Source of the DNA: Terrimonas ferruginea DSM 30193 | Lineage (GTDB): Bacteria > Bacteroidota > Bacteroidia > Chitinophagales > Chitinophagaceae | Direction: 5' to 3' | Length of the DNA: 64,000 bases | NCBI RefSeq assembly: GCF_000425585.1 | Contig: NZ_AUDS01000010.1 | Coordinates: 124,001 to 188,000, forward strand | Part shown: positions 1 through 64,000 of the stretch, piece after piece | Layout: every line of letters starts with the position of its first letter | Numbering within the stretch: the first letter of the stretch is position 1 | Program-made: the position numbers and the translations under genes | The notes under the pieces: model-generated | Database searches by the model: none | Told to the model about the DNA's origin: nothing | The model's input: only the letters and a program-made list of their open reading frames with translations

Positions 1-2639
1 TCCTGCAAGGTAGAGCTCCTGGTTTGCTGGTAACAGCAGGTTCCGGTCAGCCCGGTGCTGCTGCCCGTGTGCAATTGCGTGGTCAGGCTTCTATCTCTGG
101 TGGCAGCGGTCCGCTGTATATCCTGGATGGTATGCCAATCGAAGCTGCCGTGTTCCAGTCTCTCAACCCTAACGACTTCGAAGACGTTCAGGTTCTCCGT
201 GACGCCGTAGCTACCGCTCAGTACGGTAACCGTGGTGGTAACGGTGTTATCATCATTACTTCCAAGAGAGGCAAGGCTGGCAAACCTCAGTTGACTTACA
301 CTGGTCAGGTGGGTATCACTGAGCCAGGTAAGCAGCAGTTCAACATGATGAACACTGCCCAGCTCCTCGAATTCCAGGAAGTATTGGGAAGAATGGGTGT
401 TGCTAACCTCCCAGGCTGGCAGTATTCCAGAAACAACCCTGCTTACGCTGCATCTACTCCTACGCAACAAGCGGCTACCGATCGCTTCCGCGACAGCTTG
501 CTGGCTATCAATACAGACTGGCGTGATGTGTTCCTGCGCAATGGTAAGTTCACCAGCCATGACGTTAACCTGACTGGCGGTAGTGCTACAAGCAACTACT
601 TCCTCGGTCTCGGTTACTATGATGAAGATGGTATTGGTCTGCGTTCTGATCTGAAGCGTTATACGCTGCGTGCGAACATGAACATTAAAACTGATAAACT
701 GACTGCTCAGTTCAACAACTCCGTAGGTTACACACGTCGTAACTTCATCGAGTCTGAAGCTTCAGTTACCCTGGCTAACCCGTTTGCTGCTGCTTACCTG
801 GGTCTGCCTTATCAAAAACTTTTCAATGACAACGGTACCGTATCTGTTGGTTCAGGCCGCGTAGGTCCTAACGCTTACGACCGTGTTTTCACTACTACCT
901 CTTTCAACGACCAGATCAAGGCTAACACTGCTTACTCTCTCGAGTATGCTGTTACCAAGAATGTGTACGTTGGTGGTTTTGGTGGTATCGACTATCGCGT
1001 TACTATCGCCGAGCGTTCTGTTTTCCCCAACACCTGGGCTGCTAACAGCTCTGGCTTCCCTGTTGGTCCGGACGTTGGTCAAACTACAGGTCGTGGTTCT
1101 TATAACAACGGTCTGACTAACTTCTTCCAACTCGTTACACGTGCTTATGCCGGTTACAGAAATCGCTTCAACAAGCATGATCTGGATGTTAAAGTTTTGG
1201 CCGAGTACACTCGTGAGAAACAAAAAGCATTCAGCTACACTGGTTACGGTATCAACCCCAAATTGCTCGAAACTCCTGCTGGCATCACCGCTGGTAGCGT
1301 TGACAACAAGCTGATCCCTGCTGTGGGTGGTTCTAAAACAGGACGTACCCTTTCCGGTATCCTGGGTACCATCAATTACACGTACAACGACCGTTATACC
1401 CTGAACGCTTCTATCCGTCGTGACGCCTCTTCACAGCTGTCCGAAGATCAGCGCTGGGTTAACTTCTACGGTGCAGGTGTAGCCTGGAACATCCTGAAAG
1501 AAGACTTCACTACCAACTGGAACAAAGTAAGTGATCTGCGTCTGCGCTTCTCTTACGGTTCTAACGCAAACGCTGACGGATTCTACTTTGGTAACTTCGG
1601 TTATCTGCCTCTGTTCGGCGCCGGTTCTTATGCAGGTAGCAACCCTACACTGGCTCCATCTAACGCTGGTAACCTGAACGTAACCTGGGAAAAGCTGATC
1701 ACTGCCAACCTCGGTCTTGATTACGGCTTCTTCCGCAACCGCGTTTACGGTACTTTGGATGTTTACCATCGCAAAACAATTGATAACATCATTCCTCAGA
1801 CAATCTCTGCAACTGGTGGTTTCGGCGACGGAGCAAGCATTCCTGTTAACGCGGGTATTGTTGTAAACAAAGGTGTGGAATTGGCTATCAATGCTGATAT
1901 CATCAAAACAAACGACCTGTTGTTCACTGTAGGTGGTAACATCGCTTACAACAAGAACGAAGTAACTGATCTCGGTCAGGTAGCTCAGTTCGAACAAGGT
2001 ACAGAGCTCGTTAAAGTGGGTCTGCCACTGGGTTCTCACTACATGGTTAGATGGGGTGGTGTTGACGCCGCTACCGGTCGTCCTCTCTACTACACTAAAG
2101 ATGGTGTGCTGACTAACGTTTACAGCGCTTCTAACAGCGTATCTGACTTCGGTACTTACAATGCTCCATGGATCGGTGGTTTCAACGCCGGTGTTCAATA
2201 CAAAGGAATCAGCCTGAACGCATTCTTCACCTTCCAGAAAGGCTTCAGCCGTTTCAACAACCAGGATTATTTCCAGCTTAACCACGCTTTCGCTCTGCAG
2301 GGTTACAACCTGAGAACCGAAATGGAAACAATGTGGAAAAATCCAGGTGATGTTACTGATATCCAGAGCCCACTGTACGCTCGTGAGTTCGTATCCAAAG
2401 ACATCCAGGATGCATCTTACCTGCGTTTCAGAAACCTGAGCCTGGCATACCAATTGCCTTCTTCTATTATCGGCAAGCTGAAGTATTTCGCTGGTATCCG
2501 TATCTACGCTCAAGCTCAGAACCTGTATACCTGGACCAAGTGGACTGGTTTCGATCCTGAAGACAGCAACAACATCGCTCAGTACGAATATCCTCTTCCA
2601 AGAACTTACACCATTGGCCTCCAGGTCAACTTTAAGTAA
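1..2639 (+). CDS. SusC/RagA-family TonB-linked outer-membrane protein, 5'-truncated by the window edge
   Basis: Outer-membrane TonB-dependent channel of the SusC/RagA family, which imports glycans or peptides with a SusD lipoprotein lid. The reading frame is open from the first base, so the signal peptide, carboxypeptidase-like domain and start lie upstream. The visible part begins in the plug domain with the family signature LQGRAPGL, SGQPGAAARVQLRG and LYILDGMP, followed by VLRDAVATAQYG and GGNGVIIITSKRGK. The rest (about residues 110-870) is a long beta-barrel ending in an aromatic-rich strand and LQVNFK. A SusD gene follows after 45 bp, so the two are almost certainly cotranscribed. The substrate cannot be told from sequence. 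Confidence 0.95.
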   Translation, partial: LQGRAPGLLVTAGSGQPGAAARVQLRGQASISGGSGPLYILDGMPIEAAVFQSLNPNDFEDVQVLRDAVATAQYGNRGGNGVIIITSKRGKAGKPQLTYTGQVGITEPGKQQFNMMNTAQLLEFQEVLGRMGVANLPGWQYSRNNPAYAASTPTQQAATDRFRDSLLAINTDWRDVFLRNGKFTSHDVNLTGGSATSNYFLGLGYYDEDGIGLRSDLKRYTLRANMNIKTDKLTAQFNNSVGYTRRNFIESEASVTLANPFAAAYLGLPYQKLFNDNGTVSVGSGRVGPNAYDRVFTTTSFNDQIKANTAYSLEYAVTKNVYVGGFGGIDYRVTIAERSVFPNTWAANSSGFPVGPDVGQTTGRGSYNNGLTNFFQLVTRAYAGYRNRFNKHDLDVKVLAEYTREKQKAFSYTGYGINPKLLETPAGITAGSVDNKLIPAVGGSKTGRTLSGILGTINYTYNDRYTLNASIRRDASSQLSEDQRWVNFYGAGVAWNILKEDFTTNWNKVSDLRLRFSYGSNANADGFYFGNFGYLPLFGAGSYAGSNPTLAPSNAGNLNVTWEKLITANLGLDYGFFRNRVYGTLDVYHRKTIDNIIPQTISATGGFGDGASIPVNAGIVVNKGVELAINADIIKTNDLLFTVGGNIAYNKNEVTDLGQVAQFEQGTELVKVGLPLGSHYMVRWGGVDAATGRPLYYTKDGVLTNVYSASNSVSDFGTYNAPWIGGFNAGVQYKGISLNAFFTFQKGFSRFNNQDYFQLNHAFALQGYNLRTEMETMWKNPGDVTDIQSPLYAREFVSKDIQDASYLRFRNLSLAYQLPSSIIGKLKYFAGIRIYAQAQNLYTWTKWTGFDPEDSNNIAQYEYPLPRTYTIGLQVNFK

Positions 2640-2684
2640 GTGTTGAAAAGGATAAGATTATTCGACTTTTAAAACTGAATTAAA

Positions 2685-4061
2685 ATGATTATCAAGCAAG
2701 CAAAATACATACTGGGTGTTGCCGCCGTTTGCGGATTCCTGTCCTGCACAAAGGACCTGGATCTGAAACCAACGGATTCGATCGACGCCAGTAAAGCTTT
2801 CACGTCTGTAAAGGACCTTACCGATGGTCTCTATGGCGTGTACTCCTCTGTCAGCAATGCTAACCGTATCAGAATCGGTTCGATCCTGGCGGACGAAACA
2901 AAACTGTCTGACGAAAACCGTGGTCAGGATCAGACTACTTTCAGATGGCAGTATACTTCCAACAACGCTCCTGCGGGCCTTGGACAGTATTATCAAACCA
3001 TCGACCGTATTCACCGTATTATTGCTGCTGCTCCCGGTATCCCGGCTGCAAACGCTACTGAAGAGGCGACTAAAACACGTATCAGTGCAGAACTGCTCGG
3101 TCTTCGTGGTATCGCTTACTACGAGCTGCTGATCCTGTTCTCTCCTCAGGGCTATGCTCCCGATGCGCTGGCAGTTCCCCTGGTGCTGTCTTCTGACCTG
3201 CTGCAAAAACCAGCTCGCGCTAAAGTGAGCGAAATCGTTGCACAGATCGAGACTGACCTCGCTGCAGCACGTGCTTCTGCTTCTATCCCTGACGCTCCAA
3301 CAGATCCGCTGCGTCTCAGCAAGAGTGCAATTGCCGCTTACCAGGCTCGTGTAGCCCTCTACAAAAGAGCATGGCCTGCTGCGATCACTTTCGCTTCTGA
3401 TGCTATCAGCCTGTCTGGCAAAACCCTGAACAAAGCCACATTGGCTGGTTTCTTCAGCGATGCCAACGAGTCTGAAACCATCTTCAAGTACAGAAACAAC
3501 GCCGGCCCTTCACTGATCTGGCGCGATACCAACGGTGACGTATTCTTTGAACCAGCCGACAAACTGAAACAACAGTTTGACCGTGTGAACGACGTGCGTT
3601 TTGCAATCTTCTTCGGTGCTGCCGGTAATGATACTTCTATCGTGATCAAGTATCCCGGTTCTTCCAGAGGTCCTCAGGTTAACGACCTGAAACTGGTTCG
3701 CCTGGCTGAAATGTACCTGCTGCGTGCTGAAGCTTATGCAGAGAACAATCAGTTGACACAGGCTGCTGCCGATGTTAACGCACTGCTTGCTCAGCGTGTT
3801 AACGGTCACACAGACCTGACCTACGGTACCAAAGACCTCGCTGTTGCAGGTGTTGTAAACGAACGCTACAAGGAGCTCTGCTTCGAAGGCTTCCGTTTCT
3901 TCGACCTGAAAAGAAAAGGCCTGGCTATCACTCGTAACCTGAGCGATTCACGTAATGCTAACTGGCAGACTATGCCGGCTAACGATACACGTTTCGCATT
4001 GCCGATTCCTCAGACTGAGATTTTCGCCAACCCTAACATGGTGCAAAACACGGGCTATTAA
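2685..4061 (+). CDS. SusD/RagB-family outer-membrane lipoprotein
   Basis: Surface lipoprotein that binds nutrients and caps the SusC channel encoded just upstream. It is 458 residues long, in the lower range for SusD proteins. The N-terminus is a lipoprotein signal with lipobox GFLSC (acylated Cys about residue 20), then CTKDLDLKPTDSI, a usual SusD start. TPR-like helices follow, and the C-terminal third has the typical RLAEMYLLRAEAYAE and ERYKELCFEGFRFFDLKRKG blocks, ending in the family-like ALPIPQTEIFANPNMVQN. Substrate unknown; the absence of glycoside hydrolases nearby gives no support for a polysaccharide locus. Confidence 0.95.
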   Translation: MIIKQAKYILGVAAVCGFLSCTKDLDLKPTDSIDASKAFTSVKDLTDGLYGVYSSVSNANRIRIGSILADETKLSDENRGQDQTTFRWQYTSNNAPAGLGQYYQTIDRIHRIIAAAPGIPAANATEEATKTRISAELLGLRGIAYYELLILFSPQGYAPDALAVPLVLSSDLLQKPARAKVSEIVAQIETDLAAARASASIPDAPTDPLRLSKSAIAAYQARVALYKRAWPAAITFASDAISLSGKTLNKATLAGFFSDANESETIFKYRNNAGPSLIWRDTNGDVFFEPADKLKQQFDRVNDVRFAIFFGAAGNDTSIVIKYPGSSRGPQVNDLKLVRLAEMYLLRAEAYAENNQLTQAAADVNALLAQRVNGHTDLTYGTKDLAVAGVVNERYKELCFEGFRFFDLKRKGLAITRNLSDSRNANWQTMPANDTRFALPIPQTEIFANPNMVQNTGY

Positions 4062-4101
4062 TCTAGCATAACCCTATTCCTAGCATCGTAAAGAAAAAAT
4101 T

Positions 4102-4968
4102 ATGAAAAAAAATACGTCTTTCAGACTTCTGGTTGCCGCCCTCGGTGTGGCAACAATGATGGTGAGCTGTAAGAAGCAAGAAACAACCATCCCACCTGCA
4201 CAGGTGCATTTTACAGGTGCTGCGTCGCAGTCCTATGCAGTTCGTGCAGCGGGTGTTGCTCCTTACAAAATCCAGGTTGGTACTACCGACGTGGTTAACA
4301 CCGATCGTACTGTTGGTATCAAAGTGACCTCGCGCACCGCAGTAGCTGGTACGCAGTATACAGTGTCTGCCAACACTGTTACCATTCCTGCCGGTCAGGC
4401 TCTTGGTGAGTTCTCTATTCAGGGCATTTTTGCAGGATATCCTGTAGGCCGTTTGGATACGCTGGTGATCACGCTCACCGAGCCTTCCATCGCTCCCGCC
4501 AAATTCATGGATACCATTCGTCTGGCTATCGGTGATATTTGTGTGGAAGGTGTGGGTTTCACCCTGTCTTCCGTTATTGGCAACTATGCCAACACTACTG
4601 AAACTTACGGTACCAGCCCTTATGGCCCTTACAACACCAGCATCAGTTCAGCTACTTCTACAGGCGCCACAACTGCCCGTATCGTAGTAAACAACATCTG
4701 GGATTCCGGTTGGGGTCCAATCAGCTTCGACCTGAACTGGGGCGTAACTCCGCTCACGGCTACTGTAGTAACACAGAGCGTGATCACCGGATCTAACGCT
4801 GGTGACCTGAACTCAGCTTACGCTGGTCAAACCATGCAGGTTCGTCCGTTCTCAGGAAGCCCTGGCACTTTCTCAACTTGTAACAACACGTTTACATTGA
4901 GAATGCAACTGGGTGTAACCAACGTAGGTTACTTCGGTTCTCTCTACACTGTTAACATGGCCCGTTAA
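4102..4968 (+). CDS. lipoprotein of a SusCD operon, possible beta-sandwich
   Basis: Predicted lipoprotein of 288 residues with signal peptide and lipobox MVSC (Cys about residue 23) followed by KKQ. It lies 40 bp behind susD and before the operon terminator, a place where accessory surface glycan- or peptide-binding lipoproteins are usually found. Residues about 30-150 are rich in short beta-strands with the pattern VGIKVTSRTAVAGTQYTV and LDTLVITLTEP, which looks like the Calx-beta/DUF4843 type of repeat seen in such proteins. The C-terminal half is Gly/Thr/Asn-rich. No catalytic motif is visible. The lipoprotein call is firm; the fold and binding role are inference. Confidence 0.8.
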   Translation: MKKNTSFRLLVAALGVATMMVSCKKQETTIPPAQVHFTGAASQSYAVRAAGVAPYKIQVGTTDVVNTDRTVGIKVTSRTAVAGTQYTVSANTVTIPAGQALGEFSIQGIFAGYPVGRLDTLVITLTEPSIAPAKFMDTIRLAIGDICVEGVGFTLSSVIGNYANTTETYGTSPYGPYNTSISSATSTGATTARIVVNNIWDSGWGPISFDLNWGVTPLTATVVTQSVITGSNAGDLNSAYAGQTMQVRPFSGSPGTFSTCNNTFTLRMQLGVTNVGYFGSLYTVNMAR

Positions 4969-4995
4969 TAACGGCACCATTTCACAGATAATCTT

Positions 4996-5035
4996 AAGGG
5001 GATGCATCGAAAGATGCGTCCCCTTAGTATTTTTG
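4996..5035 (+). terminator. intrinsic terminator of the susC-susD operon
   Basis: A 13-bp stem (4996-5008 with 5013-5025, one G-U pair) closed by a GAAA tetraloop and followed by a T-rich stretch at 5030-5034. It sits 28 bp after the last gene of the operon. It also rules out a recO start at the TTG inside its tail. Confidence 0.9.
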
Positions 5036-5068
5036 GGGTCGCATGTTTCTTCCGTGCGGATTTTCAAC

Positions 5069-5827
5069 GTGGCAGATAAGGTACATAAAACAAAAGGCAT
5101 CGTGTTGCGCGCAACGCGTTACGGCGAAACCAGCCTGGTGATTGCTATTCTTACCGAACTGTTTGGCGTACAATCTTACCTGGTCAACGGCGTGCGACAG
5201 GCCTCCGCCAAAGGCAGCAACAAAGCCAGCTACTTTCAGCCGGGCGCCATCCTCGAACTGGTGGTGTACCACAACGAACTCAAACAACTTCAACGCATCA
5301 AAGAGTACAGGTGGTCGCATATCTACCAACAGATCTTTACCGACGTGCCCACGCACTCCATTGTATTGTTCATGGTTGAATTGCTTACTAAATGCCTGAA
5401 GCAACCCGAAGAGAATACCGACCTTTTTAATTTCGCCGAAGATGCCTTACTGCACCTCGATTCGTGCAACGAACAGGCTAAAGCCAATTACCCGCTTTTC
5501 TTTGCCCTGCATTTACCCGTCTTCTTCGGTATACCCCCACGTAATGCCACGCCGGGTCTGTTGGAGTCTGCCAGTATTTATTTTGATTTAAGAGAAGGTT
5601 CCTTTGCGCTCGAAATGCCTTCGCATACTTTTTTCCTGGAAGGGGAGGATGCACGCGCCGTTGCCGAATTGCTCAATGCACGACACCCCGACGAGTTATC
5701 ACATATACAATTGCGGCCTTCGATAAGACATCGCCTGCTGCTGGCCATGGCAGATTATTATCCTTTGCATATTCAGGATTTTGGCACTTTGCGTACGCTG
5801 CCCGTGCTGCGCGAGATCATGCGCTGA
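5069..5827 (+). CDS. recO: DNA repair protein RecO
   Basis: Recombination mediator that works with RecR to load RecA on SSB-coated DNA. The start is placed at GTG 5069 because the conserved N-terminus HKTKGIVLRATRYGETSLVIAILTELFG begins just after it; the only earlier in-frame starts (TTG 5033, GTG 5054) lie in or near the upstream terminator, and no ATG exists. The N-terminal OB-fold covers about residues 1-80 and the helical RecO C domain follows. The zinc-finger cysteines of some RecO proteins are absent, as in other Bacteroidota. Its stop codon directly abuts the stop codon of the convergent cytochrome gene (shared TGATCA). Confidence 0.93.
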   Translation: MADKVHKTKGIVLRATRYGETSLVIAILTELFGVQSYLVNGVRQASAKGSNKASYFQPGAILELVVYHNELKQLQRIKEYRWSHIYQQIFTDVPTHSIVLFMVELLTKCLKQPEENTDLFNFAEDALLHLDSCNEQAKANYPLFFALHLPVFFGIPPRNATPGLLESASIYFDLREGSFALEMPSHTFFLEGEDARAVAELLNARHPDELSHIQLRPSIRHRLLLAMADYYPLHIQDFGTLRTLPVLREIMR

Positions 5828-6187
5828 TCATTTTTTTACTTTGCGTACACGCAGGAAGGTAACGATGTAATCAATCTGCTCGGGACTCATCTTTTTAGCC
5901 ACCGCATGATTACGCGGATCGATGCCAATAAGGGCTGTAGTATGGTAATTGTCGATCTGGATGCCGGTGAAATTGGGAATGCTGTCTTTCCCTTTGGTAA
6001 AAATTCCGTGGCAGTTGGAGCAATGAATGCGGTACAAAACCTTCCCTTTTTCCGCGCGCTCGATCAATGCCGTGCGTGTCTGCTGTCCCACGTGATCCGG
6101 AATATCATATTCCACTGCCTTCTGTGCCGTGCAGTAACAGAGTGTGAGGGCGGTGAGAAGGAGTGATAGGATGAGCAGCTTTTTCAA
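5828..6187 (-). CDS. monohaem c-type cytochrome, lipoprotein-like signal
   Basis: Small exported c-type cytochrome of 119 residues. It has an N-terminal hydrophobic signal with a possible lipobox (CYC, Cys about residue 19), a single haem site CSNCH near residue 56, and a C-terminal helix MSPEQIDYIVTFLRVRK whose Met may be the sixth iron ligand. It probably carries electrons in the periplasm; the partner is unknown, although a di-haem peroxidase gene lies just upstream on the same strand. The start is TTG (6187-6185) with no ATG nearby. The DNA directly upstream is a 7-bp repeat array, so the original start region may have been altered by repeat growth. Confidence 0.85.
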   Translation of the reverse strand: MKKLLILSLLLTALTLCYCTAQKAVEYDIPDHVGQQTRTALIERAEKGKVLYRIHCSNCHGIFTKGKDSIPNFTGIQIDNYHTTALIGIDPRNHAVAKKMSPEQIDYIVTFLRVRKVKK

Positions 6188-6455
6188 TGAGTAGTAAGTA
6201 ATAAGTTTTAAGTAATAAGTAAAACAGCCGATATAGTTCTTGCGACTTTGCTCTTTATGTCACGCAAAGACGCAAAGTTAATAAGACGCAAAGATCATTT
6301 ATTATTCAAGCAGCGCGCCCTTCGAGAGGCCGAACTATCGGCCTCAGGGAGCGCCTTCGAGAGGCCGAACTATCGGCCTCAGGGAGCACGAATCACTATG
6401 CATTCCCCATTCACGATTCACCATTGACGATTCACGATTCACCATTCACGCTGCG
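6188..6455. repeat. repeat-filled gap: heptamers, ACGCAAAG units, 35-bp tandem dyads
   Basis: Non-coding gap made almost wholly of repeats. From 6190 to about 6220 there are 7-bp units such as AGTAATA/AGTTTTA. Around 6260-6296 ACGCAAAG occurs three times. At 6319-6353 and 6354-6388 a 35-bp unit is repeated in tandem, each copy holding a perfect hairpin GAGGCCGA-ACTA-TCGGCCTC. At 6409-6450 six in-phase heptamers of the ATTCACG/ATTCACC/ATTGACG type follow. No gene or convincing promoter is seen here. Confidence 0.85.
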
Positions 6456-8390
6456 TCAATACTCCCCGCCAATTTTCCTGTCATTATACCTTTTAACTTT
6501 CGATGCGGGCAACTTAACCGGGGCTTTGTCAACTACCACTGCTTCATTTAAGGACCCCAGAAAAGCAAGCAGTGCTTTTTTTTCCGTAACCGTTAATTTA
6601 AACGGCGCTTTATCCAGCGTTTGGTTCGGCACATCCAGCCCGCGGCCGGCACCACCTCCATCTTCATAAAACTGTATTACTTGCTCCAGCGTACGGAATA
6701 TACCATTGTGCATATAAGGCGCCGTATGCTGTATGTTGCGCAACGATCCGGTACGGAAGGCGTGAAGCGTTTCAGGCGCCGGACAAGCCAGGTATCTCCC
6801 GGAGTCAGGACTTAATTGGCGAAAAGCAGTATCTGCCGGCACACCCAGTACTTCAAATTCTGACGCAAGATAGGGCGGTTTTAATCCATTGAAATGCGGC
6901 ACAAAATGGCAGGTGCCGCATTTTGCTTTACTCATAAAAAGGCTAAAGCCCGCTTTTACATCGGCATCGATGGATGTGCCTTTGTTAAACGCATTGTCAA
7001 AAGGTGCATAATACTGGCTGAAGCCCGCATAGTAATAGGTAATGGCAGAAATGATATGATCGATGTTTACTTTCTTTTCTTCCGGCGTATAACGCAACAA
7101 CCGTTTGAATATCGTTTCATATTCTTTACAACTCATCACTCTTTCTACCAGCGAATCGGCAATGCCATTCATTTCATCCGGATGACCCATTACCGCTTTG
7201 CCCTGCAATTGCAGCGACATATGACTGCCGTCTGCCATCAACAGATGATTGTACACACTGTTGATCAAGGTTGGGGCATTCCGCGTCATGCTGCCCTGGT
7301 GGTTGAATAAAAAAGGCGTGGCCCGCGTGGTATCGGCGAAATACATATCCGGACGATGGCAGGAAGCACAACTGCGCGACAGATTGCCGGAGAGGAGCGG
7401 ATCGTAAAAAAGCAACCGCCCCGCTTCTTTGATATCAGATAAAACTTTCGGATCATCTACAAAAGCATATACTCCTTTAATCTGATGGCTGGTGAACAGT
7501 GCTTTGTCGAATATCGAATGCACGGTGTCGCTTAAGGCATAGTCATAATAATGCCGGGAAGAAATTCCATAAGCCCGGATCATTTCCTGGTTGAAGCCAA
7601 ACAACGGATTTACATAATCCCTGATGAACGTGAAATGATCAAACAGGCTGTACGCATCCGGTTGGCTGTTCACAAACCGTATCATTTCATCATACCTCTG
7701 GTGATATGGTACGCTGAGGGATCGATCAGGAAAGGCCTGGTCAAATGTTTTATAAATATCCGCCGTAGCCTGCAACATAAAACGCAGTTCTGGAATCACA
7801 CGATTCGTATCTGGTGTTTCAAAGCCTGTGGTATAAATGGCGGCAAGGTTCAGCAGGTATAAACGATTGGCCAGGAAGAAATGATCTGGTTTGTTCAACG
7901 CCTGCGCGAGTGAATCGGACCGATAGGCCGCAACGCCGATAAGGGAGTTTTCCACCAGGCTGATCAACGTATCGGCAGCAAATTTTTCTTCTTCATTGTT
8001 CAGGTAAATTTCTGCCAGTGATAGTCCCGCCCCGGTGAGGCGATATGGCTGCTCGTATTTTTCAAAGACTTCGTTTTCCCATTCGACAGGCAGCGGACCG
8101 TTGAGTTTTTTATAGGTTTCGGGTAAAAGGTAACGGGTCCAGAAGTCCGAGGCTTTCAGGCTTAAACGGCACTCGTGAATTTTATTGATCAGTTGGTCGC
8201 GGCCTGCAGCAGTGTTGACATCGGTATGGCGGATCAGTTGCAGCAACGATTGCTCGGATTTTTCCAGCGCAGTAATGTGTTTGTTGTAGTTGTCGGTATA
8301 GGCCTTGCCATTGCTGGCCGGGTGGCGGAAGGCGAAGGCGGTCACGATGACCACGAGAATAAGTATGGTAGCCGTCAATTTCATGTGCAT
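6456..8390 (-). CDS. di-haem cytochrome c peroxidase / MauG-family protein with long N-terminal extension
   Basis: Exported di-haem protein of 644 residues. The C-terminal 330 residues form the bacterial cytochrome c peroxidase/MauG domain: first haem site CASCH (after LLFYDPLLSGN), then GSMTRNAPTLINSVYN, and the second haem site CGTCHFVPHF, ending with the typical SLRNIQHTAPYMHNG and LDKAPFKLT. The N-terminal residues about 30-300 are helical and do not belong to the peroxidase fold; they could be an imelysin-like or other haem/iron-related helical domain, but I cannot assign them. A single N-terminal hydrophobic segment directs it to the periplasm. It starts 7 bp after the amidohydrolase gene, so the two form an operon. 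Peroxide reduction or protein oxidation are both possible activities. Confidence 0.88.
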   Translation of the reverse strand: MHMKLTATILILVVIVTAFAFRHPASNGKAYTDNYNKHITALEKSEQSLLQLIRHTDVNTAAGRDQLINKIHECRLSLKASDFWTRYLLPETYKKLNGPLPVEWENEVFEKYEQPYRLTGAGLSLAEIYLNNEEEKFAADTLISLVENSLIGVAAYRSDSLAQALNKPDHFFLANRLYLLNLAAIYTTGFETPDTNRVIPELRFMLQATADIYKTFDQAFPDRSLSVPYHQRYDEMIRFVNSQPDAYSLFDHFTFIRDYVNPLFGFNQEMIRAYGISSRHYYDYALSDTVHSIFDKALFTSHQIKGVYAFVDDPKVLSDIKEAGRLLFYDPLLSGNLSRSCASCHRPDMYFADTTRATPFLFNHQGSMTRNAPTLINSVYNHLLMADGSHMSLQLQGKAVMGHPDEMNGIADSLVERVMSCKEYETIFKRLLRYTPEEKKVNIDHIISAITYYYAGFSQYYAPFDNAFNKGTSIDADVKAGFSLFMSKAKCGTCHFVPHFNGLKPPYLASEFEVLGVPADTAFRQLSPDSGRYLACPAPETLHAFRTGSLRNIQHTAPYMHNGIFRTLEQVIQFYEDGGGAGRGLDVPNQTLDKAPFKLTVTEKKALLAFLGSLNEAVVVDKAPVKLPASKVKRYNDRKIGGEY

Positions 8391-8397
8391 GCCGGAC

Positions 8398-9549
8398 TCA
8401 GTGTAGTGGCTTTACCCGGCTCAGGGTTTCGCCGAGGCTGATGATGCCCGGTTTCTTACCCTTTTCAAAGCTACCCAAAATAGCGTCTGCCTGCAAGGCT
8501 TTTGCGCCGTTTAATGTGGCCCAGCTAAGGATATTTTCCAAGGGCAGTTCAGGAAAGTGCCGGCGGATATGCCGAATCTCTTCCAGTATGCTCAATTGAT
8601 GGTTGGAGGCGAGACTGTCTGTACCGATCACCAGCGACAATCCGCTTTGAGCCAGCATCGGAATATCAGGCAGCGTTTGTGAGATATAAAGATTGGCGCC
8701 GGGGCAGAGACAAAAGTAAACGGGTGCGGCACGGCCTTCAAGACAGGCCAGGTCTTCGCGGCTGGTACAAACGTTGTGCACCAGCAGCAAAGGTTGCGTT
8801 GGCGCAAAACGATCGATATAGCAGGGAAGGCTGTTCCTGCCCGATGGCTCAAAGAAGTTTGTGTTGAGTCCCATCTTTTCATAAAAACCAACCAACTCTC
8901 CGGATTTGCGGACAAACCATTCATTTTCGCCCGGGCATTCCTGGTTGTGGATCGATTGGATACTGTAAGGAGCAAAATCACGGATCAATGCCCAGAGTTC
9001 GGGTGTGACCGAATAAGGCGCGTGCGGAACAATGGAGACTTGTTTTTCGGGAAAAAAAGAAAGGAACTGCTCGTATACCTGCCTGGCCGCATCGAAGCGG
9101 GCAGCCGCCCCTGCGGGATTGAAACCGATGGCTTCCACGAACTGATGATAATAAACCGGGCTCCGCTGTTTTTGTTTCAGGGTACTGGCCGTGTTGCAGA
9201 TATCGCCAACGGCCACGATGCCGGCTTCGTACATGGACCGGTCAGCCTGGGCAATCGCCTCTTCGATTACTTCGGGAGGAAGGCTGCGCAGGTTCACCAC
9301 CTGGTAGAGAAAATCTGGCAGGCCCGTATGTGGCTGAATGGCGTTCTTCAGATGGCTGAGTTCGAGGTGACAATGGGCATTGACAAAACCGGGGCAAATA
9401 AGCCCGGCAATTTGCTCCACCCCGTCACCTGCTTCGGTCACGGGAACGATATCCTCAATGGTGCCGTCAGCATTGGCTATCAGCACCTGTTGTGTGGAAA
9501 TACGGTAGCCGTCGAACAACTGATCTGGCAGGAACTTTCTAAAACCCAT
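8398..9549 (-). CDS. metal-dependent amidohydrolase (aminohydrolase type)
   Basis: Cytoplasmic member of the amidohydrolase superfamily, 383 residues from the chosen ATG 9549 (an earlier ATG would add 22 residues without family similarity and run into the prfA promoter). Visible metal and catalytic motifs are HCHLELSH near residue 60, [20 protein letters not shown], and GTDSLASN near residue 310, the set typical of adenosine/cytosine or aminodeoxyfutalosine-type deaminases. The exact substrate is unknown; in Bacteroidota such proteins are often suggested to serve menaquinone synthesis by the futalosine route, which is only a possibility here. It is divergent from prfA and precedes the di-haem peroxidase gene. 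Confidence 0.85.
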
Positions 9550-9563
9550 GCATGCAAAATAGT

Positions 9564-9571
9564 TAACTTTG
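9564..9571 (+). promoter_or_regulatory. -7 element upstream of prfA
   Basis: TAACTTTG fits the Bacteroidota -7 consensus TAnnTTTG exactly and lies in the short divergent gap, 59 bp before the prfA ATG. The matching -33 TTG is not clear. Confidence 0.5.
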
Positions 9572-9630
9572 CCGCCCGTAAGCCACGTTTTGGAGAAAAA
9601 CGGGTATGCAGGCAAAAAATACCAACCGTC

Positions 9631-10698
9631 ATGTTAGATAAATTGGAGGCCATCAAAGCAAGGTTTGATCAGCTCGGTGTAGCGCTGACCAACCCGGAGA
9701 TTGTGGCGAACAATAAAAAATACGCCGAGACCAGCAAAGAATACCGCAGCCTGGAAAAGATTGTCACGGCTTACGACAACTACCGCAAGCTGCTGGAGGA
9801 TATCAGCTTTTACCGCGAAGCACTAGATGGTGATGATGCCGAAATGCGCGAGCTGGCCAAGGAGGAAATGCCGGCGTTGGAAGAAAAGAAAACCATAGAA
9901 GAAGAAGCGATCCGCCAACTGCTGATCCCTAAGGATCCGCAGGACGAAAAGAATGCGATCGTTGAGATCCGTGCCGGCACCGGCGGCGACGAAGCCAGCC
10001 TGTTTGCCGGCGACCTTTTACGGATGTACATCCGCTATTGCGAGCGCAGAGGTTATAAGACGGCTGTACTGAGTGAAAGCGAAGGCACCGCGGGCGGATT
10101 CAAGGAAGTGCAATTGGAAGTGACCGGCGACGATGTATACGGCACCCTGAAATTTGAAAGTGGCGTACACCGTGTGCAACGTGTGCCGGCCACCGAAACA
10201 CAGGGACGCGTACATACTTCCGCCGCCACCGTGGCAGTAATGCCCGAAGCAGAAGAAGTTGACTTCGAACTCAATCCTGCCGATGTGAAAATGGAAACTG
10301 CACGAAGCGGCGGTGCGGGCGGACAAAACGTAAACAAAGTAGAAACCAAGGTAATGCTGACGCATATACCTACCGGTACCGTGGTAGTTTGCCAGACCGA
10401 ACGTTCACAGCTCGGCAACCGCGAAAAAGCGATGCAGATGCTGCGTACCAAATTATACGAAGAGCAGGTGCGCAAGCAGGAAGACGAGATCGCCCGCCAC
10501 CGTAAGAGTCTTGTAAGTACCGGTGACCGGAGTGCCAAAATCCGCACCTATAACTATCCCCAGGGACGGGTGACCGACCACCGCATCAACTTCACCTCCT
10601 ATAACCTGGATGCCGTAATGAACGGTGATATCCAGGACTTCATTGCCGCGCTTCAGTTTGCCGAAAATTCGGAGAAACTGACGAAGCAGGGAGAATGA
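9631..10698 (+). CDS. prfA: peptide chain release factor 1
   Basis: RF1 recognises UAG and UAA stop codons and triggers peptide release on the ribosome. The protein has 355 residues, the normal length. The catalytic GGQ loop is in [11 protein letters not shown] (about residue 230), and the codon-recognition part contains [22 protein letters not shown]1 rather than RF2 is supported by the lack of the RF2 programmed-frameshift region and by overall similarity. The start ATG 9631 gives the standard [12 protein letters not shown] beginning; the open frame extends far upstream only because it is antisense to the amidohydrolase gene. Confidence 0.96.
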
Positions 10699-10705
10699 TA
10701 AGCGG

Positions 10706-10737
10706 TTTGCAACCGTCCTGTTTTTTGGTTACATTTA
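10706..10737 (+). promoter_or_regulatory. core promoter for the Gly-rich protein gene
   Basis: TTTG at 10706-10709, a 20-bp spacer and TACATTTA at 10730-10737 fit the Bacteroidota TTTG-N19/21-TAnnTTTG promoter with one change in the last base. It precedes the gene at 10807 by about 70 bp; a short GC palindrome lies in the leader near 10758. Confidence 0.5.
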
Positions 10738-10806
10738 TAACAGCCCTCTCAGCCATCCGCCGCAGGCGGACAGGTACCACTTTATTCATTCTACAAAAAG
10801 ATCATT

Positions 10807-11439
10807 ATGCTTGATCAGATTGCGCAATTAGTAAAACAGTATGGCGAAGGGGCTGTTGTCGCCAATACCGATGTTCCCAACGACCAGAATAACGCTGTAA
10901 TGGCCGAAGCAACCAAAACTGTCACCAGCGGCCTGCAAAATGTAATGGCCGGTGGCGGCTTGCAGAACATTCTTGATATGTTCAAAGGAAACAGCCAGGA
11001 TGGACAGGGTGGCGGTGGTATAGCCGGGTTGCTGAAAAATCCCATGGTCACGATGATGATCGGGCATTTTATCAGCAAGCTGACCACAAAATTCAACATG
11101 AGTCCCGCACAGGCCAGCAATGTGGCCAATCAGCTTATTCCCAATGTGGTGAACGACATGGTTACGAAGACGGCAAGTACGGAAAGTGCTGATTCGGCTT
11201 TTAACATCGATGACCTTGTTGGTTCATTGACAGGAGGTAAGAACTTTAATCTGCAGGGAATGCTGGAGCAATTTACCGGTGGCGGCAATAGCAGCAGTGG
11301 CGGTCAGGGTGGCGGATTTGACCTGCAGGATATTATCAGCCAGGTAACGCAGGGTGCGCAGGAAAAGAAAAGCGAAAAAGCTACCGAGGGTGGCGGCGGA
11401 GGTATTGCCGATATGATCCAGAGCTTTTTTGGCAAATAA
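10807..11439 (+). CDS. Gly/Asn/Gln-rich protein, DUF937-like
   Basis: Protein of 210 residues without signal peptide or membrane segments. It has two amphipathic helical parts separated by low-complexity stretches rich in Gly, Ser, Asn and Gln (around residues 75, 150 and 195). Segments such as MLDQIAQLVKQYG and GIAGLLKNPMVTMMIGHFIS resemble the DUF937 type of protein, whose role is unknown. It stands alone between prfA and a long repeat-rich gap. Function not assigned. Confidence 0.75.
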   Translation: MLDQIAQLVKQYGEGAVVANTDVPNDQNNAVMAEATKTVTSGLQNVMAGGGLQNILDMFKGNSQDGQGGGGIAGLLKNPMVTMMIGHFISKLTTKFNMSPAQASNVANQLIPNVVNDMVTKTASTESADSAFNIDDLVGSLTGGKNFNLQGMLEQFTGGGNSSSGGQGGGFDLQDIISQVTQGAQEKKSEKATEGGGGGIADMIQSFFGK

Positions 11440-11740
11440 AAATATGACTATTAAGAGAATACGATTAGATAGCTAAATGCCTTCACAGATTTTTAACGAA
11501 GCGGGTGTAAACCATTTTAAAATTGGCCCGTTTTATGTATTAATAGAAAGAGAAGGCAAATAACAAAGTTCTTTACTTAGTGCAATTGGTTGTTGAACGT
11601 CGTTTTACCAAGTGGTTTACATTTATGGTAAATGACGAACGAAGGTTTTAACGATAAATAGAAAAGTGATTTTACTAAATCGTTCCTTTTAAACTTTCGT
11701 TAACAGCATAAGTCGCACTAATGGCAGTAAATTTGCGTTA

Positions 11741-11840
11741 TAGATTTAAGTTTAGTTTTTATCTACATAAAAGCAGTCAATTTTCTCATAAGCAGTTAGT
11801 TTTGGTTGCGACCCCTGTTTCCACAGGGGTCTATTTTTTT
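11741..11840 (+). ncRNA. candidate small RNA ending in an intrinsic terminator
   Basis: In the 547-bp gene-free gap 11440-11986 a perfect -7 element TAAATTTG (11728-11735) is followed about 75 bp later by a strong terminator hairpin (11810-11831) with a T-run, and no open frame lies between. This would give a transcript of about 100 nt. The -33 element is not evident, so the promoter is uncertain. The terminator could instead belong to a long trailer of the gene ending at 11439. The part 11440-11727 shows nothing I can identify. Confidence 0.35.
11810..11840 (+). terminator. intrinsic terminator
   Basis: Perfect 8-bp stem GACCCCTG/CAGGGGTC with loop TTTCCA followed by TATTTTTTT. It works only in the plus direction. 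Confidence 0.8.
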
Positions 11841-11856
11841 GTACCTACGCCAATGG

Positions 11857-11995
11857 GTCAATAAGTGAATAGGTGAATGGTCAATAGGTGAATGGTCAAT
11901 CGTGAATAGTGAATAGTGAATTGTCAATTGTGAATAAAACAGCCTTCGGGCCTTACACCTTATGCCTTAAACCTTCTTACTACTTATTACCTATT
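11857..11995. repeat. heptamer repeat arrays running into the vanZ-like gene end
   Basis: From 11857 to 11936 there are eleven units of the type GTCAATA/GTGAATG/GTGAATA, mostly in exact 7-bp phase with a few 8-bp steps. From about 11944 to 11995 a second 7-bp periodic array of GCCTTAC/ACCTTAT/GCCTTAA type follows. The second array contains the last codons and the TAA stop of the vanZ-like gene. Confidence 0.85.
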
Positions 11996-12364
11996 TAGGC
12001 ATCGGAGTACCACTGCGAGCCCCACCGCCGCACCTGCTCCATCCGCTACCATATCCCACACATCGAATGAACGGTAAGGTATCCAGTAGTGTTGTACAAA
12101 TTCCATCAACACGCCGTAGGCAAAACATAGTAATGCAATTAATATAAATGTCTTTTTAGTGGAATGGCCCAATGCCATGGTCATCTTACCTATAAGGAAG
12201 GTCATGATTGCAAACATGCCGATATGCACCCACTTGTCGAAAAGAGGAATATGGTCGAGCCAGCTGCTTTCCGGAAAAGCCGATCCGGGCATACATAGCA
12301 GTATCGTGCAGATCATCAGCCAGCCGGCGGAAGCTGCTATCCATAAAATGCGATGTTTCGCCAT
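11987..12364 (-). CDS. VanZ-like membrane protein
   Basis: Small integral membrane protein of 125 residues with about four hydrophobic segments and the VanZ-family features DKWVHIGMFAIMTFLIGK and the C-terminal EFVQHYW-PYRSFDVWDMVADGAGAAVG block. VanZ-like proteins are widespread and mostly of unknown function. The start is taken at ATG 12364 (MAKHRIL) because upstream codons lie in the gcvH terminator. The last few residues and the stop are encoded by a 7-bp repeat array, so the C-terminus may have been changed by repeat invasion. Confidence 0.85.
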   Translation of the reverse strand: MAKHRILWIAASAGWLMICTILLCMPGSAFPESSWLDHIPLFDKWVHIGMFAIMTFLIGKMTMALGHSTKKTFILIALLCFAYGVLMEFVQHYWIPYRSFDVWDMVADGAGAAVGLAVVLRCLNR

Positions 12365-12404
12365 AGTGTTTGACAGGTTGAGTTTGTGGCATTTTGTCCC
12401 CTGC

Positions 12405-12441
12405 ATAAAAAAAGGTTGACCCGCATGCGGAACCAACCTTT
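12405..12441 (-). terminator. intrinsic terminator downstream of gcvH
   Basis: Stem AAAGGTTG (12411-12418) with CAACCTTT (12434-12441), an inner CCGCATGCGG palindrome, and a run of seven T on the minus strand (12405-12411). It lies 21 bp after the gcvH stop. Confidence 0.85.
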
Positions 12442-12462
12442 CAAGATTTTTTTGACCGTATT

Positions 12463-12840
12463 TTATCCGGTAACCGCTTCGTAGCCTGCTGCATCCAGGA
12501 GCGCATCCACATCTGCAGGATTATCCACCTTCATTTTGATCATCCAACCTTTACCGTATGGGTCGGTATTGACCAGTTCCGGGGCATTTGCGAGCTCGGG
12601 ATTGAGTTCGGTAATGGTGCCGCTCACCGGCAGGAACAGATCGGAAACAGTCTTCACCGCTTCTACTGTACCAAATACTTCATTCGCCGGCAGCGATTTT
12701 CCGATGGTCTCAACTTCTACAAACACAATGTCGCCCAACTCTTTCTGAGCAAAATCGGTGATGCCGATGGTAGCGATGTCGCCATCCAGTTGGATCCATT
12801 CGTGGTCTTTTGTGTACCGGAGATTATCAGGATAACTCAT
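12463..12840 (-). CDS. gcvH: glycine cleavage system H protein
   Basis: Lipoyl carrier of the glycine cleavage complex that shuttles the aminomethyl group between P, T and L proteins. It has 125 residues, the usual size. The lipoylated lysine lies in TVEAVKTVSDLF (about residue 63), and the N-terminus YPDNLRYTKDHEWIQLDGDIATIGITDFAQ and the C-terminal YGKGWMIKMK are typical. The start ATG 12840 gives the standard beginning; upstream in-frame codons have no family similarity. Other gcv genes are not in the window. Confidence 0.96.
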   Translation of the reverse strand: MSYPDNLRYTKDHEWIQLDGDIATIGITDFAQKELGDIVFVEVETIGKSLPANEVFGTVEAVKTVSDLFLPVSGTITELNPELANAPELVNTDPYGKGWMIKMKVDNPADVDALLDAAGYEAVTG

Positions 12841-12970
12841 AATGAATGATTTGTACCGCAAATATGAGCAAAACGCTACTACTACGAACAAGCACCACTT
12901 ATTTTTTTCGCATTTTACCGGAAAAAAAATGCCGTTCATGGCAGTTTTTACACCACTTGTCGGCAATGAC

Positions 12971-13001
12971 TTTACAGTGCTGTGACACAAAAATATCTTT
13001 G
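12971..13001 (+). promoter_or_regulatory. core promoter of the TonB-receptor-like gene
   Basis: TTTA (12971-12974), 19-bp spacer, then TATCTTTG (12994-13001), an exact TAnnTTTG. The -7 element ends 15 bp before ATG 13016, so the leader must be very short. Confidence 0.6.
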
Positions 13002-13015
13002 CGTCTTATAAAAAT

Positions 13016-15484
13016 ATGTTTATGAGAAAAGTATGGATGCTGTCCCTGATCGTCTTGCTAGCTGTGGCCGCCAACGCCCAGCAGATCAGTGGTACAGTGA
13101 AGGATCAATCAGGTAAGGGAGTAGATAAGACCACCGTCTCTTTGCTGCGCGCAAAGGATTCTTCCGTGGCTAAATTATCAGTTACAGACAACGAAGGCCG
13201 TTATAGCTTCATGCAAACAGAAGCAGGCAGCTACCTCGTAAGTGTTTCGCACGTAGGGTTTATGCCTTATATCAGCCAGCCTTTCGCTTTTGACGGCACC
13301 AAAGATGTAGCAGTGCCCGCCGTGGGCCTGGTGAAAAACGAAGGCACCCTCGGCGGTGTAACCGTTGTGTCCAAAAAGCCGGTAGTAGAGGTGAAAGCCG
13401 ATAAGACCATCCTCAATGTGGAAGGTACTATCAACGCTGTAGGCAACGACGCACTCGAATTGCTGCGCAAAGCACCCGGTGTAATGGTGGATAAAGACGA
13501 TAACCTTACCATGGCCGGTAAAAACGGCGTGCAGGTATTCATCGATGGAAAACCCAGCCCGCTGCAGGGAGCAGACCTGGCCAACTTCCTGAAAAGCCTT
13601 CAGTCTTCACAGGTAGAATCGATCGAACTCATCACCAATCCTTCAGCGAAGTATGAAGCGGCTGGTAATGCCGGTATCATCAACATCCGCCTGAAGAAAA
13701 ATAAAACCTTTGGTACCAACGGATCGGTGAACGCCGGTTACAATATCGGCACATTTGCCAAATACAATGCAGGTTTGGCATTGAACCACCGCAACAGCAA
13801 AGTGAACATCTTTGGTAACTACAACTTCAATCATGGCCTGAACACCAGTTCCATGAAAATGTACCGCGAGCAGGCCGATTCAATTTTTAATCAGAGCAAC
13901 CGCGTAAAAGCATTGAATGAAGGGCACAACTTCAAAGCCGGCCTGGATTATTTCCTGAACGCAAAAAGTACCGTAGGTGCCATCGTAAACGGAAATATCG
14001 GCAGCACCGATTTCAGAAGCAGCGGACCTACATTCATTTCTTACCTGCCTACCAAAGAGCTGGATCGCCTGATGCGTGCGGAAAGCCATAACGATATGAA
14101 GCGCACTAACCTGAACTTCAACCTCAACTACCGTTATGCCATGACCGGTGGCAGCGAACTGAACGTTGATGCCGACTATGGTATCTTCAACCTGCGCAGC
14201 AACCAGTTTCAGCCCAACTATTATTTCGATGAAACCGGTACCACTGAATTGTACCGCAACGTATACCGCATGATCGCGCCCACAAACATCGATCTCTATT
14301 CGGTGAAAGTGGACTATGAAAAGAATTTCCTGAAAGGACGTTTGGGTCTCGGTGGTAAAGTCGGTTTTGTGAATACCGATAACGATTTCCGTCGTTACGA
14401 TGTATTCGGCAACACCGAAGTCCTGAACAATGACCTCAGCAACCGTTTTGAATACAAAGAGAATATCAACGCAGTTTATGCCAACTACAACCGCGGATTC
14501 AAAGGGTTCATGGTGCAGTTAGGTCTGCGTGTGGAGAATACCGATTCCAAAGGGTATTCTACGGGTAAACAATGGAATGCCAACGAAGGCGTATACAAAG
14601 ATTATGACTCAACCATTCACCGCAACTACACCGATCTGTTCCCAAGCGCAGCGATCACGTTCAACAAAAACCCGATGAGCCAGTTCGGCTTTACGTACAG
14701 CCGTCGTATCGACCGTCCGGCTTACCAGGATCTGAACCCGTTCGAGTTCCGTTTGAACGACTATGCTTACATGAAAGGTAACACGCAACTGCGCCCGCAA
14801 TACACCAACAGCGTAGGTTTCACACATACCTATAAGTATCGCCTGACGACAGCGCTGAACTACAGTCACGTGAAGGACATCTTCACACAGTTGCCTGACA
14901 CCATCGATAATTCAAAGGCTTTCATGACCAAGAAGAACCTTGCATCGCAGGATATCGTGAGCCTCAACGTAAGCTATCCGTTCCAGTACAAATGGTACAG
15001 CTTCTTTGCCAACGTGAACGCTTATTACTCTATGTACAAAGCTGACTTCGGTGGCGGCGACCGTAAAGTAAACCAGGACGTATTTGCAATGACCTATTAT
15101 ATGCAGAACAGCTTCAACCTCGGCAAGAGCTGGACAGCGGAACTTTCCGGATTCTATTCATCGCCCAGCATCTGGCAGGGGGTGTTCCGGAGTAAAGCGA
15201 TGTACGGCATCGACGGAGGATTGCAGAAAGGATTGTTTAAAGGGAAAGGCAACCTGAAACTTTCTGTCAGCGATATTTTCCGCACGATGCGCTGGGCGGG
15301 TGAAAGCCGGTTCACGGGTACCTATGGTAACGCGAGTGGCCGCTGGGAAAGCCGTCAGTTCAAGATCAACTTCAGCTACCGCTTCGGTAACATGCAGGTG
15401 AAAGCTGCACGCCAGCGGAAGACAGGTATCGACGACGAAAGTAAAAGAGCAAGTGGCGGTGGATCAACAACACCGGGACAATAA
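13016..15484 (+). CDS. outer-membrane beta-barrel protein, TonB-dependent receptor-like
   Basis: Outer-membrane protein of 822 residues. After a signal peptide ending near AANAQQ it has a carboxypeptidase-regulatory-like domain (ISGTVKDQSGKGV to about residue 100), a plug domain with LLRKAPGVMVDKDDNLTMAGKNGVQVFIDGKP and VESIELITNPSAKYEAAGNAGIINIRLKK, and a barrel that matches the outer-membrane beta-barrel family 3 type (GRLGLGGKVGFVNTDNDFRRYD, TYSRRIDRPAYQDLNPFEF). This class lacks a SusD partner and its substrate is generally unknown. ATG 13022 is an equally possible start. A UUCG-loop terminator follows the stop. Confidence 0.9.
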   Translation: MFMRKVWMLSLIVLLAVAANAQQISGTVKDQSGKGVDKTTVSLLRAKDSSVAKLSVTDNEGRYSFMQTEAGSYLVSVSHVGFMPYISQPFAFDGTKDVAVPAVGLVKNEGTLGGVTVVSKKPVVEVKADKTILNVEGTINAVGNDALELLRKAPGVMVDKDDNLTMAGKNGVQVFIDGKPSPLQGADLANFLKSLQSSQVESIELITNPSAKYEAAGNAGIINIRLKKNKTFGTNGSVNAGYNIGTFAKYNAGLALNHRNSKVNIFGNYNFNHGLNTSSMKMYREQADSIFNQSNRVKALNEGHNFKAGLDYFLNAKSTVGAIVNGNIGSTDFRSSGPTFISYLPTKELDRLMRAESHNDMKRTNLNFNLNYRYAMTGGSELNVDADYGIFNLRSNQFQPNYYFDETGTTELYRNVYRMIAPTNIDLYSVKVDYEKNFLKGRLGLGGKVGFVNTDNDFRRYDVFGNTEVLNNDLSNRFEYKENINAVYANYNRGFKGFMVQLGLRVENTDSKGYSTGKQWNANEGVYKDYDSTIHRNYTDLFPSAAITFNKNPMSQFGFTYSRRIDRPAYQDLNPFEFRLNDYAYMKGNTQLRPQYTNSVGFTHTYKYRLTTALNYSHVKDIFTQLPDTIDNSKAFMTKKNLASQDIVSLNVSYPFQYKWYSFFANVNAYYSMYKADFGGGDRKVNQDVFAMTYYMQNSFNLGKSWTAELSGFYSSPSIWQGVFRSKAMYGIDGGLQKGLFKGKGNLKLSVSDIFRTMRWAGESRFTGTYGNASGRWESRQFKINFSYRFGNMQVKAARQRKTGIDDESKRASGGGSTTPGQ

Positions 15485-15485
15485 T

Positions 15486-15513
15486 AAAAAAGCGGCCTTC
15501 GGGCCGCTTTTTT
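15486..15513. terminator. bidirectional intrinsic terminator with UUCG loop
   Basis: Perfect 12-bp stem AAAAAAGCGGCC/GGCCGCTTTTTT with TTCG tetraloop, 1 bp after the receptor gene; A- and T-runs let it act on both strands. Confidence 0.9.
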
Positions 15514-15529
15514 AATGTGGTAATGTACC

Positions 15530-15686
15530 CGCCTGCGGCGGGGCCATGTGAAAATGTGTAAATGGAATGCTGACAGGATTGGCTCAGAGCTTCGCTTTTC
15601 GCCTGTTTTCATCGCAGGCTCCACCACGGCTGTTTCATTTTCACATTTCCACATCTGCCGCAAAGCGGCAGCACATTTACACATTA
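15530..15686. repeat. two ACATTT/GC-palindrome elements
   Basis: Two copies of a dispersed element: a GC palindrome (CCCGCCTGCGGCGGG near 15530-15544, and GCCGCAAAGCGGC near 15657-15669) flanked by CACATTT/ACACAT-type octamers. Similar elements occur at 25779-25826, 52726-52777, 54860-54898 and 54970-55020. Confidence 0.75.
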
Positions 15687-15687
15687 C

Positions 15688-16392
15688 TTATCTCTTCCTC
15701 TTCACCAACCGCGCCTTCACAATCCGGATGTCATGCAACGGCCTGTCGCGGTCGGCGGCTTTGCTGGTAGGAGTGGCGGCTATGCGATCGAGGACATCTT
15801 CGCCGCGGATGAGCTGGCCGAATACGGTGTATTGCTGATCCAGATGCGGAGTGCCGCCAATGGTTTTATAAACCTCGCGCTGATCCGCAGGAATCACGAT
15901 GTTGCGGCGGCGCTCGAGCGTATCCATCGCTCCGTCCGTAAATTTTTTACCCTGCACAATATAAAACTGGCTGCCGCTGCTGGCTTTGGACGGATTCACC
16001 TGGTCGCCTTCCCGCGCTGCGGCTATTACACCTTTACGGTGAAATAAAGCCGGCCTGAATTCGGCGGGAATGGTATAACCCGGACTGCCATTGCCCAAAG
16101 GCTGACCCGCAGGTGCACCTTTGCTATCGGGATCGCCGGTCTGGATCATGAACTGGCTGATCACGCGGTGAAACAATACACCATCGTAATAACCACTTTT
16201 AACCAGCTTCAGGAAATTGTCGCGATGCAGCGGCGTGGCATCCGAAAGGCGGATGACCATGGTGCCGGAATCGGTCACCAGTTCCACATCACGTTTGTAA
16301 TCTTTTTTGCGAAGCTTTACTTCGGCAGGAGATTGTGCCTGGCCCGATGCCAATGCCAGGACCAACAGCAGCAGAAAACAGATTTTTTGCAT
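15688..16392 (-). CDS. peptidyl-prolyl cis-trans isomerase, cyclophilin type
   Basis: Exported cyclophilin of 234 residues that speeds proline isomerisation during folding of periplasmic proteins. A signal peptide (residues 1-20, ending ASGQAQ) is followed by the cyclophilin domain: TDSGTMVIRLSDATPLHRDNFLKLVKSGYYDGVLFHRVISQFMIQTGDP, then ASSGSQFYIVQGKKFTD and QYTVFGQLIRGEDVLDRIA. Relative to minimal bacterial cyclophilins there is an insert around residues 160-185 (TLERRRNIVIPADQREVYKTIGG), common in Bacteroidota forms. Single gene with repeat-rich DNA on both sides. Confidence 0.93.
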   Translation of the reverse strand: MQKICFLLLLVLALASGQAQSPAEVKLRKKDYKRDVELVTDSGTMVIRLSDATPLHRDNFLKLVKSGYYDGVLFHRVISQFMIQTGDPDSKGAPAGQPLGNGSPGYTIPAEFRPALFHRKGVIAAAREGDQVNPSKASSGSQFYIVQGKKFTDGAMDTLERRRNIVIPADQREVYKTIGGTPHLDQQYTVFGQLIRGEDVLDRIAATPTSKAADRDRPLHDIRIVKARLVKRKR

Positions 16393-16495
16393 ACCGCAAT
16401 GGAGGGATTAGGTTATAAGTTTTAGGTAATAGGTTATGGGTATAAGGCCCGACACTTCGGGCTAAGGTTTAAGCTATTCAGGCTTTCCGATACTG

Positions 16496-16519
16496 CTGGT
16501 TCGTGAAGACACGAACCAG
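16496..16519. repeat. palindrome CTGGTTCGTG-AAGA-CACGAACCAG
   Basis: Perfect 10-bp arms around AAGA. The same element occurs at 52686-52709 in the opposite orientation (loop TCTT). Confidence 0.85.
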
Positions 16520-16539
16520 GGCTGAAGACCACTTATTTT

Positions 16540-16623
16540 ATTGACGATTCACGATTGACGATTCACGATTGCCGGTTGACGGCTGTTCATTCACCATTGA
16601 CTATTCACTATTCACCGTTCACC
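16540..16623. repeat. heptamer array, twelve in-phase units
   Basis: Twelve consecutive 7-bp units without a phase break: mostly ATTGACG, ATTCACG, ATTCACC and ATTCACT, with three diverged units (ATTGCCG, GTTGACG, GCTGTTC). It ends 3 bp before the stop of the next gene on the minus strand. Confidence 0.9.
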
Positions 16624-16625
16624 CA

Positions 16626-16970
16626 TCAAAACCCGTGGGTTTCGAAATACAACAACACATGATCGCGGAGGAAATTTTCCTGGTCGATCGGGCTCATCAC
16701 CGGCATATCTTTTAGCTGACGGAAATGTGGCCATCCTTCATCATCGGTGCCCTCACGTTCGTAATAACCACTTTGCGACAGCAGGCTGCAGACCGCTACG
16801 TGCATGAGGTCCTGCTTCTGTTCTTTGGAGAACTTCCGGTTTACGTCGCCCAGCTCCTGGATGCCGATGAGGAACAGGATCGTTTCCATGTCCGGCTTTT
16901 TCCCAAACCGCTCTACCAATTTCGCTTCCAGCGTCCACCAGCGTGTCTGGAGATCATCGTTTGCTATCAT
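16626..16970 (-). CDS. conserved hypothetical protein
   Basis: Cytoplasmic protein of 114 residues from ATG 16970 (MIANDDLQTRWW); it has no signal peptide or membrane segment. The sequence LVERFGKKPDMETILFLIGIQELG and FSKEQKQDLMHVAVCSLLSQSGYY suggests a compact helical protein. I recognise the type as a conserved Bacteroidota protein of unknown function but cannot name a family. It is divergent from serS, sharing a gap of 82 bp. Codon use and composition look like the neighbours. Confidence 0.7.
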   Translation of the reverse strand: MIANDDLQTRWWTLEAKLVERFGKKPDMETILFLIGIQELGDVNRKFSKEQKQDLMHVAVCSLLSQSGYYEREGTDDEGWPHFRQLKDMPVMSPIDQENFLRDHVLLYFETHGF

Positions 16971-17028
16971 GGGGCAAAGATACGTCACCGCTCACGGATA
17001 AAAACGGGTCAGGATTCAGGCAGACGGC

Positions 17029-17036
17029 TATCTTTG
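17029..17036 (+). promoter_or_regulatory. -7 element of serS
   Basis: TATCTTTG, an exact TAnnTTTG, ends 16 bp before the serS ATG. No clear -33 TTG. Confidence 0.55.
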
Positions 17037-17052
17037 CAGCCAAATTAGACGT

Positions 17053-18324
17053 ATGTTGTTATTACAGACCTTAAGGCAGGATCCGGCCGGTGTAAAAGCA
17101 AAACTGGCGCGGAAGTATTTCGCAGAAACTGACCTGGTTGACACCATCATTTCGCTGGATGACGACCGGAAAAAACTGCAACTCGAGTTCGATACCACTC
17201 AATCCAAGGTCAACAGCACATCGAAAGAAATCGGAGGCCTCATGGCCAAAGGCGAAAAAGAAACCGCCGAAAAAAAGAAAGCCGAAGTGGCCGAACTCAA
17301 GGCCAGCCTGCAACCCATCACGGAAAAACTCGCCCTTGTTGAAAAACAATTGCAGGATGAACTCGTGAAGTTGCCCAACCTGCCTGCCGATATCGTACCC
17401 GACGGGAAAACACCGGCTGACAATGTCGTGGTTCGCGAAGGCGGAGAGAAGCCCACCTTACCCGAAGGATCCGTACCGCATTGGGACCTCACCAGCCGCT
17501 ATGACCTGATCGATTTTGAATTGGGTAATAAAATAACCGGCAGCGGGTTTCCTGTTTATAAAAATAAAGGAGCGCGTTTGCAACGGGCGCTCGTGCAATA
17601 TTTCCTGGACTTCAACACCGCCGCCGGTTATACCGAAATTCAACCGCCGCTGCTGGTGAATGAAGACTCGGCTTACGGTACAGGTCAACTGCCCGATAAA
17701 GAAGGCCAGATGTACCACATTGGCCTCGATAATTTTTACCTGATACCCACGTCGGAAGTACCGGTAACCAACCTGTACCGCAATGAAATTGTGAAGGACA
17801 GTGACCTGCCGATCAAAATGACTGCCTTTTCCCAATGCTTCCGCCGCGAAGCGGGCAGCTATGGTAAAGATGTACGTGGCCTCAACCGCCTGCACCAGTT
17901 CGATAAAGTTGAGATCGTGCAACTCGTGCATCCGGAGAAAAGTTATGACGTGCAGGAAGAGATGGTAGCGCACATCGAAAAGCTGCTTCAATCACTGGAG
18001 TTGCCCTACCGCATTCTGCGCCTCTGTGGCGGTGATATGAGCTTTGCCTCTGCACTTACCTACGACTTTGAAGTATACAGTGCGGCGCAGGAACGCTGGC
18101 TGGAAGTAAGTTCCGTTTCCAATTTCGAAGCTTACCAGGCCAACCGCATGAAGGCGCGTTACCGCGATGCCGGCGGCAAACCACAACTCGTGCATACGCT
18201 TAATGGCAGCTCACTTGCACTGCCACGCATAATGGCCTGCCTGCTAGAAAACAAACAAACCGCCGAAGGCATCGAATTGCCCAAAGCGATTCATCAATAT
18301 TTTGGAGATTCGAAGATTTCGTGA
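17053..18324 (+). CDS. serS: seryl-tRNA synthetase
   Basis: Charges tRNA-Ser (and the selenocysteine tRNA where present) with serine. The protein has 423 residues, the normal length. An N-terminal coiled-coil arm spans about residues 25-110 (rich in KKxxAEVAELKA), followed by the class II catalytic core with TSEVPVTNLYRNEI, FRREAGSYGKDVRGLNRLHQFDKVEIV (motif 2 region) and the C-terminal NGSSLALPRIMACLLENKQ (motif 3). The TGA stop (18322-18324) lies inside the first unit of a 7-bp repeat array, so the array begins within the gene. Confidence 0.97.
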   Translation: MLLLQTLRQDPAGVKAKLARKYFAETDLVDTIISLDDDRKKLQLEFDTTQSKVNSTSKEIGGLMAKGEKETAEKKKAEVAELKASLQPITEKLALVEKQLQDELVKLPNLPADIVPDGKTPADNVVVREGGEKPTLPEGSVPHWDLTSRYDLIDFELGNKITGSGFPVYKNKGARLQRALVQYFLDFNTAAGYTEIQPPLLVNEDSAYGTGQLPDKEGQMYHIGLDNFYLIPTSEVPVTNLYRNEIVKDSDLPIKMTAFSQCFRREAGSYGKDVRGLNRLHQFDKVEIVQLVHPEKSYDVQEEMVAHIEKLLQSLELPYRILRLCGGDMSFASALTYDFEVYSAAQERWLEVSSVSNFEAYQANRMKARYRDAGGKPQLVHTLNGSSLALPRIMACLLENKQTAEGIELPKAIHQYFGDSKIS

Positions 18325-18376
18325 ATGGTGAATGGTGAATGGTCAATCGTGAATCGTCAATCGTCAATCGTCAATG
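18321..18376. repeat. heptamer array overlapping the serS stop codon
   Basis: Eight perfect-phase 7-bp units: three GTGAATG, then GTCAATC, GTGAATC, GTCAATC, GTCAATC, GTCAATG. The serS TGA is part of the first unit. A less regular 7-bp array (CCTTA/ACTTA type) with a GGCCGAAGCTTCGGGCC dyad continues to about 18465. Confidence 0.9.
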
Positions 18377-18474
18377 AAACAACCTTGACAATAACCCTAC
18401 ACCTTAGGCCGAAGCTTCGGGCCTTATACCTACCGCTTAAAACTTATAACTTAATACTTACAACTCTCTCCACC

Positions 18475-18819
18475 ATGAGACGTTTAATAATACCCGCCGC
18501 CATTTTACTGCTCGCAGGCCCGATGGCCTGTTCGCCACGAACAACACCAACCGTGACCACCGTACCGGAAGCCCCGGTACCGGAAAAAACGGAAACAATA
18601 AAGGAAACTGCGGCCGACAGGGAAATGGCTGCCACACTGGAAGCGGGCAAAGTAGTCTACAATGGAAAATGCACCCGGTGTCACGCCCCCAAACCTGTAG
18701 ACAACTGGAACACAGAGGAATGGAAACCTATTCTCAAATCCATGATCAGAAAAAGCAAACTGGATTCCGTCGAAAGCGCCCAGGTAACGGCTTACGTCAA
18801 TGCCAATTGCAAGAAATAA
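18475..18819 (+). CDS. lipoprotein c-type cytochrome
   Basis: Monohaem cytochrome c of 114 residues anchored as a lipoprotein: hydrophobic signal with lipobox GPMAC (Cys about residue 19), a Thr/Pro/Glu-rich linker to about residue 45, then the haem site CTRCH (about residue 65) and a helical C-terminus with SMIRKSKLDSVESAQVTAYV. The sequence K-C-T-R-C-H-A-P-K-P-V is shared with the next gene, so the two are tandem paralogues. They probably pass electrons in the periplasm. The start ATG 18475 is chosen because upstream in-frame codons lie in repeats. Confidence 0.88.
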   Translation: MRRLIIPAAILLLAGPMACSPRTTPTVTTVPEAPVPEKTETIKETAADREMAATLEAGKVVYNGKCTRCHAPKPVDNWNTEEWKPILKSMIRKSKLDSVESAQVTAYVNANCKK

Positions 18820-18844
18820 AGGCTGGCACAAAATTGGATTTGTC

Positions 18845-18876
18845 ATAGTTAAGTAAAAAAAGACTACTTTAACTAT
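18845..18876. promoter_or_regulatory. inverted repeat upstream of the second cytochrome
   Basis: ATAGTTAAGTA (18845-18855) and TACTTTAACTAT (18865-18876) form a near-perfect dyad with one extra T, spacer 9 bp, ending 17 bp before ATG 18894. It could be an operator or an RNA hairpin; no regulator is known. Confidence 0.4.
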
Positions 18877-18893
18877 CTCAAAACCTATTGGAT

Positions 18894-19205
18894 ATGAAAA
18901 AAGCCATCGTTTCAGCAATGTTACTCGCCGTCGTAATGGTGGCGTGTACGCCCAAAGCCTCGCCTTCAGTTACAGAAGCAACCATTCCTACAGAATCAGC
19001 CGTAAGTAAATCAAGCGCGACGATTTCCGCAGGACAAACCATTTTCACAACAAAATGTACCCGTTGTCACGGCCAGAAACCCGTTGAGAAATGGACTTAC
19101 GAAGAATTGCGTCCTGTACTCGCTTCTATGGTTAAAAAGGCGAAACTCGACAAAACCGAGACTGAACAGGTATCGGCTTATGTTTACTCCAGAGCTAAAA
19201 AATAA
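18894..19205 (+). CDS. lipoprotein c-type cytochrome, paralogue of the preceding gene
   Basis: Monohaem cytochrome c of 103 residues with lipoprotein signal (lipobox MVAC, Cys about residue 18), a Ser/Thr-rich linker, haem site CTRCHGQKPVEKW (about residue 55) and a C-terminal helix LASMVKKAKLDKTETEQVSAYVYS. It closely parallels the gene at 18475, consistent with tandem duplication, but has its own leader of about 70 bp with an inverted repeat. ATG 18894 is preferred over the TTG two codons earlier. A terminator follows. Confidence 0.88.
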   Translation: MKKAIVSAMLLAVVMVACTPKASPSVTEATIPTESAVSKSSATISAGQTIFTTKCTRCHGQKPVEKWTYEELRPVLASMVKKAKLDKTETEQVSAYVYSRAKK

Positions 19206-19227
19206 TTCTCATATTATCTTTTTTCGC

Positions 19228-19260
19228 AAAGCCGGCATCATGCCGGCTTTTATTTTTTTT
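19228..19260 (+). terminator. intrinsic terminator of the cytochrome pair
   Basis: Perfect stem AAAGCCGGCA/TGCCGGCTTT with TCA loop and a following T-run. Confidence 0.9.
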
Positions 19261-19313
19261 AACAATGGTTAAACCTTGCAGACACCCTTCTGTCTTACTT
19301 CAAATTCCTTTGT

Positions 19314-20765
19314 ATGGCGGTCAGTAACCAGGTAAAAAATCAACATCTTCTATGGCGCGCAGGCTTCGGCCCCGCAGTAGAACAGATGCCAGACCTTTCG
19401 AAGTATACGCCCAAACAATATTACACGGCCTTGCTCAAGGCTTCCGAAAGCCGCAAGGTTCAGCATTTCAACGTGGCAGATCCTTCCCTCGAGGATATGT
19501 ACATGGAAGGATTTGGCCGGCGTACACTGACGCCTGAAGAACGCCGGCAGGTGCAGCAAAAACAACGGCAGGGAATCCGCGATCTCAATCTGTACTGGCT
19601 CAAGGAAATGGTCGTAAGTGCCGCACAACTCCGCGAAAAAATGGCTTTCTTCTGGCACGGGCATTTTGCCTGCCGCAGCCTCAATGTTTTTCACCAGCAG
19701 AATATGCTGACAACGATCCGCGAAAATTCACTCGGCAATTTCGGCACATTGCTCCGCGAAGTGTCGAAGTCGCCCGCCATGCTGCTGTTTCTCAACAACC
19801 AGCAGAATAAAAAAGATCATCCCAACGAAAACTTCGCCCGTGAGGTAATGGAGCTGTTCACGCTCGGAAGAGGACATTACACTGAGAACGATATCAAAGA
19901 AGCAGCACGTGCCTTCACGGGCTGGACAGCGGGTCCGGGCGGCCAATTTATTTTCCGTAAAAATCAACACGACAACGATCGCAAAACCGTACTCGGCAAA
20001 ACCGGCAATTTCGATGGCGACGATGTGCTCGATATTTTATTGGCGCAACCACAGACCGCCACCTACATCTGCACAAAACTGTATCGCTTCCTCGTGAATG
20101 AAGAAGTAGACGAAGCCCGGGTGAAATGGCTGTCCGAACGTTTTTATAAAAACAAATACGATATCAAAGGATTGCTGGAAGATGTTTTTACCAGCGAGTG
20201 GTTTTATGACGATAAAAATATCGGCGCAAAAATCAAGTCGCCGGTAGAACTGATGGTCGGAATCCAACGGATGATTCCGATGAAGATCGAAAATGAACAG
20301 GCACTTTTGTTATTGCAACGCATATTAGGTCAAACACTTTTTTATCCGCCCAATGTAGCCGGATGGCCTGGCGGCCGTACCTGGATCGATAGTTCCACCC
20401 TGATGATGCGTATGCGTATACCGCAACTATTAAATGACCGCGACGAATTGAACGTAACGCCCAAAGACGATGATGATCAGATGATGGGCATGCGCGATAA
20501 AGAGGCGGCCATTGCCAAAAAGCCAAATCTCGGCAAAGGCATCAAACCCATACTGGCACAGATGGAATGGGAGCAAACCTTCAAACAACTGGAGCCTGTA
20601 GCAAGGGAAGCGTTGATACCGGCACTACGTGATCGTTTGTTGCAGGTAAAACCACAGATCAGCGATGCTTTGATCACGGGTTATGCCGACGGATCCAACC
20701 GCAATAATTTTATCAAGACAGCCACTATACAGATTATGAGCACGCCGGAATATCAGCTGTGCTGA
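19314..20765 (+). CDS. DUF1800-family protein
   Basis: Protein of 483 residues of the DUF1800 family, which is commonly encoded next to a DUF1501 gene, as here (27 bp apart). Family marks are the start NQHLLWRAGFGPA, FWHGHFAC, NFAREVMELFTLGRGHYTENDIKEAARAFTGW, and FYPPNVAGWPGGRTWIDSSTLMMR. There is no signal peptide. The biochemical role of the family is not established. A TTCCTTTG sequence resembling a -7 element ends only one base before the ATG, which would be too close for a normal leader, so the real promoter may lie elsewhere. Confidence 0.9.
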   Translation: MAVSNQVKNQHLLWRAGFGPAVEQMPDLSKYTPKQYYTALLKASESRKVQHFNVADPSLEDMYMEGFGRRTLTPEERRQVQQKQRQGIRDLNLYWLKEMVVSAAQLREKMAFFWHGHFACRSLNVFHQQNMLTTIRENSLGNFGTLLREVSKSPAMLLFLNNQQNKKDHPNENFAREVMELFTLGRGHYTENDIKEAARAFTGWTAGPGGQFIFRKNQHDNDRKTVLGKTGNFDGDDVLDILLAQPQTATYICTKLYRFLVNEEVDEARVKWLSERFYKNKYDIKGLLEDVFTSEWFYDDKNIGAKIKSPVELMVGIQRMIPMKIENEQALLLLQRILGQTLFYPPNVAGWPGGRTWIDSSTLMMRMRIPQLLNDRDELNVTPKDDDDQMMGMRDKEAAIAKKPNLGKGIKPILAQMEWEQTFKQLEPVAREALIPALRDRLLQVKPQISDALITGYADGSNRNNFIKTATIQIMSTPEYQLC

Positions 20766-20792
20766 GCAATCATTAACCTAAAAAAAGAAATC

Positions 20793-21992
20793 ATGCTTTT
20801 TAAACGGAAAGAATTTATACAGCTCGGCTCACTGGCTACGGCCTCCATGTTGTTGCCGAAATTTCTGAAGGCATTCGAAAACCCACTGGCCGTTCCCCCG
20901 GGAAACAAAGTGGTAGTGGTATTGCAACTGAGCGGTGGCAATGATGGTTTGAATACAGTGATACCGGTACGCAACGATCTTTATTATAAGGCAAGACCGT
21001 CCCTTGGTATCCAGCGAAGCCAGGCCTTGTCACTCACGGATGAAGCCGGCTTGAATCCTGCACTTACCACCTTCAAAGAATTATACGACGAAGGAAGTTT
21101 ATCCATTATTAATAACGTGGGTTATCCCAATCCCGACCGCTCACATTTCCGCAGTATGGACATCTGGCATTCCGCCAGCCAGAGCGATCAGTACTGGCAC
21201 CACGGATGGCTGGGCCGCTACCTCGACGCGCAGTGCAGTGGCTGCGACAAACCTACGCAGGCCATCGAAATAGATGATGTATTGAGTTTGGCGTTGAAGG
21301 GAAAAGATATGAACGGTATTGCCGTAAAAGATCCGCGCCGCTTATATGGAACGGCCAATGAAAAGTTCTTCAAGGACGTGATGAAACAACATCAATCCGG
21401 TGGAGAAGAAAAGCCGGTGGATTACCTGTACAAAACAATGGCGGAAACGCTTTCTTCGGCCGATTATATTTTCAAGCAAAGCCGTTTGCACCCTACGTCC
21501 GCATCGTATCCGGGCACGGAGCTGGGCAATAGTTTTAAAACAATCGCCTCGCTCATCTTCTCGGATATCAATACAAAAGTTTACTACGTATCGTTGGGAA
21601 GCTTCGATACCCACGTAGGGCAGGACGACCGGCAGAGAAGATTGTTTACCGAAATGAATGATGCGGTGAAAGCTTTTGTGAACGACCTGAAGGCCAACGG
21701 ACGGTTCAATGATGTGTTGTTGTTTACCTTCTCTGAATTTGGCCGCCGCGTAGCGCAGAATGCGAGCAACGGTACCGACCACGGCACGGCCAACAACATG
21801 TTCCTGGTGAGTGGGGGGCTCCGTAAAAAAGGATTGGTCAACGCCATGCCCGACCTCGCCGATCTCCAGGATGGCGACCTGAAACACAAAGTGGATTTTA
21901 AAAGTGTGTATGCAACAATTCTCAATAAGTGGTTGAGTACCGACGATGCCGCTATTCTGGGAGCGAAGTACGAGCAGATGGACTTTGTGTGA
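20793..21992 (+). CDS. DUF1501-family protein
   Basis: Protein of 399 residues of the DUF1501 family, related to the alkaline-phosphatase/sulfatase superfamily fold. It begins with a Tat-like or weak export signal (KRKEFIQLGSLATASMLLPKFLKAF). Then come VVVVLQLSGGNDGLNTVIPV, NPDRSHFRSMDIWHSA, YYVSLGSFDTHVGQDDRQ and LFTFSEFGRRVAQNASNGTDHGTANNMFLVSGGL, where the Asp/His residues probably bind metal. It forms a unit with the DUF1800 gene; the pair is widespread in Bacteroidota and Planctomycetota, with unknown function. Confidence 0.9.
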   Translation: MLFKRKEFIQLGSLATASMLLPKFLKAFENPLAVPPGNKVVVVLQLSGGNDGLNTVIPVRNDLYYKARPSLGIQRSQALSLTDEAGLNPALTTFKELYDEGSLSIINNVGYPNPDRSHFRSMDIWHSASQSDQYWHHGWLGRYLDAQCSGCDKPTQAIEIDDVLSLALKGKDMNGIAVKDPRRLYGTANEKFFKDVMKQHQSGGEEKPVDYLYKTMAETLSSADYIFKQSRLHPTSASYPGTELGNSFKTIASLIFSDINTKVYYVSLGSFDTHVGQDDRQRRLFTEMNDAVKAFVNDLKANGRFNDVLLFTFSEFGRRVAQNASNGTDHGTANNMFLVSGGLRKKGLVNAMPDLADLQDGDLKHKVDFKSVYATILNKWLSTDDAAILGAKYEQMDFV

Positions 21993-22020
21993 GGTTTAAC
22001 AGCCGGTTGTACGGCCATTT

Positions 22021-22360
22021 TTGGTGTTAACACCAACAATGATAAAAAGGATAGCATGGTTGCAGCCTGCTGACAAAAGGCAAATTATATAGCTGTCCGT
22101 TGACGCGCAAAGATATCAGACTTGAGTTCGCACAGTTATTCTTTCGACATCACGCCACCGTTGGTCTCCAGACCAACGGACCTGCTCATCCCTGAGTTAT
22201 GTACGAAGTTGACCTTACCTATCAAAGAAACCTGCCTTTTGCTTGTTGGTCGGAGACCAACAAGGGCGCCAACTCATACCTCAAGCCGCCTTTACGTTTA
22301 AAATGAAAAGCGACTCTTGGGCATAAACGTTCCGAACAGTTGTGGTGAGGACACCAACAA
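22021..22360. repeat. cluster of ACCAAC-type palindromes
   Basis: Part of the 468-bp gene-free gap 21993-22460. Four dyads share a TTGGT/ACCAA core: TTGGTGTTAACACCAA at 22021-22036; 10-bp arms CCGTTGGTCT/AGACCAACGG at 22158-22179; 10-bp arms CTTGTTGGTC/GACCAACAAG at 22242-22264; and an imperfect one at 22339-22360. The first and last are both followed by CAATGA. A gene remnant lies between the first two. Confidence 0.8.
22054..22144 (-). pseudogene. remnant copy of the 3' end of the lipoprotein gene at 22461
   Basis: About 91 bp that match 22463-22553, the last 30 codons of the neighbouring minus-strand lipoprotein gene, with roughly six mismatches. The stop codon equivalent is lost (TCA changed to GCA on the plus strand) and there is no upstream part, so it cannot be a gene. 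Confidence 0.75.
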
Positions 22361-22402
22361 TGACTGGTTATAAAAAACGGCTATCTGAAAGAATGAGTAT
22401 GG

Positions 22403-22439
22403 AAAATAGCCGGACCCGCAACGGGGTCCGGCTATTTTT
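22403..22439. terminator. strong intrinsic terminator, both directions
   Basis: Perfect 15-bp stem AAAATAGCCGGACCC/GGGTCCGGCTATTTT with a 6-base loop. T-rich tail on plus, four T on minus; it lies 22 bp after the stop of the minus-strand lipoprotein gene. Confidence 0.85.
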
Positions 22440-22460
22440 ATTTATTCAAAGGATAGAAGA

Positions 22461-22964
22461 TCATGGTTGCAGCCTGCCGACAGAAGGCAAATTATATAGC
22501 TGTCCGTTAACGCGGAAAGATATCAGACTTGAGTTCGAACAGTTATTCTTTTGCATGGAAGGTTTGCAATATTCCATTTCTTCCTGTTTGTCCGTCATCT
22601 GATCAATTTGCCAACGCGCGCCGGCGGCAGGTATTTCCACTACATAATCATAATGTGATTGCAGGAAAGGCTCACCACTGGTTAGTGATATGGATAATTC
22701 CTGGCGGTCGTGGCCAGGATCAACCATCGAAAGCTGGTCGGGTCTGAATGCAACGGAATCTATCAGTGCGGCTCTTGAAAATTGCTGATTTTTCTGATAT
22801 TTTTTCCTGATGAGCAGGGTCACTTCTTCTTTTTCTATATCTGACACGGAAATGCTGTATTGCGTGAATGGACCGCAGGAGATCATTTTGCAACAGTCTA
22901 TACAGGAGCCGCTTGTTATGGTAATTAAGAACAGGAGGAAGGCGGATGGTAAAAGCTTTTTCAT
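22461..22964 (-). CDS. small Cys-rich lipoprotein of unknown function
   Basis: Predicted lipoprotein of 167 residues: hydrophobic signal followed by a possible lipobox (GSC, Cys about residue 21) and CIDCCKMISCGPF. Further cysteines (EYCKPSMQKNNCSNSS) near the C-terminus suggest disulphides. No family recognised. The gene is followed by a strong terminator, and a decayed copy of its 3' end lies 400 bp further on, showing local duplication. The next gene upstream on the same strand is another small lipoprotein, 21 bp away, so they may be cotranscribed. Confidence 0.7.
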   Translation of the reverse strand: MKKLLPSAFLLFLITITSGSCIDCCKMISCGPFTQYSISVSDIEKEEVTLLIRKKYQKNQQFSRAALIDSVAFRPDQLSMVDPGHDRQELSISLTSGEPFLQSHYDYVVEIPAAGARWQIDQMTDKQEEMEYCKPSMQKNNCSNSSLISFRVNGQLYNLPSVGRLQP

Positions 22965-22985
22965 TGATGATAATTAATTGTTTGT

Positions 22986-23429
22986 TTACTGAAATCCATA
23001 AGCCATAGCGATGTTGAGGCGCCCGGGGTCGGAAAATGTTTCTGTTTTTTCCACAGATCCGTTTACCAGGATTTCCAGTTTCAGAGCGAAGGCAGGCGTT
23101 GCTGAGCCTGAGTTGTTGTGAAAAGCTGCAATCCTGATTACTTCACCAAGGGTTACGCTCTTGCGGACGGTCTGGCTAAAGGGTAATGTGACATTGGTGA
23201 GATTGGTAATGCCACCTGTCTCGTTGTTGTAACTGGCATCGTTGATTACAGTTACATTTCCTGTGGTGCAGGTGATCTTGTAGGTAATATCGACCGTACG
23301 GGGGTAACTGTTACCGGAGCCGCCACCGTCTTTCTTGCAAGATGAAAATACCAGTACAGCTAAAATGATCAGCAGGCTGCCAACATAACCGGAAGCCATG
23401 CGGTTGGGACGAAATAAAGTCTTTGTCAT
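22986..23429 (-). CDS. small lipoprotein of unknown function
   Basis: Predicted lipoprotein of 147 residues with lipobox FSSC (Cys about residue 31) followed by KKDGGGSG. The mature part is beta-rich (VDITYKITCTTGNVTVINDASYNNETGG, LKLEILVNGSVEKTETFS) and resembles small immunoglobulin-like periplasmic domains, but I cannot name a family. It probably forms a two-gene unit with the gene at 22461. Confidence 0.75.
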   Translation of the reverse strand: MTKTLFRPNRMASGYVGSLLIILAVLVFSSCKKDGGGSGNSYPRTVDITYKITCTTGNVTVINDASYNNETGGITNLTNVTLPFSQTVRKSVTLGEVIRIAAFHNNSGSATPAFALKLEILVNGSVEKTETFSDPGRLNIAMAYGFQ

Positions 23430-23613
23430 TGGGTGTTTTTTGTTTGTTCAATTAACCAGACATCCAATTTGATACCCTCGTCTGCTGCAGCGGGTGTTGT
23501 CTGTAGGTTGAAATCTGCATTCTGTCCGGGTTGCCGGATGGCAAAAACCGCAGTAAGCTGTCGTTGGTATGCTTACAAGTGTTGCTGGTTTGTAAATAAT
23601 AGATTCCTGCTGA

Positions 23614-23643
23614 CAAAAAAAGCCGCCTGTCAGGGCGGCTTTT
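23614..23643 (-). terminator. intrinsic terminator of the OPT transporter gene
   Basis: Stem AAAAGCCGCC/GGCGGCTTTT with loop TGTCAG; on the minus strand it is followed by a run of seven T, 20 bp after the stop. The rest of the 233-bp gap 23430-23662 shows nothing. Confidence 0.85.
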
Positions 23644-23662
23644 GTAAGAAAAAATAAGTGAA

Positions 23663-25711
23663 TTAATTTTTCGCTCTGCTGCTTGCCAGCTTAAACAGGA
23701 TAAAGCCCATAAGTGCGAAGAATGCGACGCCGAGTATTTTATAACCATCTTCTCCCAGTGCGCTGGTAAGTCCGGCCGAAGCGCTCCATCCTTCGAGGGT
23801 TGAACGGACAGTTCCGTTGGAGAAAAGGAATGCAACGAGGACACCGGCCAGGGCGCCGCCCGCCACAAGTCCTGTTGCAAAAAGGCTCCCCTTGCCCAGC
23901 TCTTCTTCTTCGGCGGTAAGATGTATTTGTTTCTTCTTATTTCTCCAATCCACCAAACCGCGGATTGCACCGCCAACAAAGATGGGGAGCGTGGTAGACA
24001 ACGGCAGGTAAATACCGATGGCGAAACTTAAGGCCTTGATGCCGCAGAGTTCGATTACAATAGCAATAAAGACACCCACGAGTACAAATTGCCAATCGAG
24101 GTTACGGGAAAGAATGCCTTTGATGAGCGTGGCCATCAGTGTGCCCTGCGGTGCGGGTAATTCAGGGGTCCCGATCGCATGTGCGATGCCTTTGGCCGCC
24201 ATTTCAGCGGTAGGCTGGTCAAGTACTTTAATAGTAGCGCCAATGGCAATGGAGGACACGATGGCTCCAATGAATAAAGCGATCTGTTGATATTTTGGTG
24301 TAGCGCCTACGAGGTAACCGGTCTTAAGATCCTGTGAAGTAGCGCCCGCATTGGCCGCAGCGATACAGATCATGCCGCCCACCACCAGTGCCATGGGTTC
24401 GTAAATATGTCCCGTCCAGCCGACGGCAAGAAAGATGAGGCAGGTGCCCATGATGGTGGCGATGGTCATACCGCTGATGGGGCTGTTGGATGAGCCGATC
24501 AATCCTACGATACGTGAAGCCACCGTTACGAAGAAAGCACCAAATATGATTACCAGCAGACCCAGTAGTAATTTACTGCCGACAGATGTCCCGGGAATAA
24601 GTGTGCTGGGTAATAAGGCGATGACCAGTAATAAGCCAATGCTGCCGATCGCTACTATTTTAATGGACAGATCGCGCTCTGTGCGCGCCACTTCCTTCTT
24701 CTCTGCGGTCCCGTCCTTTTTAATAGAACCAATACTTCCTTTAAAAGAAGAAATAATGGTAGGAATGGTTTTGATCAGCGTGATAAAACCACCGGCTGCT
24801 ACAGCGCCCGCACCGATCTGGCGGACGTAAGCGCGATAAATGGCATCGGACCAGTCATCGAACTGGCCGGTGATGGGATTCCATCCGCTTGAACCTCCTG
24901 CCTGGTTGATGTCTGCAAGATACCCGAGCTTGGCTAATTGCGCAGCTACCACATGACCGTCGACCAAAGAAGCGAGTAAGGGAATGAGACAGAGCCAGCT
25001 CAATACACCGCCGGCTACCAGCACACCACCGATCTTTGGACCAATGATATAACCAACCCCCATGTATTCAGGTGTGATCTCTCCACTCACCCGGGCCGAG
25101 GGGAAAAACTTGTTGGTTTGCCTGGTGACGTAATGTGGTACTTCATCGATCACATGAAGAATCTTTTGGAGAATGGCATATACAAAAGCGAAGCCCAATC
25201 CCATGAAGGCGGTCTTGGCAAAGTCGCCACCGCGTTCACCGGCTTTCAATACTGAAGCACAGGCTGTGCCTTCGGGATAAGGCAGGGTGGCGTGTTCTTT
25301 TACGATCAGCGAACGCCGCAGCGGGATCATCATCAAGGTACCGAGGAAACCACCGCAGATAGCAAGGATCAATATCGTGAAGTAATTAAAATAACTGCTG
25401 CTGTCGGCACTGCTGAGAAACAGAAAACCCGGCAGGGTGAATACCACACCCGCCGCAATACTCTCACCCGCAGAACCCGTGGTCTGGATGATGTTATTTT
25501 CCAGGATGGTGGTCTTCAGGAATTTTCTTCCCAGCGTGATAGCGATCACGGCAATAGGAATGGAGGCCGATACGGTAAGACCCGCTTTAAGCGCGAGGTA
25601 TACGGTGGCCGCTCCGAAGATGATACCGAAAATGGCACCGGTGATGACCGACTTCAGCGTAAACTCGGCCATTTTTGTTTCCGGCGCTACGAATGGTTTG
25701 AACTGATCCAT
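23663..25711 (-). CDS. OPT-family oligopeptide transporter
   Basis: Inner-membrane transporter of 682 residues of the OPT/YSL superfamily, which imports oligopeptides (or metal chelates) driven by the proton gradient. About 15 hydrophobic segments are visible, with family motifs MAEFTLKSVITGAIFGIIFGAATVYLALKAGLTVSASIPIAVI, TTGSAGESIAAGVVFTLPGFL and ATLPYPEGTACASVLKAGE. The last is the marker of the bacterial peptide branch. Two POT peptide transporters are encoded upstream on the same strand, so this is a peptide-uptake region. It has its own terminator. Confidence 0.92.
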   Translation of the reverse strand: MDQFKPFVAPETKMAEFTLKSVITGAIFGIIFGAATVYLALKAGLTVSASIPIAVIAITLGRKFLKTTILENNIIQTTGSAGESIAAGVVFTLPGFLFLSSADSSSYFNYFTILILAICGGFLGTLMMIPLRRSLIVKEHATLPYPEGTACASVLKAGERGGDFAKTAFMGLGFAFVYAILQKILHVIDEVPHYVTRQTNKFFPSARVSGEITPEYMGVGYIIGPKIGGVLVAGGVLSWLCLIPLLASLVDGHVVAAQLAKLGYLADINQAGGSSGWNPITGQFDDWSDAIYRAYVRQIGAGAVAAGGFITLIKTIPTIISSFKGSIGSIKKDGTAEKKEVARTERDLSIKIVAIGSIGLLLVIALLPSTLIPGTSVGSKLLLGLLVIIFGAFFVTVASRIVGLIGSSNSPISGMTIATIMGTCLIFLAVGWTGHIYEPMALVVGGMICIAAANAGATSQDLKTGYLVGATPKYQQIALFIGAIVSSIAIGATIKVLDQPTAEMAAKGIAHAIGTPELPAPQGTLMATLIKGILSRNLDWQFVLVGVFIAIVIELCGIKALSFAIGIYLPLSTTLPIFVGGAIRGLVDWRNKKKQIHLTAEEEELGKGSLFATGLVAGGALAGVLVAFLFSNGTVRSTLEGWSASAGLTSALGEDGYKILGVAFFALMGFILFKLASSRAKN

Positions 25712-25741
25712 ATTAATTCAAAATTAAAAAGTCAAAAGTTG

Positions 25742-25826
25742 GTCAATCGTGAAACGTCAATCGTGAATAGCTGTTTTATTTACACATTTTCACATTCCGC
25801 CAGGGGCGGACACATTTACACATTCC
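25742..25826. repeat. heptamers plus ACATTT/GC-palindrome element
   Basis: Four 7-bp units (GTCAATC, GTGAAAC, GTCAATC, GTGAATA; 25742-25769) followed by the dispersed element with CCGCCAGGGGCGG flanked by ACACATTTT and ACACATTTACACATT (25779-25826). Confidence 0.8.
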
Positions 25827-25866
25827 TAAATTTTGGTACTAACTTGAAACACGTGAATCATCTGTT

Positions 25867-27507
25867 CTAATTAACGCCCTTCTCTCTCATCACCCTGTTA
25901 AGCCAGCGCAACAGCACAAACAAGAACACCGCCGCAGCAAACAGTAATGCGAAGTTTAACCAGAAATAATCAGCTTTGTTATCGTAGGTATCCCACTGGC
26001 TGGCGAGAATACCGCTTAATTTATTGCCGATAGAAGTGGAAAGGAACCAGCCACCCATCATCAACGAGGTGATGCGTACCGGACTTAGTTTTGATACCAG
26101 TGATAGTCCCATCGGGCTGAGGAACAGTTCACCGATGGTTACCACTCCGTAGGTACCCATCAGCCACAGCATACTTACTTTGTGTTCGCCGTTGTTGCCT
26201 GCATACACGGCGCCGATCATTACCAATACACTTAATGCGGAGATTAACAAGCCCAGGGCAATCTTAGTGGGAGTGGAAGGCTCTTTACCACGCCGGCGGA
26301 GCCAGGTGAACAGGGCCACCACCAATGGCGTGAGCACAATTACCCAGAAGGGGTTGATCGACTGGCTGAGACTCGGCACCCATGTTTTAACGGCCTCACC
26401 CTCCTGCACCGGGTCTTTCTGAAAGTTCATGTTCTTGAAGTAAGGCGGATAGTCAACGCCGGTCACTTCTTTGCCGTCTTGTTTTATTTTACGGAACTGG
26501 TTATCCAATAGTGTCACGGAATCTTTTTTGTAAAACACCACATCCGTCTGGCGCAGGGCTGACAGTACATCGCCGCCCGTGCCCGATACGTGACGTTCGG
26601 TATAACGGCTGGCCCAGGTGTTGAGTGCTGATCCGTTTTGTTTGAAGATGGCCCAGAAGAGAATAACCACGGCAAAGATGGCCAGCATGGCACTCATCGC
26701 GGGTTTTTCTTCTTTACTGCTGCGCATTAATAAGGCCGCATAGAAAAATATAACAGGGATACAGGCAAAGATGAAGGCGTCGGTACTATTGCTGTCGAAG
26801 ATATAACCGTCGCCTTTGATAAACCAACCGATCACGCCAAAGATGAGTGAGGGCAGGATAACCAACGCCATGATCTTCCACAGCGACATATCGCCGGGCT
26901 GCATGGGTTTGCGTACATCGTATTCTTTATAATGACGCGTACCGCCCACAAATGTGAGCACGCCAATGAACATACCTATACCTGCGGCAATGAATGCTGC
27001 TCCCCAGCCAATTGTGGTATAAAGCGCTGCACCAAAGAAGTTGCACACGAAGGCGCCGATGTTGATGCCCATGTAGAAGATGTTGTATCCTTCATCTTTC
27101 CGTTCTTTATAAGCCGGTGTGGAGTAAACGTTGCCCAGCAGCGTGGAGATATTGGGTTTGAAAAAACCATTGCCGACGATTACCAATGTCATCGACACAT
27201 ACAACATGGTAATGTCGTGTATGGCCATGAGACAATAACCGACGCCCATCAGCAAACCGCCGAGAATAATGGATCTGCGGTATCCGAGATAACGGTCGGC
27301 AATAAGACCGCCGAGGAAGGGGGTGAAAAACACGAGCGCGATAAATGTTCCGTAAAGACTGGATGCATCCTTTTCATCCATATTAAAACCTTCAGCTTTG
27401 TCTTTGAGGTAGAAAGTGAAGATGCCGATCATCAGGTAGTAGCCAAATCGTTCCCACATTTCAGAGAAGAAAAGGAATGGCAGTGCTTTGGGATGTTTCT
27501 TCCACAT
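25867..27507 (-). CDS. POT-family peptide MFS transporter
   Basis: Proton-coupled di/tripeptide transporter of 546 residues with 12-14 membrane segments. The POT signature is visible: FFSEMWERFGYYLMIGIFTFYL at the N-terminus, GGLIADRYLGYRRSIILGG, GNGFFKPNISTLLGN and FYMGINIGAFVCNFFGAAL, and later GELFLSPMGLSLVSKLSPVRITSLMMGGWFL. It is followed within the same strand by the OPT gene and preceded by a second POT gene from which it is separated by a terminator. ExxER of the proton-coupling helix is present (EMWERF). Confidence 0.95.
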   Translation of the reverse strand: MWKKHPKALPFLFFSEMWERFGYYLMIGIFTFYLKDKAEGFNMDEKDASSLYGTFIALVFFTPFLGGLIADRYLGYRRSIILGGLLMGVGYCLMAIHDITMLYVSMTLVIVGNGFFKPNISTLLGNVYSTPAYKERKDEGYNIFYMGINIGAFVCNFFGAALYTTIGWGAAFIAAGIGMFIGVLTFVGGTRHYKEYDVRKPMQPGDMSLWKIMALVILPSLIFGVIGWFIKGDGYIFDSNSTDAFIFACIPVIFFYAALLMRSSKEEKPAMSAMLAIFAVVILFWAIFKQNGSALNTWASRYTERHVSGTGGDVLSALRQTDVVFYKKDSVTLLDNQFRKIKQDGKEVTGVDYPPYFKNMNFQKDPVQEGEAVKTWVPSLSQSINPFWVIVLTPLVVALFTWLRRRGKEPSTPTKIALGLLISALSVLVMIGAVYAGNNGEHKVSMLWLMGTYGVVTIGELFLSPMGLSLVSKLSPVRITSLMMGGWFLSTSIGNKLSGILASQWDTYDNKADYFWLNFALLFAAAVFLFVLLRWLNRVMREKGVN

Positions 27508-27567
27508 GCGTTCAAATGCTTTAAGGCCGGAAGATAGGAAAACTTATGCGAGTAGTATAGAAATGAA

Positions 27568-27593
27568 AAAGCCCCCGCTGAGGCGGGGGCTTT
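27568..27593 (-). terminator. intrinsic terminator between the two POT genes
   Basis: Perfect 11-bp stem AAAGCCCCCGC/GCGGGGGCTTT with TGAG loop; T-run on the minus strand. Confidence 0.9.
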
Positions 27594-27613
27594 GATTATC
27601 TTTTATACAAACG

Positions 27614-29521
27614 TCATTTCACACCGTGCATCATCTGGCGCAATTTGCCGGAAATGGCAAACAGGATAATTGATGCAACGCCAGCCATCACCACAAAGAT
27701 CATGAAGAAGTCGTAAAGCGACCTGATCGTGAAGCCCATAAATGATTTCGGTGCAGGGTAGAGGTTCCATACCTCCAGGGTGCTTACGGTTTTACCTTGT
27801 TTAAGTAAGCCAAATTGTTTGTTATCGTCCAACATGAAGCCAAAGAATTTTGCTTCCGTTTCGCCTCTTTTCTCCATTTTCATCAGCTCTACTTTTTTTA
27901 ATGGCTCCGGGTAAGTACGTCTCACTTTGAACGAGTCTGTTGCTACTGCGTAGCTGCCGCCCTCAACCGCATTGAGTGCAGTAATGCTATCGGCATCTCC
28001 CACTTTTACCGAAGTAAATGTCCATTTATTCATTGCGGCGGGTGCGTTGCGATCGGAAACTGGAATGCTATTCCAGTCGATTGCATTTTCGCCTATTCTG
28101 ATATTTTCATTGGCAACGGGATACGATGCCACACGGGATTGTTCTTCGGGATAGTATTCACTCAGTATACCGGCAAATTTGTTAGCGGTTGCATTTGCCA
28201 GGAACCATACACCCATCAACAGTGAAGCAAAACGTGCAGGCGAAAGCTTGTTTACCATCGACAGACCGATGGGAGAAAGGCAGAGCTCGCCCCAGGTATG
28301 CAGCAGATAAAGCACGGTCAGTAACATGATACTAACTTTAGCACCAGGCTCAACACCTTTTACACCAAAGGCGATCCATACATAACCAAGTGCCAGCAGG
28401 AAGAGTCCCCATGCCTGTTTGCGCGGGGCAGACGGTTCTTTGCCTGCCTTATTCAACTTCACCCACAGATAAGAAAAGATAGGAGCAAAGATTACAATGA
28501 ATACTGCATTGAAGCTGTTAAACCAGCTAGCCGGCATATTAAAGCCTAATACATTTCGATTTGTCTGTTCATCAGCGAAAAACGTCAGTGAGGCACCTGC
28601 CTGTTCAAAAGCACTCCAGAAGAAGATCACAAAGAAGCACGCAATATATATTACCAGAATGCGTGAACGTTCCACTTTGCTCAGCGACTTATCGAGGATG
28701 ATCGACGTAGGGATAGCTATTGCCAGGGCAAAGATCAGCGAGCCGAAAAAGTCGAAACCTAAAACATAGTTGAATAAAAGATACAGGCCCGCACCGCCTC
28801 CGAGGAGGATGCCGTATTGTGTGCCGGTGAACTTGGCCGACACACCGCTTTCTCCTTCCTTCAGTCTTGCCTTATTGGGCAGTACACCAATTGATTCGCC
28901 CGTGGGCGATACGAGGTATTTGTTTTTAAATATCTCAAACGCAACAGTACCAATGAGCATACCGATACCGGCAGCAAGGAAACCCCATTTGAAGTCGATG
29001 TTTTCACCCAGGTAGCCGCAGATCAGTGGAGAGAAAAAGGCTCCGAGGTTGATGCCCATATAAAAAATAGTGTAAGCTCCGTCTATCCTGCGGTCATTCT
29101 CCGGATACAACTGGCCTACCATGGTAGAAATGTTTGGCTTGAAGAAACCATTACCAAAGATCAGGAATGCAAGGCCGACATACAGTAACATCTTAGCTGT
29201 ATCAATATTGTCTAGTGCTCCGCTGAAGAACAGCATAAACTGGCCAATGGCCATCAGGATACCACCTATAAAAATTGATTTTCTGTTTCCCCAATAACGG
29301 TCGGCTACATAGCCGCCAATGATCGGCGTAAGATATACCAGACCGGTAAAACTTCCGTAGATGCCGCCCGAAGCAAATGCTTTGTCGAAAAGAAGCTGCT
29401 TGGTCAGAAAAAGAATGAGAATGGCTCGCATTCCGTAGTAGCTGAAACGTTCCCACATTTCAGTAAAGAAGAGAAGGTATAAGCCTTTCGGATGCCCCTT
29501 GGGAGGAGTTACTTCACTCAT
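27614..29521 (-). CDS. POT-family peptide MFS transporter, long form
   Basis: Second proton-coupled peptide transporter, 635 residues. It shares the motifs FFTEMWERFSYYGMRAILILFL, GGYVADRYWGNRKSIFIGG, GNGFFKPNISTMVGQLY and GELCLSPIGLSMVNKLSPARFASLLMGVWFL with the neighbouring gene. It is longer because of a soluble insert of about 100 residues between the last membrane segments (ILSEYYPEEQSRVASYPVANENIR to FTIRSLYDFF). This insert is probably periplasmic and is a known trait of some Bacteroidota POT proteins. Its own terminator separates it from the downstream POT gene. Confidence 0.95.
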   Translation of the reverse strand: MSEVTPPKGHPKGLYLLFFTEMWERFSYYGMRAILILFLTKQLLFDKAFASGGIYGSFTGLVYLTPIIGGYVADRYWGNRKSIFIGGILMAIGQFMLFFSGALDNIDTAKMLLYVGLAFLIFGNGFFKPNISTMVGQLYPENDRRIDGAYTIFYMGINLGAFFSPLICGYLGENIDFKWGFLAAGIGMLIGTVAFEIFKNKYLVSPTGESIGVLPNKARLKEGESGVSAKFTGTQYGILLGGGAGLYLLFNYVLGFDFFGSLIFALAIAIPTSIILDKSLSKVERSRILVIYIACFFVIFFWSAFEQAGASLTFFADEQTNRNVLGFNMPASWFNSFNAVFIVIFAPIFSYLWVKLNKAGKEPSAPRKQAWGLFLLALGYVWIAFGVKGVEPGAKVSIMLLTVLYLLHTWGELCLSPIGLSMVNKLSPARFASLLMGVWFLANATANKFAGILSEYYPEEQSRVASYPVANENIRIGENAIDWNSIPVSDRNAPAAMNKWTFTSVKVGDADSITALNAVEGGSYAVATDSFKVRRTYPEPLKKVELMKMEKRGETEAKFFGFMLDDNKQFGLLKQGKTVSTLEVWNLYPAPKSFMGFTIRSLYDFFMIFVVMAGVASIILFAISGKLRQMMHGVK

Positions 29522-29669
29522 ACAGATCGTTTAAAATTGTTTGGTTCGTTATTAATGAAGCAACCAAAATACAGAAAATTGATCAACCCCAAATAATTAA
29601 TGTTTGTTTTGATAAAGCTTCCGATATTCGCAGGGCTTAGTCCCAATAATCCTTTTATTTCTTTATTTC

Positions 29670-30980
29670 ATGCAGATTTTATTACTCGGCTCTGGCGGCA
29701 GGGAACATGCCCTCGCCTGGAAATTGGCTCAAAGTCCTGCCTGTACCCGCCTGTTCATTGCTCCCGGCAATCCTGGCACGGCGCTGTGCGGCACCAATGT
29801 GCCGGTAGTCGCCAACGATAACGCCGCAGTAGCCGCTTTCTGCCGCGAAAACAAGATCGGAATGGTGGTGGTAGGTCCCGAAGAACCGCTGGTAAACGGC
29901 CTCTATGATTATTTCCAATCGCATAACGACCTGAAAGAGACGCTCTTCATCGGCCCTTCACAGGAAGGAGCCCGTCTCGAAGGCAGCAAGGCTTTCGCCA
30001 AAGCCTTCATGCAACGCCATAATATTCCTACAGCAGCCTACCGCGAGTTCACCGAAGACAATTACCGCGAAGGTGTTGAATACCTCCAGCAACATGCACT
30101 GCCGGTTGTGCTCAAGGCAGACGGCCTCGCCGCCGGTAAAGGAGTGCTCATCTGCCACACCCATGTGGAAGCAATCGCCGAATTCGAACTTATGATCCAG
30201 GAGTCGAAATTCGGAGAAGCTAGCAAGCGCGTAGTGGTGGAAGAATTCCTGAACGGGGTGGAACTCAGCATGTTTGTTCTCACAGACGGCCACGACTACG
30301 TGATCCTTCCCGAAGCAAAAGATTACAAACGCATAGGCGAAGGCGATACAGGCCTCAATACCGGCGGTATGGGCGCCGTAAGCCCCGTTCCCTTTGCCAC
30401 GCCGGGTTTCCTGCAAAAAGTAGAAGAACGCATTGTCAAACCAACCATTGCCGGACTGGCACAGGAGCAGATTCCCTATACGGGGTTTGTGTTTGTTGGG
30501 CTGATCAGCGTGGAAGGCGAACCCTATGTAATTGAATATAACTGCCGCATGGGCGACCCCGAAACCGAAGTGGTGATGCCGCGGTTGAAAAACGACCTGG
30601 TGGAATTGTTGTCTGCCGCCGCAAACGGTAAACTTTCCACCGTAAAAGTGGATGCCGACCCGCGTGCTGCCGCTACCGTGGTAGCCGTGAGCCAGGGCTA
30701 TCCCGGTCCCTATGAAAAAGGACATGAAATCCTGGGCATCGGCGAAAGCTATGGCAAACAATCCATCGTTTTCCACGCCGGCACCCGTGAGGAAGACGGA
30801 AAAATCCTCACACACGGCGGCCGTGTGTTTTGCGTTACTTCTTTCGGCGAGGATATTGCCGAAGCCGTCAATACCTCTCTGGACGTACTGGAATATGTAC
30901 GCTTCGGAGAAATGTATTACCGCACGGATATTGGTTACGAATTCCGGCCCGCTTACAATACACCGCAAGACGACGACTGA
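29670..30980 (+). CDS. purD: phosphoribosylamine-glycine ligase
   Basis: Second step of purine synthesis: ATP-dependent joining of glycine to phosphoribosylamine (GAR synthetase). The protein has 436 residues, normal for PurD. It has the N-terminal MQILLLGSGGREHALAWKLAQSP, VGPEEPLVNGLYDYF, the ATP-grasp part ALPVVLKADGLAAGKGVLIC, FLNGVELSMFVLTDG, the family signature YNCRMGDPETEVVMPRL, and the C-terminal FHAGTREEDGKILTHGGRVFCVT. The other purine genes are not nearby. kynA follows after 33 bp, so the two may be cotranscribed by position only. Confidence 0.97.
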   Translation: MQILLLGSGGREHALAWKLAQSPACTRLFIAPGNPGTALCGTNVPVVANDNAAVAAFCRENKIGMVVVGPEEPLVNGLYDYFQSHNDLKETLFIGPSQEGARLEGSKAFAKAFMQRHNIPTAAYREFTEDNYREGVEYLQQHALPVVLKADGLAAGKGVLICHTHVEAIAEFELMIQESKFGEASKRVVVEEFLNGVELSMFVLTDGHDYVILPEAKDYKRIGEGDTGLNTGGMGAVSPVPFATPGFLQKVEERIVKPTIAGLAQEQIPYTGFVFVGLISVEGEPYVIEYNCRMGDPETEVVMPRLKNDLVELLSAAANGKLSTVKVDADPRAAATVVAVSQGYPGPYEKGHEILGIGESYGKQSIVFHAGTREEDGKILTHGGRVFCVTSFGEDIAEAVNTSLDVLEYVRFGEMYYRTDIGYEFRPAYNTPQDDD

Positions 30981-31013
30981 CCTGTTTTTTGATTTACCTT
31001 ATTCCTGATAAAA

Positions 31014-32123
31014 ATGGCTGTTCATTACCACGATTATCTTCAGTTGGACAAAGTCCTGAATGCGCAGGTCACCGAAAGCGGCAAGCAACAGATCGACGCG
31101 CACGACGAAATGCTGTTCATCGTTATCCACCAGGCTTATGAGCTGTGGTTTCACCAATTGCATTACGAACTGGATTCCGTGATTTCCATCATGAAACAGC
31201 CCTCCCTCAACGATAATTCTCCCGAATTGCAAACGGTGGTGCACCGCGTCAATCGCATGGTGACCATTCTCCGTGTGCTGGTTCACCAGATCGATATCAT
31301 GGAAACCATGACGCCCATGGATTTCCTCGACTTCCGTGATTTGCTGCGTCCTGCCTCGGGTTTCCAGAGCTGGCAGTTCAAAGAGCTGGAAGCCAAGCTG
31401 GGCCTGAAATTCGACCAGCGTCACGGCAAAGAATATTATACCGCGCAGTTGCGCCAGGAGCATGTAGACCGCATCCGGAAAGCGGAGCAGGATCAATCGC
31501 TGCTGCAACTGGTCAACAACTGGCTGGAACGCGTACCGTTCTTCGAAGGAGGAAAAGCGCCGGCCGATTGGGCATTCTGGGACGAATACCGCAATATTTA
31601 CCAGTCCAGCCTTGCGGATGTGGAGCAGGTCAACCTGGAGATGTTCGATCATTTATTCTTCGGAAAACCGCTGTCAGCGGCACCTGCAGCGGAAAATACC
31701 ACGGTTGTTTCCTCCGGCGGAGGTTGCCCGATGGGACATGGAACGGCTTCTTCAACTACCACAATCTCCGGCGACAACCAGCTTTCGGTAGCAGGCGCCC
31801 GCTCGGCCCTGTTTATTATGTTGTACAGAGGTTATCCGCTGCTGCAACTGCCGTTTCAACTGATCAATGGTTTGCTGGAAATTGACGAACAGTTAAGCTC
31901 CTGGCGTTACCGCCACATGAATATGGTGCACCGCATCATCGGAACGCGTATCGGCACGGGTGGAAGCACCGGTAAAGACTACCTGCGTGCGGCTGCCGAC
32001 AAACACTATATCTTCCGGGAATTTGCCCAACTCAACAGTTTTCTCATAGAGCGCCATCGCCTGCCATCTCTTCCGGCAGCAGTAGAAAAACAACTGGGAT
32101 TTGTAACGGGTTCATCTCTCTGA
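31014..32123 (+). CDS. kynA: tryptophan 2,3-dioxygenase family protein
   Basis: Haem enzyme that opens the indole ring of tryptophan to N-formylkynurenine, first step of tryptophan breakdown. The protein has 369 residues, longer than the roughly 280-300 of many bacterial forms. Visible family parts: DEMLFIVIHQAYELWFHQLHYELDSV with the distal His, MDFLDFRDLLRPASGFQSWQFKELEAKLGL, and the C-terminal WRYRHMNMVHRIIGTRIGTGGSTGKDYL with the proximal haem ligand region and the GTGGS substrate loop. The extra length lies partly in a Ser/Thr/Gly-rich insert (about residues 222-258) that contains CPMGHG, a Cys-Pro motif. Other kynurenine genes are absent here. Confidence 0.92.
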   Translation: MAVHYHDYLQLDKVLNAQVTESGKQQIDAHDEMLFIVIHQAYELWFHQLHYELDSVISIMKQPSLNDNSPELQTVVHRVNRMVTILRVLVHQIDIMETMTPMDFLDFRDLLRPASGFQSWQFKELEAKLGLKFDQRHGKEYYTAQLRQEHVDRIRKAEQDQSLLQLVNNWLERVPFFEGGKAPADWAFWDEYRNIYQSSLADVEQVNLEMFDHLFFGKPLSAAPAAENTTVVSSGGGCPMGHGTASSTTTISGDNQLSVAGARSALFIMLYRGYPLLQLPFQLINGLLEIDEQLSSWRYRHMNMVHRIIGTRIGTGGSTGKDYLRAAADKHYIFREFAQLNSFLIERHRLPSLPAAVEKQLGFVTGSSL

Positions 32124-32130
32124 TGCATAC

Positions 32131-32164
32131 GCAAAAAAGGAACCCTGAAAAGAGGAGTTCCTTT
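32131..32164 (+). terminator. possible terminator or hairpin after kynA
   Basis: AAAGGAAC (about 32134-32141) pairs with GTTCCTTT (about 32154-32161) over a 12-base loop, but no T-run follows. The 369-bp gap 32124-32492 shows nothing else except the mreB promoter. Confidence 0.4.
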
Positions 32165-32443
32165 CTGAAGACGATAGACGAACATTTATATTGAGAGGAG
32201 TACAGATTACTGTTAAATTCTCTTGCGATTACTATGCCAGAAAAGCAAGCATATGCCCTCGTTTACCGTTAAAAAGCGTTAACAAAAAATCATTGTCAGA
32301 AATGATATGCGGCGATGAAATATTGCCGCCGGATGAAGCGTTTGATGTGCTGGTGACAAACCTTGCACACAACTGCCGGTAACGGCGGAACAAAAACCAG
32401 GACCACCTTCAAATAATTCAGAGCTGACAAGGGTTTTCGCTTT

Positions 32444-32471
32444 TTTGTTCGGATTATTTCCTCCAACTTTG
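32444..32471 (+). promoter_or_regulatory. likely core promoter of the mre cluster
   Basis: TTTG (32444-32447), 16-bp spacer and CAACTTTG (32464-32471), a one-base variant of TAnnTTTG, 21 bp before the mreB ATG. Confidence 0.45.
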
Positions 32472-32492
32472 CACACTAATCCAATAATAAAA

Positions 32493-33518
32493 ATGGGACT
32501 TTTTAACTGGTTTACACAAGAGATTGCAATGGACCTGGGTACAGCCAATACCCTCATCATACATAATGACGAAGTTGCGGTTAACGAGCCGAGTATTGTA
32601 GCGTTGAACCGTAACAATCCCAAGGAAGTGCTTGCGGTGGGAAAGAAGGCGTTGATGATGCACGAAAAGACGCACGAGAGCATTCGCACGGTACGTCCGT
32701 TGAAAGACGGTGTAATTGCCGACTTTAATGCCGCGGAATTAATGATCCGTGAGCTGATCAAATTGGTTTATCCCAAGAAGCCGCTGTTTCCTCCCAGCTG
32801 GCGGATGATGATATGCATTCCTTCTTCCATCACGGAAGTGGAAAAACGTGCGGTGCGCGACAGTGCCGACCAGGCAGGTGCGAAAGAAGTATACCTGATT
32901 CACGAACCGATGGCAGCGGCCCTTGGTATCGGCATCGATGTGGAAGAGCCGGTGGGCAACATGATCATCGACATTGGTGGCGGTACTACCGGTATCACCG
33001 TAATCGCGCTCGCAGGTATTGTGTGCGACCAGAGCATCCGTATCGCCGGTGACGAATTCACCGCCGACATAATGGAAGCGCTCCGCCGCTACCATAGCCT
33101 GCTGATCGGTGAGCGTACAGCGGAGCAGATCAAGATACAGGTAGGTGCAGCCATGAAAGACCTGGACAATCCGCCCGACGATATTCCCGTTAACGGTCGT
33201 GACCTGGTAACCGGTATTCCCAAGCAGATCATGGTGAGCTACCAGGAGATCGCCGAAGCACTCGACAAGAGCATCTTCAAAATAGAAGAAGCCATTCTGA
33301 AAGCGCTCGAACAAACTCCTCCCGAACTGGCCGGCGATATCTATCGCCGCGGTCTTTATCTCACCGGGGGTGGTGCATTGCTGAGAGGTCTGGACAAACG
33401 GTTGAGCCAAAAGATCAAACTGCCTGTACACGTGGCTGACGATCCGCTGAAAAGCGTGGTTCGCGGCACAGGTATTGCTTTGAAAAATTATGATCGGTAT
33501 CCATTTGTGATGCGATAG
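32493..33518 (+). CDS. mreB: rod shape-determining protein MreB
   Basis: Actin-like ATPase that forms membrane-bound filaments guiding lateral wall synthesis. The protein has 341 residues from ATG 32493 (MGLFNWFTQEIAMDLGTANTLI), the standard start; codons upstream in the same frame lie before the -7 element. ATP-binding motifs are phosphate 1 (MDLGTANT), the connect region PSSITEVEKRAVRDSADQAGAKEVYLIHEPMAAALGIG, phosphate 2 (MIIDIGGGTTGITVI) and the adenosine motif YLTGGGALLRGLD. First gene of the mreB-C-D-PBP2-rodA cluster. Confidence 0.97.
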   Translation: MGLFNWFTQEIAMDLGTANTLIIHNDEVAVNEPSIVALNRNNPKEVLAVGKKALMMHEKTHESIRTVRPLKDGVIADFNAAELMIRELIKLVYPKKPLFPPSWRMMICIPSSITEVEKRAVRDSADQAGAKEVYLIHEPMAAALGIGIDVEEPVGNMIIDIGGGTTGITVIALAGIVCDQSIRIAGDEFTADIMEALRRYHSLLIGERTAEQIKIQVGAAMKDLDNPPDDIPVNGRDLVTGIPKQIMVSYQEIAEALDKSIFKIEEAILKALEQTPPELAGDIYRRGLYLTGGGALLRGLDKRLSQKIKLPVHVADDPLKSVVRGTGIALKNYDRYPFVMR

Positions 33519-33605
33519 AAGAGGTTGGGACAGGAGGTCCGGAAAAAGTTAAGTTTCGCTTTTCCCCGGTCTTTTACCTGTCGCCGCCGGCCTTTGTCCT
33601 AATTT

Positions 33606-34481
33606 ATGCGTAACATCTTTCTGTTCATTCGCCGCTACAGTGTGTTCCTGGGATTCCTGATCCTGCAGGGCATCTGTATATGGTTTTTATTTACCTACAA
33701 CAGATCCCATCGCGCCAAAGGAATGGGCGTGGCCAATGAAGTAACGGGCTGGTTCAATACCCGCTACAACACCGTTCGCTACTTTTTCCGGATGAAAGAG
33801 GAAAATACGCAGGTGCACAAGATGAACGACTCCCTCCTGAATTTGCTGTCCGACAACTTTATCGCCCGCGATACCGGTCAACCCGTTATGCGTGATACGG
33901 TAAAACTCGACACCCTCGGACATTACCGGCGGTTTGCGTGGAGAGATGCACAGGCCGTATACAGCACGATCAACTCCGATAAAAATTATATCCAGATCAA
34001 CCGCGGCTCCGCTCATGGTATCCGCGACGATATGGGGGTTTTCAGTTCCAATGGAGGACTGGTAGGAAAAGTGATTGCCACCAGCGCTAATTATAGTCAG
34101 GTGATGAGCCTCCTGCATGTGCAGAGCAAAGTCAACGTATTGCTCAAAAAGACCGGCAGTGGCGGAACGATTTCCTGGGATGGCAATGATCCTGCATTTT
34201 TAACCATGAGCGGTATTCCCAAAAGTGATTCTGTACTGAAAGGCGATACAATCGTAACCGGTAAGTTCTCCCTGAGTTTCCCGCCGGGCAAACTGGTAGG
34301 TACTGTAGATGCCGTGATCAAAAACAGCGCTACCAATTTCTATACATTAAGAATCCGGCCTTTCGCCAACTTCTCTACGCTGCAACAGGTATTTGTATCC
34401 GAGAACATCGACTTCGATGAGCAGCACAAGCTGGACGAAGAAGCCAAACGTAAAGTGGATTTCAAAAAAACGACACCTTGA
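33606..34481 (+). CDS. mreC: rod shape-determining protein MreC
   Basis: Bitopic inner-membrane protein of 291 residues whose periplasmic part links MreB filaments to PBP2 and RodA. One N-terminal membrane helix (SVFLGFLILQGICIWFLFTY), a short coiled coil, and the beta-rich MreC domain with SAHGIRDDMGVFSSNGGLVGKVIATSANYSQVMSLLHVQSKVNVLLKKTGSGGTISWDG and SLSFPPGKLVGTV. The gene follows mreB by 87 bp and overlaps mreD by four bases. Confidence 0.93.
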   Translation: MRNIFLFIRRYSVFLGFLILQGICIWFLFTYNRSHRAKGMGVANEVTGWFNTRYNTVRYFFRMKEENTQVHKMNDSLLNLLSDNFIARDTGQPVMRDTVKLDTLGHYRRFAWRDAQAVYSTINSDKNYIQINRGSAHGIRDDMGVFSSNGGLVGKVIATSANYSQVMSLLHVQSKVNVLLKKTGSGGTISWDGNDPAFLTMSGIPKSDSVLKGDTIVTGKFSLSFPPGKLVGTVDAVIKNSATNFYTLRIRPFANFSTLQQVFVSENIDFDEQHKLDEEAKRKVDFKKTTP

Positions 34482-35014
34482 GCGACCTGGTACGCAATAT
34501 CATCCGTTTTGTGTTCTTCCTGCTCGTACAGGTATACGTGTTGAACGTGGTGCCGCACCTGCATCAACTGGTGGTGCCTTATTTGTATTTCCTGTTTTTG
34601 TTATGGCTGCCTTTCACCGTCTCCCGCGGCGGGCTGCTGGTACTGGGTTTCCTGATGGGTATTTCGGTTGACTATTTTACCATGACGCCGGGGCTGCATG
34701 CAGCCGCTTGTGTATTGGTTGCATTTGTACGCCCGTTCATCATCAATATTCTTGCACCAAAAGACGCCTCCGAGTTTACTTACCGCGAACCCTCACCCAA
34801 GGCAATGGGCTGGACGCCTTACATGGTGTATGTGCTCGTGCTTACGATTCTGCATAACGCTTATCTCACCTTGCTGCAGTGGCTTTCATTCGGATCACTG
34901 TGGTTGTTCCTCCTGAAAATCGTTACCACTACGGCTATCAGTTTATTGCTGATCATTACCACTGAATTGCTGTTTCCGCGCAAGCTGAAATTCCGCACCA
35001 ATACATCATCCTGA
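34478..35014 (+). CDS. mreD: rod shape-determining protein MreD
   Basis: Small integral membrane protein of 178 residues with about five membrane helices, the usual MreD layout. It probably starts at TTG 34478, which overlaps the mreC stop as TTGA, a coupling arrangement. Marks of the Bacteroidota MreD type are YLYFLFLLWLPFTVSRGGLLVLGFLMGISVDYFTMTPGLHAAACVLVAFVRPFI. MreD sequences are poorly conserved, so position in the cluster supports the call. Confidence 0.85.
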   Translation: MSDLVRNIIRFVFFLLVQVYVLNVVPHLHQLVVPYLYFLFLLWLPFTVSRGGLLVLGFLMGISVDYFTMTPGLHAAACVLVAFVRPFIINILAPKDASEFTYREPSPKAMGWTPYMVYVLVLTILHNAYLTLLQWLSFGSLWLFLLKIVTTTAISLLLIITTELLFPRKLKFRTNTSS

Positions 35015-35141
35015 AAATTTTCTTAAAAAGAAAATTTAGTCCCGTAAACATTTGGAAAGCGCGCGGAGTAGTTCGTACTTTGTAAAGGCTAATAATCCCC
35101 ATTTCTTTTTATTCCATTCAACATCGGCGCCGTATTGACCT

Positions 35142-37247
35142 ATGTCTGTGTTTAATCAATCCCGTAGCCGGGTGATCCGGCTGATCTTCCTGCTGGTCTT
35201 TCTGATCATTGTCGGGCAACTGGTCAACCTGCAGATCCTGTCGGGGAAATATGGTCCCATGGCCATGGACAATGCCGTCTATCCCAAGATTGTTTATCCC
35301 GAGCGGGGTATCATCTACGATCGCAAAGGCCGCGCCGTGCTCAACAACGCCATCATGTACGACCTGATGGTGACACCGGCTGAAGTAAAGAACATTGACA
35401 CCATGGCTTTTTGCCGTATGATGGAAATCGATACCGCTGACTTTCGCAAACGTGTGAATGACGCACGGTTTAAAAATACCGGTGTAAGACCCTCCATCTT
35501 TCAATCGCTGCTCACACCACAAATGCAGGCGCGCTTTGAAGAAGACAGTTGGCGTTATCCCGGCTTTGCCATGGTGGAACGTCCGGTGCGCGTGTATCCC
35601 TTCAATGTGGCGGCACACATTCTCGGTTACATCAATGAAGTGGATGAGAAAGATATCAAACGCTCCAACAACTTCTACCGCCTTGGTGATTACATCGGTA
35701 AGAACGGACTGGAAGCTACGTATGAAAGAGTGCTGATGGGACAACGAGGCGTACAGTACATGATCAAGGACAACCGCAACCGCCTGGTGGGAAGTTATGA
35801 GAAAGGTGCTTTTGATACGGCGGCCATTGCCGGCCGGAGCCTGCGCACTTCCCTGGACGTGGAACTGCAGCAGCTCGCCGAACAACTGCTCACCGATAAA
35901 GTGGGAGCCGTGGTAGCCATCGATCCCAAGACCGGTGGTATTCTCTGCATGGCATCCGGACCAACCTACGACCCCAACCAATTGACGGGACCGGAGAAAG
36001 TGTCCAACTACGGCAAACTGGCGCTCGACGTAGCAGGCCCGCTGCTCAACCGTGCGATCCAGGGACGATACGAACCGGGTTCCACCTTCAAGCCGCTTGG
36101 CGGCCTCATTGCGCTGGACGAAGGCGTTATCACGCCATCCTGGGGTTATCCCTGTCCCGGCCGTTACTATGGCTGCGGAAGCGGCAAACCGGCCTGCACA
36201 CACTCCGGTGGCGGACACGCCGCCAACCTGCGTTTAGCCATTGCCAACTCCTGCAACTCTTACTTCACGCACGTATACCGCCTGGCTGTTGACAACCCGC
36301 GCTATGGCAACGTGAAGAACGGTTATATGAAATGGCGCGAATACATGAACGCGTTCGGACTGGGAGTAAAACTCGGCGTGGACCTGCCTTCAGAAAACAG
36401 CGGCTTTGTGCCCGATACGGCTGTTTACAATAAAGAATACCGCGGGGCCTGGAATTCCTGTACCAACCTTACGTTAGGCATTGGCCAGGATAAAATGGGC
36501 GCCACACCGCTGCAACTGGCGAATGCCATGTGCATCATTGCCAACCGCGGATTTTACTATACGCCACACCTGGTGGAAAAAATTGATGAGGAAACGGAAG
36601 CAGATTCCGTTTTTGTAAAAAAATACCGCCAGCGGCACGACGTACTCACACACGTGAGCGATACCACCTACCAGGCGATCATCAATGGTATGCATGATGT
36701 GGTAACGATGGGTACGGCCCGCATTGCGCGTATTGATGGTATTGACGTGTGTGCAAAAACGGGTACGGCGGAAAACTATACTGTGCTTGACGGCAGACGG
36801 ATCAAACTTGAGAACAACTCGGTATTCGTTTGTTTTGCACCGAAAGAAAATCCGAAAATAGCCATAGCCGTAATTGTGCAGAACGCCGGTTATGGTGGTA
36901 CCTGGGCCGGTCCGATATCCCGTATCCTGATGGAGAAATACCTGATCGATACCCTGAATGCAAGAAGCAAGGCCGATCTTGAACGCATTTCCAAAACCAA
37001 TAAAATGCCTTCGTACCTGAAGCGGCTGCAATTCAAAACAGACTCTATCCGGGCACAGGACTGGCTGCGTATAACCAAAGACAGTACGCGGTTGAAAAAA
37101 TTCCTTCGAGGTCCGCAGGCGCCGAAGCCACAGAATCAGGACAAGGATAAAGAAAAACGCACTACTGTTACCCAGCACATTGCGCTGCTGGCACCCGACC
37201 GTAAATCACTCCGTCAACCCTTTGAAAAACCATCACCTGCCGCATGA
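35142..37247 (+). CDS. mrdA: penicillin-binding protein 2 (class B, elongation)
   Basis: Peptidoglycan transpeptidase of the elongasome, anchored by one N-terminal helix (IRLIFLLVFLIIVGQLVNLQIL). The dimerisation domain is followed by the transpeptidase domain with SxxK at GSTFKPLGG (Ser about 314, Lys 317), SxN at NSCNSYF (Ser-Cys-Asn about 370-372) and KTGTAENY (Lys about 539). The length of 701 residues includes a C-terminal tail of about 80 residues rich in Lys, Pro and Gln beyond the domain. It overlaps rodA by four bases (ATGA), so the glycosyltransferase-transpeptidase pair is translationally coupled. Confidence 0.95.
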   Translation: MSVFNQSRSRVIRLIFLLVFLIIVGQLVNLQILSGKYGPMAMDNAVYPKIVYPERGIIYDRKGRAVLNNAIMYDLMVTPAEVKNIDTMAFCRMMEIDTADFRKRVNDARFKNTGVRPSIFQSLLTPQMQARFEEDSWRYPGFAMVERPVRVYPFNVAAHILGYINEVDEKDIKRSNNFYRLGDYIGKNGLEATYERVLMGQRGVQYMIKDNRNRLVGSYEKGAFDTAAIAGRSLRTSLDVELQQLAEQLLTDKVGAVVAIDPKTGGILCMASGPTYDPNQLTGPEKVSNYGKLALDVAGPLLNRAIQGRYEPGSTFKPLGGLIALDEGVITPSWGYPCPGRYYGCGSGKPACTHSGGGHAANLRLAIANSCNSYFTHVYRLAVDNPRYGNVKNGYMKWREYMNAFGLGVKLGVDLPSENSGFVPDTAVYNKEYRGAWNSCTNLTLGIGQDKMGATPLQLANAMCIIANRGFYYTPHLVEKIDEETEADSVFVKKYRQRHDVLTHVSDTTYQAIINGMHDVVTMGTARIARIDGIDVCAKTGTAENYTVLDGRRIKLENNSVFVCFAPKENPKIAIAVIVQNAGYGGTWAGPISRILMEKYLIDTLNARSKADLERISKTNKMPSYLKRLQFKTDSIRAQDWLRITKDSTRLKKFLRGPQAPKPQNQDKDKEKRTTVTQHIALLAPDRKSLRQPFEKPSPAA

Positions 37248-38584
37248 GTCAGCGTAACCCTACCATATCGAAGGGCATGGACTGGAGCCTGTTCGGCATC
37301 TATATCCTGCTGGTGGCCGTAGGGCTGGCCGCTATCTTCAGCGTTACCTATAAAGAAGGAACGCCGGTAGTACAAAGCTTTTTATCCTTCGGAACGGATT
37401 ACAGCAAACAATTTTATTTCTTTCTCGTATCGCTGGTGTTGGGATTGTTTATCCTGCTGACGGACAGTAAATTTTTTACGGCAACGGCCAACCTCTTTTA
37501 TGCCGGTGGTATCCTGGCTTTGTTGCTGGTGTTTCCGTTGCACTCCAATATCAAAGGAACGGAGTCGATCATCAAGCTGGGTGCCTTCAACTTTCAACCG
37601 GCGGAATTTTGTAAAATATGCGTGGCACTGGCGCTCGCGAAATACTTATCAAGACCGGAGACGGACTTCCGGCAGACGAGGTCGCAATTGATTGCGGCGG
37701 CCATTACGCTGGTACCGGCAGTACTGGCGATCCTGCAAAAAGAAACAGGTCTGGCGCTGGTCTTCTTTGCTTTCTTTCTTGTGATGTTTAGAGAAGGATT
37801 GCCCTCCATCATCCTGGTGATCGGGTTTACGGGTGCAGCGCTGGTGATCGCAACACTGTTGCTGGAAAGATCCTTGCTGGCGATGATCCTGATCGGGATC
37901 ACGTTGTTTATCGCCCTACTGTTGCGCAGACAAATCCGGCGAGATAAAATATTGTTATTGAGATTACTGCTTATCGGCGGTCTCTGTATCGGCATCCAGT
38001 ATTTTGCTGTACCGTTCTTTTTTAAAAATGTGTTGGGCGCGCACCAGGTGGAGCGTATTTACAGTACACTTGGTAAAGACATCCCCGAAGAATACCAGAA
38101 GCGGGAAGTGGTGATCGATAAAAAGAGTGGCAAACAGGAGAACCTTGCCGATTACAACGTAAAACAATCCAAAATCGCCATTGGCAGCGGCGGGGTATTT
38201 GGAAAAGGATTGCTGAAAGGAACGCAGACGCGTTACGGGTTTGTTCCCGAGCAGCGTACGGACTTCATCTTTGATACCATCGGGGAAGGCTTCGGCTTTA
38301 CGGGATGTGTGGTATTGTTAGCCTTATATCTCTTATTATTATTCCGGATAGTAACCATCGCCGAGCGTCAACGAAGTGTGTTCAGTCGTTGTTATGCTTA
38401 TGGCGTAGCCTCGGTTTTATTTTTTCACGTGGCCATCAACGTATCGATGACCATTGGCCTGGCGCCGGTAATCGGTATTCCTTTGCCGCTGATCAGTTAT
38501 GGCGGTGCGTCACTGCTTACCTTCAGCCTGATGCTGTTTATCCTGATGCGGCTCGATGCCGATCGTCAGATGGTGTTGCGCTAG
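37244..38584 (+). CDS. rodA: rod shape-determining protein RodA (SEDS glycosyltransferase)
   Basis: SEDS-family peptidoglycan polymerase working with PBP2 in wall elongation; integral membrane protein of 446 residues with about ten helices. Family features: GIYILLVAVGLAAIFSV near the start, SIIKLGAFNFQPAEFCKICVALALAKYLS, and GVFGKGLLKGTQTRYGFVPEQRTDFIFDTIGEGFGFTG, then IGLAPVIGIPLPLISYGGASLLTF. The long loop between helices contains an insert DIPEEYQKREVVIDKKSGKQENLADYN common in Bacteroidota RodA. Last core gene of the mre cluster. Confidence 0.95.
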   Translation: MSQRNPTISKGMDWSLFGIYILLVAVGLAAIFSVTYKEGTPVVQSFLSFGTDYSKQFYFFLVSLVLGLFILLTDSKFFTATANLFYAGGILALLLVFPLHSNIKGTESIIKLGAFNFQPAEFCKICVALALAKYLSRPETDFRQTRSQLIAAAITLVPAVLAILQKETGLALVFFAFFLVMFREGLPSIILVIGFTGAALVIATLLLERSLLAMILIGITLFIALLLRRQIRRDKILLLRLLLIGGLCIGIQYFAVPFFFKNVLGAHQVERIYSTLGKDIPEEYQKREVVIDKKSGKQENLADYNVKQSKIAIGSGGVFGKGLLKGTQTRYGFVPEQRTDFIFDTIGEGFGFTGCVVLLALYLLLLFRIVTIAERQRSVFSRCYAYGVASVLFFHVAINVSMTIGLAPVIGIPLPLISYGGASLLTFSLMLFILMRLDADRQMVLR

Positions 38585-38602
38585 GCTTTTAATTTAACAG
38601 AC

Positions 38603-39343
38603 ATGAAAATTATTCCTTTATCGGAAGGTTCCTTCACGATTGACGGCAGCAAGAAGTTCGTTCCCTTTGAAGAGAACACCGACGACCTGCAAAGCCGCCC
38701 GGTTGGCAGTCTGCTGGTAGAAGTACAGCCTTTTGTTGTTGTTACTTCCAAAGATGTGTTGTTGCTCGACACGGGTCTTGGATTCAAAGACCGCGCGACC
38801 GGTGAAATGCAATTGCACAAAAACCTGAAAGCAGCCGGCGTGGATCCTGCCAGTATCACCAAGGTGTTGATGAGCCATTTACATAAAGATCATGCGGGCG
38901 GCGTGGCTGATGCAACAGATCCCCGCAAGCTGAGTTTTCCGCAGGCAACTTATTATGTACGGGAAGATGAATTGAAATTCGCCTTTGAAAAAGGAACACC
39001 GTCTTATCTGCCGGACGAGCTGGAGTTATTGCGTCAATCATCGCAGGTGGTATTGCTCGACCAGGAGGAAGGAACGATCGATGGATATATACACTATCAA
39101 TTAACGGGCGCGCATTCGCCTTATCACCAGGTGTTGCGTATGGAAGATGGGGCTGAAGTAATTTTCTTCGGTGCAGATGATGCACCCCAGTTGCAGCAAA
39201 TGAAACACCGCTTTGTAGCGAAGTATGATTATGATGGAAAGAAAGCGATGGAGTTGAGACGCAAATGGTGGGAAGAAGGAGCAGCAGCGGGCTGGACGTT
39301 TTTATTTTATCACGATGTACGTACGCCGGTGTACGCCGGATAA
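38603..39343 (+). CDS. metallo-beta-lactamase-fold hydrolase
   Basis: Cytoplasmic protein of 246 residues with the MBL fold. Zinc ligands are seen in HLHKDHAGG (His 92, His 94, Asp 96, His 97), preceded by LLLDTGLGF, and later His in GAHSPYHQ and Asp in FFGADDAP. The substrate is unknown; the family contains lactonases, phosphodiesterases and others. It follows rodA by only 18 bp and may be read through from the mre cluster, but a role in wall growth is not implied. Confidence 0.88.
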   Translation: MKIIPLSEGSFTIDGSKKFVPFEENTDDLQSRPVGSLLVEVQPFVVVTSKDVLLLDTGLGFKDRATGEMQLHKNLKAAGVDPASITKVLMSHLHKDHAGGVADATDPRKLSFPQATYYVREDELKFAFEKGTPSYLPDELELLRQSSQVVLLDQEEGTIDGYIHYQLTGAHSPYHQVLRMEDGAEVIFFGADDAPQLQQMKHRFVAKYDYDGKKAMELRRKWWEEGAAAGWTFLFYHDVRTPVYAG

Positions 39344-39423
39344 TTTGAAAATTTGATGATTTGAAGATTAGATAATTGCTGTCTCAGAGATCGCCACTTT
39401 TCAAATCTTCAAATTGCCTAATC

Positions 39424-39455
39424 AAAAAAAAGGCCCGCCCTGAAAAGGGCCGGCC
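39424..39455 (-). terminator. intrinsic terminator of the sigma-factor unit
   Basis: 9-bp stem GGCCCGCCC/GGGCCGGCC with one C-C mismatch over TGAAAA; eight T on the minus strand follow. It lies about 70 bp after the last gene. Octamer-like repeats (AAATTTGA/TGATTTGA) fill 39345-39380. Confidence 0.7.
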
Positions 39456-39523
39456 GTTGCTAACCTATGAAAAACACCAAGGTCAAAGATAACTGAAAAA
39501 TTATTTTATCCCAGCTTCATTTT

Positions 39524-39952
39524 TCATCTTTTCAACGGCCTGAGCGATCCGCTTCTTCCTCCGCCACGTTCGCGTCGTTCCCGGAGGTAGTTACGGATCT
39601 GCTGACGAAAACTTTGCTCTTCAACAAATACCCTGTTGGCGCGCTTCTCGCCTATAATGGGTTTAAATTCATCACGATAACGGAGTCTTACTTCTGCTTT
39701 TTTTTGCTGACGCACCAACGGATCCGTGTTTTTCACGTGTGCATCGCGCAATTCCGTAAGGTATTTTTCTAGTAACGGCTCGAATTTTTTCGCTTCATCA
39801 TCCGTCAACTGCAAACGTTGCCGGATAAACATTTTCATGCCGCGCCGCAGTTTGATATCATCTGCAGGACGATCATCGTCTCCGTCCTGTTGCGCAAAGG
39901 ACGGCAGCACCAGACCGGTCAGTAAAACAGCTATCAGTAGTAATCGCTTCAT
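39524..39952 (-). CDS. exported helical protein, Spy/CpxP-like in layout
   Basis: Protein of 142 residues with a cleavable signal peptide (ends PSFAQ) and an Asp-rich start, then a helical, charged mature part: RRGMKMFIRQRLQLTDDEAKKFEPLLEKYLTELRD and RLRYRDEFKPIIGEKRANRVFVEEQSFRQQIRNYLRERR. The LTDDEAKKFEPLLEKY block resembles the pattern of Spy/CpxP-type proteins and of the small partners often found beside ECF sigma factors in Bacteroidota. It is the third gene of a unit with the sigma factor and the membrane protein upstream. Role unknown. Confidence 0.75.
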   Translation of the reverse strand: MKRLLLIAVLLTGLVLPSFAQQDGDDDRPADDIKLRRGMKMFIRQRLQLTDDEAKKFEPLLEKYLTELRDAHVKNTDPLVRQQKKAEVRLRYRDEFKPIIGEKRANRVFVEEQSFRQQIRNYLRERRERGGGRSGSLRPLKR

Positions 39953-39957
39953 GTTTA

Positions 39958-40674
39958 TCAGTTCAGCAGACTTTCGTCTTCACTTCCATCGCTTGTTACG
40001 TCCAGGAATGCATCGAGTTCACTATCCGGGATTTCCCTGAATAAAGAATTTAATTCATCACTTTTGGCGGTCACATTGGTGATGTCTTTATTGCTGATGC
40101 CGGGTGATGTTACCTGCACAAAATTTTCCAATGCTTCCACGGAAGTACCCTCAAACGTCCGGCGCACTTCTTTAGAAGCCAGCACGGATGAATTATTACC
40201 GGGTTGTTGCTGTTGCCAGATCATCAGTCCCGACAAAGCTATTACACCGGTAACGATTGCAGCGGCAGCATAGCGGAACCATTTCCTTGCATTCAAAGGT
40301 ATTACCCTTGCCGTTACCCGGCTTTGGATACGCGCGGGCAGTTGCGCGAAATAATCTTCCGGTACGCTGTAAGGTATTTGTGTGCCGGCGCCCGTAAGAA
40401 AGCCTGTATCGGGTTCCTGTTCCTCTGTTGGAGTAAAATATCCTTCCGGTACTTTGAAGGGGGATACGCGTGGGAGGCTGCCGAGCAGGGGTGATAACGC
40501 GGCTATTTCTTCGTTAGCCGTCGTTGTTTCTTCTGTGCGTATGCGGGAAAGTATCACATCGGGAAGATCGTTGAAATAACCTTCAGGCACCCGGTAAGGA
40601 GCAGCCGTAAGGGCAGGTTGAAGACTGCTTCCACAATCCGCCAGTTCCTGTAATATGGTATCCCGCTGTGTCAT
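39958..40674 (-). CDS. single-span membrane protein, putative anti-sigma factor
   Basis: Protein of 238 residues with one membrane helix at about residues 134-155 (WFRYAAAAIVTGVIALSGLMIWQ). The cytoplasmic part holds three copies of a VPE(G/D)YF motif: PYRVPEGYFNDLPDVILSRI, PFKVPEGYFT and PYSVPEDYFAQLPARIQSRV. The periplasmic part is acidic. It lies 37 bp after an ECF sigma factor gene and would be a natural anti-sigma factor, but lacks the usual zinc-binding HxxxCxxC motif. Anti-sigma function is inference from position and topology. Confidence 0.75.
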   Translation of the reverse strand: MTQRDTILQELADCGSSLQPALTAAPYRVPEGYFNDLPDVILSRIRTEETTTANEEIAALSPLLGSLPRVSPFKVPEGYFTPTEEQEPDTGFLTGAGTQIPYSVPEDYFAQLPARIQSRVTARVIPLNARKWFRYAAAAIVTGVIALSGLMIWQQQQPGNNSSVLASKEVRRTFEGTSVEALENFVQVTSPGISNKDITNVTAKSDELNSLFREIPDSELDAFLDVTSDGSEDESLLN

Positions 40675-40711
40675 TTTCTTCTTTATTAGGACGGCATTGC
40701 CGTGCTAAAGT

Positions 40712-41266
40712 TTAATGATTTTTAATGTAGTCTTCTATTTTTTTCACTGCGTGATGGTAGCTTGCTTTCAATGCTCCTTCACTGGTTTCCAGTATTTTAC
40801 TCATTTGTTCGTAGGGCATTTCATCGTAATACCGCAGGTTAAACACGATCCGCTGCTTTTCAGGTAGCTGCTGCATAGCGAGTTGCAGTTTCCATTCCAA
40901 TTTATTGGCATCGAAGTGTTCGTCGGCACGGATACGGTTTTCCAGCCCGTTTTCGAGGCTGTCGATACTCACCGATGAGCGCTTCTTCTGCTGTTCGAGA
41001 TAGGTAAGACTTTCGTTGGTAGCGATACGGTAGAGCCAGGTATATAACTGGCTGTCTTCCCGGAAGTTTTCGAGGCCTTTCCACATGCGGATAAAAACAT
41101 TCTGCAGCACATCGTCTGCATCGTCGTGTCCCACTACCATGCGGCGGATATGCCAGTAAAGTTTTTCCTGGTATTTTTTGACAATAGCAGCAAAAGCCCG
41201 CTCCTTTGTAGCCGGTTCCCGGAATTGGGTTAATAAAACGCTATCGGTCTGCGGGGTTAGCTCCAT
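40712..41266 (-). CDS. ECF-family RNA polymerase sigma factor
   Basis: Extracytoplasmic-function sigma factor of 184 residues. Region 2 is seen in YQEKLYWHIRRMVVGHDDADDVLQNVFIRMWKGLENFREDSQLYTWLYRIATNESLTYLE, region 4 in LPEKQRIVFNLRYYDEMPYEQMSKILETSEGALKASYHHAVKKIEDYI. It is first in a unit with a membrane protein and a small exported protein, the usual arrangement for a sigma factor controlled by an anti-sigma factor. A -7-like AAACTTTG on the minus strand (41307-41300) lies about 35 bp upstream of the start. Regulon unknown. Confidence 0.93.
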   Translation of the reverse strand: MELTPQTDSVLLTQFREPATKERAFAAIVKKYQEKLYWHIRRMVVGHDDADDVLQNVFIRMWKGLENFREDSQLYTWLYRIATNESLTYLEQQKKRSSVSIDSLENGLENRIRADEHFDANKLEWKLQLAMQQLPEKQRIVFNLRYYDEMPYEQMSKILETSEGALKASYHHAVKKIEDYIKNH

Positions 41267-41333
41267 GTAGTACTGCTGGTTAGAAGGGCGAAAGCTTACA
41301 AAGTTTAAAATTCAAAAGGCAAAATTCAAAAAA

Positions 41334-41361
41334 GTGAATGGTGAATGGTGAATCGTGAATG
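41334..41361. repeat. heptamer array, four units
   Basis: GTGAATG, GTGAATG, GTGAATC, GTGAATG in phase. Nearby, CACTTCGACAGGCTCAGTGC (41418-41437) is a weak dyad of a kind that is repeated in many Bacteroidota genomes. Confidence 0.85.
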
Positions 41362-41467
41362 GTATAACTGGCCTGAAGCAGTTATCGTTGGTTTCCCGGC
41401 TAACAAGGGCTGTTTACACTTCGACAGGCTCAGTGCAACGCTTATAACTTAAAACTTATTACTTAAA

Positions 41468-41498
41468 ACTAAAAAGCGACCATCGGTCGCTTTTTAGT
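41468..41498 (-). terminator. intrinsic terminator after the transketolase half
   Basis: Perfect 14-bp stem ACTAAAAAGCGACC/GGTCGCTTTTTAGT with an ATC loop; T-run on both strands, adjacent to the minus-strand stop. Confidence 0.9.
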
Positions 41499-41499
41499 T

Positions 41500-42459
41500 T
41501 TATTTCTTCCGGCTGAGAACTTTTTCCGCCGCGGCTACGATGTCGGGAACATCGAGGCCATATTTCTTTAACAGATCTTTCGGAACGCCGCTTTCTCCGA
41601 AGGTATCTTTAGTGCCTACATATTCGATGGGAACAGGAATGTGACGAGCCGCTACCTGTGCAATGGCATCACCCAGGCCACCGATAATATTGTGTTCTTC
41701 GGCAGTTACTGCGCAACGTGTTTTGCTGAGTGATTTGATCACTGCTTCTTCGTCGAGCGGTTTGATGGTGTGCATATTGATTACTTCAACGCTGATGCCT
41801 TTTTCTTCGAGTTGCAAACCTGCCTGGATTGCATTCCATACCAGGTGGCCGCAGGCGAAGATGGTAACGTCTGTTCCTTCGGAAAGCTGTTGTGCTTTAC
41901 CGATTACAAAATCTTCTTCTTTCGTGAAGATGGGCCATACCGGGCGACCGAAGCGCAGGTATACCGGACCTTCATATTCAGCTATGGCTTGTGTGGCTGC
42001 TTTTGTCTGTGCGTAGTCGCAGGGAACGATCACGGTCATGCCGGGCAGCATTTTCATCAGACCGATATCTTCCAGTATCTGGTGTGTGGCGCCGTCTTCG
42101 CCGAGTGTGAGGCCGGCGTGGGATGCGCAGATTTTTACATTTTTTCCGCTATAAGCAACAGACTGACGGATCTGATCGTACACGCGACCCGTAGAGAAGT
42201 TGGCAAAGGTAGTGGTGTAAGGAATTTTACCGCCGATGGTGAGTCCCGCACCGATGCCGATCATGTTGGCTTCGGCTATACCGCATTGTATAAAACGCTC
42301 AGGAAATTCTTTGATGAACTGGTTCAGCTTCAGTGAGCCTGCCAGGTCGGCGGTAAGCGCCACCACATTGGGGTTCTTACGGGCTGCTTCAACAATGCCA
42401 TCACCAAAACCACTACGGGTATCTTTGTTACCGGTAGACTGGATATCTTTTAATGCCAT
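41500..42459 (-). CDS. transketolase, C-terminal half (split enzyme)
   Basis: Protein of 319 residues corresponding to the pyrimidine-binding and C-terminal domains of transketolase. Features: NVVALTADLAGSLKLNQFIKEFPERFIQCGIAEANMIGIGAGL, the pyrimidine-domain TTFANFSTGRVYDQIRQSVAYSGKNVKICASHAGLTLGEDGATHQILEDIGLM, and FGESGVPKDLLKKYGL at the end. In organisms with split transketolase the N-terminal half is usually encoded next to it; here the next gene upstream is galE, so the partner must be elsewhere. Role: transfer of two-carbon units in the non-oxidative pentose phosphate pathway. Confidence 0.93.
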   Translation of the reverse strand: MALKDIQSTGNKDTRSGFGDGIVEAARKNPNVVALTADLAGSLKLNQFIKEFPERFIQCGIAEANMIGIGAGLTIGGKIPYTTTFANFSTGRVYDQIRQSVAYSGKNVKICASHAGLTLGEDGATHQILEDIGLMKMLPGMTVIVPCDYAQTKAATQAIAEYEGPVYLRFGRPVWPIFTKEEDFVIGKAQQLSEGTDVTIFACGHLVWNAIQAGLQLEEKGISVEVINMHTIKPLDEEAVIKSLSKTRCAVTAEEHNIIGGLGDAIAQVAARHIPVPIEYVGTKDTFGESGVPKDLLKKYGLDVPDIVAAAEKVLSRKK

Positions 42460-42508
42460 AGCTAAAAATTAGATGGCAAATGTAAGTGAATTAGTGCTAA
42501 TTACCGGG

Positions 42509-43564
42509 TTAGTTGAGCTCTTTCGGCTGGCTGCCGAAGATGGCATCGTCGGCCAGCAGGCGCTGCTCCCATTCCCATGCAGTGCTCAGCATATCTTCCA
42601 GCGTGTATTCCGGATTCCAGCCCAGTTCATTCCGCGCAAGGTCGTTGTTGGCATAAATGGCCACCACATCGCCGGAACGGCGCGGGCCAATCATATAATT
42701 GAGTTTTACGCCGCTTACTTTTTCAAATGTGTGGATGGCCTCCAGCACACTCACACCATTGCCCGTACCCAGGTTGAATACATCGCACAGACGTTTGTTC
42801 TTTCCCTGTTCCAGGTATTGCAACGCCAGTGTGTGTGCATGCCCGATATCCGAAACATGGATGTAGTCACGGATGCACGAGCCATCGCGTGTCGGGTAGT
42901 CTGATCCGTGTACGGTCATGGACGGCAGTTTGCCGATCGCTGTTTGCGTAATGGCCGGCACCAGGTTTTGCGGGCGACCGATCGGCAATTCCCCGATTTT
43001 AGCCGAAGGGTGTGCGCCTACCGGATTGAAGTAACGCAGCAGGATGCAACGCGTGCCGCTGCTTTTGGCAAATTCATTGATGATCTGTTCGCCCATCTGC
43101 TTGGTATAGCCATACGGCGATTCGGCGGGCTTGGGGATCGTTAGCTCCGTTACCGGAATATCATCGGGTGTGCCATACACGGTACAGGAAGAGGAGAATA
43201 CAAAATGCGGAACATGAAATTCCTGTACACATTTCAGCAGGTTGATCAGCGACGTAATGTTGTTTTCAAAATACATCAAAGGCTTTTCTACCGATTCACC
43301 CACCGCTTTGTAGGCGGCAAAATGAATAATGCCTGCGATGTCGGGATTCTCCTGGAAAATAGCAAACGTATCGTCGAAGTTGCAAAGGTCTACTTTGTAG
43401 TTTTTGACGGTCTTACCGGTGATCTGTTCCACACCATTAAGAATACCGGGATTGGAGCGGGAGTTGTTGTCTGCCGAGATTACCGTATAGCCGTTCTGGA
43501 TCAGGTCCACCAATGTATGTGAACCGATATAACCACAGCCTCCTGTTACAAGAATTTTTGCCAT
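42509..43564 (-). CDS. galE: UDP-glucose 4-epimerase
   Basis: Interconverts UDP-glucose and UDP-galactose (and perhaps the N-acetyl forms); cytoplasmic short-chain dehydrogenase-fold enzyme of 351 residues. NAD-binding motif GGCGYIGSHT at the N-terminus, active-site Ser region VFSSSCTVYGTP and YxxxK at SPYGYTKQ, then RYFNPVGAHPSAKIGE and DGSCIRDYIHVSDIGHAH. It is 49 bp upstream of the transketolase half and probably cotranscribed. Confidence 0.95.
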   Translation of the reverse strand: MAKILVTGGCGYIGSHTLVDLIQNGYTVISADNNSRSNPGILNGVEQITGKTVKNYKVDLCNFDDTFAIFQENPDIAGIIHFAAYKAVGESVEKPLMYFENNITSLINLLKCVQEFHVPHFVFSSSCTVYGTPDDIPVTELTIPKPAESPYGYTKQMGEQIINEFAKSSGTRCILLRYFNPVGAHPSAKIGELPIGRPQNLVPAITQTAIGKLPSMTVHGSDYPTRDGSCIRDYIHVSDIGHAHTLALQYLEQGKNKRLCDVFNLGTGNGVSVLEAIHTFEKVSGVKLNYMIGPRRSGDVVAIYANNDLARNELGWNPEYTLEDMLSTAWEWEQRLLADDAIFGSQPKELN

Positions 43565-43627
43565 AAATAAAGTTACCGCAAAAGTAACGGAGAAAACGGA
43601 TAACCGGAATCCTTCAGCTTTATTCGT

Positions 43628-44824
43628 TTAAAACAGATGTACTACGTAATACACGCAGGCGGCAATAAGCGCGCTGATAGGAATAGTAAGTACCCATGCC
43701 CAGAGGAGGTTGATGGTAACGCCCCAGCGTACGGCCGAGAGGCGTTTGGTCGCGCCCACACCCATGATGGCTCCTGTAATGGTATGCGTGGTACTTACCG
43801 GTATTTTCAGCGATTCCGTGATGAAGAGGGTCAGGGCACCGGCTGTTTCAGCGGCCACCCCTTCAAACGGTGTTACTTTGGTAATGCGCGTACCCATGGT
43901 CTTTACAATCTTCCAGCCGCCGCTCATGGTGCCCACGGCAATGGCCGCATAACAGGCGAGCGGTACCCATACGGGCATTTCGCTGAAACTGCTGATTTGT
44001 CCGCCGGCGATCAGGGCTGCGGTAATGATGCCCATTACTTTCTGCGCATCGTTACCACCGTGGCCCACACTGAAAATGGCGGAAGAAACGAGCTGCAGTC
44101 TTTTAAACCAGATATTGGCTTTGTGTGCATTCAGGTTGCTGAGGAAAAGCGAGAAAGAAGCCATGATCAGCAGGATAGAGGCCAGCAGTATCCATTTAAA
44201 ATTCTGCGAATGGAATATAACTTTCAGTACATAAGAATCGTAATGACTTTTCAATTGGGCAGGGTCACGTTCCAGCACCAACGCCAGGAAGATGAATACC
44301 GCGATGATGACGCCCATCGAAAACAGCTTTGGTCCCCACCCTTTGCGGAAAGAATACATGAACCAGAGTGAAATGATAAAGGCCATGAGCATACCGATCA
44401 ACGGTGCGAGGAAGATGAACAGGGCGATCTGGATAACGGGCCCTGAGTTGATCGATTGAAAACTGCCGGTATGTACCAGCGCCGCACCGATGAGGCCACC
44501 GATGAGCGTATGCGAGGAAGAAGAGGGAATACCTCTCCACCAGGTAAATAAATTCCAGATAATGGCCGCTACCAGTCCCGAAAAGATCACTTCAAGGGTG
44601 ACAAAATCTTTTTTCACGGTTTTGGCAATGGTATCTGCCACACCATGGTCTTTGAAGATAAAGAAGGCAACGAAGTTGAAGAGCGCAGCCCAGAGTACGG
44701 CCTGAAAGGGGGTGAGTACTTTGGTGGATACTACCGTGGCAATGGAGTTGGCTGCATCATGAAAACCATTGATGTAGTCGAATACAAGGGCCAGTACAAT
44801 AATCGCAATCAGGAAAGAAGCCAT
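43628..44824 (-). CDS. pit: inorganic phosphate transporter, PiT family
   Basis: Low-affinity, proton- or metal-phosphate-coupled transporter of 398 residues with about ten membrane helices. The duplicated PiT signature is visible as FDYINGFHDAANSIATVVSTKVL near the N-terminus and SVGHGGNDAQKVMGIITAALI in the second half, plus TGAIMGVGATKRLSAVRWGVTINLLWAWVLTIP. It follows a DUF47 gene by 49 bp, the usual Pit accessory pair. I see no Pho-box-like repeats in front of this operon, which fits constitutive low-affinity uptake. Confidence 0.95.
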   Translation of the reverse strand: MASFLIAIIVLALVFDYINGFHDAANSIATVVSTKVLTPFQAVLWAALFNFVAFFIFKDHGVADTIAKTVKKDFVTLEVIFSGLVAAIIWNLFTWWRGIPSSSSHTLIGGLIGAALVHTGSFQSINSGPVIQIALFIFLAPLIGMLMAFIISLWFMYSFRKGWGPKLFSMGVIIAVFIFLALVLERDPAQLKSHYDSYVLKVIFHSQNFKWILLASILLIMASFSLFLSNLNAHKANIWFKRLQLVSSAIFSVGHGGNDAQKVMGIITAALIAGGQISSFSEMPVWVPLACYAAIAVGTMSGGWKIVKTMGTRITKVTPFEGVAAETAGALTLFITESLKIPVSTTHTITGAIMGVGATKRLSAVRWGVTINLLWAWVLTIPISALIAACVYYVVHLF

Positions 44825-44873
44825 AAATTAGTTTATACGTGAGCAAACGGCTGGTTCTGTAGGGAAAACCGGA

Positions 44874-45521
44874 TCAGGCGTATTTGATAATAATACTTTC
44901 AATGACATTGCTGGCGTCTTCGCACTTGTCTGTCACGATTTCCATTACCTGGTATATTTCACGTTTTTTGATCACTTCTTTGGCGTCGGGTTCGGTAGCG
45001 AAGAGGCGCTCGATGCTCATGTCGAAAATATCGTCGGCCTGGTTTTCGATGCTGTTGATCTTTACCAGGGCTTCCGTGATGTTGCGCATATTTTTCATGT
45101 TGCGCAGCTCGCGAACCGCGATGCGGATCTGCTGTGCGCCCTGCTCGATCAGTTCGGCCATTTTCTGCATGCCCATGTCGTTGGGGTTCACGCGGTAGAA
45201 GTTGATCTTTTTCGCAGAAGCATATATATAGTCGGCGATATCGTCGAGGGAGGTGGCGAGGTAGTGAATGTCTTCGCGGTCGAAGGGCGTGATGAAGTTG
45301 CGGCCAAGCTCGGTAAATACACTGTGTGTGAGTTCGTCGTTGGCATGCTCGAGGTCTTCGATCACTTTGATGAGGGCGGCTCTTTTGTCAAAATCAGTTT
45401 CCGCTACGACTTCTTTCATCACTACGCCCATTTTGGCCACGTTGTCAGCCACTTGTTCAAACAGTTCGAAGAAGATGCGGTTCTTCGGCATAAAGATCTT
45501 GAGGAAAGAATTGAGGCCCAT
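44874..45521 (-). CDS. DUF47-family PhoU-like protein
   Basis: Helical cytoplasmic protein of 215 residues of the DUF47/PhoU-domain family, which accompanies PiT transporters and is thought to modulate them. Features: NSFLKIFMPKNRIFFELFEQVADNVAKMG, ALIKVIEDLEHANDELTHSVFTELGRNFITPFDREDIHYLATSLDDIADYIYASAKKI, and EIYQVMEIVTDKCEDASNVIESIIIKYA. It is the first gene of the unit with PiT. A -7-like TATTTTCG on the minus strand (45553-45546) lies about 25 bp before the ATG. Confidence 0.93.
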   Translation of the reverse strand: MGLNSFLKIFMPKNRIFFELFEQVADNVAKMGVVMKEVVAETDFDKRAALIKVIEDLEHANDELTHSVFTELGRNFITPFDREDIHYLATSLDDIADYIYASAKKINFYRVNPNDMGMQKMAELIEQGAQQIRIAVRELRNMKNMRNITEALVKINSIENQADDIFDMSIERLFATEPDAKEVIKKREIYQVMEIVTDKCEDASNVIESIIIKYA

Positions 45522-45719
45522 TTTATTAGTTTTTAATATCGGGTGCGAAAATACTGGCTTCCTTAGCGGGGCTGGGGATATAAAGGTAGAATTAATAATT
45601 CCTTAATACAGATTGAGGAAAACTTTTTGCCGTTTCAGGCAGATGAAGCGCTGTGAATCAAGCGCTCCCGTTTAAACCGGCCCGAAAACGACCGACCCGC
45701 GTGCCATTAGCCGCAGCAG

Positions 45720-45797
45720 GTAACATTGCCGTAACATTCAGCTCACAATTGCTTAACGTGGCCGTAACAGTGTGGTAACCTGCAACCGCAACCTTTG
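45720..45797 (+). promoter_or_regulatory. Pho-box-like promoter P1 (six 11-bp repeats)
   Basis: Six hexamers exactly 11 bp apart: GTAACA (45720), GTAACA (45731), CTCACA (45742), TTAACG (45753), GTAACA (45764), GTAACC (45775). A -7-like AACCTTTG (45790-45797) follows, with TTTG starting 19 bp after the start of the last hexamer. No -33 TTG is present, so an activator could replace it. The ATG of the receptor gene is 16 bp further on. Comparable in layout to the PhoP box of Bacillus (TT(A/C/T)A(C/T)A every 11 bp) and the PhoB box of Escherichia coli. Confidence 0.75.
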
Positions 45798-45812
45798 CCG
45801 GAAATTACTGCT

Positions 45813-48566
45813 ATGTACTCCAGGCTGCATTTAACGCTTCTCTTCTCGCTGTTGAGCTTTGTTCTTCACGCGCAGGAGAAGCTAACCGGTAAGATCGTCA
45901 ACAACCGCAATGAGCCGGTAAGCGGCGTTTCAGTAAGGATCTCCGGCACTCAGAATGGCACTACTTCCAACGTGGAAGGCCGTTACAGCCTCACCCTTAC
46001 TCCCGGCACCAAATACGAACTCGAATTTTCCGCTGTTAATTATATAGGTAAAAAAGTTTCCGATGTGGTGATCGGCGCCGGACTCGACAATACCCTGGAT
46101 ATCGTGCTGGAATTTGCTCCAAGCGATCTGGCCGGCGTAACGGTCCGCACCACTTCACGCCGCATGGAGAGTACCAACACCCTGCTCAATTTCCAGAAAA
46201 ACAACACGGCCGTATCAAGCGGTATCGCCGCCGACTTCATCCGCCGTACGCCGGACAAGAACACCGGTGAGGTACTGCGCCGGGTGAGCGGCACTTCCAT
46301 CCAGGACAATAAGTTTGTGGTGATCCGCGGGTTGAGTGACCGTTACAATTCAGCTTTTATTAACGGCGCACAACTGCCCAGCTCCGAGCCTGATAAAAAA
46401 GCCTTCTCTTTCGACGTTATCCCTTCCCAACTGATCGATAATATTATTATCAATAAAACCGCTACACCCGACCTTACAGGTGAGTTTGCCGGTGGCCTGG
46501 TACAGGTTATTACCAAAGACATTCCCACCAGCAGCCAGCTGGCATTCGGTGTGAGCCTCGGTTACAACACCCAGTCTACTTTTAAAGATTTTCTGAGCAA
46601 TGAGCGCGGCCCTAACGACTGGCTCGGTTTCAGCGACCGCAAACTGCCATCTGCTTATCCCAAAAAATACGGTGCCTACAACTACCTGTCTACCGAGGAC
46701 AAAGTGGCTGTATCAAAATCATTCCGCGACGACGTTTACCGCCAGGCACAAAGCACCGCTGGTCCTATACAGCAGTACAACCTGACATGGTCCAATGTTG
46801 TGCGCACAAAGAACAACGCACAATGGGGTTCCGTGATCGGCATCACTTACCGCAATGCCAAACAACTTTACAATGCCAACAAAGAACTGAACGAATATTT
46901 CGATTACACCGACGCACAGAATAAATACACCGTTAACTGGGGTGCTGTTGCCAACATCGCCTGGACCAAAGGCCGTCACAAAGTAGCCTTCAAAAACCTG
47001 TACAACCAGTTGCTCGACGATAACTACTATGTGCGCAGCGGCCTCAACTTCGACGGTCTGCAGGAAGTAGCGTTGCGTTCCTCGGTATTGAATCAGCGCA
47101 CCTTGTACTCTTCCCAGTTGGAAGGTACCCATCAGTTGTTCAAAGACATCCGTTTTCAATGGAACCTGAACTATTCTTATAACCACAAACAAACACCTGA
47201 TCTGCGTGTACAAACGTATTCACGCACGATCGGTTCCAGCGGACCGCTCACACTGAACCTGCGTGGTAACAACACCAACCGTTTCTTCAGCGATCTGAGC
47301 GATAATGCTTTTGGTTACAATGCTTCCCTGGCTATTCCTTTCACGCTGGGTGCGCATAAGCAAACGGTGAAAGTAGGTGGTTCCGCGACTGTACGCCTCC
47401 GCGATTTCCGCGGCATCATCCTGGGGCTGAAAGAGCCGGACGATCAGTCGATCACCACGCAGCCTTTCGATCAGGCTTTCCTGCACCAGAACTTCCGTCC
47501 TGATGGTTTCTACTACACCACCGACCTGCAGAACCCTTCCGATAAATATTATGGCGTGTCTGCCCTGAGTGCCGGTTATGTAATGTTCGACAACAAACTG
47601 AATGATGCGATCCGTATCGTGTGGGGTACCCGTTTTGAAAACTTCGAACAGTTCCTGAAATCTAACACGCTTACATCTGATAAAGCATCGATCCTGAATA
47701 CAAATAAGTTTGATGTGCTGCCTTCAGCCAACCTGACCTGGAGCGTGAACAGTAAAACAAACTTCCGTGTAGCCGGTTCACGCACGGTAGCACGTCCTGA
47801 ATTCCGCGAAGTAGCATCGTTTGCCTTCTTCGATTTCGAACAACTGGCTTCTATCTCCGGTACGCCGGGCCTGAAGCGAAGCAGCATCCTGAATGCCGAC
47901 GTACGTTATGAATATTATCCCCGTTCAGGAGAATTGTTATCACTCGGTGCCTTCTATAAAAACTTTGCCGATCCGATTGAACTTACGCTCAACGAATCGA
48001 GCACGGGCAGCCGCCGTCAATACGAATACCGCAACGCCGAGAAGGCTAACCTGATTGGTGTGGAAGCTGAATTCCGCAAGAGCCTTTCTTTCCTTGGTGG
48101 CGCAAAATGGCTGGAGAACCTCTACTTCAATGGTAACGTATCGGTGATCTTCTCCAAAGTGCAGGTAGGTAATACCAATGCAGCCGGTGATAAACTCGAA
48201 TCAACCAATCGCCCGCTGCAAGGCCAGAGCCCTTACCTGATCAATGCGGGCTTCCAATATGATGGTGAAAACGGTACCAACGTTTCGCTGCTCTATAACC
48301 GTATCGGTAAACGCCTGGCACTGGTAGGCAACGCTACTTTCCCAAGCATCTATGAGCGTCCGCGCGACCTGGTCGACTTCCAGATCTCTCAGAAAGTATT
48401 CAAACGTAAAGGTGAAGTAAGACTGACCGTAAGCGATATCCTGAACCAGCGCTATGTTTCTTACCAGGAAGCGTTCAACGGCAAAGGCACACTGCCTTTC
48501 ATCGACTACCGTATGGGAACCACCATTTCACTTGGATTCAATTACAATCTCGACCTGAAAAAATAA
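45813..48566 (+). CDS. TonB-dependent receptor, probably phosphate-regulated
   Basis: Outer-membrane receptor of 917 residues from ATG 45813 (MYSRLHLTLLFSLLSFVLHAQ, signal peptide); the TTG six codons earlier lies in the -7 element and is rejected. A carboxypeptidase-regulatory-like domain (LTGKIVNNRNEPVSGVSVRISG, residues about 20-100) precedes a plug domain (SGIAADFIRRTPDKNTGEVLRRVSGTSIQDNKFVVIRGLSDRYNSAFINGAQLPSSEPDKKAFSFDVIPSQLIDNI) and the barrel, ending ISLGFNYNLDLKK. It is preceded by six tandem Pho-box-like repeats and divergent from the PiT-DUF47 operon, and is followed by a lipoprotein gene after 49 bp. Uptake of phosphate or an organophosphate is inferred from this context. Confidence 0.88.
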   Translation: MYSRLHLTLLFSLLSFVLHAQEKLTGKIVNNRNEPVSGVSVRISGTQNGTTSNVEGRYSLTLTPGTKYELEFSAVNYIGKKVSDVVIGAGLDNTLDIVLEFAPSDLAGVTVRTTSRRMESTNTLLNFQKNNTAVSSGIAADFIRRTPDKNTGEVLRRVSGTSIQDNKFVVIRGLSDRYNSAFINGAQLPSSEPDKKAFSFDVIPSQLIDNIIINKTATPDLTGEFAGGLVQVITKDIPTSSQLAFGVSLGYNTQSTFKDFLSNERGPNDWLGFSDRKLPSAYPKKYGAYNYLSTEDKVAVSKSFRDDVYRQAQSTAGPIQQYNLTWSNVVRTKNNAQWGSVIGITYRNAKQLYNANKELNEYFDYTDAQNKYTVNWGAVANIAWTKGRHKVAFKNLYNQLLDDNYYVRSGLNFDGLQEVALRSSVLNQRTLYSSQLEGTHQLFKDIRFQWNLNYSYNHKQTPDLRVQTYSRTIGSSGPLTLNLRGNNTNRFFSDLSDNAFGYNASLAIPFTLGAHKQTVKVGGSATVRLRDFRGIILGLKEPDDQSITTQPFDQAFLHQNFRPDGFYYTTDLQNPSDKYYGVSALSAGYVMFDNKLNDAIRIVWGTRFENFEQFLKSNTLTSDKASILNTNKFDVLPSANLTWSVNSKTNFRVAGSRTVARPEFREVASFAFFDFEQLASISGTPGLKRSSILNADVRYEYYPRSGELLSLGAFYKNFADPIELTLNESSTGSRRQYEYRNAEKANLIGVEAEFRKSLSFLGGAKWLENLYFNGNVSVIFSKVQVGNTNAAGDKLESTNRPLQGQSPYLINAGFQYDGENGTNVSLLYNRIGKRLALVGNATFPSIYERPRDLVDFQISQKVFKRKGEVRLTVSDILNQRYVSYQEAFNGKGTLPFIDYRMGTTISLGFNYNLDLKK

Positions 48567-48615
48567 TTATCAATACACAATCCTCTCGTCTAAAACATAC
48601 AAACCTGACAATTAT

Positions 48616-49983
48616 ATGAAAAAAGTCCTGTCTGCACTTGTCGTATCGTCACTGCTCTTCACGGCATGTGTGAAAGTCGAAATCGACGATTCTACAACCA
48701 ACAACGGTAACGGCGGCTCTGGTTGTTCCGATGGCACCAAACAAGAGCAAATCATCTGCAGCAAGATCATCACCGGTCAGATCTCTGAAGATGTGGTACT
48801 GCCCAAAGGCAAGTACACCCTGAAAGGTTATGTATACGTAACCAATCGCGCTTCGCTGACGATCGCTGCCGGTTCTGTAATTGTCGGTGATACTATTTCC
48901 AAAGGTGCGCTGATCATCGAGCGTAACTCGCGCCTGATCGCTGATGGTACGCAGACGGAACCTATCGTATTCACTTCCGGCCGCAAGCCCGGTTCAAGAA
49001 TCCCTGGTGACTGGGGTGGCATCATCCTGCTGGGTAATGCGCCTACCAACCACCCGACCACTCCGACTATCGAAGGTGGGGTGAACGCCCAATACGGCGG
49101 CAGCATTGCTGCTGACAACAGCGGCATCCTGCGATATGTACGTATCGAATTTGCGGGTATCGCTTCTGATCCGGGTTCCGAGATCAACGGTCTTACCTGC
49201 GGTGGTGTAGGTAGCGGCACGATCCTCGAAAATATCCAGGTGTCTTTCGGTAACGATGATGCTTACGAGTTCTTCGGTGGTACAGTAAACGCTAAAAACA
49301 TTGTAGCGCTGGCGACTGCGGATGACGATTTCGACTTCGACAACGGTTATGTAGGCCGTATCCAGTTTGCGGTATCTATGCGCAAGCCTGACTTCGTGGA
49401 TCCGGGTGATGCTGGTAACGGTATCGAGTGCGACAACAACGCCGGCGGCACAACTGCTACTCCGCGTACACGTCCTCAATTGAGCAACTTCACCATCATT
49501 GGTCCCAACAGCGCTACTGCTGCTGCCAACCACAACTACTCCAACCGCTGGAGAAGAGCTACACAGTTCGTACTGCGCAACTCTATCCTGATGGGTCACC
49601 CCGATGCAGGTTTCTCTATGGAAAGCGATGAAACAGTGACCGACTACTATGTAAATAATATCTCCGAGTTTAAGAACAACCTGGTGCATGCTGAAACAAA
49701 CCCTTATCGTTCCAACAGCACCGTTGCTACTGCTGCTCAGATCAAAACGAAAGCGGAAGCCGACGGTTGTATCACTTACACCAATATCAACGATATTCAG
49801 TTGGAAGCTCCTTTCTATTCCACCAACCCCAACTTCCTGCCTAAAACCGGTTCACCTGCCCTTGCCGGTGCAAGCTTTACCGGCATGACAGGTTTCACTT
49901 CTACAACCTACCGCGGTGCCTTTGGTACAACCAACTGGGCTGCGGGCTGGACAAACTGGGATCCTCAGAACGCAGCTTATTAA
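48616..49983 (+). CDS. lipoprotein with beta-helix-like repeats, partner of the receptor
   Basis: Predicted outer-membrane lipoprotein of 455 residues: signal with lipobox FTAC (Cys about residue 18), a Gly/Asn-rich linker, then a body that looks like a right-handed parallel beta-helix (YVTNRASLTIAAGSVIVGDTISKGALIIERNSRLIADGTQTEPIVFTSG, GGIILLGNAPTN, RYVRIEFAGIA, GSGTILENIQVSFGNDDAYEFFGGTVNAKNIVALATADDDFDFDNG). No SusD features. It shares the transcript of the TonB receptor and so probably the phosphate control; a role in capturing substrate at the surface is inference. A terminator follows. Confidence 0.85.
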   Translation: MKKVLSALVVSSLLFTACVKVEIDDSTTNNGNGGSGCSDGTKQEQIICSKIITGQISEDVVLPKGKYTLKGYVYVTNRASLTIAAGSVIVGDTISKGALIIERNSRLIADGTQTEPIVFTSGRKPGSRIPGDWGGIILLGNAPTNHPTTPTIEGGVNAQYGGSIAADNSGILRYVRIEFAGIASDPGSEINGLTCGGVGSGTILENIQVSFGNDDAYEFFGGTVNAKNIVALATADDDFDFDNGYVGRIQFAVSMRKPDFVDPGDAGNGIECDNNAGGTTATPRTRPQLSNFTIIGPNSATAAANHNYSNRWRRATQFVLRNSILMGHPDAGFSMESDETVTDYYVNNISEFKNNLVHAETNPYRSNSTVATAAQIKTKAEADGCITYTNINDIQLEAPFYSTNPNFLPKTGSPALAGASFTGMTGFTSTTYRGAFGTTNWAAGWTNWDPQNAAY

Positions 49984-50005
49984 TCTGTTTGACGTTTAAG
50001 ATAGG

Positions 50006-50039
50006 AAAGCCGGTCCGCTAAAGCGAGACCGGCTTTTTT
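50006..50039 (+). terminator. intrinsic terminator of the receptor-lipoprotein operon
   Basis: Perfect stem AAAGCCGGTC/GACCGGCTTT with an inner CGC/GCG pair and a T-run. Confidence 0.9.
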
Positions 50040-50066
50040 GTATCAACGGGTTAGTAAGAGCCGGGG

Positions 50067-51254
50067 TCAGGGCCGGTAAGCGTATGCAATTTCGTAAGGC
50101 TGTTTGCGGAGCTGCGGCAACCAGTCACCGAGTGCAAGATCATCCTGCTGCGGTGTTGGTTCACACATGGAATATTTTTCACCCTTGTATTCGATCGTCT
50201 TTCCAACGGGTTTGTCAAACTTCACGGCAATAGTCACGTGGTGAGGAAAGCTCAGGACCAGCATCGGCAGGTTATAAATTTCTTTTACCAGGTAAAAGAA
50301 AAGCGCCGCGCGGTCGTCGCAATCACTCTTATCATTGAGCAATGTCTGCTCCGGTGTCAATCTTTTTTCTGCACCGAACTGATCGGTGTCGGGTTCAAAC
50401 AAAAAAGCATAACGCGTAAACCGCATCAGGTAATCGACGCCGTCGCGTACACGCATGTGTTGCACATTTTTGCGAAGCAAAGGAATGAGGCTGCTGTACG
50501 TTTCGCGGCTTAAAGGAATATTGAAATAGGCTGCGTAATCAACTACGGGATAATTGGCAAAAATGTTTTTCACCTGTTGATTAATCTTCACTTTGAAATG
50601 ATAATCCTGCTGGTAATAGCGGAAGCTGAGTTCTTTTTCCTGGTAATCCGCGTCGTTGAAACCCGGCAGGCGGGTAATGCGGTAAGAAAAACCATTTACG
50701 GCTTCCGGTATTTTTAGCTCAACAGGTGTAAAGAATTCGGTTGTGGGATCGATGCCTTTGTAATCGTGAAAGTTGAGGCATACATACTGGCGCCCATTGA
50801 CGATACGGCTGGGAATATTGTAAATGTGTTCGTCGCTCTGCACATAAAACAGCATGCGCGACCCGGAGGTGGCCAGTATGGCATCGTAACCACATTTGCT
50901 GAGCAGGTACCATTTGTATAAGGTGTAACGCAGGTAGTCGTCTTCTTTTGGGCTGATGGCCTGTGCCGTGCGTCTGATGAGTTGATAGAACAACCAGTCG
51001 TCGGCCTGGTGCGTGTTTTTGTAATCTTTCAGCATCTCGATCATGGAAGCATAAGGTGCCGGATCGAGTTGCTGGTAAAATGTAGTGATGTTGCCGGAGG
51101 AAAGTGTACCGGTGAATTCGCTTCGCGAAGTTTTGTTGAATGCAAACTCAACGGGATCGCCGTAAAAATCAAAATGTACTTTTTCCTGCTGACCGTATAG
51201 GGGACCGGAAAGGCACAGGATTAACCAGGGAAGTATGAGGCGTTGTAAGTTCAC
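50067..51254 (-). CDS. exported transglutaminase-like protein
   Basis: Protein of about 395 residues with an N-terminal signal (LILPWLILCLSGPLYGQQ). The C-terminal part has a transglutaminase-like (papain-fold) core: Cys in LLNDKSDCDDRAALFFYLVKEI, His in LSFPHHVTIAV, followed by an acidic residue near the end (EPTPQQDDLALGDW). The N-terminal two-thirds are beta-rich. Bacteroidota proteins of this type are usually annotated only as transglutaminase-domain proteins. No ATG is present at the right place; GTG 51254 is the most likely start, with TTG alternatives upstream. Convergent with the lipoprotein operon. Confidence 0.78.
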   Translation of the reverse strand: MNLQRLILPWLILCLSGPLYGQQEKVHFDFYGDPVEFAFNKTSRSEFTGTLSSGNITTFYQQLDPAPYASMIEMLKDYKNTHQADDWLFYQLIRRTAQAISPKEDDYLRYTLYKWYLLSKCGYDAILATSGSRMLFYVQSDEHIYNIPSRIVNGRQYVCLNFHDYKGIDPTTEFFTPVELKIPEAVNGFSYRITRLPGFNDADYQEKELSFRYYQQDYHFKVKINQQVKNIFANYPVVDYAAYFNIPLSRETYSSLIPLLRKNVQHMRVRDGVDYLMRFTRYAFLFEPDTDQFGAEKRLTPEQTLLNDKSDCDDRAALFFYLVKEIYNLPMLVLSFPHHVTIAVKFDKPVGKTIEYKGEKYSMCEPTPQQDDLALGDWLPQLRKQPYEIAYAYRP

Positions 51255-51284
51255 AGGCAATACAATACTTACAAGGTACAAAAA

Positions 51285-51301
51285 TTAACAATAAGGTAAT
51301 A
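51285..51301. repeat. copy of half a Pho-box element
   Basis: TTAACA (51285) and GTAATA (51296), 11 bp apart; the 16 bases from 51285 match 51494-51509 at 15 of 16 positions. No -7 element follows, so it is not a promoter. It and the true promoter flank a repeat island. Confidence 0.6.
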
Positions 51302-51321
51302 TTAAATCTTGAGATGGGAGG

Positions 51322-51487
51322 TTTAAGGTATAAAAGGTTTAAGGTGTAGGGTGTAGGGTGTAGGATAAGGTGGCCGGTAGTAAGTAGTAAGTAGTAAGTT
51401 ATAAGTAATGAGTCATAGAGATCATTGACGATTCACCATTGACCATTGACGATTCACGATTGACCATTCACTCCCGATACTTCGGGA
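51322..51487. repeat. repeat island: GGTGTAG, GTAGTAA and ATTGACC heptamers, TCCCGA dyad
   Basis: 7-bp periodic DNA: GGTGTAG three times near 51341-51362, GTAGTAA three times near 51373-51396, and seven in-phase units ATTGACG/ATTCACC/ATTGACC type at 51424-51472, ending in a hairpin TCCCGA-TACT-TCGGGA (51472-51487). With the promoter and small RNA that follow, it fills most of the 387-bp gap 51255-51641. Confidence 0.85.
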
Positions 51488-51493
51488 TCACAA

Positions 51494-51549
51494 TTCACAA
51501 TAAGGTAATCATGGGCTAACGTTGTCCTAACAATCATATAGGACATTTA
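51494..51549 (+). promoter_or_regulatory. Pho-box-like promoter P2 (four 11-bp repeats)
   Basis: TTCACA (51494), GTAATC (51505), CTAACG (51516) and CTAACA (51527), each 11 bp apart, then a -7-like GACATTTA (51542-51549) whose TTTA starts 19 bp after the start of the last hexamer. No coding gene lies downstream on this strand; only about 90 bp separate it from an intrinsic terminator. Confidence 0.65.
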
Positions 51550-51554
51550 CCTCA

Positions 51555-51643
51555 GCTCTTTTCTACATTGTGTTCCAATTGCAGTACAAGCAATTTCTCA
51601 TGCAGTTGCCATCCCGGAAGGACAGTGCCGGGGTGGTTTTTTT
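51555..51643 (+). ncRNA. candidate phosphate-controlled small RNA
   Basis: Predicted transcript of about 90 nt from promoter P2 to a strong terminator. It contains a first hairpin AATTGC-AGTACAA-GCAATT (near 51576-51594) and ends in the 9-bp terminator stem with seven T. No ATG or GTG frame of useful length with an upstream ribosome site is present. The 3' end just touches the stop codon of the convergent glycosyltransferase gene (51642-51644), so the RNA ends tail-to-tail with the plcP-glycosyltransferase mRNA. Start and size are predictions. Confidence 0.55.
51609..51643 (+). terminator. intrinsic terminator of the small RNA
   Basis: Stem CCATCCCGG (51609-51617) with CCGGGGTGG (51628-51636), one T-G pair, loop of ten bases, then seven T (51637-51643). 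There is no T-run on the minus strand, so it serves plus-strand transcription. Confidence 0.85.
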
Positions 51644-52643
51644 ATGCCTGTACGGGAACGGGCGCCGCAGCAAAAAGATGTGCCAATGCCTGCGGAATGC
51701 TTTGGCTATAGTCTTTCTTAATGATGGGAGCATTTTGCAGCCAGTTATATACGGTTGCCTGAAAGTTATTATCGACCTGCTGCAGACAATGCACACCCAT
51801 TTTTTCCAACGCGGCTGCATTACATTGCTGCTCGTATTGACTGCGGATGGGAACAGACAAAATCTTCTTACCGAGATGCAATGCCTCTGCCGGCGTTTCA
51901 AATCCGCCACCGGTGATCAATCCATGACAACCAATCATACTGGTTGAAAAAGCTTCACGGCTTACGGGAAGCAAACGCATGTTATTTACTTTCTTTTCTT
52001 TCGATATCTGTCCGCAAAAGATTTCAAAACGGCGGTCGCTGAATTGCTCAAACAAACGGATCAATTGCGGTTCGCAATAGGAGGGGAGGTATACGGTGAT
52101 ATAACCGAGATCTTCGGGTTGCGCTTCCAATATATCGCGACGAACAACGGGCGTGAAAATAAAATCTTCATAGGATTCAAAATGCAACCCGATATAGCGG
52201 CTTGCCTTTGCATAGTTCTTCAGGATCCATTCACCTGTGCGGTTGCGTGCGGAAGGACGCGGCGTATTGGCAGAAATGAAACTCGCCTGGTGCCCGAACT
52301 GCACCGATGGTACACCGCGGTTTGCACAGGCAGCAGCGGTGATATAATCAAAATCGTTGATCACCAGGTCGTATTCGTTTACCGGCAATTCACGGATTTC
52401 TCGGCGGATGCGCAAAGGCTTGATGCCTTTCATGATCTGCCAGTAGTCGAGTCCGCCGTTGCAGTTGTAATACAGGCTCATTCCTTTGCTGCGGTATTTC
52501 ACAGGTACATCAAGCGACAGCGTACTGTTGCCACCGCTGAGAAAAAAATCTACCGTTCCGTATTCACGGAGATAAGGGTATAGTTCCATGGCGCGGCTGA
52601 TGTGTCCGTTACCTGTTGCCTGTACTGCGTAAAAGATTTTCAT
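51642..52643 (-). CDS. GT28/MurG-like glycosyltransferase, probable diacylglycerol glycosyltransferase
   Basis: Protein of 333 residues with a GT-B fold of the UDP-sugar transferase type: N-terminal MKIFYAVQATGNGHISRAMELYPYL with the GxGH loop, and the C-terminal donor site CHGLITGGGFETPAEALHLGKKILSVPI. It lies downstream of a PlcP-like phospholipase gene on the same strand, 130 bp apart. In several bacteria PlcP and a glycosyltransferase together replace phospholipids by glycolipids when phosphate is short; the same role is inferred here. The gap between the two genes is filled by repeats, one array starting 3 bp before the ATG, so no Shine-Dalgarno sequence is seen. Confidence 0.82.
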   Translation of the reverse strand: MKIFYAVQATGNGHISRAMELYPYLREYGTVDFFLSGGNSTLSLDVPVKYRSKGMSLYYNCNGGLDYWQIMKGIKPLRIRREIRELPVNEYDLVINDFDYITAAACANRGVPSVQFGHQASFISANTPRPSARNRTGEWILKNYAKASRYIGLHFESYEDFIFTPVVRRDILEAQPEDLGYITVYLPSYCEPQLIRLFEQFSDRRFEIFCGQISKEKKVNNMRLLPVSREAFSTSMIGCHGLITGGGFETPAEALHLGKKILSVPIRSQYEQQCNAAALEKMGVHCLQQVDNNFQATVYNWLQNAPIIKKDYSQSIPQALAHLFAAAPVPVQA

Positions 52644-52646
52644 ATA

Positions 52647-52777
52647 GTGAATGGTGAATGGTGAATCGTCAATCGTGAATCATTCCTGGTTCGTGTCTTC
52701 ACGAACCAGCCTCCACGGGCTGTTTCATTTTCACATCTACACATCCCGCCTCCGGCGGGATGTGTATACATTTTCAC
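52647..52777. repeat. repeats inside the plcP-glycosyltransferase gap
   Basis: Five heptamers (GTGAATG, GTGAATG, GTGAATC, GTCAATC, GTGAATC; 52647-52681), the palindrome CTGGTTCGTG-TCTT-CACGAACCAG (52686-52709) and the ACATTT/GC element with CCCGCCTCCGGCGGG (52726-52777), which runs into the last codons of plcP. Confidence 0.85.
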
Positions 52778-53625
52778 ACCGCTCTTGAAGACTGCGCGAG
52801 TGAATGGAGATAAATCGCTATTTCGCTCGTGATTACTTCGGGACGATCGGGCGCAGGATGCGGACGTTCATATTTCATGATAGCCGGATCGTGTTGATAC
52901 AATTGCCATTCATTATCACAATACTCCAGCGCCGTCATGTGTTCTACCCAATCGCCGGCATTGAGGTAGGTAACCGAACCTTTACCGGTGTGGATTTCGC
53001 GATGTTGCGGTTCATGAATATGTCCGCAAATCACGCAATCATATTTCTTTTCAATAGCCAGTTCAGCCACCATCTGTTCAAATTGATCCACCTTCACAAT
53101 GCGTTTGTGAAACTGGTGCATGAGTTTTTTGGAAAGCGATACTTTCTCATAACCAAAAGAACGCATCAGCTTATTCATCATCTTGTTAAAGCCGAGCAGA
53201 ATGGCGTAACCATTGCTGCCGAGTTTGGCCCAGAACCTTGCCTGGCTGCTGGTGGTGTGATCGAATACATCGCCATGAAAGATCCAGGTCATCTTGCCAT
53301 TGATCTCGATAACGATCTTATCGGTCAGTTGAAAATTACCCACGTGCAGATCGGAATAACGGCGTAATGTTTCATCGTGATTGCCGGTGATATAGATCAC
53401 GCGTGTGCCGCGGGTAAGCAGGAGCAGAATTTCCTGCACGATGGCAATATGATGCGGAGGAAAATAATGTTTACTGAATTGCCAGCCGTCGATAATATCT
53501 CCATTGAGTACAAGCAGCCTCGGCTCTATACTCCGGAGATAACTGAGGCACTCGCGTGCCCGGCAGGCATAGGTGCCGAGATGAATGTCCGACAGCACCA
53601 CCACATCCACAGGACGTCTTTGCAT
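52774..53625 (-). CDS. plcP: PlcP-like metallophosphoesterase (phospholipase C type)
   Basis: Calcineurin-like phosphoesterase of 283 residues. Motifs: LSDIHLGTYAC (Asp 13, His 15), NGDIIDGW (Asp 43), ITGNHDETLRRY, HGDVFD, ICGHIHEPQHREI and YLNAGDWVEHMTALEY. The GDIIDGW and N-GDWVE blocks separate PlcP from LpxH-type UDP-diacylglucosamine hydrolases, with which it is often confused. PlcP removes the head group of phospholipids during phosphate starvation to give diacylglycerol. It is preceded by four tandem Pho-box-like repeats and followed by a glycosyltransferase gene, which together support this role. Substrate is not proven. Confidence 0.82.
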   Translation of the reverse strand: MQRRPVDVVVLSDIHLGTYACRARECLSYLRSIEPRLLVLNGDIIDGWQFSKHYFPPHHIAIVQEILLLLTRGTRVIYITGNHDETLRRYSDLHVGNFQLTDKIVIEINGKMTWIFHGDVFDHTTSSQARFWAKLGSNGYAILLGFNKMMNKLMRSFGYEKVSLSKKLMHQFHKRIVKVDQFEQMVAELAIEKKYDCVICGHIHEPQHREIHTGKGSVTYLNAGDWVEHMTALEYCDNEWQLYQHDPAIMKYERPHPAPDRPEVITSEIAIYLHSLAQSSRAV

Positions 53626-53638
53626 AAGAACGGTTTCA

Positions 53639-53694
53639 TAAAGTTTCCATTTTCATATAAACCCTGTATTACGGCAATGTTAAGGATGTGTGAT
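53639..53694 (-). promoter_or_regulatory. Pho-box-like promoter P3 (four 11-bp repeats)
   Basis: Read on the minus strand: ATCACA (53694), TTAACA (53683), GTAATA (53672), TTTATA (53661), each 11 bp apart, then a -7-like AAACTTTA (53646-53639) with TTTA starting 19 bp after the start of the last hexamer. The plcP ATG is at 53625. Confidence 0.7.
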
Positions 53695-53709
53695 TTACCG
53701 CAGGAAGGC

Positions 53710-53765
53710 ATAACATAAAGGTCATGCGGTGTTAACAGGCTGTTCATATCCCGTGAATTACTTTG
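53710..53765 (+). promoter_or_regulatory. Pho-box-like promoter P4 (four 11-bp repeats)
   Basis: ATAACA (53710), GTCATG (53721), TTAACA (53732), TTCATA (53743), each 11 bp apart, then TTACTTTG (53758-53765) with TTTG starting 19 bp after the start of the last hexamer; the ATG is at 53780. P3 and P4 share one divergent gap of 154 bp. Confidence 0.7.
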
Positions 53766-53779
53766 CAAAACATTCCGGT

Positions 53780-54859
53780 ATGAAAACCTGGTTTGCTACC
53801 TTACTACTCTTTGCCACACTTCCTGTATTTTCCGGCGAGCCTGCTCCTCCCGCAGCATTTCAGCCCTTAGCCCCGGCCCACAATCTTGTGATCGTCACGA
53901 TCGATGGATTCCGCTGGCAGGAATTGTTTACCGGCGCCGATCCGGCTTTACTTTCCAATGCATCCGTTACGCCCGACACTTCACTGATGAAGATGATGTA
54001 TGACGCACCCGATGAAGCAATGCGCCGCCGTAAATTGTTACCGTTCTTCTGGAACGTGATTGCTGAAAGAGGACAGTTGTACGGCAATCGTCATTATGGC
54101 AACAAACTGAATGTCTCCAATCTCTACCATCTTTCTTATCCCGGCTACGCGGAGATGTTTACCGGACAGACCGACTGGCGGATCCGTTCCAACAAAAAGA
54201 AACTGAACCCCAACGTAAACGTGCTTGAATATTTACATGCAAAAGAAGCATTCCGCGATAAAGTGGTGGCGTTTACTTCCTGGGATGTATTTCCCTATAT
54301 ACTTAACAAAAAGCGCAGCGGATTGCCGGTCAATAGTGGTTATGATGAACAGGATGAAGAAGCAACGGGCGAACTGGCGGCATCGATCAATCATGTGCAA
54401 TCGCAAACAGTGTGTCACGAAGGGGCTACACGGCATGATCAGTTAACTTTTATGGCAGCGCGTGCCTACCTGGAGCGTCATCGTCCCCGTGTGTTGTTCA
54501 TAGGTTTAGGGGAAAGTGATGAATATGCGCATACCGGGCGTTATGACCTGTACCTGCAACAGGCCGCCAAAGCGGATCAGATGCTGGCGGATCTCTGGTA
54601 CTGGTTGCAGACAACGCCGGGTTACAGGAATAATACAACCCTGCTTATTACCACGGATCATGGCCGTGGCAATCGGACCGCTACCTGGTCGAAGCACGAC
54701 CTGGTTACGCGCGGCTCTTCTCAAACATGGCTCGCGATGATCGGCCCGGGCATACCGGCCACCGGTGAAGTAAAACAGGAGCAACAGTTTTATCAGCGGC
54801 AATTGGCCGGATTAATAGCGGGGTTGGTGGGGGAGCAATTTGCCTTCGGCAAATTGTAA
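53780..54859 (+). CDS. alkaline-phosphatase-superfamily exported protein
   Basis: Protein of 359 residues with a signal peptide (MKTWFATLLLFATLPVFSG) and the alkaline phosphatase/phosphoglyceromutase superfamily core. Metal-ligand and active-site parts are VIVTIDGFRWQELFTGAD, LNVSNLYHLSYPGYAEMFTGQTDWR, FIGLGESDEYAHTGRYD, LLITTDHGRGNRTATWSKHD. A secreted phosphodiesterase or phosphomonoesterase releasing phosphate is likely from the superfamily and from the Pho-box-like promoter. The start ATG 53780 follows the -7 element by 14 bp; the in-frame codons upstream are inside the promoter. Exact substrate unknown. Confidence 0.83.
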   Translation: MKTWFATLLLFATLPVFSGEPAPPAAFQPLAPAHNLVIVTIDGFRWQELFTGADPALLSNASVTPDTSLMKMMYDAPDEAMRRRKLLPFFWNVIAERGQLYGNRHYGNKLNVSNLYHLSYPGYAEMFTGQTDWRIRSNKKKLNPNVNVLEYLHAKEAFRDKVVAFTSWDVFPYILNKKRSGLPVNSGYDEQDEEATGELAASINHVQSQTVCHEGATRHDQLTFMAARAYLERHRPRVLFIGLGESDEYAHTGRYDLYLQQAAKADQMLADLWYWLQTTPGYRNNTTLLITTDHGRGNRTATWSKHDLVTRGSSQTWLAMIGPGIPATGEVKQEQQFYQRQLAGLIAGLVGEQFAFGKL

Positions 54860-55020
<161 letters not shown>

Positions 55021-55033
55021 GGCCAAAGGTCGG

Positions 55034-56083
55034 TCAGTCCTTCCTTGTATCCAGTGTAAACCCAATCGTAGTGCCTACATCTTCCCGGCTGCGGACGTGA
55101 ATGGTTTGACCGTGGGCTTCAATGATGTGTTTGCAGATCGCGAGGCCGAGACCGCTTCCCGTTACGTCGAGGCTGCGGCCTACATCGGTCCGGTAGAAAC
55201 GCTCGAAAATGCGGCCTAAATGTTTTTCAGGAATACCGATGCCGTCGTCGCTTATTTCGATGAGGATATGTTTTTCATCGGTGTTATACATACTGGCCGT
55301 AATAGTGCCGTTGATCTTGCCGTATTTGATGGAGTTCTCGGTAAGATTGAGCAATACCTGGCGGATCTTTTCTTTGTCGGCAAATACCGTGAGCGGCGAT
55401 TCACATCCTTTCTTGATCACACAACGGATCTTTTTCGGCACCGCCATGATGGAAATACTTTCAAACGTTTCGCGCACGAGATCCTGGATCACAAAATTCT
55501 GTTTGAAAAGATTGAGTTCTCCGCGTTCCAGGCGGGAGATTTCGTCGAGGTCATTTAACAGGTTGGTCAATCGCTCTACGTTCGTAGCCGTTTTTTCCAG
55601 GAAGCGGCGGTTTACTTCACCATTTTCCAAAGCGCCGCCCAGCAAGGTGTCTACATATCCCTGTATCGCAAATACAGGCGTTTTAAATTCGTGCGAAAGG
55701 TTTTGCAGAAATTCTTTCCGGAATTGTTCATTGGCCCGGAGCAATTCCACTTCCTGCTTGTTCTGACGTGCCCATTCTTCCACGTCCTCACGCACCTCGT
55801 CAATGCTTTTACGGGGTAAGATGTATTTGTAATAGGTCTCTTCGCGTTTGGTGGCTTTTGTCTGGTAAATGAATTTGTAGATCAGTTTGATTTTGCGGTA
55901 GATGAACCGTTCCAGTACAAAGGAAATAAGCACATACCCACCGCTTGCGAGCAGGAAGAAGGATAACAACACCGGTTGCCAGCGGCGTTCAATAATAAAA
56001 ACCAGTAAGGTAATTGGTATGGCCAGGGCAAGGGCCGTAAAAAAAGCAAGCTGACGCGGGGTCAGGTTTTTGGTAGAGAACAT
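55034..56083 (-). CDS. phoR: sensor histidine kinase, PhoR-like
   Basis: Inner-membrane histidine kinase of 349 residues. Two N-terminal membrane helices (residues about 12-30 and 37-57) with almost no periplasmic loop, as in PhoR, a linker of about 60 residues, then the phosphoacceptor NLSHEFKTPVFAIQGYVDTLLGGA (His 131) and the ATPase domain with N box LLNLTENSIKYG, G1 DDGIGIPEKHLGRIFERFYRTD and G2 GSGLGLAICKHIIEAHGQTI. No PAS domain is seen. The response regulator gene lies 30 bp upstream. PhoR identity is supported by the surrounding phosphate genes, not proven. Confidence 0.82.
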   Translation of the reverse strand: MFSTKNLTPRQLAFFTALALAIPITLLVFIIERRWQPVLLSFFLLASGGYVLISFVLERFIYRKIKLIYKFIYQTKATKREETYYKYILPRKSIDEVREDVEEWARQNKQEVELLRANEQFRKEFLQNLSHEFKTPVFAIQGYVDTLLGGALENGEVNRRFLEKTATNVERLTNLLNDLDEISRLERGELNLFKQNFVIQDLVRETFESISIMAVPKKIRCVIKKGCESPLTVFADKEKIRQVLLNLTENSIKYGKINGTITASMYNTDEKHILIEISDDGIGIPEKHLGRIFERFYRTDVGRSLDVTGSGLGLAICKHIIEAHGQTIHVRSREDVGTTIGFTLDTRKD

Positions 56084-56113
56084 ACCTGCAATTTACTGTA
56101 AAAGCGTGCAGGT

Positions 56114-56791
56114 CTATACTTCAAACTTGTAGCCTACACCTTTAACCGTGGTGATACAATCGATACCCAGTTTCTGGCGGATTTTGCGGATGTGAACATC
56201 AATGGTGCGGTCGCCTACGATCACTTCATTTCCCCAGATTGCATTGAGTATTTCATTGCGGAGAAATACACGGCCGGGTTTCAGTGCCAGCAGGTACAAC
56301 AGTTCGAATTCTTTTTTGGCCAGTACCAGGTCGTTTCCGTCCACCTGCACCACGAATTTCTCGGGATCGATTACGATATTTTCGATGCGCAGTACGCGGC
56401 CATCGGGTTTCTGAATGCGGCGGAAAAGAGCATTCACCCGGCTCAGAAACACTTTGGGACTAACAGGCTTGCTTACATAATCATCGGCACCGGTTTCCAG
56501 TCCTTTTACCTGTGTGGTTTCGTCATTCAGGGCGGTGAGGAACATGATGAGAGTGTCTTTGAAAGCCGGCTGGGCGCGGAGGATCTGGCAGACTTCAACG
56601 CCGGTCTTGCGGGGCATCATTACGTCGAGCACTACCAGGTCGGGTTGGGTGCGTTTGGCTTTTTCAATCGCTTCATCACCATCTTTTGCCGTAATTACCT
56701 CGTATCCTTCACTCGAGAGATTATACTTCAGGATTTCCAGGATATCCGGCTCATCATCTGCGATCAAAACTTTTCGGCTCTTGGCTTCCAT
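56114..56791 (-). CDS. phoB: response regulator, OmpR/PhoB type
   Basis: DNA-binding response regulator of 225 residues. Receiver domain with the acidic pocket IADDEPD (Asp 12, 13), phosphorylated Asp 56 in LVVLDVMMPRKTG, T in FLTALND and Lys in YVSKPVSP; winged-helix domain with VLAKKEFELLYLLALKPGRVFLRNEILNAIWG and VGDRTIDVHIRKIRQKLG. The start ATG 56791 gives the usual length. It is cotranscribed with the kinase gene. It would be the natural protein to bind the 11-bp repeats found at five nearby promoters. A TAGGTTTG -7 element lies upstream on the minus strand (56814-56807). Confidence 0.85.
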   Translation of the reverse strand: MEAKSRKVLIADDEPDILEILKYNLSSEGYEVITAKDGDEAIEKAKRTQPDLVVLDVMMPRKTGVEVCQILRAQPAFKDTLIMFLTALNDETTQVKGLETGADDYVSKPVSPKVFLSRVNALFRRIQKPDGRVLRIENIVIDPEKFVVQVDGNDLVLAKKEFELLYLLALKPGRVFLRNEILNAIWGNEVIVGDRTIDVHIRKIRQKLGIDCITTVKGVGYKFEV

Positions 56792-56806
56792 GCAGTAAAA
56801 TTTGCG

Positions 56807-56814
56807 CAAACCTA
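56807..56814 (-). promoter_or_regulatory. -7 element of the two-component operon
   Basis: TAGGTTTG on the minus strand, an exact TAnnTTTG, 15 bp before the response-regulator ATG. A CCCCAT/ATGGGG hairpin (56816-56835) lies directly upstream. The 11-bp repeats at 56852-56879 are too far for the spacing seen at the other promoters. Confidence 0.55.
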
Positions 56815-56851
56815 CCCCCATTTTTCAGCATGGGGAAATATGCGCTGGTCG

Positions 56852-56896
56852 TTCATATAGAGTTAATGTAAACTTAATACGCTGGCCTGTGTTTTG
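56852..56896 (+). promoter_or_regulatory. Pho-box-like promoter P5 (three 11-bp repeats)
   Basis: TTCATA (56852), TTAATG (56863), TTAATA (56874), each 11 bp apart; GTGTTTTG (56889-56896) follows, with TTTG starting 19 bp after the start of the last hexamer. The first two bases of the -7 element are poor. The next gene on this strand begins at 57041, giving a leader of about 140 nt. Confidence 0.5.
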
Positions 56897-57040
56897 CAAT
56901 AGACCCTCTTGCCTGCGCATGCCGGACAGCGTTTTTCGCAAATAGCCGTCCAATGCAACGCGCTGAGCCTTAATTTTGTCTTTACCAGACTGCATCCGAC
57001 CAGCACATTAACCGGGACTGCAGCGTTCTAATACTGTGAT

Positions 57041-59245
57041 ATGCCAAACTTTGCGAAGCACTATATACTTATCCTTTGCCTGCTGACTGCCGCTACTGCC
57101 GGATATGCGCAGCCGCCCGAAGATTCGATCAAAATTCCCATTTTTCGCCAGGGATTTCACGACCGTGTTGACCGCCAGCAAGATCAGATAGACCAGCTCG
57201 ACAGCAAAAAAGACCGCTTTTTTGCCGCCTCGAAGGACGAAGAACGCGACTTCCTGATCAGCAGGGCCCTGTTCCAAACACTCGATAAATTACAACTCGA
57301 CATCGAAAAGGATACCCGCATTACCGGCGACCAGGAAAAGAAACGGGCGCTCGTTTCCATCGAAATATTCCTCAAAAACTATCTTTCCAACTACCGCAAG
57401 CAGAATTTTAACATTTTCTACACCCCGATGATGGTGGAGAAATTCCGCTTCGGTCTCAACATGGTGATCGATAACCGTCCAATCGATTCGCTCATCCAGG
57501 CCATTCCTTACGACGTGGGCACCAGCGTTTATCACGCACTCAGCGATTACGGACCTTCGCAGAATGCAGCCAATATTCTTACGTTGAAATATTGCCGGCT
57601 GCACCCCGAACTCACGTTTTTTACCTTAAATAAAAATCCCAACGTTCCTTTTGCCGACAGCCTCATCCGGGCAATGGGAAAGAAATACCCCGAGCAACTT
57701 TACACTTACTCGCAGGCTAATAACGCACTGGGCAACAAGATCCGCGGCATACAGGACGATGATTTTGTAAAATCAGTGGTGAAGATGTCGCGCAGCAAAA
57801 GCGGGCAACAATATTTTCCTTTCCTCGATAATATCGTAAAAGGCAAGCTCAGCATTGAAGATGTGGAAGCCGTGATGGATGATTCAGTGCAATACTTCCG
57901 CCTGCTCGTCAAAACGCAGATGGAATACGTGGAACGCGCCATCAATAAAGACACCGCGCTCGGTTTCCGCGAACTCACCGCCAAACTCGAAAAGAAAGCG
58001 AAAGACGTTTTCGTTACCACCATCAATGGTCTGCATAACGAAAACGATGCAGTGCGTTTCCGCTGCCTGCAACCGCTGACTGCAGAAGAATTGTATTACC
58101 TCGCCGTAATGACCAACGGCCTCATTTATACGTCGAGTTATACCAACGGTGTGTATCCGATGATGATGAAAAAAGCGAATAACCGCGGTGATTCCCTGCT
58201 GATGCGTTTGCATTTCGATCATTACCGGCGTTTCATCAGCCAGGCGGCGGCCTATAATAAACTGGGGCATTTTCTCTCCACCTTCCCCGATCAGGATGAT
58301 GCGCACAAATTGATGCAGGCTTTCGTCAACAATCTCGAAAACTCCGATGGACTGGAAGACGGTGTGGACGTGGCGGACTCCTATGCAAGCATTACCGAAA
58401 CGCTGAAGCCGCTCGCCGATGAAATGCTGGTGAATGTGCGCGCAAATTACCAACGTAACCTTGCTTCCAATAACAAACGCGGCATAGCGATCTATAATAT
58501 TTTATACAAACTGTTCCTGTCTGCCGACTCCACCAATAAAGTGGATCTCACCAAAGAACTCGGCATTCCACCGGTTTATACGGTGCCGTTCTCTTCCCTG
58601 ACCAATGACAAAGGCGAAGTGATCGTGCAGGTATATTTCTACGGAGACAAAGACGGCCAGAACATTTTCACCGGATTCCAAAATATGTTCGGAGCTCCCA
58701 ACTGGACCATCGACCGAAGCAACAGTCAGTGGATCGTCATCCGTTCCGTAAAAGGCAAACCCGTTGTCATTTACGCTAACCGTGCGTTGCCCGAAGAAAC
58801 GGGAGAAGACGATAAAGCACAACAGGCATTGGGAGAATACCTGGAAAAAAATAACCTGCGTCCAACCGTTACCATTCACCGTGGACATAGTTATTATGCA
58901 GAAACGACCATCGCCTACATGGCTCCTTCTTCTAGAATCGTATTCATGGGATCGTGCGGAGGTTTCAACCTGATCAATGCCATTCTGAAAAAAACACCGG
59001 ATGCGCACATCATTGCATCTAAACAAATCGGCAAAACGGCCATCAATAAACCTTTCTTCTCCATCATTACGGAGCAATTGCGTAATGGCCGCGATATCGA
59101 CTGGATCGCCTTCTGGCGCAGCTTTAAATCTGCCGCCAAAGTGGAGGGTTTTGAAGATTATATTCCCCCGTATAAAAACCTGGGCGCTATTTTCATCAAA
59201 GCGTATAAGCTTTCGATCGGTAACGAGGAGACGGGAGAGCAGTGA
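57041..59245 (+). CDS. large exported protein of unknown function, possible clan-CD-like His/Cys dyad
   Basis: Protein of 734 residues with a signal peptide (ends GYAQ). Residues about 40-560 are mainly helical and match no family I know. The C-terminal part has alternating strands and helices with VTIHRGHSYYAETTIAYM (Gly-His at 615-616) and RIVFMGSCGGFNLINAIL (Cys 639). A hydrophobic strand before Gly-His and another before Cys-Gly is the layout of clan CD peptidases (caspase, gingipain, CHAT type). Peptidase activity is inference. The gene is divergent from the two-component operon and has a Pho-box-like promoter. A heptamer array starts right after the stop. Confidence 0.75.
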   Translation: MPNFAKHYILILCLLTAATAGYAQPPEDSIKIPIFRQGFHDRVDRQQDQIDQLDSKKDRFFAASKDEERDFLISRALFQTLDKLQLDIEKDTRITGDQEKKRALVSIEIFLKNYLSNYRKQNFNIFYTPMMVEKFRFGLNMVIDNRPIDSLIQAIPYDVGTSVYHALSDYGPSQNAANILTLKYCRLHPELTFFTLNKNPNVPFADSLIRAMGKKYPEQLYTYSQANNALGNKIRGIQDDDFVKSVVKMSRSKSGQQYFPFLDNIVKGKLSIEDVEAVMDDSVQYFRLLVKTQMEYVERAINKDTALGFRELTAKLEKKAKDVFVTTINGLHNENDAVRFRCLQPLTAEELYYLAVMTNGLIYTSSYTNGVYPMMMKKANNRGDSLLMRLHFDHYRRFISQAAAYNKLGHFLSTFPDQDDAHKLMQAFVNNLENSDGLEDGVDVADSYASITETLKPLADEMLVNVRANYQRNLASNNKRGIAIYNILYKLFLSADSTNKVDLTKELGIPPVYTVPFSSLTNDKGEVIVQVYFYGDKDGQNIFTGFQNMFGAPNWTIDRSNSQWIVIRSVKGKPVVIYANRALPEETGEDDKAQQALGEYLEKNNLRPTVTIHRGHSYYAETTIAYMAPSSRIVFMGSCGGFNLINAILKKTPDAHIIASKQIGKTAINKPFFSIITEQLRNGRDIDWIAFWRSFKSAAKVEGFEDYIPPYKNLGAIFIKAYKLSIGNEETGEQ

Positions 59246-59386
59246 GTCAATGAGTGAATAGTGAATAGTGAATGGTGAATCGTCCATGGCGGATATGGCT
59301 GTTTACCTGATACTTAAAACTTATTACTTAAAACTTCCTGCTTATCACCCTATCCCTTACACCTTAGGCCTTCTACCTTTTTTTGA
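59246..59386. repeat. heptamer arrays after the exported-protein gene
   Basis: GTCAATG, then after one base GTGAATA, GTGAATA, GTGAATG, GTGAATC, GTCCATG (59246-59288); then 7-bp periodic ACTTAAA/ACTTATT/ACTTAAA and ACACCTT/AGGCCTT/CTACCTT units to 59386. The array begins at the base after the stop codon. Confidence 0.85.
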
Positions 59387-59415
59387 ATTAACTTCGCCCC
59401 GTTTAATCACACAAC

Positions 59416-61203
59416 TTGTCTGCCACGAATAAGAAATTTCTCGACCTGACGCATTTGCGGAGGGTATTCAGCTATGCCGCACCCTATAAAGGAAGGTTTT
59501 ACTTTTCTATCGTGCTGGCTATTCTGCTTGCGGTCATCACACCCGTGCGCCCCTTCCTGATCCAGTATACGGTGGATCAATACATCGCGCATTCGATGGT
59601 AAAATGGCTGGTGATCATGACCATTATCCAGATCGGGTTGTTGCTGGTGGAAACGGCCATGCGTTTTTTCTTCTCGTTTATGACTTCGTGGCTGGGGCAA
59701 GCCGTGGTCCGCGACCTGCGGGTTGCCGTTTACAAACATATTCTGCGGCTCAATCTCCGTCAGTTTGATAAAACACCGATCGGTACACTTACAACGCGTA
59801 CGATCAACGACATCGAATCCATCAATGATATTTTCGCCGACGGGCTGGTGCCCATTATCGCCGACCTTTTATCGATCATCTGTGTACTGGCATATATGTT
59901 TGCAGTGGACTGGCAATTGACATTTGTGGCCCTGATTCCGTTTCCGATCATACTTATCGCTACCTACTATTTCAGGCGTAGCATCAACAAATCATTTCTC
60001 AGCGTGCGCAATGCCGTGGCCTCCCTGAATGCTTTTGTGCAGGAACACCTGACGGGCATGCAGGTAGTGCAGTCGTTTGCCATCCAGGACAAAGAATTCC
60101 GCAAATTCGACAGTATCAACCGCGAGCACCGCAATGCGAACATCAAAGCCATTTTTGCCTACTCCGTATTTTTTCCCCTGATCGAAATTATCCTGGCGCT
60201 TTCGATAAGTCTTATCGTATGGTGGTCTGCAGGGGAGGCATTGAATTTGGGAAAAGGGCAGCAGGGGGTGATCATGTCATTCATTCTTTGCCTGAACCTG
60301 TTGTTTCGCCCGCTGCGGATGATCGCGGATAAATTCAACGTATTGCAGATGGGGATCATTGCCAGCGAACGCGTGTTCAAAGTGCTGGACAATGATGATG
60401 TGACGAAAGACAAACCCGATGCTTATGACGGCGGCGGAAAACCGCTGAATGGCCAGATTAATTTTGAAAATGTAACATTCGCCTATACCGACGAAAACTA
60501 TGTGTTGAAAAATGTATCGTTTGAAGTGAAGGCGGGCGAAACGGTGGCCATCGTGGGTCATACCGGCAGCGGAAAAACCACGATCATCAGCCTGCTCAAC
60601 CGGCTTTACCAGGTAAAAGAAGGCGTGATCCGGATCGACGGAAGGGACATTAATGATTACAGTACGGACTATCTCCGGAAAAATATCGGGGTGGTACTGC
60701 AGGATGTGTTTCTTTTTTCCGGCTCGGTGATGGACAATATTACCTTGCGCAACCCTGAGATCTCCAAAGAAAAAGTAATTGAAGCGGCCAGGCTCATCGA
60801 TATGCATGATTTCATCATGCGGTTGCCGGGTGGATACGATTACAATGTAATGGAGCGTGGCGCTACGTTGTCGCTGGGCCAGCGTCAGTTGTTATCGTTT
60901 ATCCGGGCCATGCTTTATCAGCCTTCGGTGCTGATCATGGATGAAGCCACTTCGTCGGTAGACACGGAAAGCGAGCACCTGATCCAGCATGCGATCGATA
61001 CGCTGGTGAAGGGAAGGACCGCGATTGTGATTGCGCACCGCTTGTCGACCATCCGCAAGGCCGACCGGATCATCGTGCTGGACCGTGGCGAGGTGAAAGA
61101 AACAGGCAGTCATGCCGAGTTGCTGGCGAAGGGTGGTTTCTATGCCGGCCTGCATGCCATGCAATTTGCCAGCGAAACGGCCGAACCGGAAACAAACGGT
61201 TGA
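59416..61203 (+). CDS. ABC transporter, fused permease and ATPase (exporter type)
   Basis: Half-size ABC exporter of 595 residues: six membrane helices in residues about 20-320 and an ATPase domain after about 345. Walker A GHTGSGKTTI, Q-loop VVLQDVFLFSGSVMDNI, signature LSLGQRQLLSF, Walker B VLIMDEATSSVD, and H-loop IVIAHRLSTIRKADRI are all intact. It probably acts as a dimer exporting a lipid, drug or peptide; the similarity is to the lipid/multidrug group (MsbA/LmrA type). No ATG exists at the conserved N-terminus, so TTG 59416 is taken as start, close behind a TAACTTCG -7-like sequence. Confidence 0.93.
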   Translation: MSATNKKFLDLTHLRRVFSYAAPYKGRFYFSIVLAILLAVITPVRPFLIQYTVDQYIAHSMVKWLVIMTIIQIGLLLVETAMRFFFSFMTSWLGQAVVRDLRVAVYKHILRLNLRQFDKTPIGTLTTRTINDIESINDIFADGLVPIIADLLSIICVLAYMFAVDWQLTFVALIPFPIILIATYYFRRSINKSFLSVRNAVASLNAFVQEHLTGMQVVQSFAIQDKEFRKFDSINREHRNANIKAIFAYSVFFPLIEIILALSISLIVWWSAGEALNLGKGQQGVIMSFILCLNLLFRPLRMIADKFNVLQMGIIASERVFKVLDNDDVTKDKPDAYDGGGKPLNGQINFENVTFAYTDENYVLKNVSFEVKAGETVAIVGHTGSGKTTIISLLNRLYQVKEGVIRIDGRDINDYSTDYLRKNIGVVLQDVFLFSGSVMDNITLRNPEISKEKVIEAARLIDMHDFIMRLPGGYDYNVMERGATLSLGQRQLLSFIRAMLYQPSVLIMDEATSSVDTESEHLIQHAIDTLVKGRTAIVIAHRLSTIRKADRIIVLDRGEVKETGSHAELLAKGGFYAGLHAMQFASETAEPETNG

Positions 61204-61292
61204 TAACCAGGCAACGGAGCGGGTAATCCGGCCACGCCACAAAAAAATGGCAAATTCCATCCGGCCGATTCCCTTTTTTAGTGCTGCGGCCT

Positions 61293-61300
61293 TATCTTTG
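61293..61300 (+). promoter_or_regulatory. -7 element of the ATP synthase operon
   Basis: TATCTTTG, an exact TAnnTTTG, 19 bp before the atpB ATG; a T-rich stretch lies at the -33 distance. Confidence 0.55.
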
Positions 61301-61319
61301 CCGCAAATTTCAGGGTGGT

Positions 61320-62408
61320 ATGATGAAAAAACGCCTCAAATCCTTTTCTACAGCGGTTTTCAGCCTGTTTCTCCTTACAATTTCGCTTTCGGTGAAGGCC
61401 GGCGGCGGTGAGGGACACGGTGAAAAATTTGATCCGGGTGCAGCCATGCTGGACCACATTGCCGATGCGCATGAATTTCACTTTTTTACAGTAGGAGAAG
61501 GGCATGATGCGTTTCATGCTACGCTGCCGCTGCCGGTGATTCTTTATTCACCTGAGCGCGGTCTGGACATTTTCATGTCTTCAAAGTTTCATCACGGCGA
61601 AGCCATTCATAACGGATACAAGCTCGTAGGTCATGACATCGTTCCTGTTAATGATGCGGGCGAAGCCGATGCAAGTGTTTCCGTATATGATTTTTCACTC
61701 ACCAAGAACGTAGTACAGATGTTCCTGGCGCTGGCGGTGCTGGTCTGGATCATGTCTTCCATGGCTAAAAAGTACAAATCCGGTCAGGGTGTAACTTCTG
61801 CTCCCCGTGGTCTGCAGAATGCTATCGAGCCCGTGATCATGTTTGTGCGCGACGATGTGGCCAAGCCGAACCTGGGTCCTAAATACCAGAAGTTCCTGCC
61901 TTACCTGCTCACTTTGTTCTTCTTCATTCTTATCAATAACATATTTGGTCTGTTGCCTGGCGCTGCCAACGTAACAGGTAATATTGCCTTTACAGCGGTA
62001 TTGGGTATTATTTCACTGGTGGTGATCCTGGCGAGTTCCAACTCACATTTCTGGGGTCACATTTTCTGGTTCCCTGGTGTACCGGTGCCCGTGAAAATCC
62101 TGATGCTGCCGGTAGAATTGCTGGGTGTGTTCACCAAGCCTTTCGCCCTGATTGTCCGTCTTTTTGCGAACATGACGGCAGGTCACATCATCATCCTGAG
62201 CTTTGTGAGCCTGATCTTCATCTTTGCTGAAATGACCAAAGTGGCGGGTGTGGCCTTTACGCCGGTATCCATTGCCTTTGCGGTGTTCATTTACATCATC
62301 GAAGTGCTGGTAGCGTTTATCCAGGCCTTTATCTTCACCAACCTGACAGCGGTGTTTATCAGCCAGGCCATCGGTGATCATCACTACGAAGAAGACGTAC
62401 ATCATTAA
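61320..62408 (+). CDS. atpB: ATP synthase F0 subunit a
   Basis: Membrane subunit a of the F0 proton channel, 362 residues from ATG 61320 (MMKKRLKSFSTAVFSLFLLTISLSVKA). This N-terminal signal-like helix and the long His/Gly-rich part to about residue 120 are typical of Bacteroidota atpB and make it longer than the usual 250-270 residues. The channel domain follows with FLPYLLTLFFFILINNIFGLLPG, the essential Arg in FALIVRLFANMTAGHIIILSF and FTNLTAVFISQAIGDHH at the end. First gene of the operon. Confidence 0.95.
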   Translation: MMKKRLKSFSTAVFSLFLLTISLSVKAGGGEGHGEKFDPGAAMLDHIADAHEFHFFTVGEGHDAFHATLPLPVILYSPERGLDIFMSSKFHHGEAIHNGYKLVGHDIVPVNDAGEADASVSVYDFSLTKNVVQMFLALAVLVWIMSSMAKKYKSGQGVTSAPRGLQNAIEPVIMFVRDDVAKPNLGPKYQKFLPYLLTLFFFILINNIFGLLPGAANVTGNIAFTAVLGIISLVVILASSNSHFWGHIFWFPGVPVPVKILMLPVELLGVFTKPFALIVRLFANMTAGHIIILSFVSLIFIFAEMTKVAGVAFTPVSIAFAVFIYIIEVLVAFIQAFIFTNLTAVFISQAIGDHHYEEDVHH

Positions 62409-62428
62409 TAACGAGTCTCTATTTTTAA

Positions 62429-62695
<267 letters not shown>

Positions 62696-62798
62696 GGATA
62701 GCTACCCAACTAAGTGCTGTACCTGAAGCACAGGGCGGAGGGTACAGTTCTACTTTTGGCTTTTTGACTTTTGACTTTTGAATTTTTAATTTAATACA

Positions 62799-63293
62799 AT
62801 GAGTTTATTAACTCCTCATCTTGGTTTCTTTGTCTGGACCCTCGTGGCCTTTGTGATCGTGTTGCTGCTGTTGAAGAAATTCGCCTGGAAGCCCATCATC
62901 AAATCGCTGAATGAACGCGAGTCCAATATTGCCAACTCAATCGCTACAGCGGAAAGAGTAAAGCAGGAAATGGCGCAAATGCAGAGTGAGAACGAAGCCC
63001 TGCTGGCCCGTGCACGTGAAGAAAGAGGACAGTTGCTGAAAGAAGCACGCGATACCAAAGACAAGATCATCAACGAAGCGAAAGAGCAGGCGAAAGTGGA
63101 AGCGAACAAGATCATCGCAGAAGCGCAGGTTGCCATCAACTCACAGAAAATGGCTGCCCTGACCGATGTGAAAAACCAGGTAGGTAAACTGGTGATCGAA
63201 GTAAGCGAGAAAGTGCTGCGCCAGGAACTGGCTTCAAAAGAAGCACAGGAAGCGCATATCAAGAGCCTGGTTGATGAAGTAAGAATGAACTGA
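62799..63293 (+). CDS. atpF: ATP synthase F0 subunit b
   Basis: Peripheral-stalk subunit of 164 residues: one N-terminal membrane helix (LGFFVWTLVAFVIVLLLLKKFAWKPI) and a long charged helix (ERESNIANSIATAERVKQEMAQMQSENEALLARAREERGQLLKEARDTKDKIINEAKEQAKVEANKIIAEA) that dimerises. It lies 103 bp after atpE. Confidence 0.96.
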   Translation: MSLLTPHLGFFVWTLVAFVIVLLLLKKFAWKPIIKSLNERESNIANSIATAERVKQEMAQMQSENEALLARAREERGQLLKEARDTKDKIINEAKEQAKVEANKIIAEAQVAINSQKMAALTDVKNQVGKLVIEVSEKVLRQELASKEAQEAHIKSLVDEVRMN

Positions 63294-63307
63294 TACTTCA
63301 TTACCTA

Positions 63308-63352
63308 TCCCGAAACTTCGGGACCAAATTTTCAATCCCGGACCTCCGGGAT
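63308..63352. repeat. two hairpins between atpF and atpH
   Basis: TCCCGAA-AC-TTCGGGA (63308-63323) and ATCCCGGA-CC-TCCGGGAT (63335-63352), both perfect, members of a TCCCGA-type dyad family also present at 51472-51487. Neither is followed by a T-run, so they may affect mRNA processing or be mobile repeats. Confidence 0.75.
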
Positions 63353-63373
63353 CAAATCATCAAAATCAGATAA

Positions 63374-63937
63374 ATGCCAAACCCACGTTTAGCATCCCGG
63401 TACGCCAAATCACTGATCGATCTCGCGATCGAGAGAGGACAACTGGAAGAGGTATATACCGACCTGCAGTGGTTGCAGGCCGCCATCAAAGGCAGCCGCG
63501 AGCTGGTAACCCTGCTGCGCAGCCCGATCGTGAAATCCGACACCAAGAAGAAGATCATGGAAGCCGTTACAACCGGCAACATATCTCCACTGACAGCCGC
63601 TTTCAACAACCTGCTGATTGCCAAAGGGCGTGAATCAAATCTTCCCGAGATTGTGAACGCCGGTATCAAGCTGTACAAAGACCACAAACATATCCAGACC
63701 GTAACGCTGAAGACGGCCGTTCCCGTGAGCGATTCCGTAAAAGAAGCAATCGTAGCCAAGGTAAAAGAAGCCGGCGATTTTCCTTCCATCGAACTGGAAA
63801 CCGTGGTTGATCCAGGCCTCATCGGCGGATTTGTATTGCAGGCAGGTGATAAACTGGTGGACGCCAGCATCGCCTATGACCTGAAGGCAATTGCCAAGCA
63901 ATTTGATAACAACGATTTTATTTATAAAATTCGCTGA
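63374..63937 (+). CDS. atpH: ATP synthase F1 subunit delta
   Basis: Subunit delta, 187 residues, which links the F1 head to the b stalk. It begins NPRLASRYAKSLIDLAIERGQLEEVYTDLQWL and has the conserved C-terminal VDPGLIGGFVLQAGDKLVDASIAYDLKAIAKQF. It ends 63 bp before the window edge and is followed by a terminator; the gene beyond (atpA in most Bacteroidota) is not visible. Confidence 0.95.
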   Translation: MPNPRLASRYAKSLIDLAIERGQLEEVYTDLQWLQAAIKGSRELVTLLRSPIVKSDTKKKIMEAVTTGNISPLTAAFNNLLIAKGRESNLPEIVNAGIKLYKDHKHIQTVTLKTAVPVSDSVKEAIVAKVKEAGDFPSIELETVVDPGLIGGFVLQAGDKLVDASIAYDLKAIAKQFDNNDFIYKIR

Positions 63938-63959
63938 TCTCCTTTCTCCCGATTAGTAT

Positions 63960-63988
63960 CCCTGTCCCTCCGGACGGGGATTTTTTTT
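63960..63988 (+). terminator. intrinsic terminator after atpH
   Basis: Stem CCCTGTCC/GGACGGGG with one T-G pair and CTCC loop, followed by A and eight T. If atpA follows in the same operon, it would be a partial terminator. Confidence 0.8.
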
Positions 63989-64000
63989 ATAAGAGGAAAC

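Follow-up and report, generated by a model that had tools for sequence, protein, structure and literature searches.

This study focused on an intergenic stretch within a 64,000-nucleotide section (the window) of the genome of Terrimonas ferruginea DSM 30193, which very probably holds a genuine small RNA gene of the Pho type. The predicted RNA appears to belong to a new small-RNA family by the measure of Rfam 15, which returned nothing for the window or for 20 member loci at the gathering threshold, and nothing for 51282-51700 at E values up to 10. A first-pass annotation had described four repeats spaced by 11 bp, a -7 element, an internal hairpin and a terminator at 51494-51643, and a reading of the sequence confirmed all of these. 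The elements of the locus are as follows.

51494..51531, + strand: Pho-box-like activator array, four direct repeats at 11-bp spacing (alignment with other copies; matrix score 21.7)
51542..51549, + strand: -7 element GACATTTA (sequence reading and alignment; common form in relatives CATCTTTR)
51555..51643, + strand: predicted small RNA of about 89 nt (start predicted 5-6 nt past the -7 element; homologues)
51577..51595, + strand: 5' hairpin, stem AATTGC/GCAATT at 51577-51582/51590-51595 (predicted fold)
51594..51607, + strand: conserved linker TTTCTCATGCAGTT, the proposed seed (12-mer conservation)
51608..51643, + strand: intrinsic terminator (covariation)

The cores of the four repeats (TCAC at 51495, TAAT at 51506, TAAC at 51517 and TAAC at 51528) lie exactly 11 bp apart. 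Pho-regulon promoters of the PhoB type are made of 11-bp direct repeats, and the -7 consensus of Bacteroidota is TAnnTTTG; the stretch 51494-51549, in which an array of such repeats stands at a constant spacing from the core promoter, has the layout of a PhoB-type promoter. The predicted transcript runs from a small hairpin through a 14-nt U/C-rich linker to a GC-rich terminator, the stem of which (CCATCCCGG/CCGGGGTGG, 51609-51617/51628-51636) is followed by seven T at 51637-51643. This T-run overlaps the stop codon (51642-51644) of the convergent glycosyltransferase gene, which agrees with the earlier description of an RNA of about 90 nt placed tail-to-tail with the plcP-glycosyltransferase mRNA. 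The absence of a usable coding frame, also claimed at that stage, held for the window transcript, which contains no complete ORF. The locus thus has its own promoter and intrinsic terminator, without a shared coding frame, as is characteristic of a small RNA gene.

Both hairpins were present in the minimum-energy fold of the window RNA. The whole RNA was only slightly more stable than shuffled sequences (-25.5 kcal/mol, z -1.64, 16/200 shuffles as good), so that the structure of this single sequence is little proof. Folding of many relatives gave 5' hairpins that differed in sequence and size. The terminator was not listed in a generic terminator scan of the window, because its 10-nt loop is larger than the 3-8 limit of that scan. 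The loop (51618-51627) often carries the motif GGACAG, as in the window, the copies of g51, g91, g86 and g101, and some named MAGs, and is possibly a second contact site. Upstream of the promoter, at 51330-51490, are low-complexity tandem words (e.g. GTAGGGTGTAGG, AGTAGTAAGT), together with the short palindrome TCCCGATACTTCGGGA.

Conservation and distribution of the RNA

The window's own genome gave one match (E up to 0.001). A blastn search of 147 family genomes with the stretch produced matches in 35, the best of those outside the own genome being L008-L012 (E 3e-8 to 6e-5) and L002, from the same genus, which span the linker and terminator; many weaker matches were terminator tails or chance. 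A first model, comprising the linker and terminator of four copies, was run on 294 family genomes, and 26 of 30 loci, including that of the window, proved to be true copies, in a set that leaves out about 100 weaker rows, mostly unopened. The other four loci (L058, L060, L062 and L064) were bare terminators and were dropped. An alignment of 28 copies was made from the 26, together with L002 and L017. Across it, 98.7% of terminator cells were paired, both sides changed in 7 of the 9 pairs, and the covariation score was reached by none of 500 shuffles, with slid or shuffled controls far lower. The linker 12-mer TTCTCATGCAGT was identical in 21 of the 28 copies, altered forms occurring chiefly in genus g86, plus g101, g93 and g34, although this conservation is partly a selection effect, as the models were seeded on the linker. 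Linker-less copies would escape detection, since both models contain it.

A refined model was applied to 394 family genomes and matched 56 at E up to 0.003, of which 46 were accepted after sequence reading. Accepted copies therefore occur in 46 of the 394 sampled genomes and 15 of 101 genera of the Chitinophagaceae. Seven of the 56 were not counted after inspection (G025, G073, G117, G217, G257, G554 and G595; some linker-like, none with the array), and G024, G041 and G579, the sequences of which were uninspected, also stand outside the 46. One linker-like stretch without the array, L103 (G029), was left out, and G001, missed by model R2, was included via blastn alone. The first-pass annotation had staked its reading on relatives keeping the promoter, the hairpins and the terminator, and they do keep them, the 5' hairpin being more variable than the remaining parts. 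An order-wide search of 298 genomes gave matches (E up to 0.02) in 26, of which 13 do not belong to the family. For each of these 13, one or more matches were read (G309:C125 was left out), and those read proved to be terminators, coding sequence or chance similarity, with no copy among them.

When public genomes were scanned with a sequence pattern, carriers emerged in Terrimonas pollutisoli, Pinibacter aurantiacus, Pinibacter soli and many Chitinophagaceae MAGs. By reading, 20 of 27 pattern matches in named genomes were judged real (including L073, which lacks the array), and seven were unrelated (L067, L071, L074, L085, L088, L089 and L092). A distant-mode search of a plasmid collection found no match.

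Several copies showed individual features. G162 has a diverged second copy (L068:2890-3107, minus strand), which lies about 4.7 kb away from the first and carries an array of its own (score 21.7), and in G263 two contigs each hold one of a pair of near-identical copies (L054, L271). In alignment A6, the 5' end (TTCTTTC...GTCGTTC) and hairpin loop (TTAGCA) were strongly conserved in eight copies (L036, L043, L045, L046, L053, L059, L069 and L249). The G001 copy (L002:1500-1630) has a terminator-like stem with a very long loop, its match spanning 128 bases compared with about 56. At L073:1050-1150, and near position 1500 of L095 and L110, a linker and terminator-like stretch directly follows a coding gene, with no array seen; the gene ahead of the linker specifies a homologue of the 455-aa protein described below in L073 and, by eye, a SusD-like protein in L095. 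This arrangement is possibly a 3'-UTR-derived form, or chance.

Promoter type and genomic neighbourhood

The small RNA gene is surrounded by genes related to phosphate metabolism, two operons of which carry the same kind of promoter.

43628..45521, - strand: PHO4 phosphate transporter and PhoU_div protein (Pfam)
45734..45797, + strand: the same promoter array, ahead of the TonB receptor/455-aa protein operon (matrix score 21.7)
50067..51281, - strand: 404-aa protein (without Pfam match)
51642..52643, - strand: glycosyltransferase (Glyco_trans_1_3), convergent neighbour (Pfam)
52774..53625, - strand: metallophosphoesterase, PlcP-like (Pfam Metallophos)
53639..53702, - strand: the same promoter array, ahead of the plcP-glycosyltransferase operon (matrix score 18.8)
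55034..56821, - strand: histidine kinase and response regulator, PhoR/PhoB-like (Pfam HisKA/HATPase_c, Response_reg/Trans_reg_C)

Anchoring succeeded for 28 of 32 upstream regions, and almost all of the anchored ones align gap-free, with four repeats followed at a constant spacing by CATCTTTR or one of its variants. A promoter matrix of 64 columns was trained on 20 copies from other genomes, excluding the window. When the window was scanned with it, three strong matches appeared, at 45734 (21.7), at 51486 for the small RNA (21.7), and at 53702 on the minus strand (18.8), bearing out the earlier claim of a small RNA gene with the promoter type of the adjacent Pho genes. Register-shifted overlaps of the strong arrays scored 13.8 and 2.7, the next site in the window 1.2, and the site before the divergent PDE gene just -0.4. 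The maximum in ten simulated 64-kb windows was 6.2. Across the whole genome, a strict two-repeat pattern matched ten times; two matches scored above 20, both in the window cluster, and the other eight scored -8 or less. Within 20 named loci, the matrix also marked plcP (L075, L076, L082, L083), PDE (L075) and TonB starts (L079, L087, L090), although not in every locus holding such genes.

The refined model contains only linker and terminator, so the promoter plays no part in it. An array scoring at least 9.3 nevertheless accompanied 41 of the 42 matches that it ranked highest (E up to 6.4e-5), the figure being confined to these strongest matches because the array served in accepting weak ones. 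Among the 25 of these 42 that lay outside the matrix training set, some being closely related to training copies, 24 had the array, the exception being L054 (2.0). Motif and neighbourhood together point to the PhoB-like protein encoded next door as the probable regulator of the small RNA.

Homologues of Pho-cluster genes adjoin 48 of the 51 copies tested (27/28, 16/18 and 5/5), the three copies without one in the examined stretch being L043, L258 and L250, with L096 and L097 outside the count. Homologues of the 404-aa protein (50-65% identity) adjoin the small RNA in many loci. The 455-aa protein of the TonB receptor operon is likewise without a Pfam match. The metallophosphoesterase gene is presumably plcP, and the two-component pair presumably PhoR/PhoB. 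In Flavobacterium johnsoniae, Pi depletion induces PlcP as well as three products of the PhoBR operon, a TonB receptor, a lipoprotein and a glycosyltransferase (PMC8115612); domain content and gene order suggest that the genes of the window cluster correspond to these.

Proposed pairing of the linker with start codons

The reverse complement of the linker, AACTGCATGAGAAA, resembles a start region, and near-complements were sought across carrier and non-carrier genomes. They were not commoner overall in carriers, with 155 in 84.6 Mb (170 matches in 16 genomes, less 15 own copies) versus 154 in 76.7 Mb of non-carriers; a control with the pattern read backwards gave fewer matches in carriers (63) and non-carriers (53) alike. 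Among sites containing ATG, 23 of 97 in 14 carriers were gene starts (a long ORF beginning at the site, with an upstream in-frame stop) versus 4 of 80 in 12 non-carriers (Fisher p 6e-4), and two patterns with their five upstream bases shuffled gave 3 of 44 in the same carriers (p 0.019 against 23/97), although these tests treat sites as independent and several genomes belong to common genera. The shuffled controls drew 30 loci apiece from among 98 and about 119 matches, and 44 of the loci drawn keep the ATG. When only a long ORF was demanded, the figures became 26/97, 5/80 and 4/44, and the two carrier batches agreed (15/59 and 11/38). The carrier set omits the hand-picked L208, the site G095:C783, and the partly listed G086 and G162. 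From the non-carrier set, three listed sites (one in G023, two in G192) were omitted and G002, G021, G026 and G027 excluded; 'non-carrier' here means without an accepted model match, and G192 belongs to genus g34, as does the accepted carrier G125.

Pfam searches of 20 of the 23 carrier starts identified TonB receptors, PA-domain peptidases, M14 and M1 peptidases, a GH9, beta-lactamase-fold hydrolases, one redoxin-like and one FecR-like protein, a response regulator and a methyltransferase, with two lacking a match. Judged by eye, 17 of the 23 have N-termini resembling signal peptides, and 3 of the 4 non-carrier starts also look exported; the theme is partly inherent to the pattern, since ATGAGAAA and ATGAAAAA spell MRK/MKK, usual beginnings of signal peptides. 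A recurring candidate, which we take to be an M28 peptidase, shows only the PA domain in Pfam. This secreted peptidase was rejected as a conserved target, as most orthologues, including that of G000, lack a match, and the candidates of G160 and G084 (L189, L202) differ from the peptidase orthologues found in those genomes. No conserved target was found.

Target prediction at translation starts, as proposed in the first-pass annotation, thus had a divided outcome: starts were enriched in carriers, but none was found in the window's own genome, where 0 of 5 opened ATG-containing sites were gene starts, nor in the Pho cluster, where gene starts of the window and of 20 named loci showed no near-complement (11-mer, one mismatch). 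A duplex scan of 43 gene starts in the window made no Pho gene conspicuous (best two -13.8, median -7.0 kcal/mol). The annotation had also offered two roles for the RNA, repression of phosphate-rich products and tuning of the lipid remodelling operon, and neither was supported, given the lack of near-complements at these gene starts. The convergent partner changes between genera, which speaks against an antisense RNA dedicated to the lipid operon. Folding of 52 copies gave the linker a moderate accessibility, with a mean unpaired probability of 0.36-0.84 by position; for the copy in the window, the 3' half of the linker was predicted to be paired.

The explanation that on balance seems the probable one is a small RNA that acts in trans within the phosphate-starvation response, activated by PhoB and pairing with start codons. 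Under low phosphate, the PhoB-like regulator would activate the gene, giving a transcript of about 89 nt with the linker UUUCUCAUGCAGUU as its seed. The seed would pair across the start codons (complement AACUGCAUGAGAAA, read ...AUG AGA AA) of mRNAs for exported proteins, with SusC-type receptors and secreted peptidases as candidates, and block their translation, so that synthesis and export capacity would shift to phosphate scavenging. The start-codon mechanism taken by itself is close to evenly balanced, leaning slightly to the doubtful side, because the positional enrichment stands against the null results and the non-independence of the sites.

Alternative explanations and known small RNAs

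A Pho-induced, trans-acting RNA might instead use its linker to bind a protein, or a few targets of another kind, rather than start codons. A strongly conserved linker with no conserved target and no overall enrichment of near-complements would suit this, and Bacteroides small RNAs bind the protein RbpB (PMC11697453), but it leaves the enrichment at start codons in carriers unaccounted for, and is considered rather unlikely. That the RNA tunes lipid remodelling as a cis-antisense regulator, acting at the 3' end of the glycosyltransferase-plcP mRNA, is suggested by the tail-to-tail arrangement and the T-run over the stop codon. Across 28 loci the directly convergent neighbour is the glycosyltransferase in 11, phoR in 5 and other genes in the remainder. 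The linker is nevertheless unchanged where phoR is the neighbour, and also in L053 and L059, whose glycosyltransferase gene precedes the small RNA in the same direction, which makes an antisense role very improbable.

A small protein gene, or a leader or attenuator, might be read into the ATG within the conserved linker and into the same-direction gene found downstream of the small RNA in L051 and L059. Against this, the longest complete ORF in 53 predicted transcripts ranged from 0 to 33 codons and no ORF sequence was common to them, except among near-identical relatives, as the first-pass claim of a missing coding frame would have it; regarding a riboswitch or attenuator, the window has no same-strand gene directly downstream, its next gene being convergent, and relatives are mixed. 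Both forms of this reading are highly improbable. Since no ORF is shared and the convergent neighbour varies, the linker is explained neither by a peptide nor by a single, constant antisense partner. Chance repeats and a hairpin in junk intergenic DNA could be argued from the low-complexity sequence just upstream and the modest z-score of the fold, but 15 genera hold copies, which covary and have a promoter array in common, and the matrix score lies far above the simulated maximum, leaving this explanation with hardly any credibility.

A trans-acting RNA that pairs at start codons would have precedent in the phylum, since two small RNAs of Bacteroides thetaiotaomicron, GibS and FopS, act in such places: FopS pairs near start codons in SusC-type mRNAs, and the sites bound by GibS are translation initiation regions (PMC11697453). 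The RNA described here resembles both in its conserved seed and intrinsic terminator, the seed being single-stranded in GibS and FopS, and resembles FopS in having SusC-type mRNAs among its candidate targets (PMC11697453). In that account, FopS differs in carrying its seed in a single-stranded 5' stretch, whereas here it lies between the 5' hairpin and the terminator, and in responding to bile salts from a canonical promoter, in contrast to the Pho-type array (PMC11697453). FopS is stated there to be deposited in Rfam (PMC11697453), and the null result with Rfam 15 separates the two families only insofar as that release includes it.

Small RNAs of phosphate stress are already reported from proteobacteria and an archaeon. 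The archaeal RNA, Haloferax sRNA132, is said to be tied to phosphate starvation, with a phosphate ABC transporter operon as putative target (PMC6560208), and EsrL of E. coli is reportedly induced by phosphate under a claimed control by PhoB, a trait that the present RNA would share. PhoB binding upstream of esrL was not detected (PMC10294691). In Sinorhizobium meliloti, which belongs to another phylum than the Bacteroidota family described here, many small RNAs change with phosphate stress, and a PhoB-induced small RNA acting on rpoS of E. coli is mentioned in the same sources (PMC8829014, PMC2573895); four S. meliloti candidates were raised by phosphate starvation, with no conserved PhoB site evident (PMC2573895). 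No Pho-controlled or phosphate-stress small RNA of Bacteroidota was found in the open-access literature, a scope outside which most subscription journals and preprint servers fall.

More tentatively, the RNA might be a family-wide arm of the Bacteroidota Pho response, in which a PhoB-driven seed lowers a species-specific and shifting set of exported proteins and so clears the envelope for scavenging. SusC-type receptors, secreted peptidases and hydrolases would be lowered through a seed complementary to 'AUG AGA AA', and the seed would be held while targets are gained and lost through mutation around start codons. The promoter matrix, the covariance model, the proposed seed, and the isolates Terrimonas pollutisoli, Pinibacter aurantiacus and Pinibacter soli are resources for testing these proposals. 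A conserved small RNA within a cluster of PhoR/PhoB, lipid-remodelling and TonB-receptor genes offers a genetic entry to post-transcriptional control in the family, and points to an unstudied RNA part of the phosphate response of the Chitinophagaceae.
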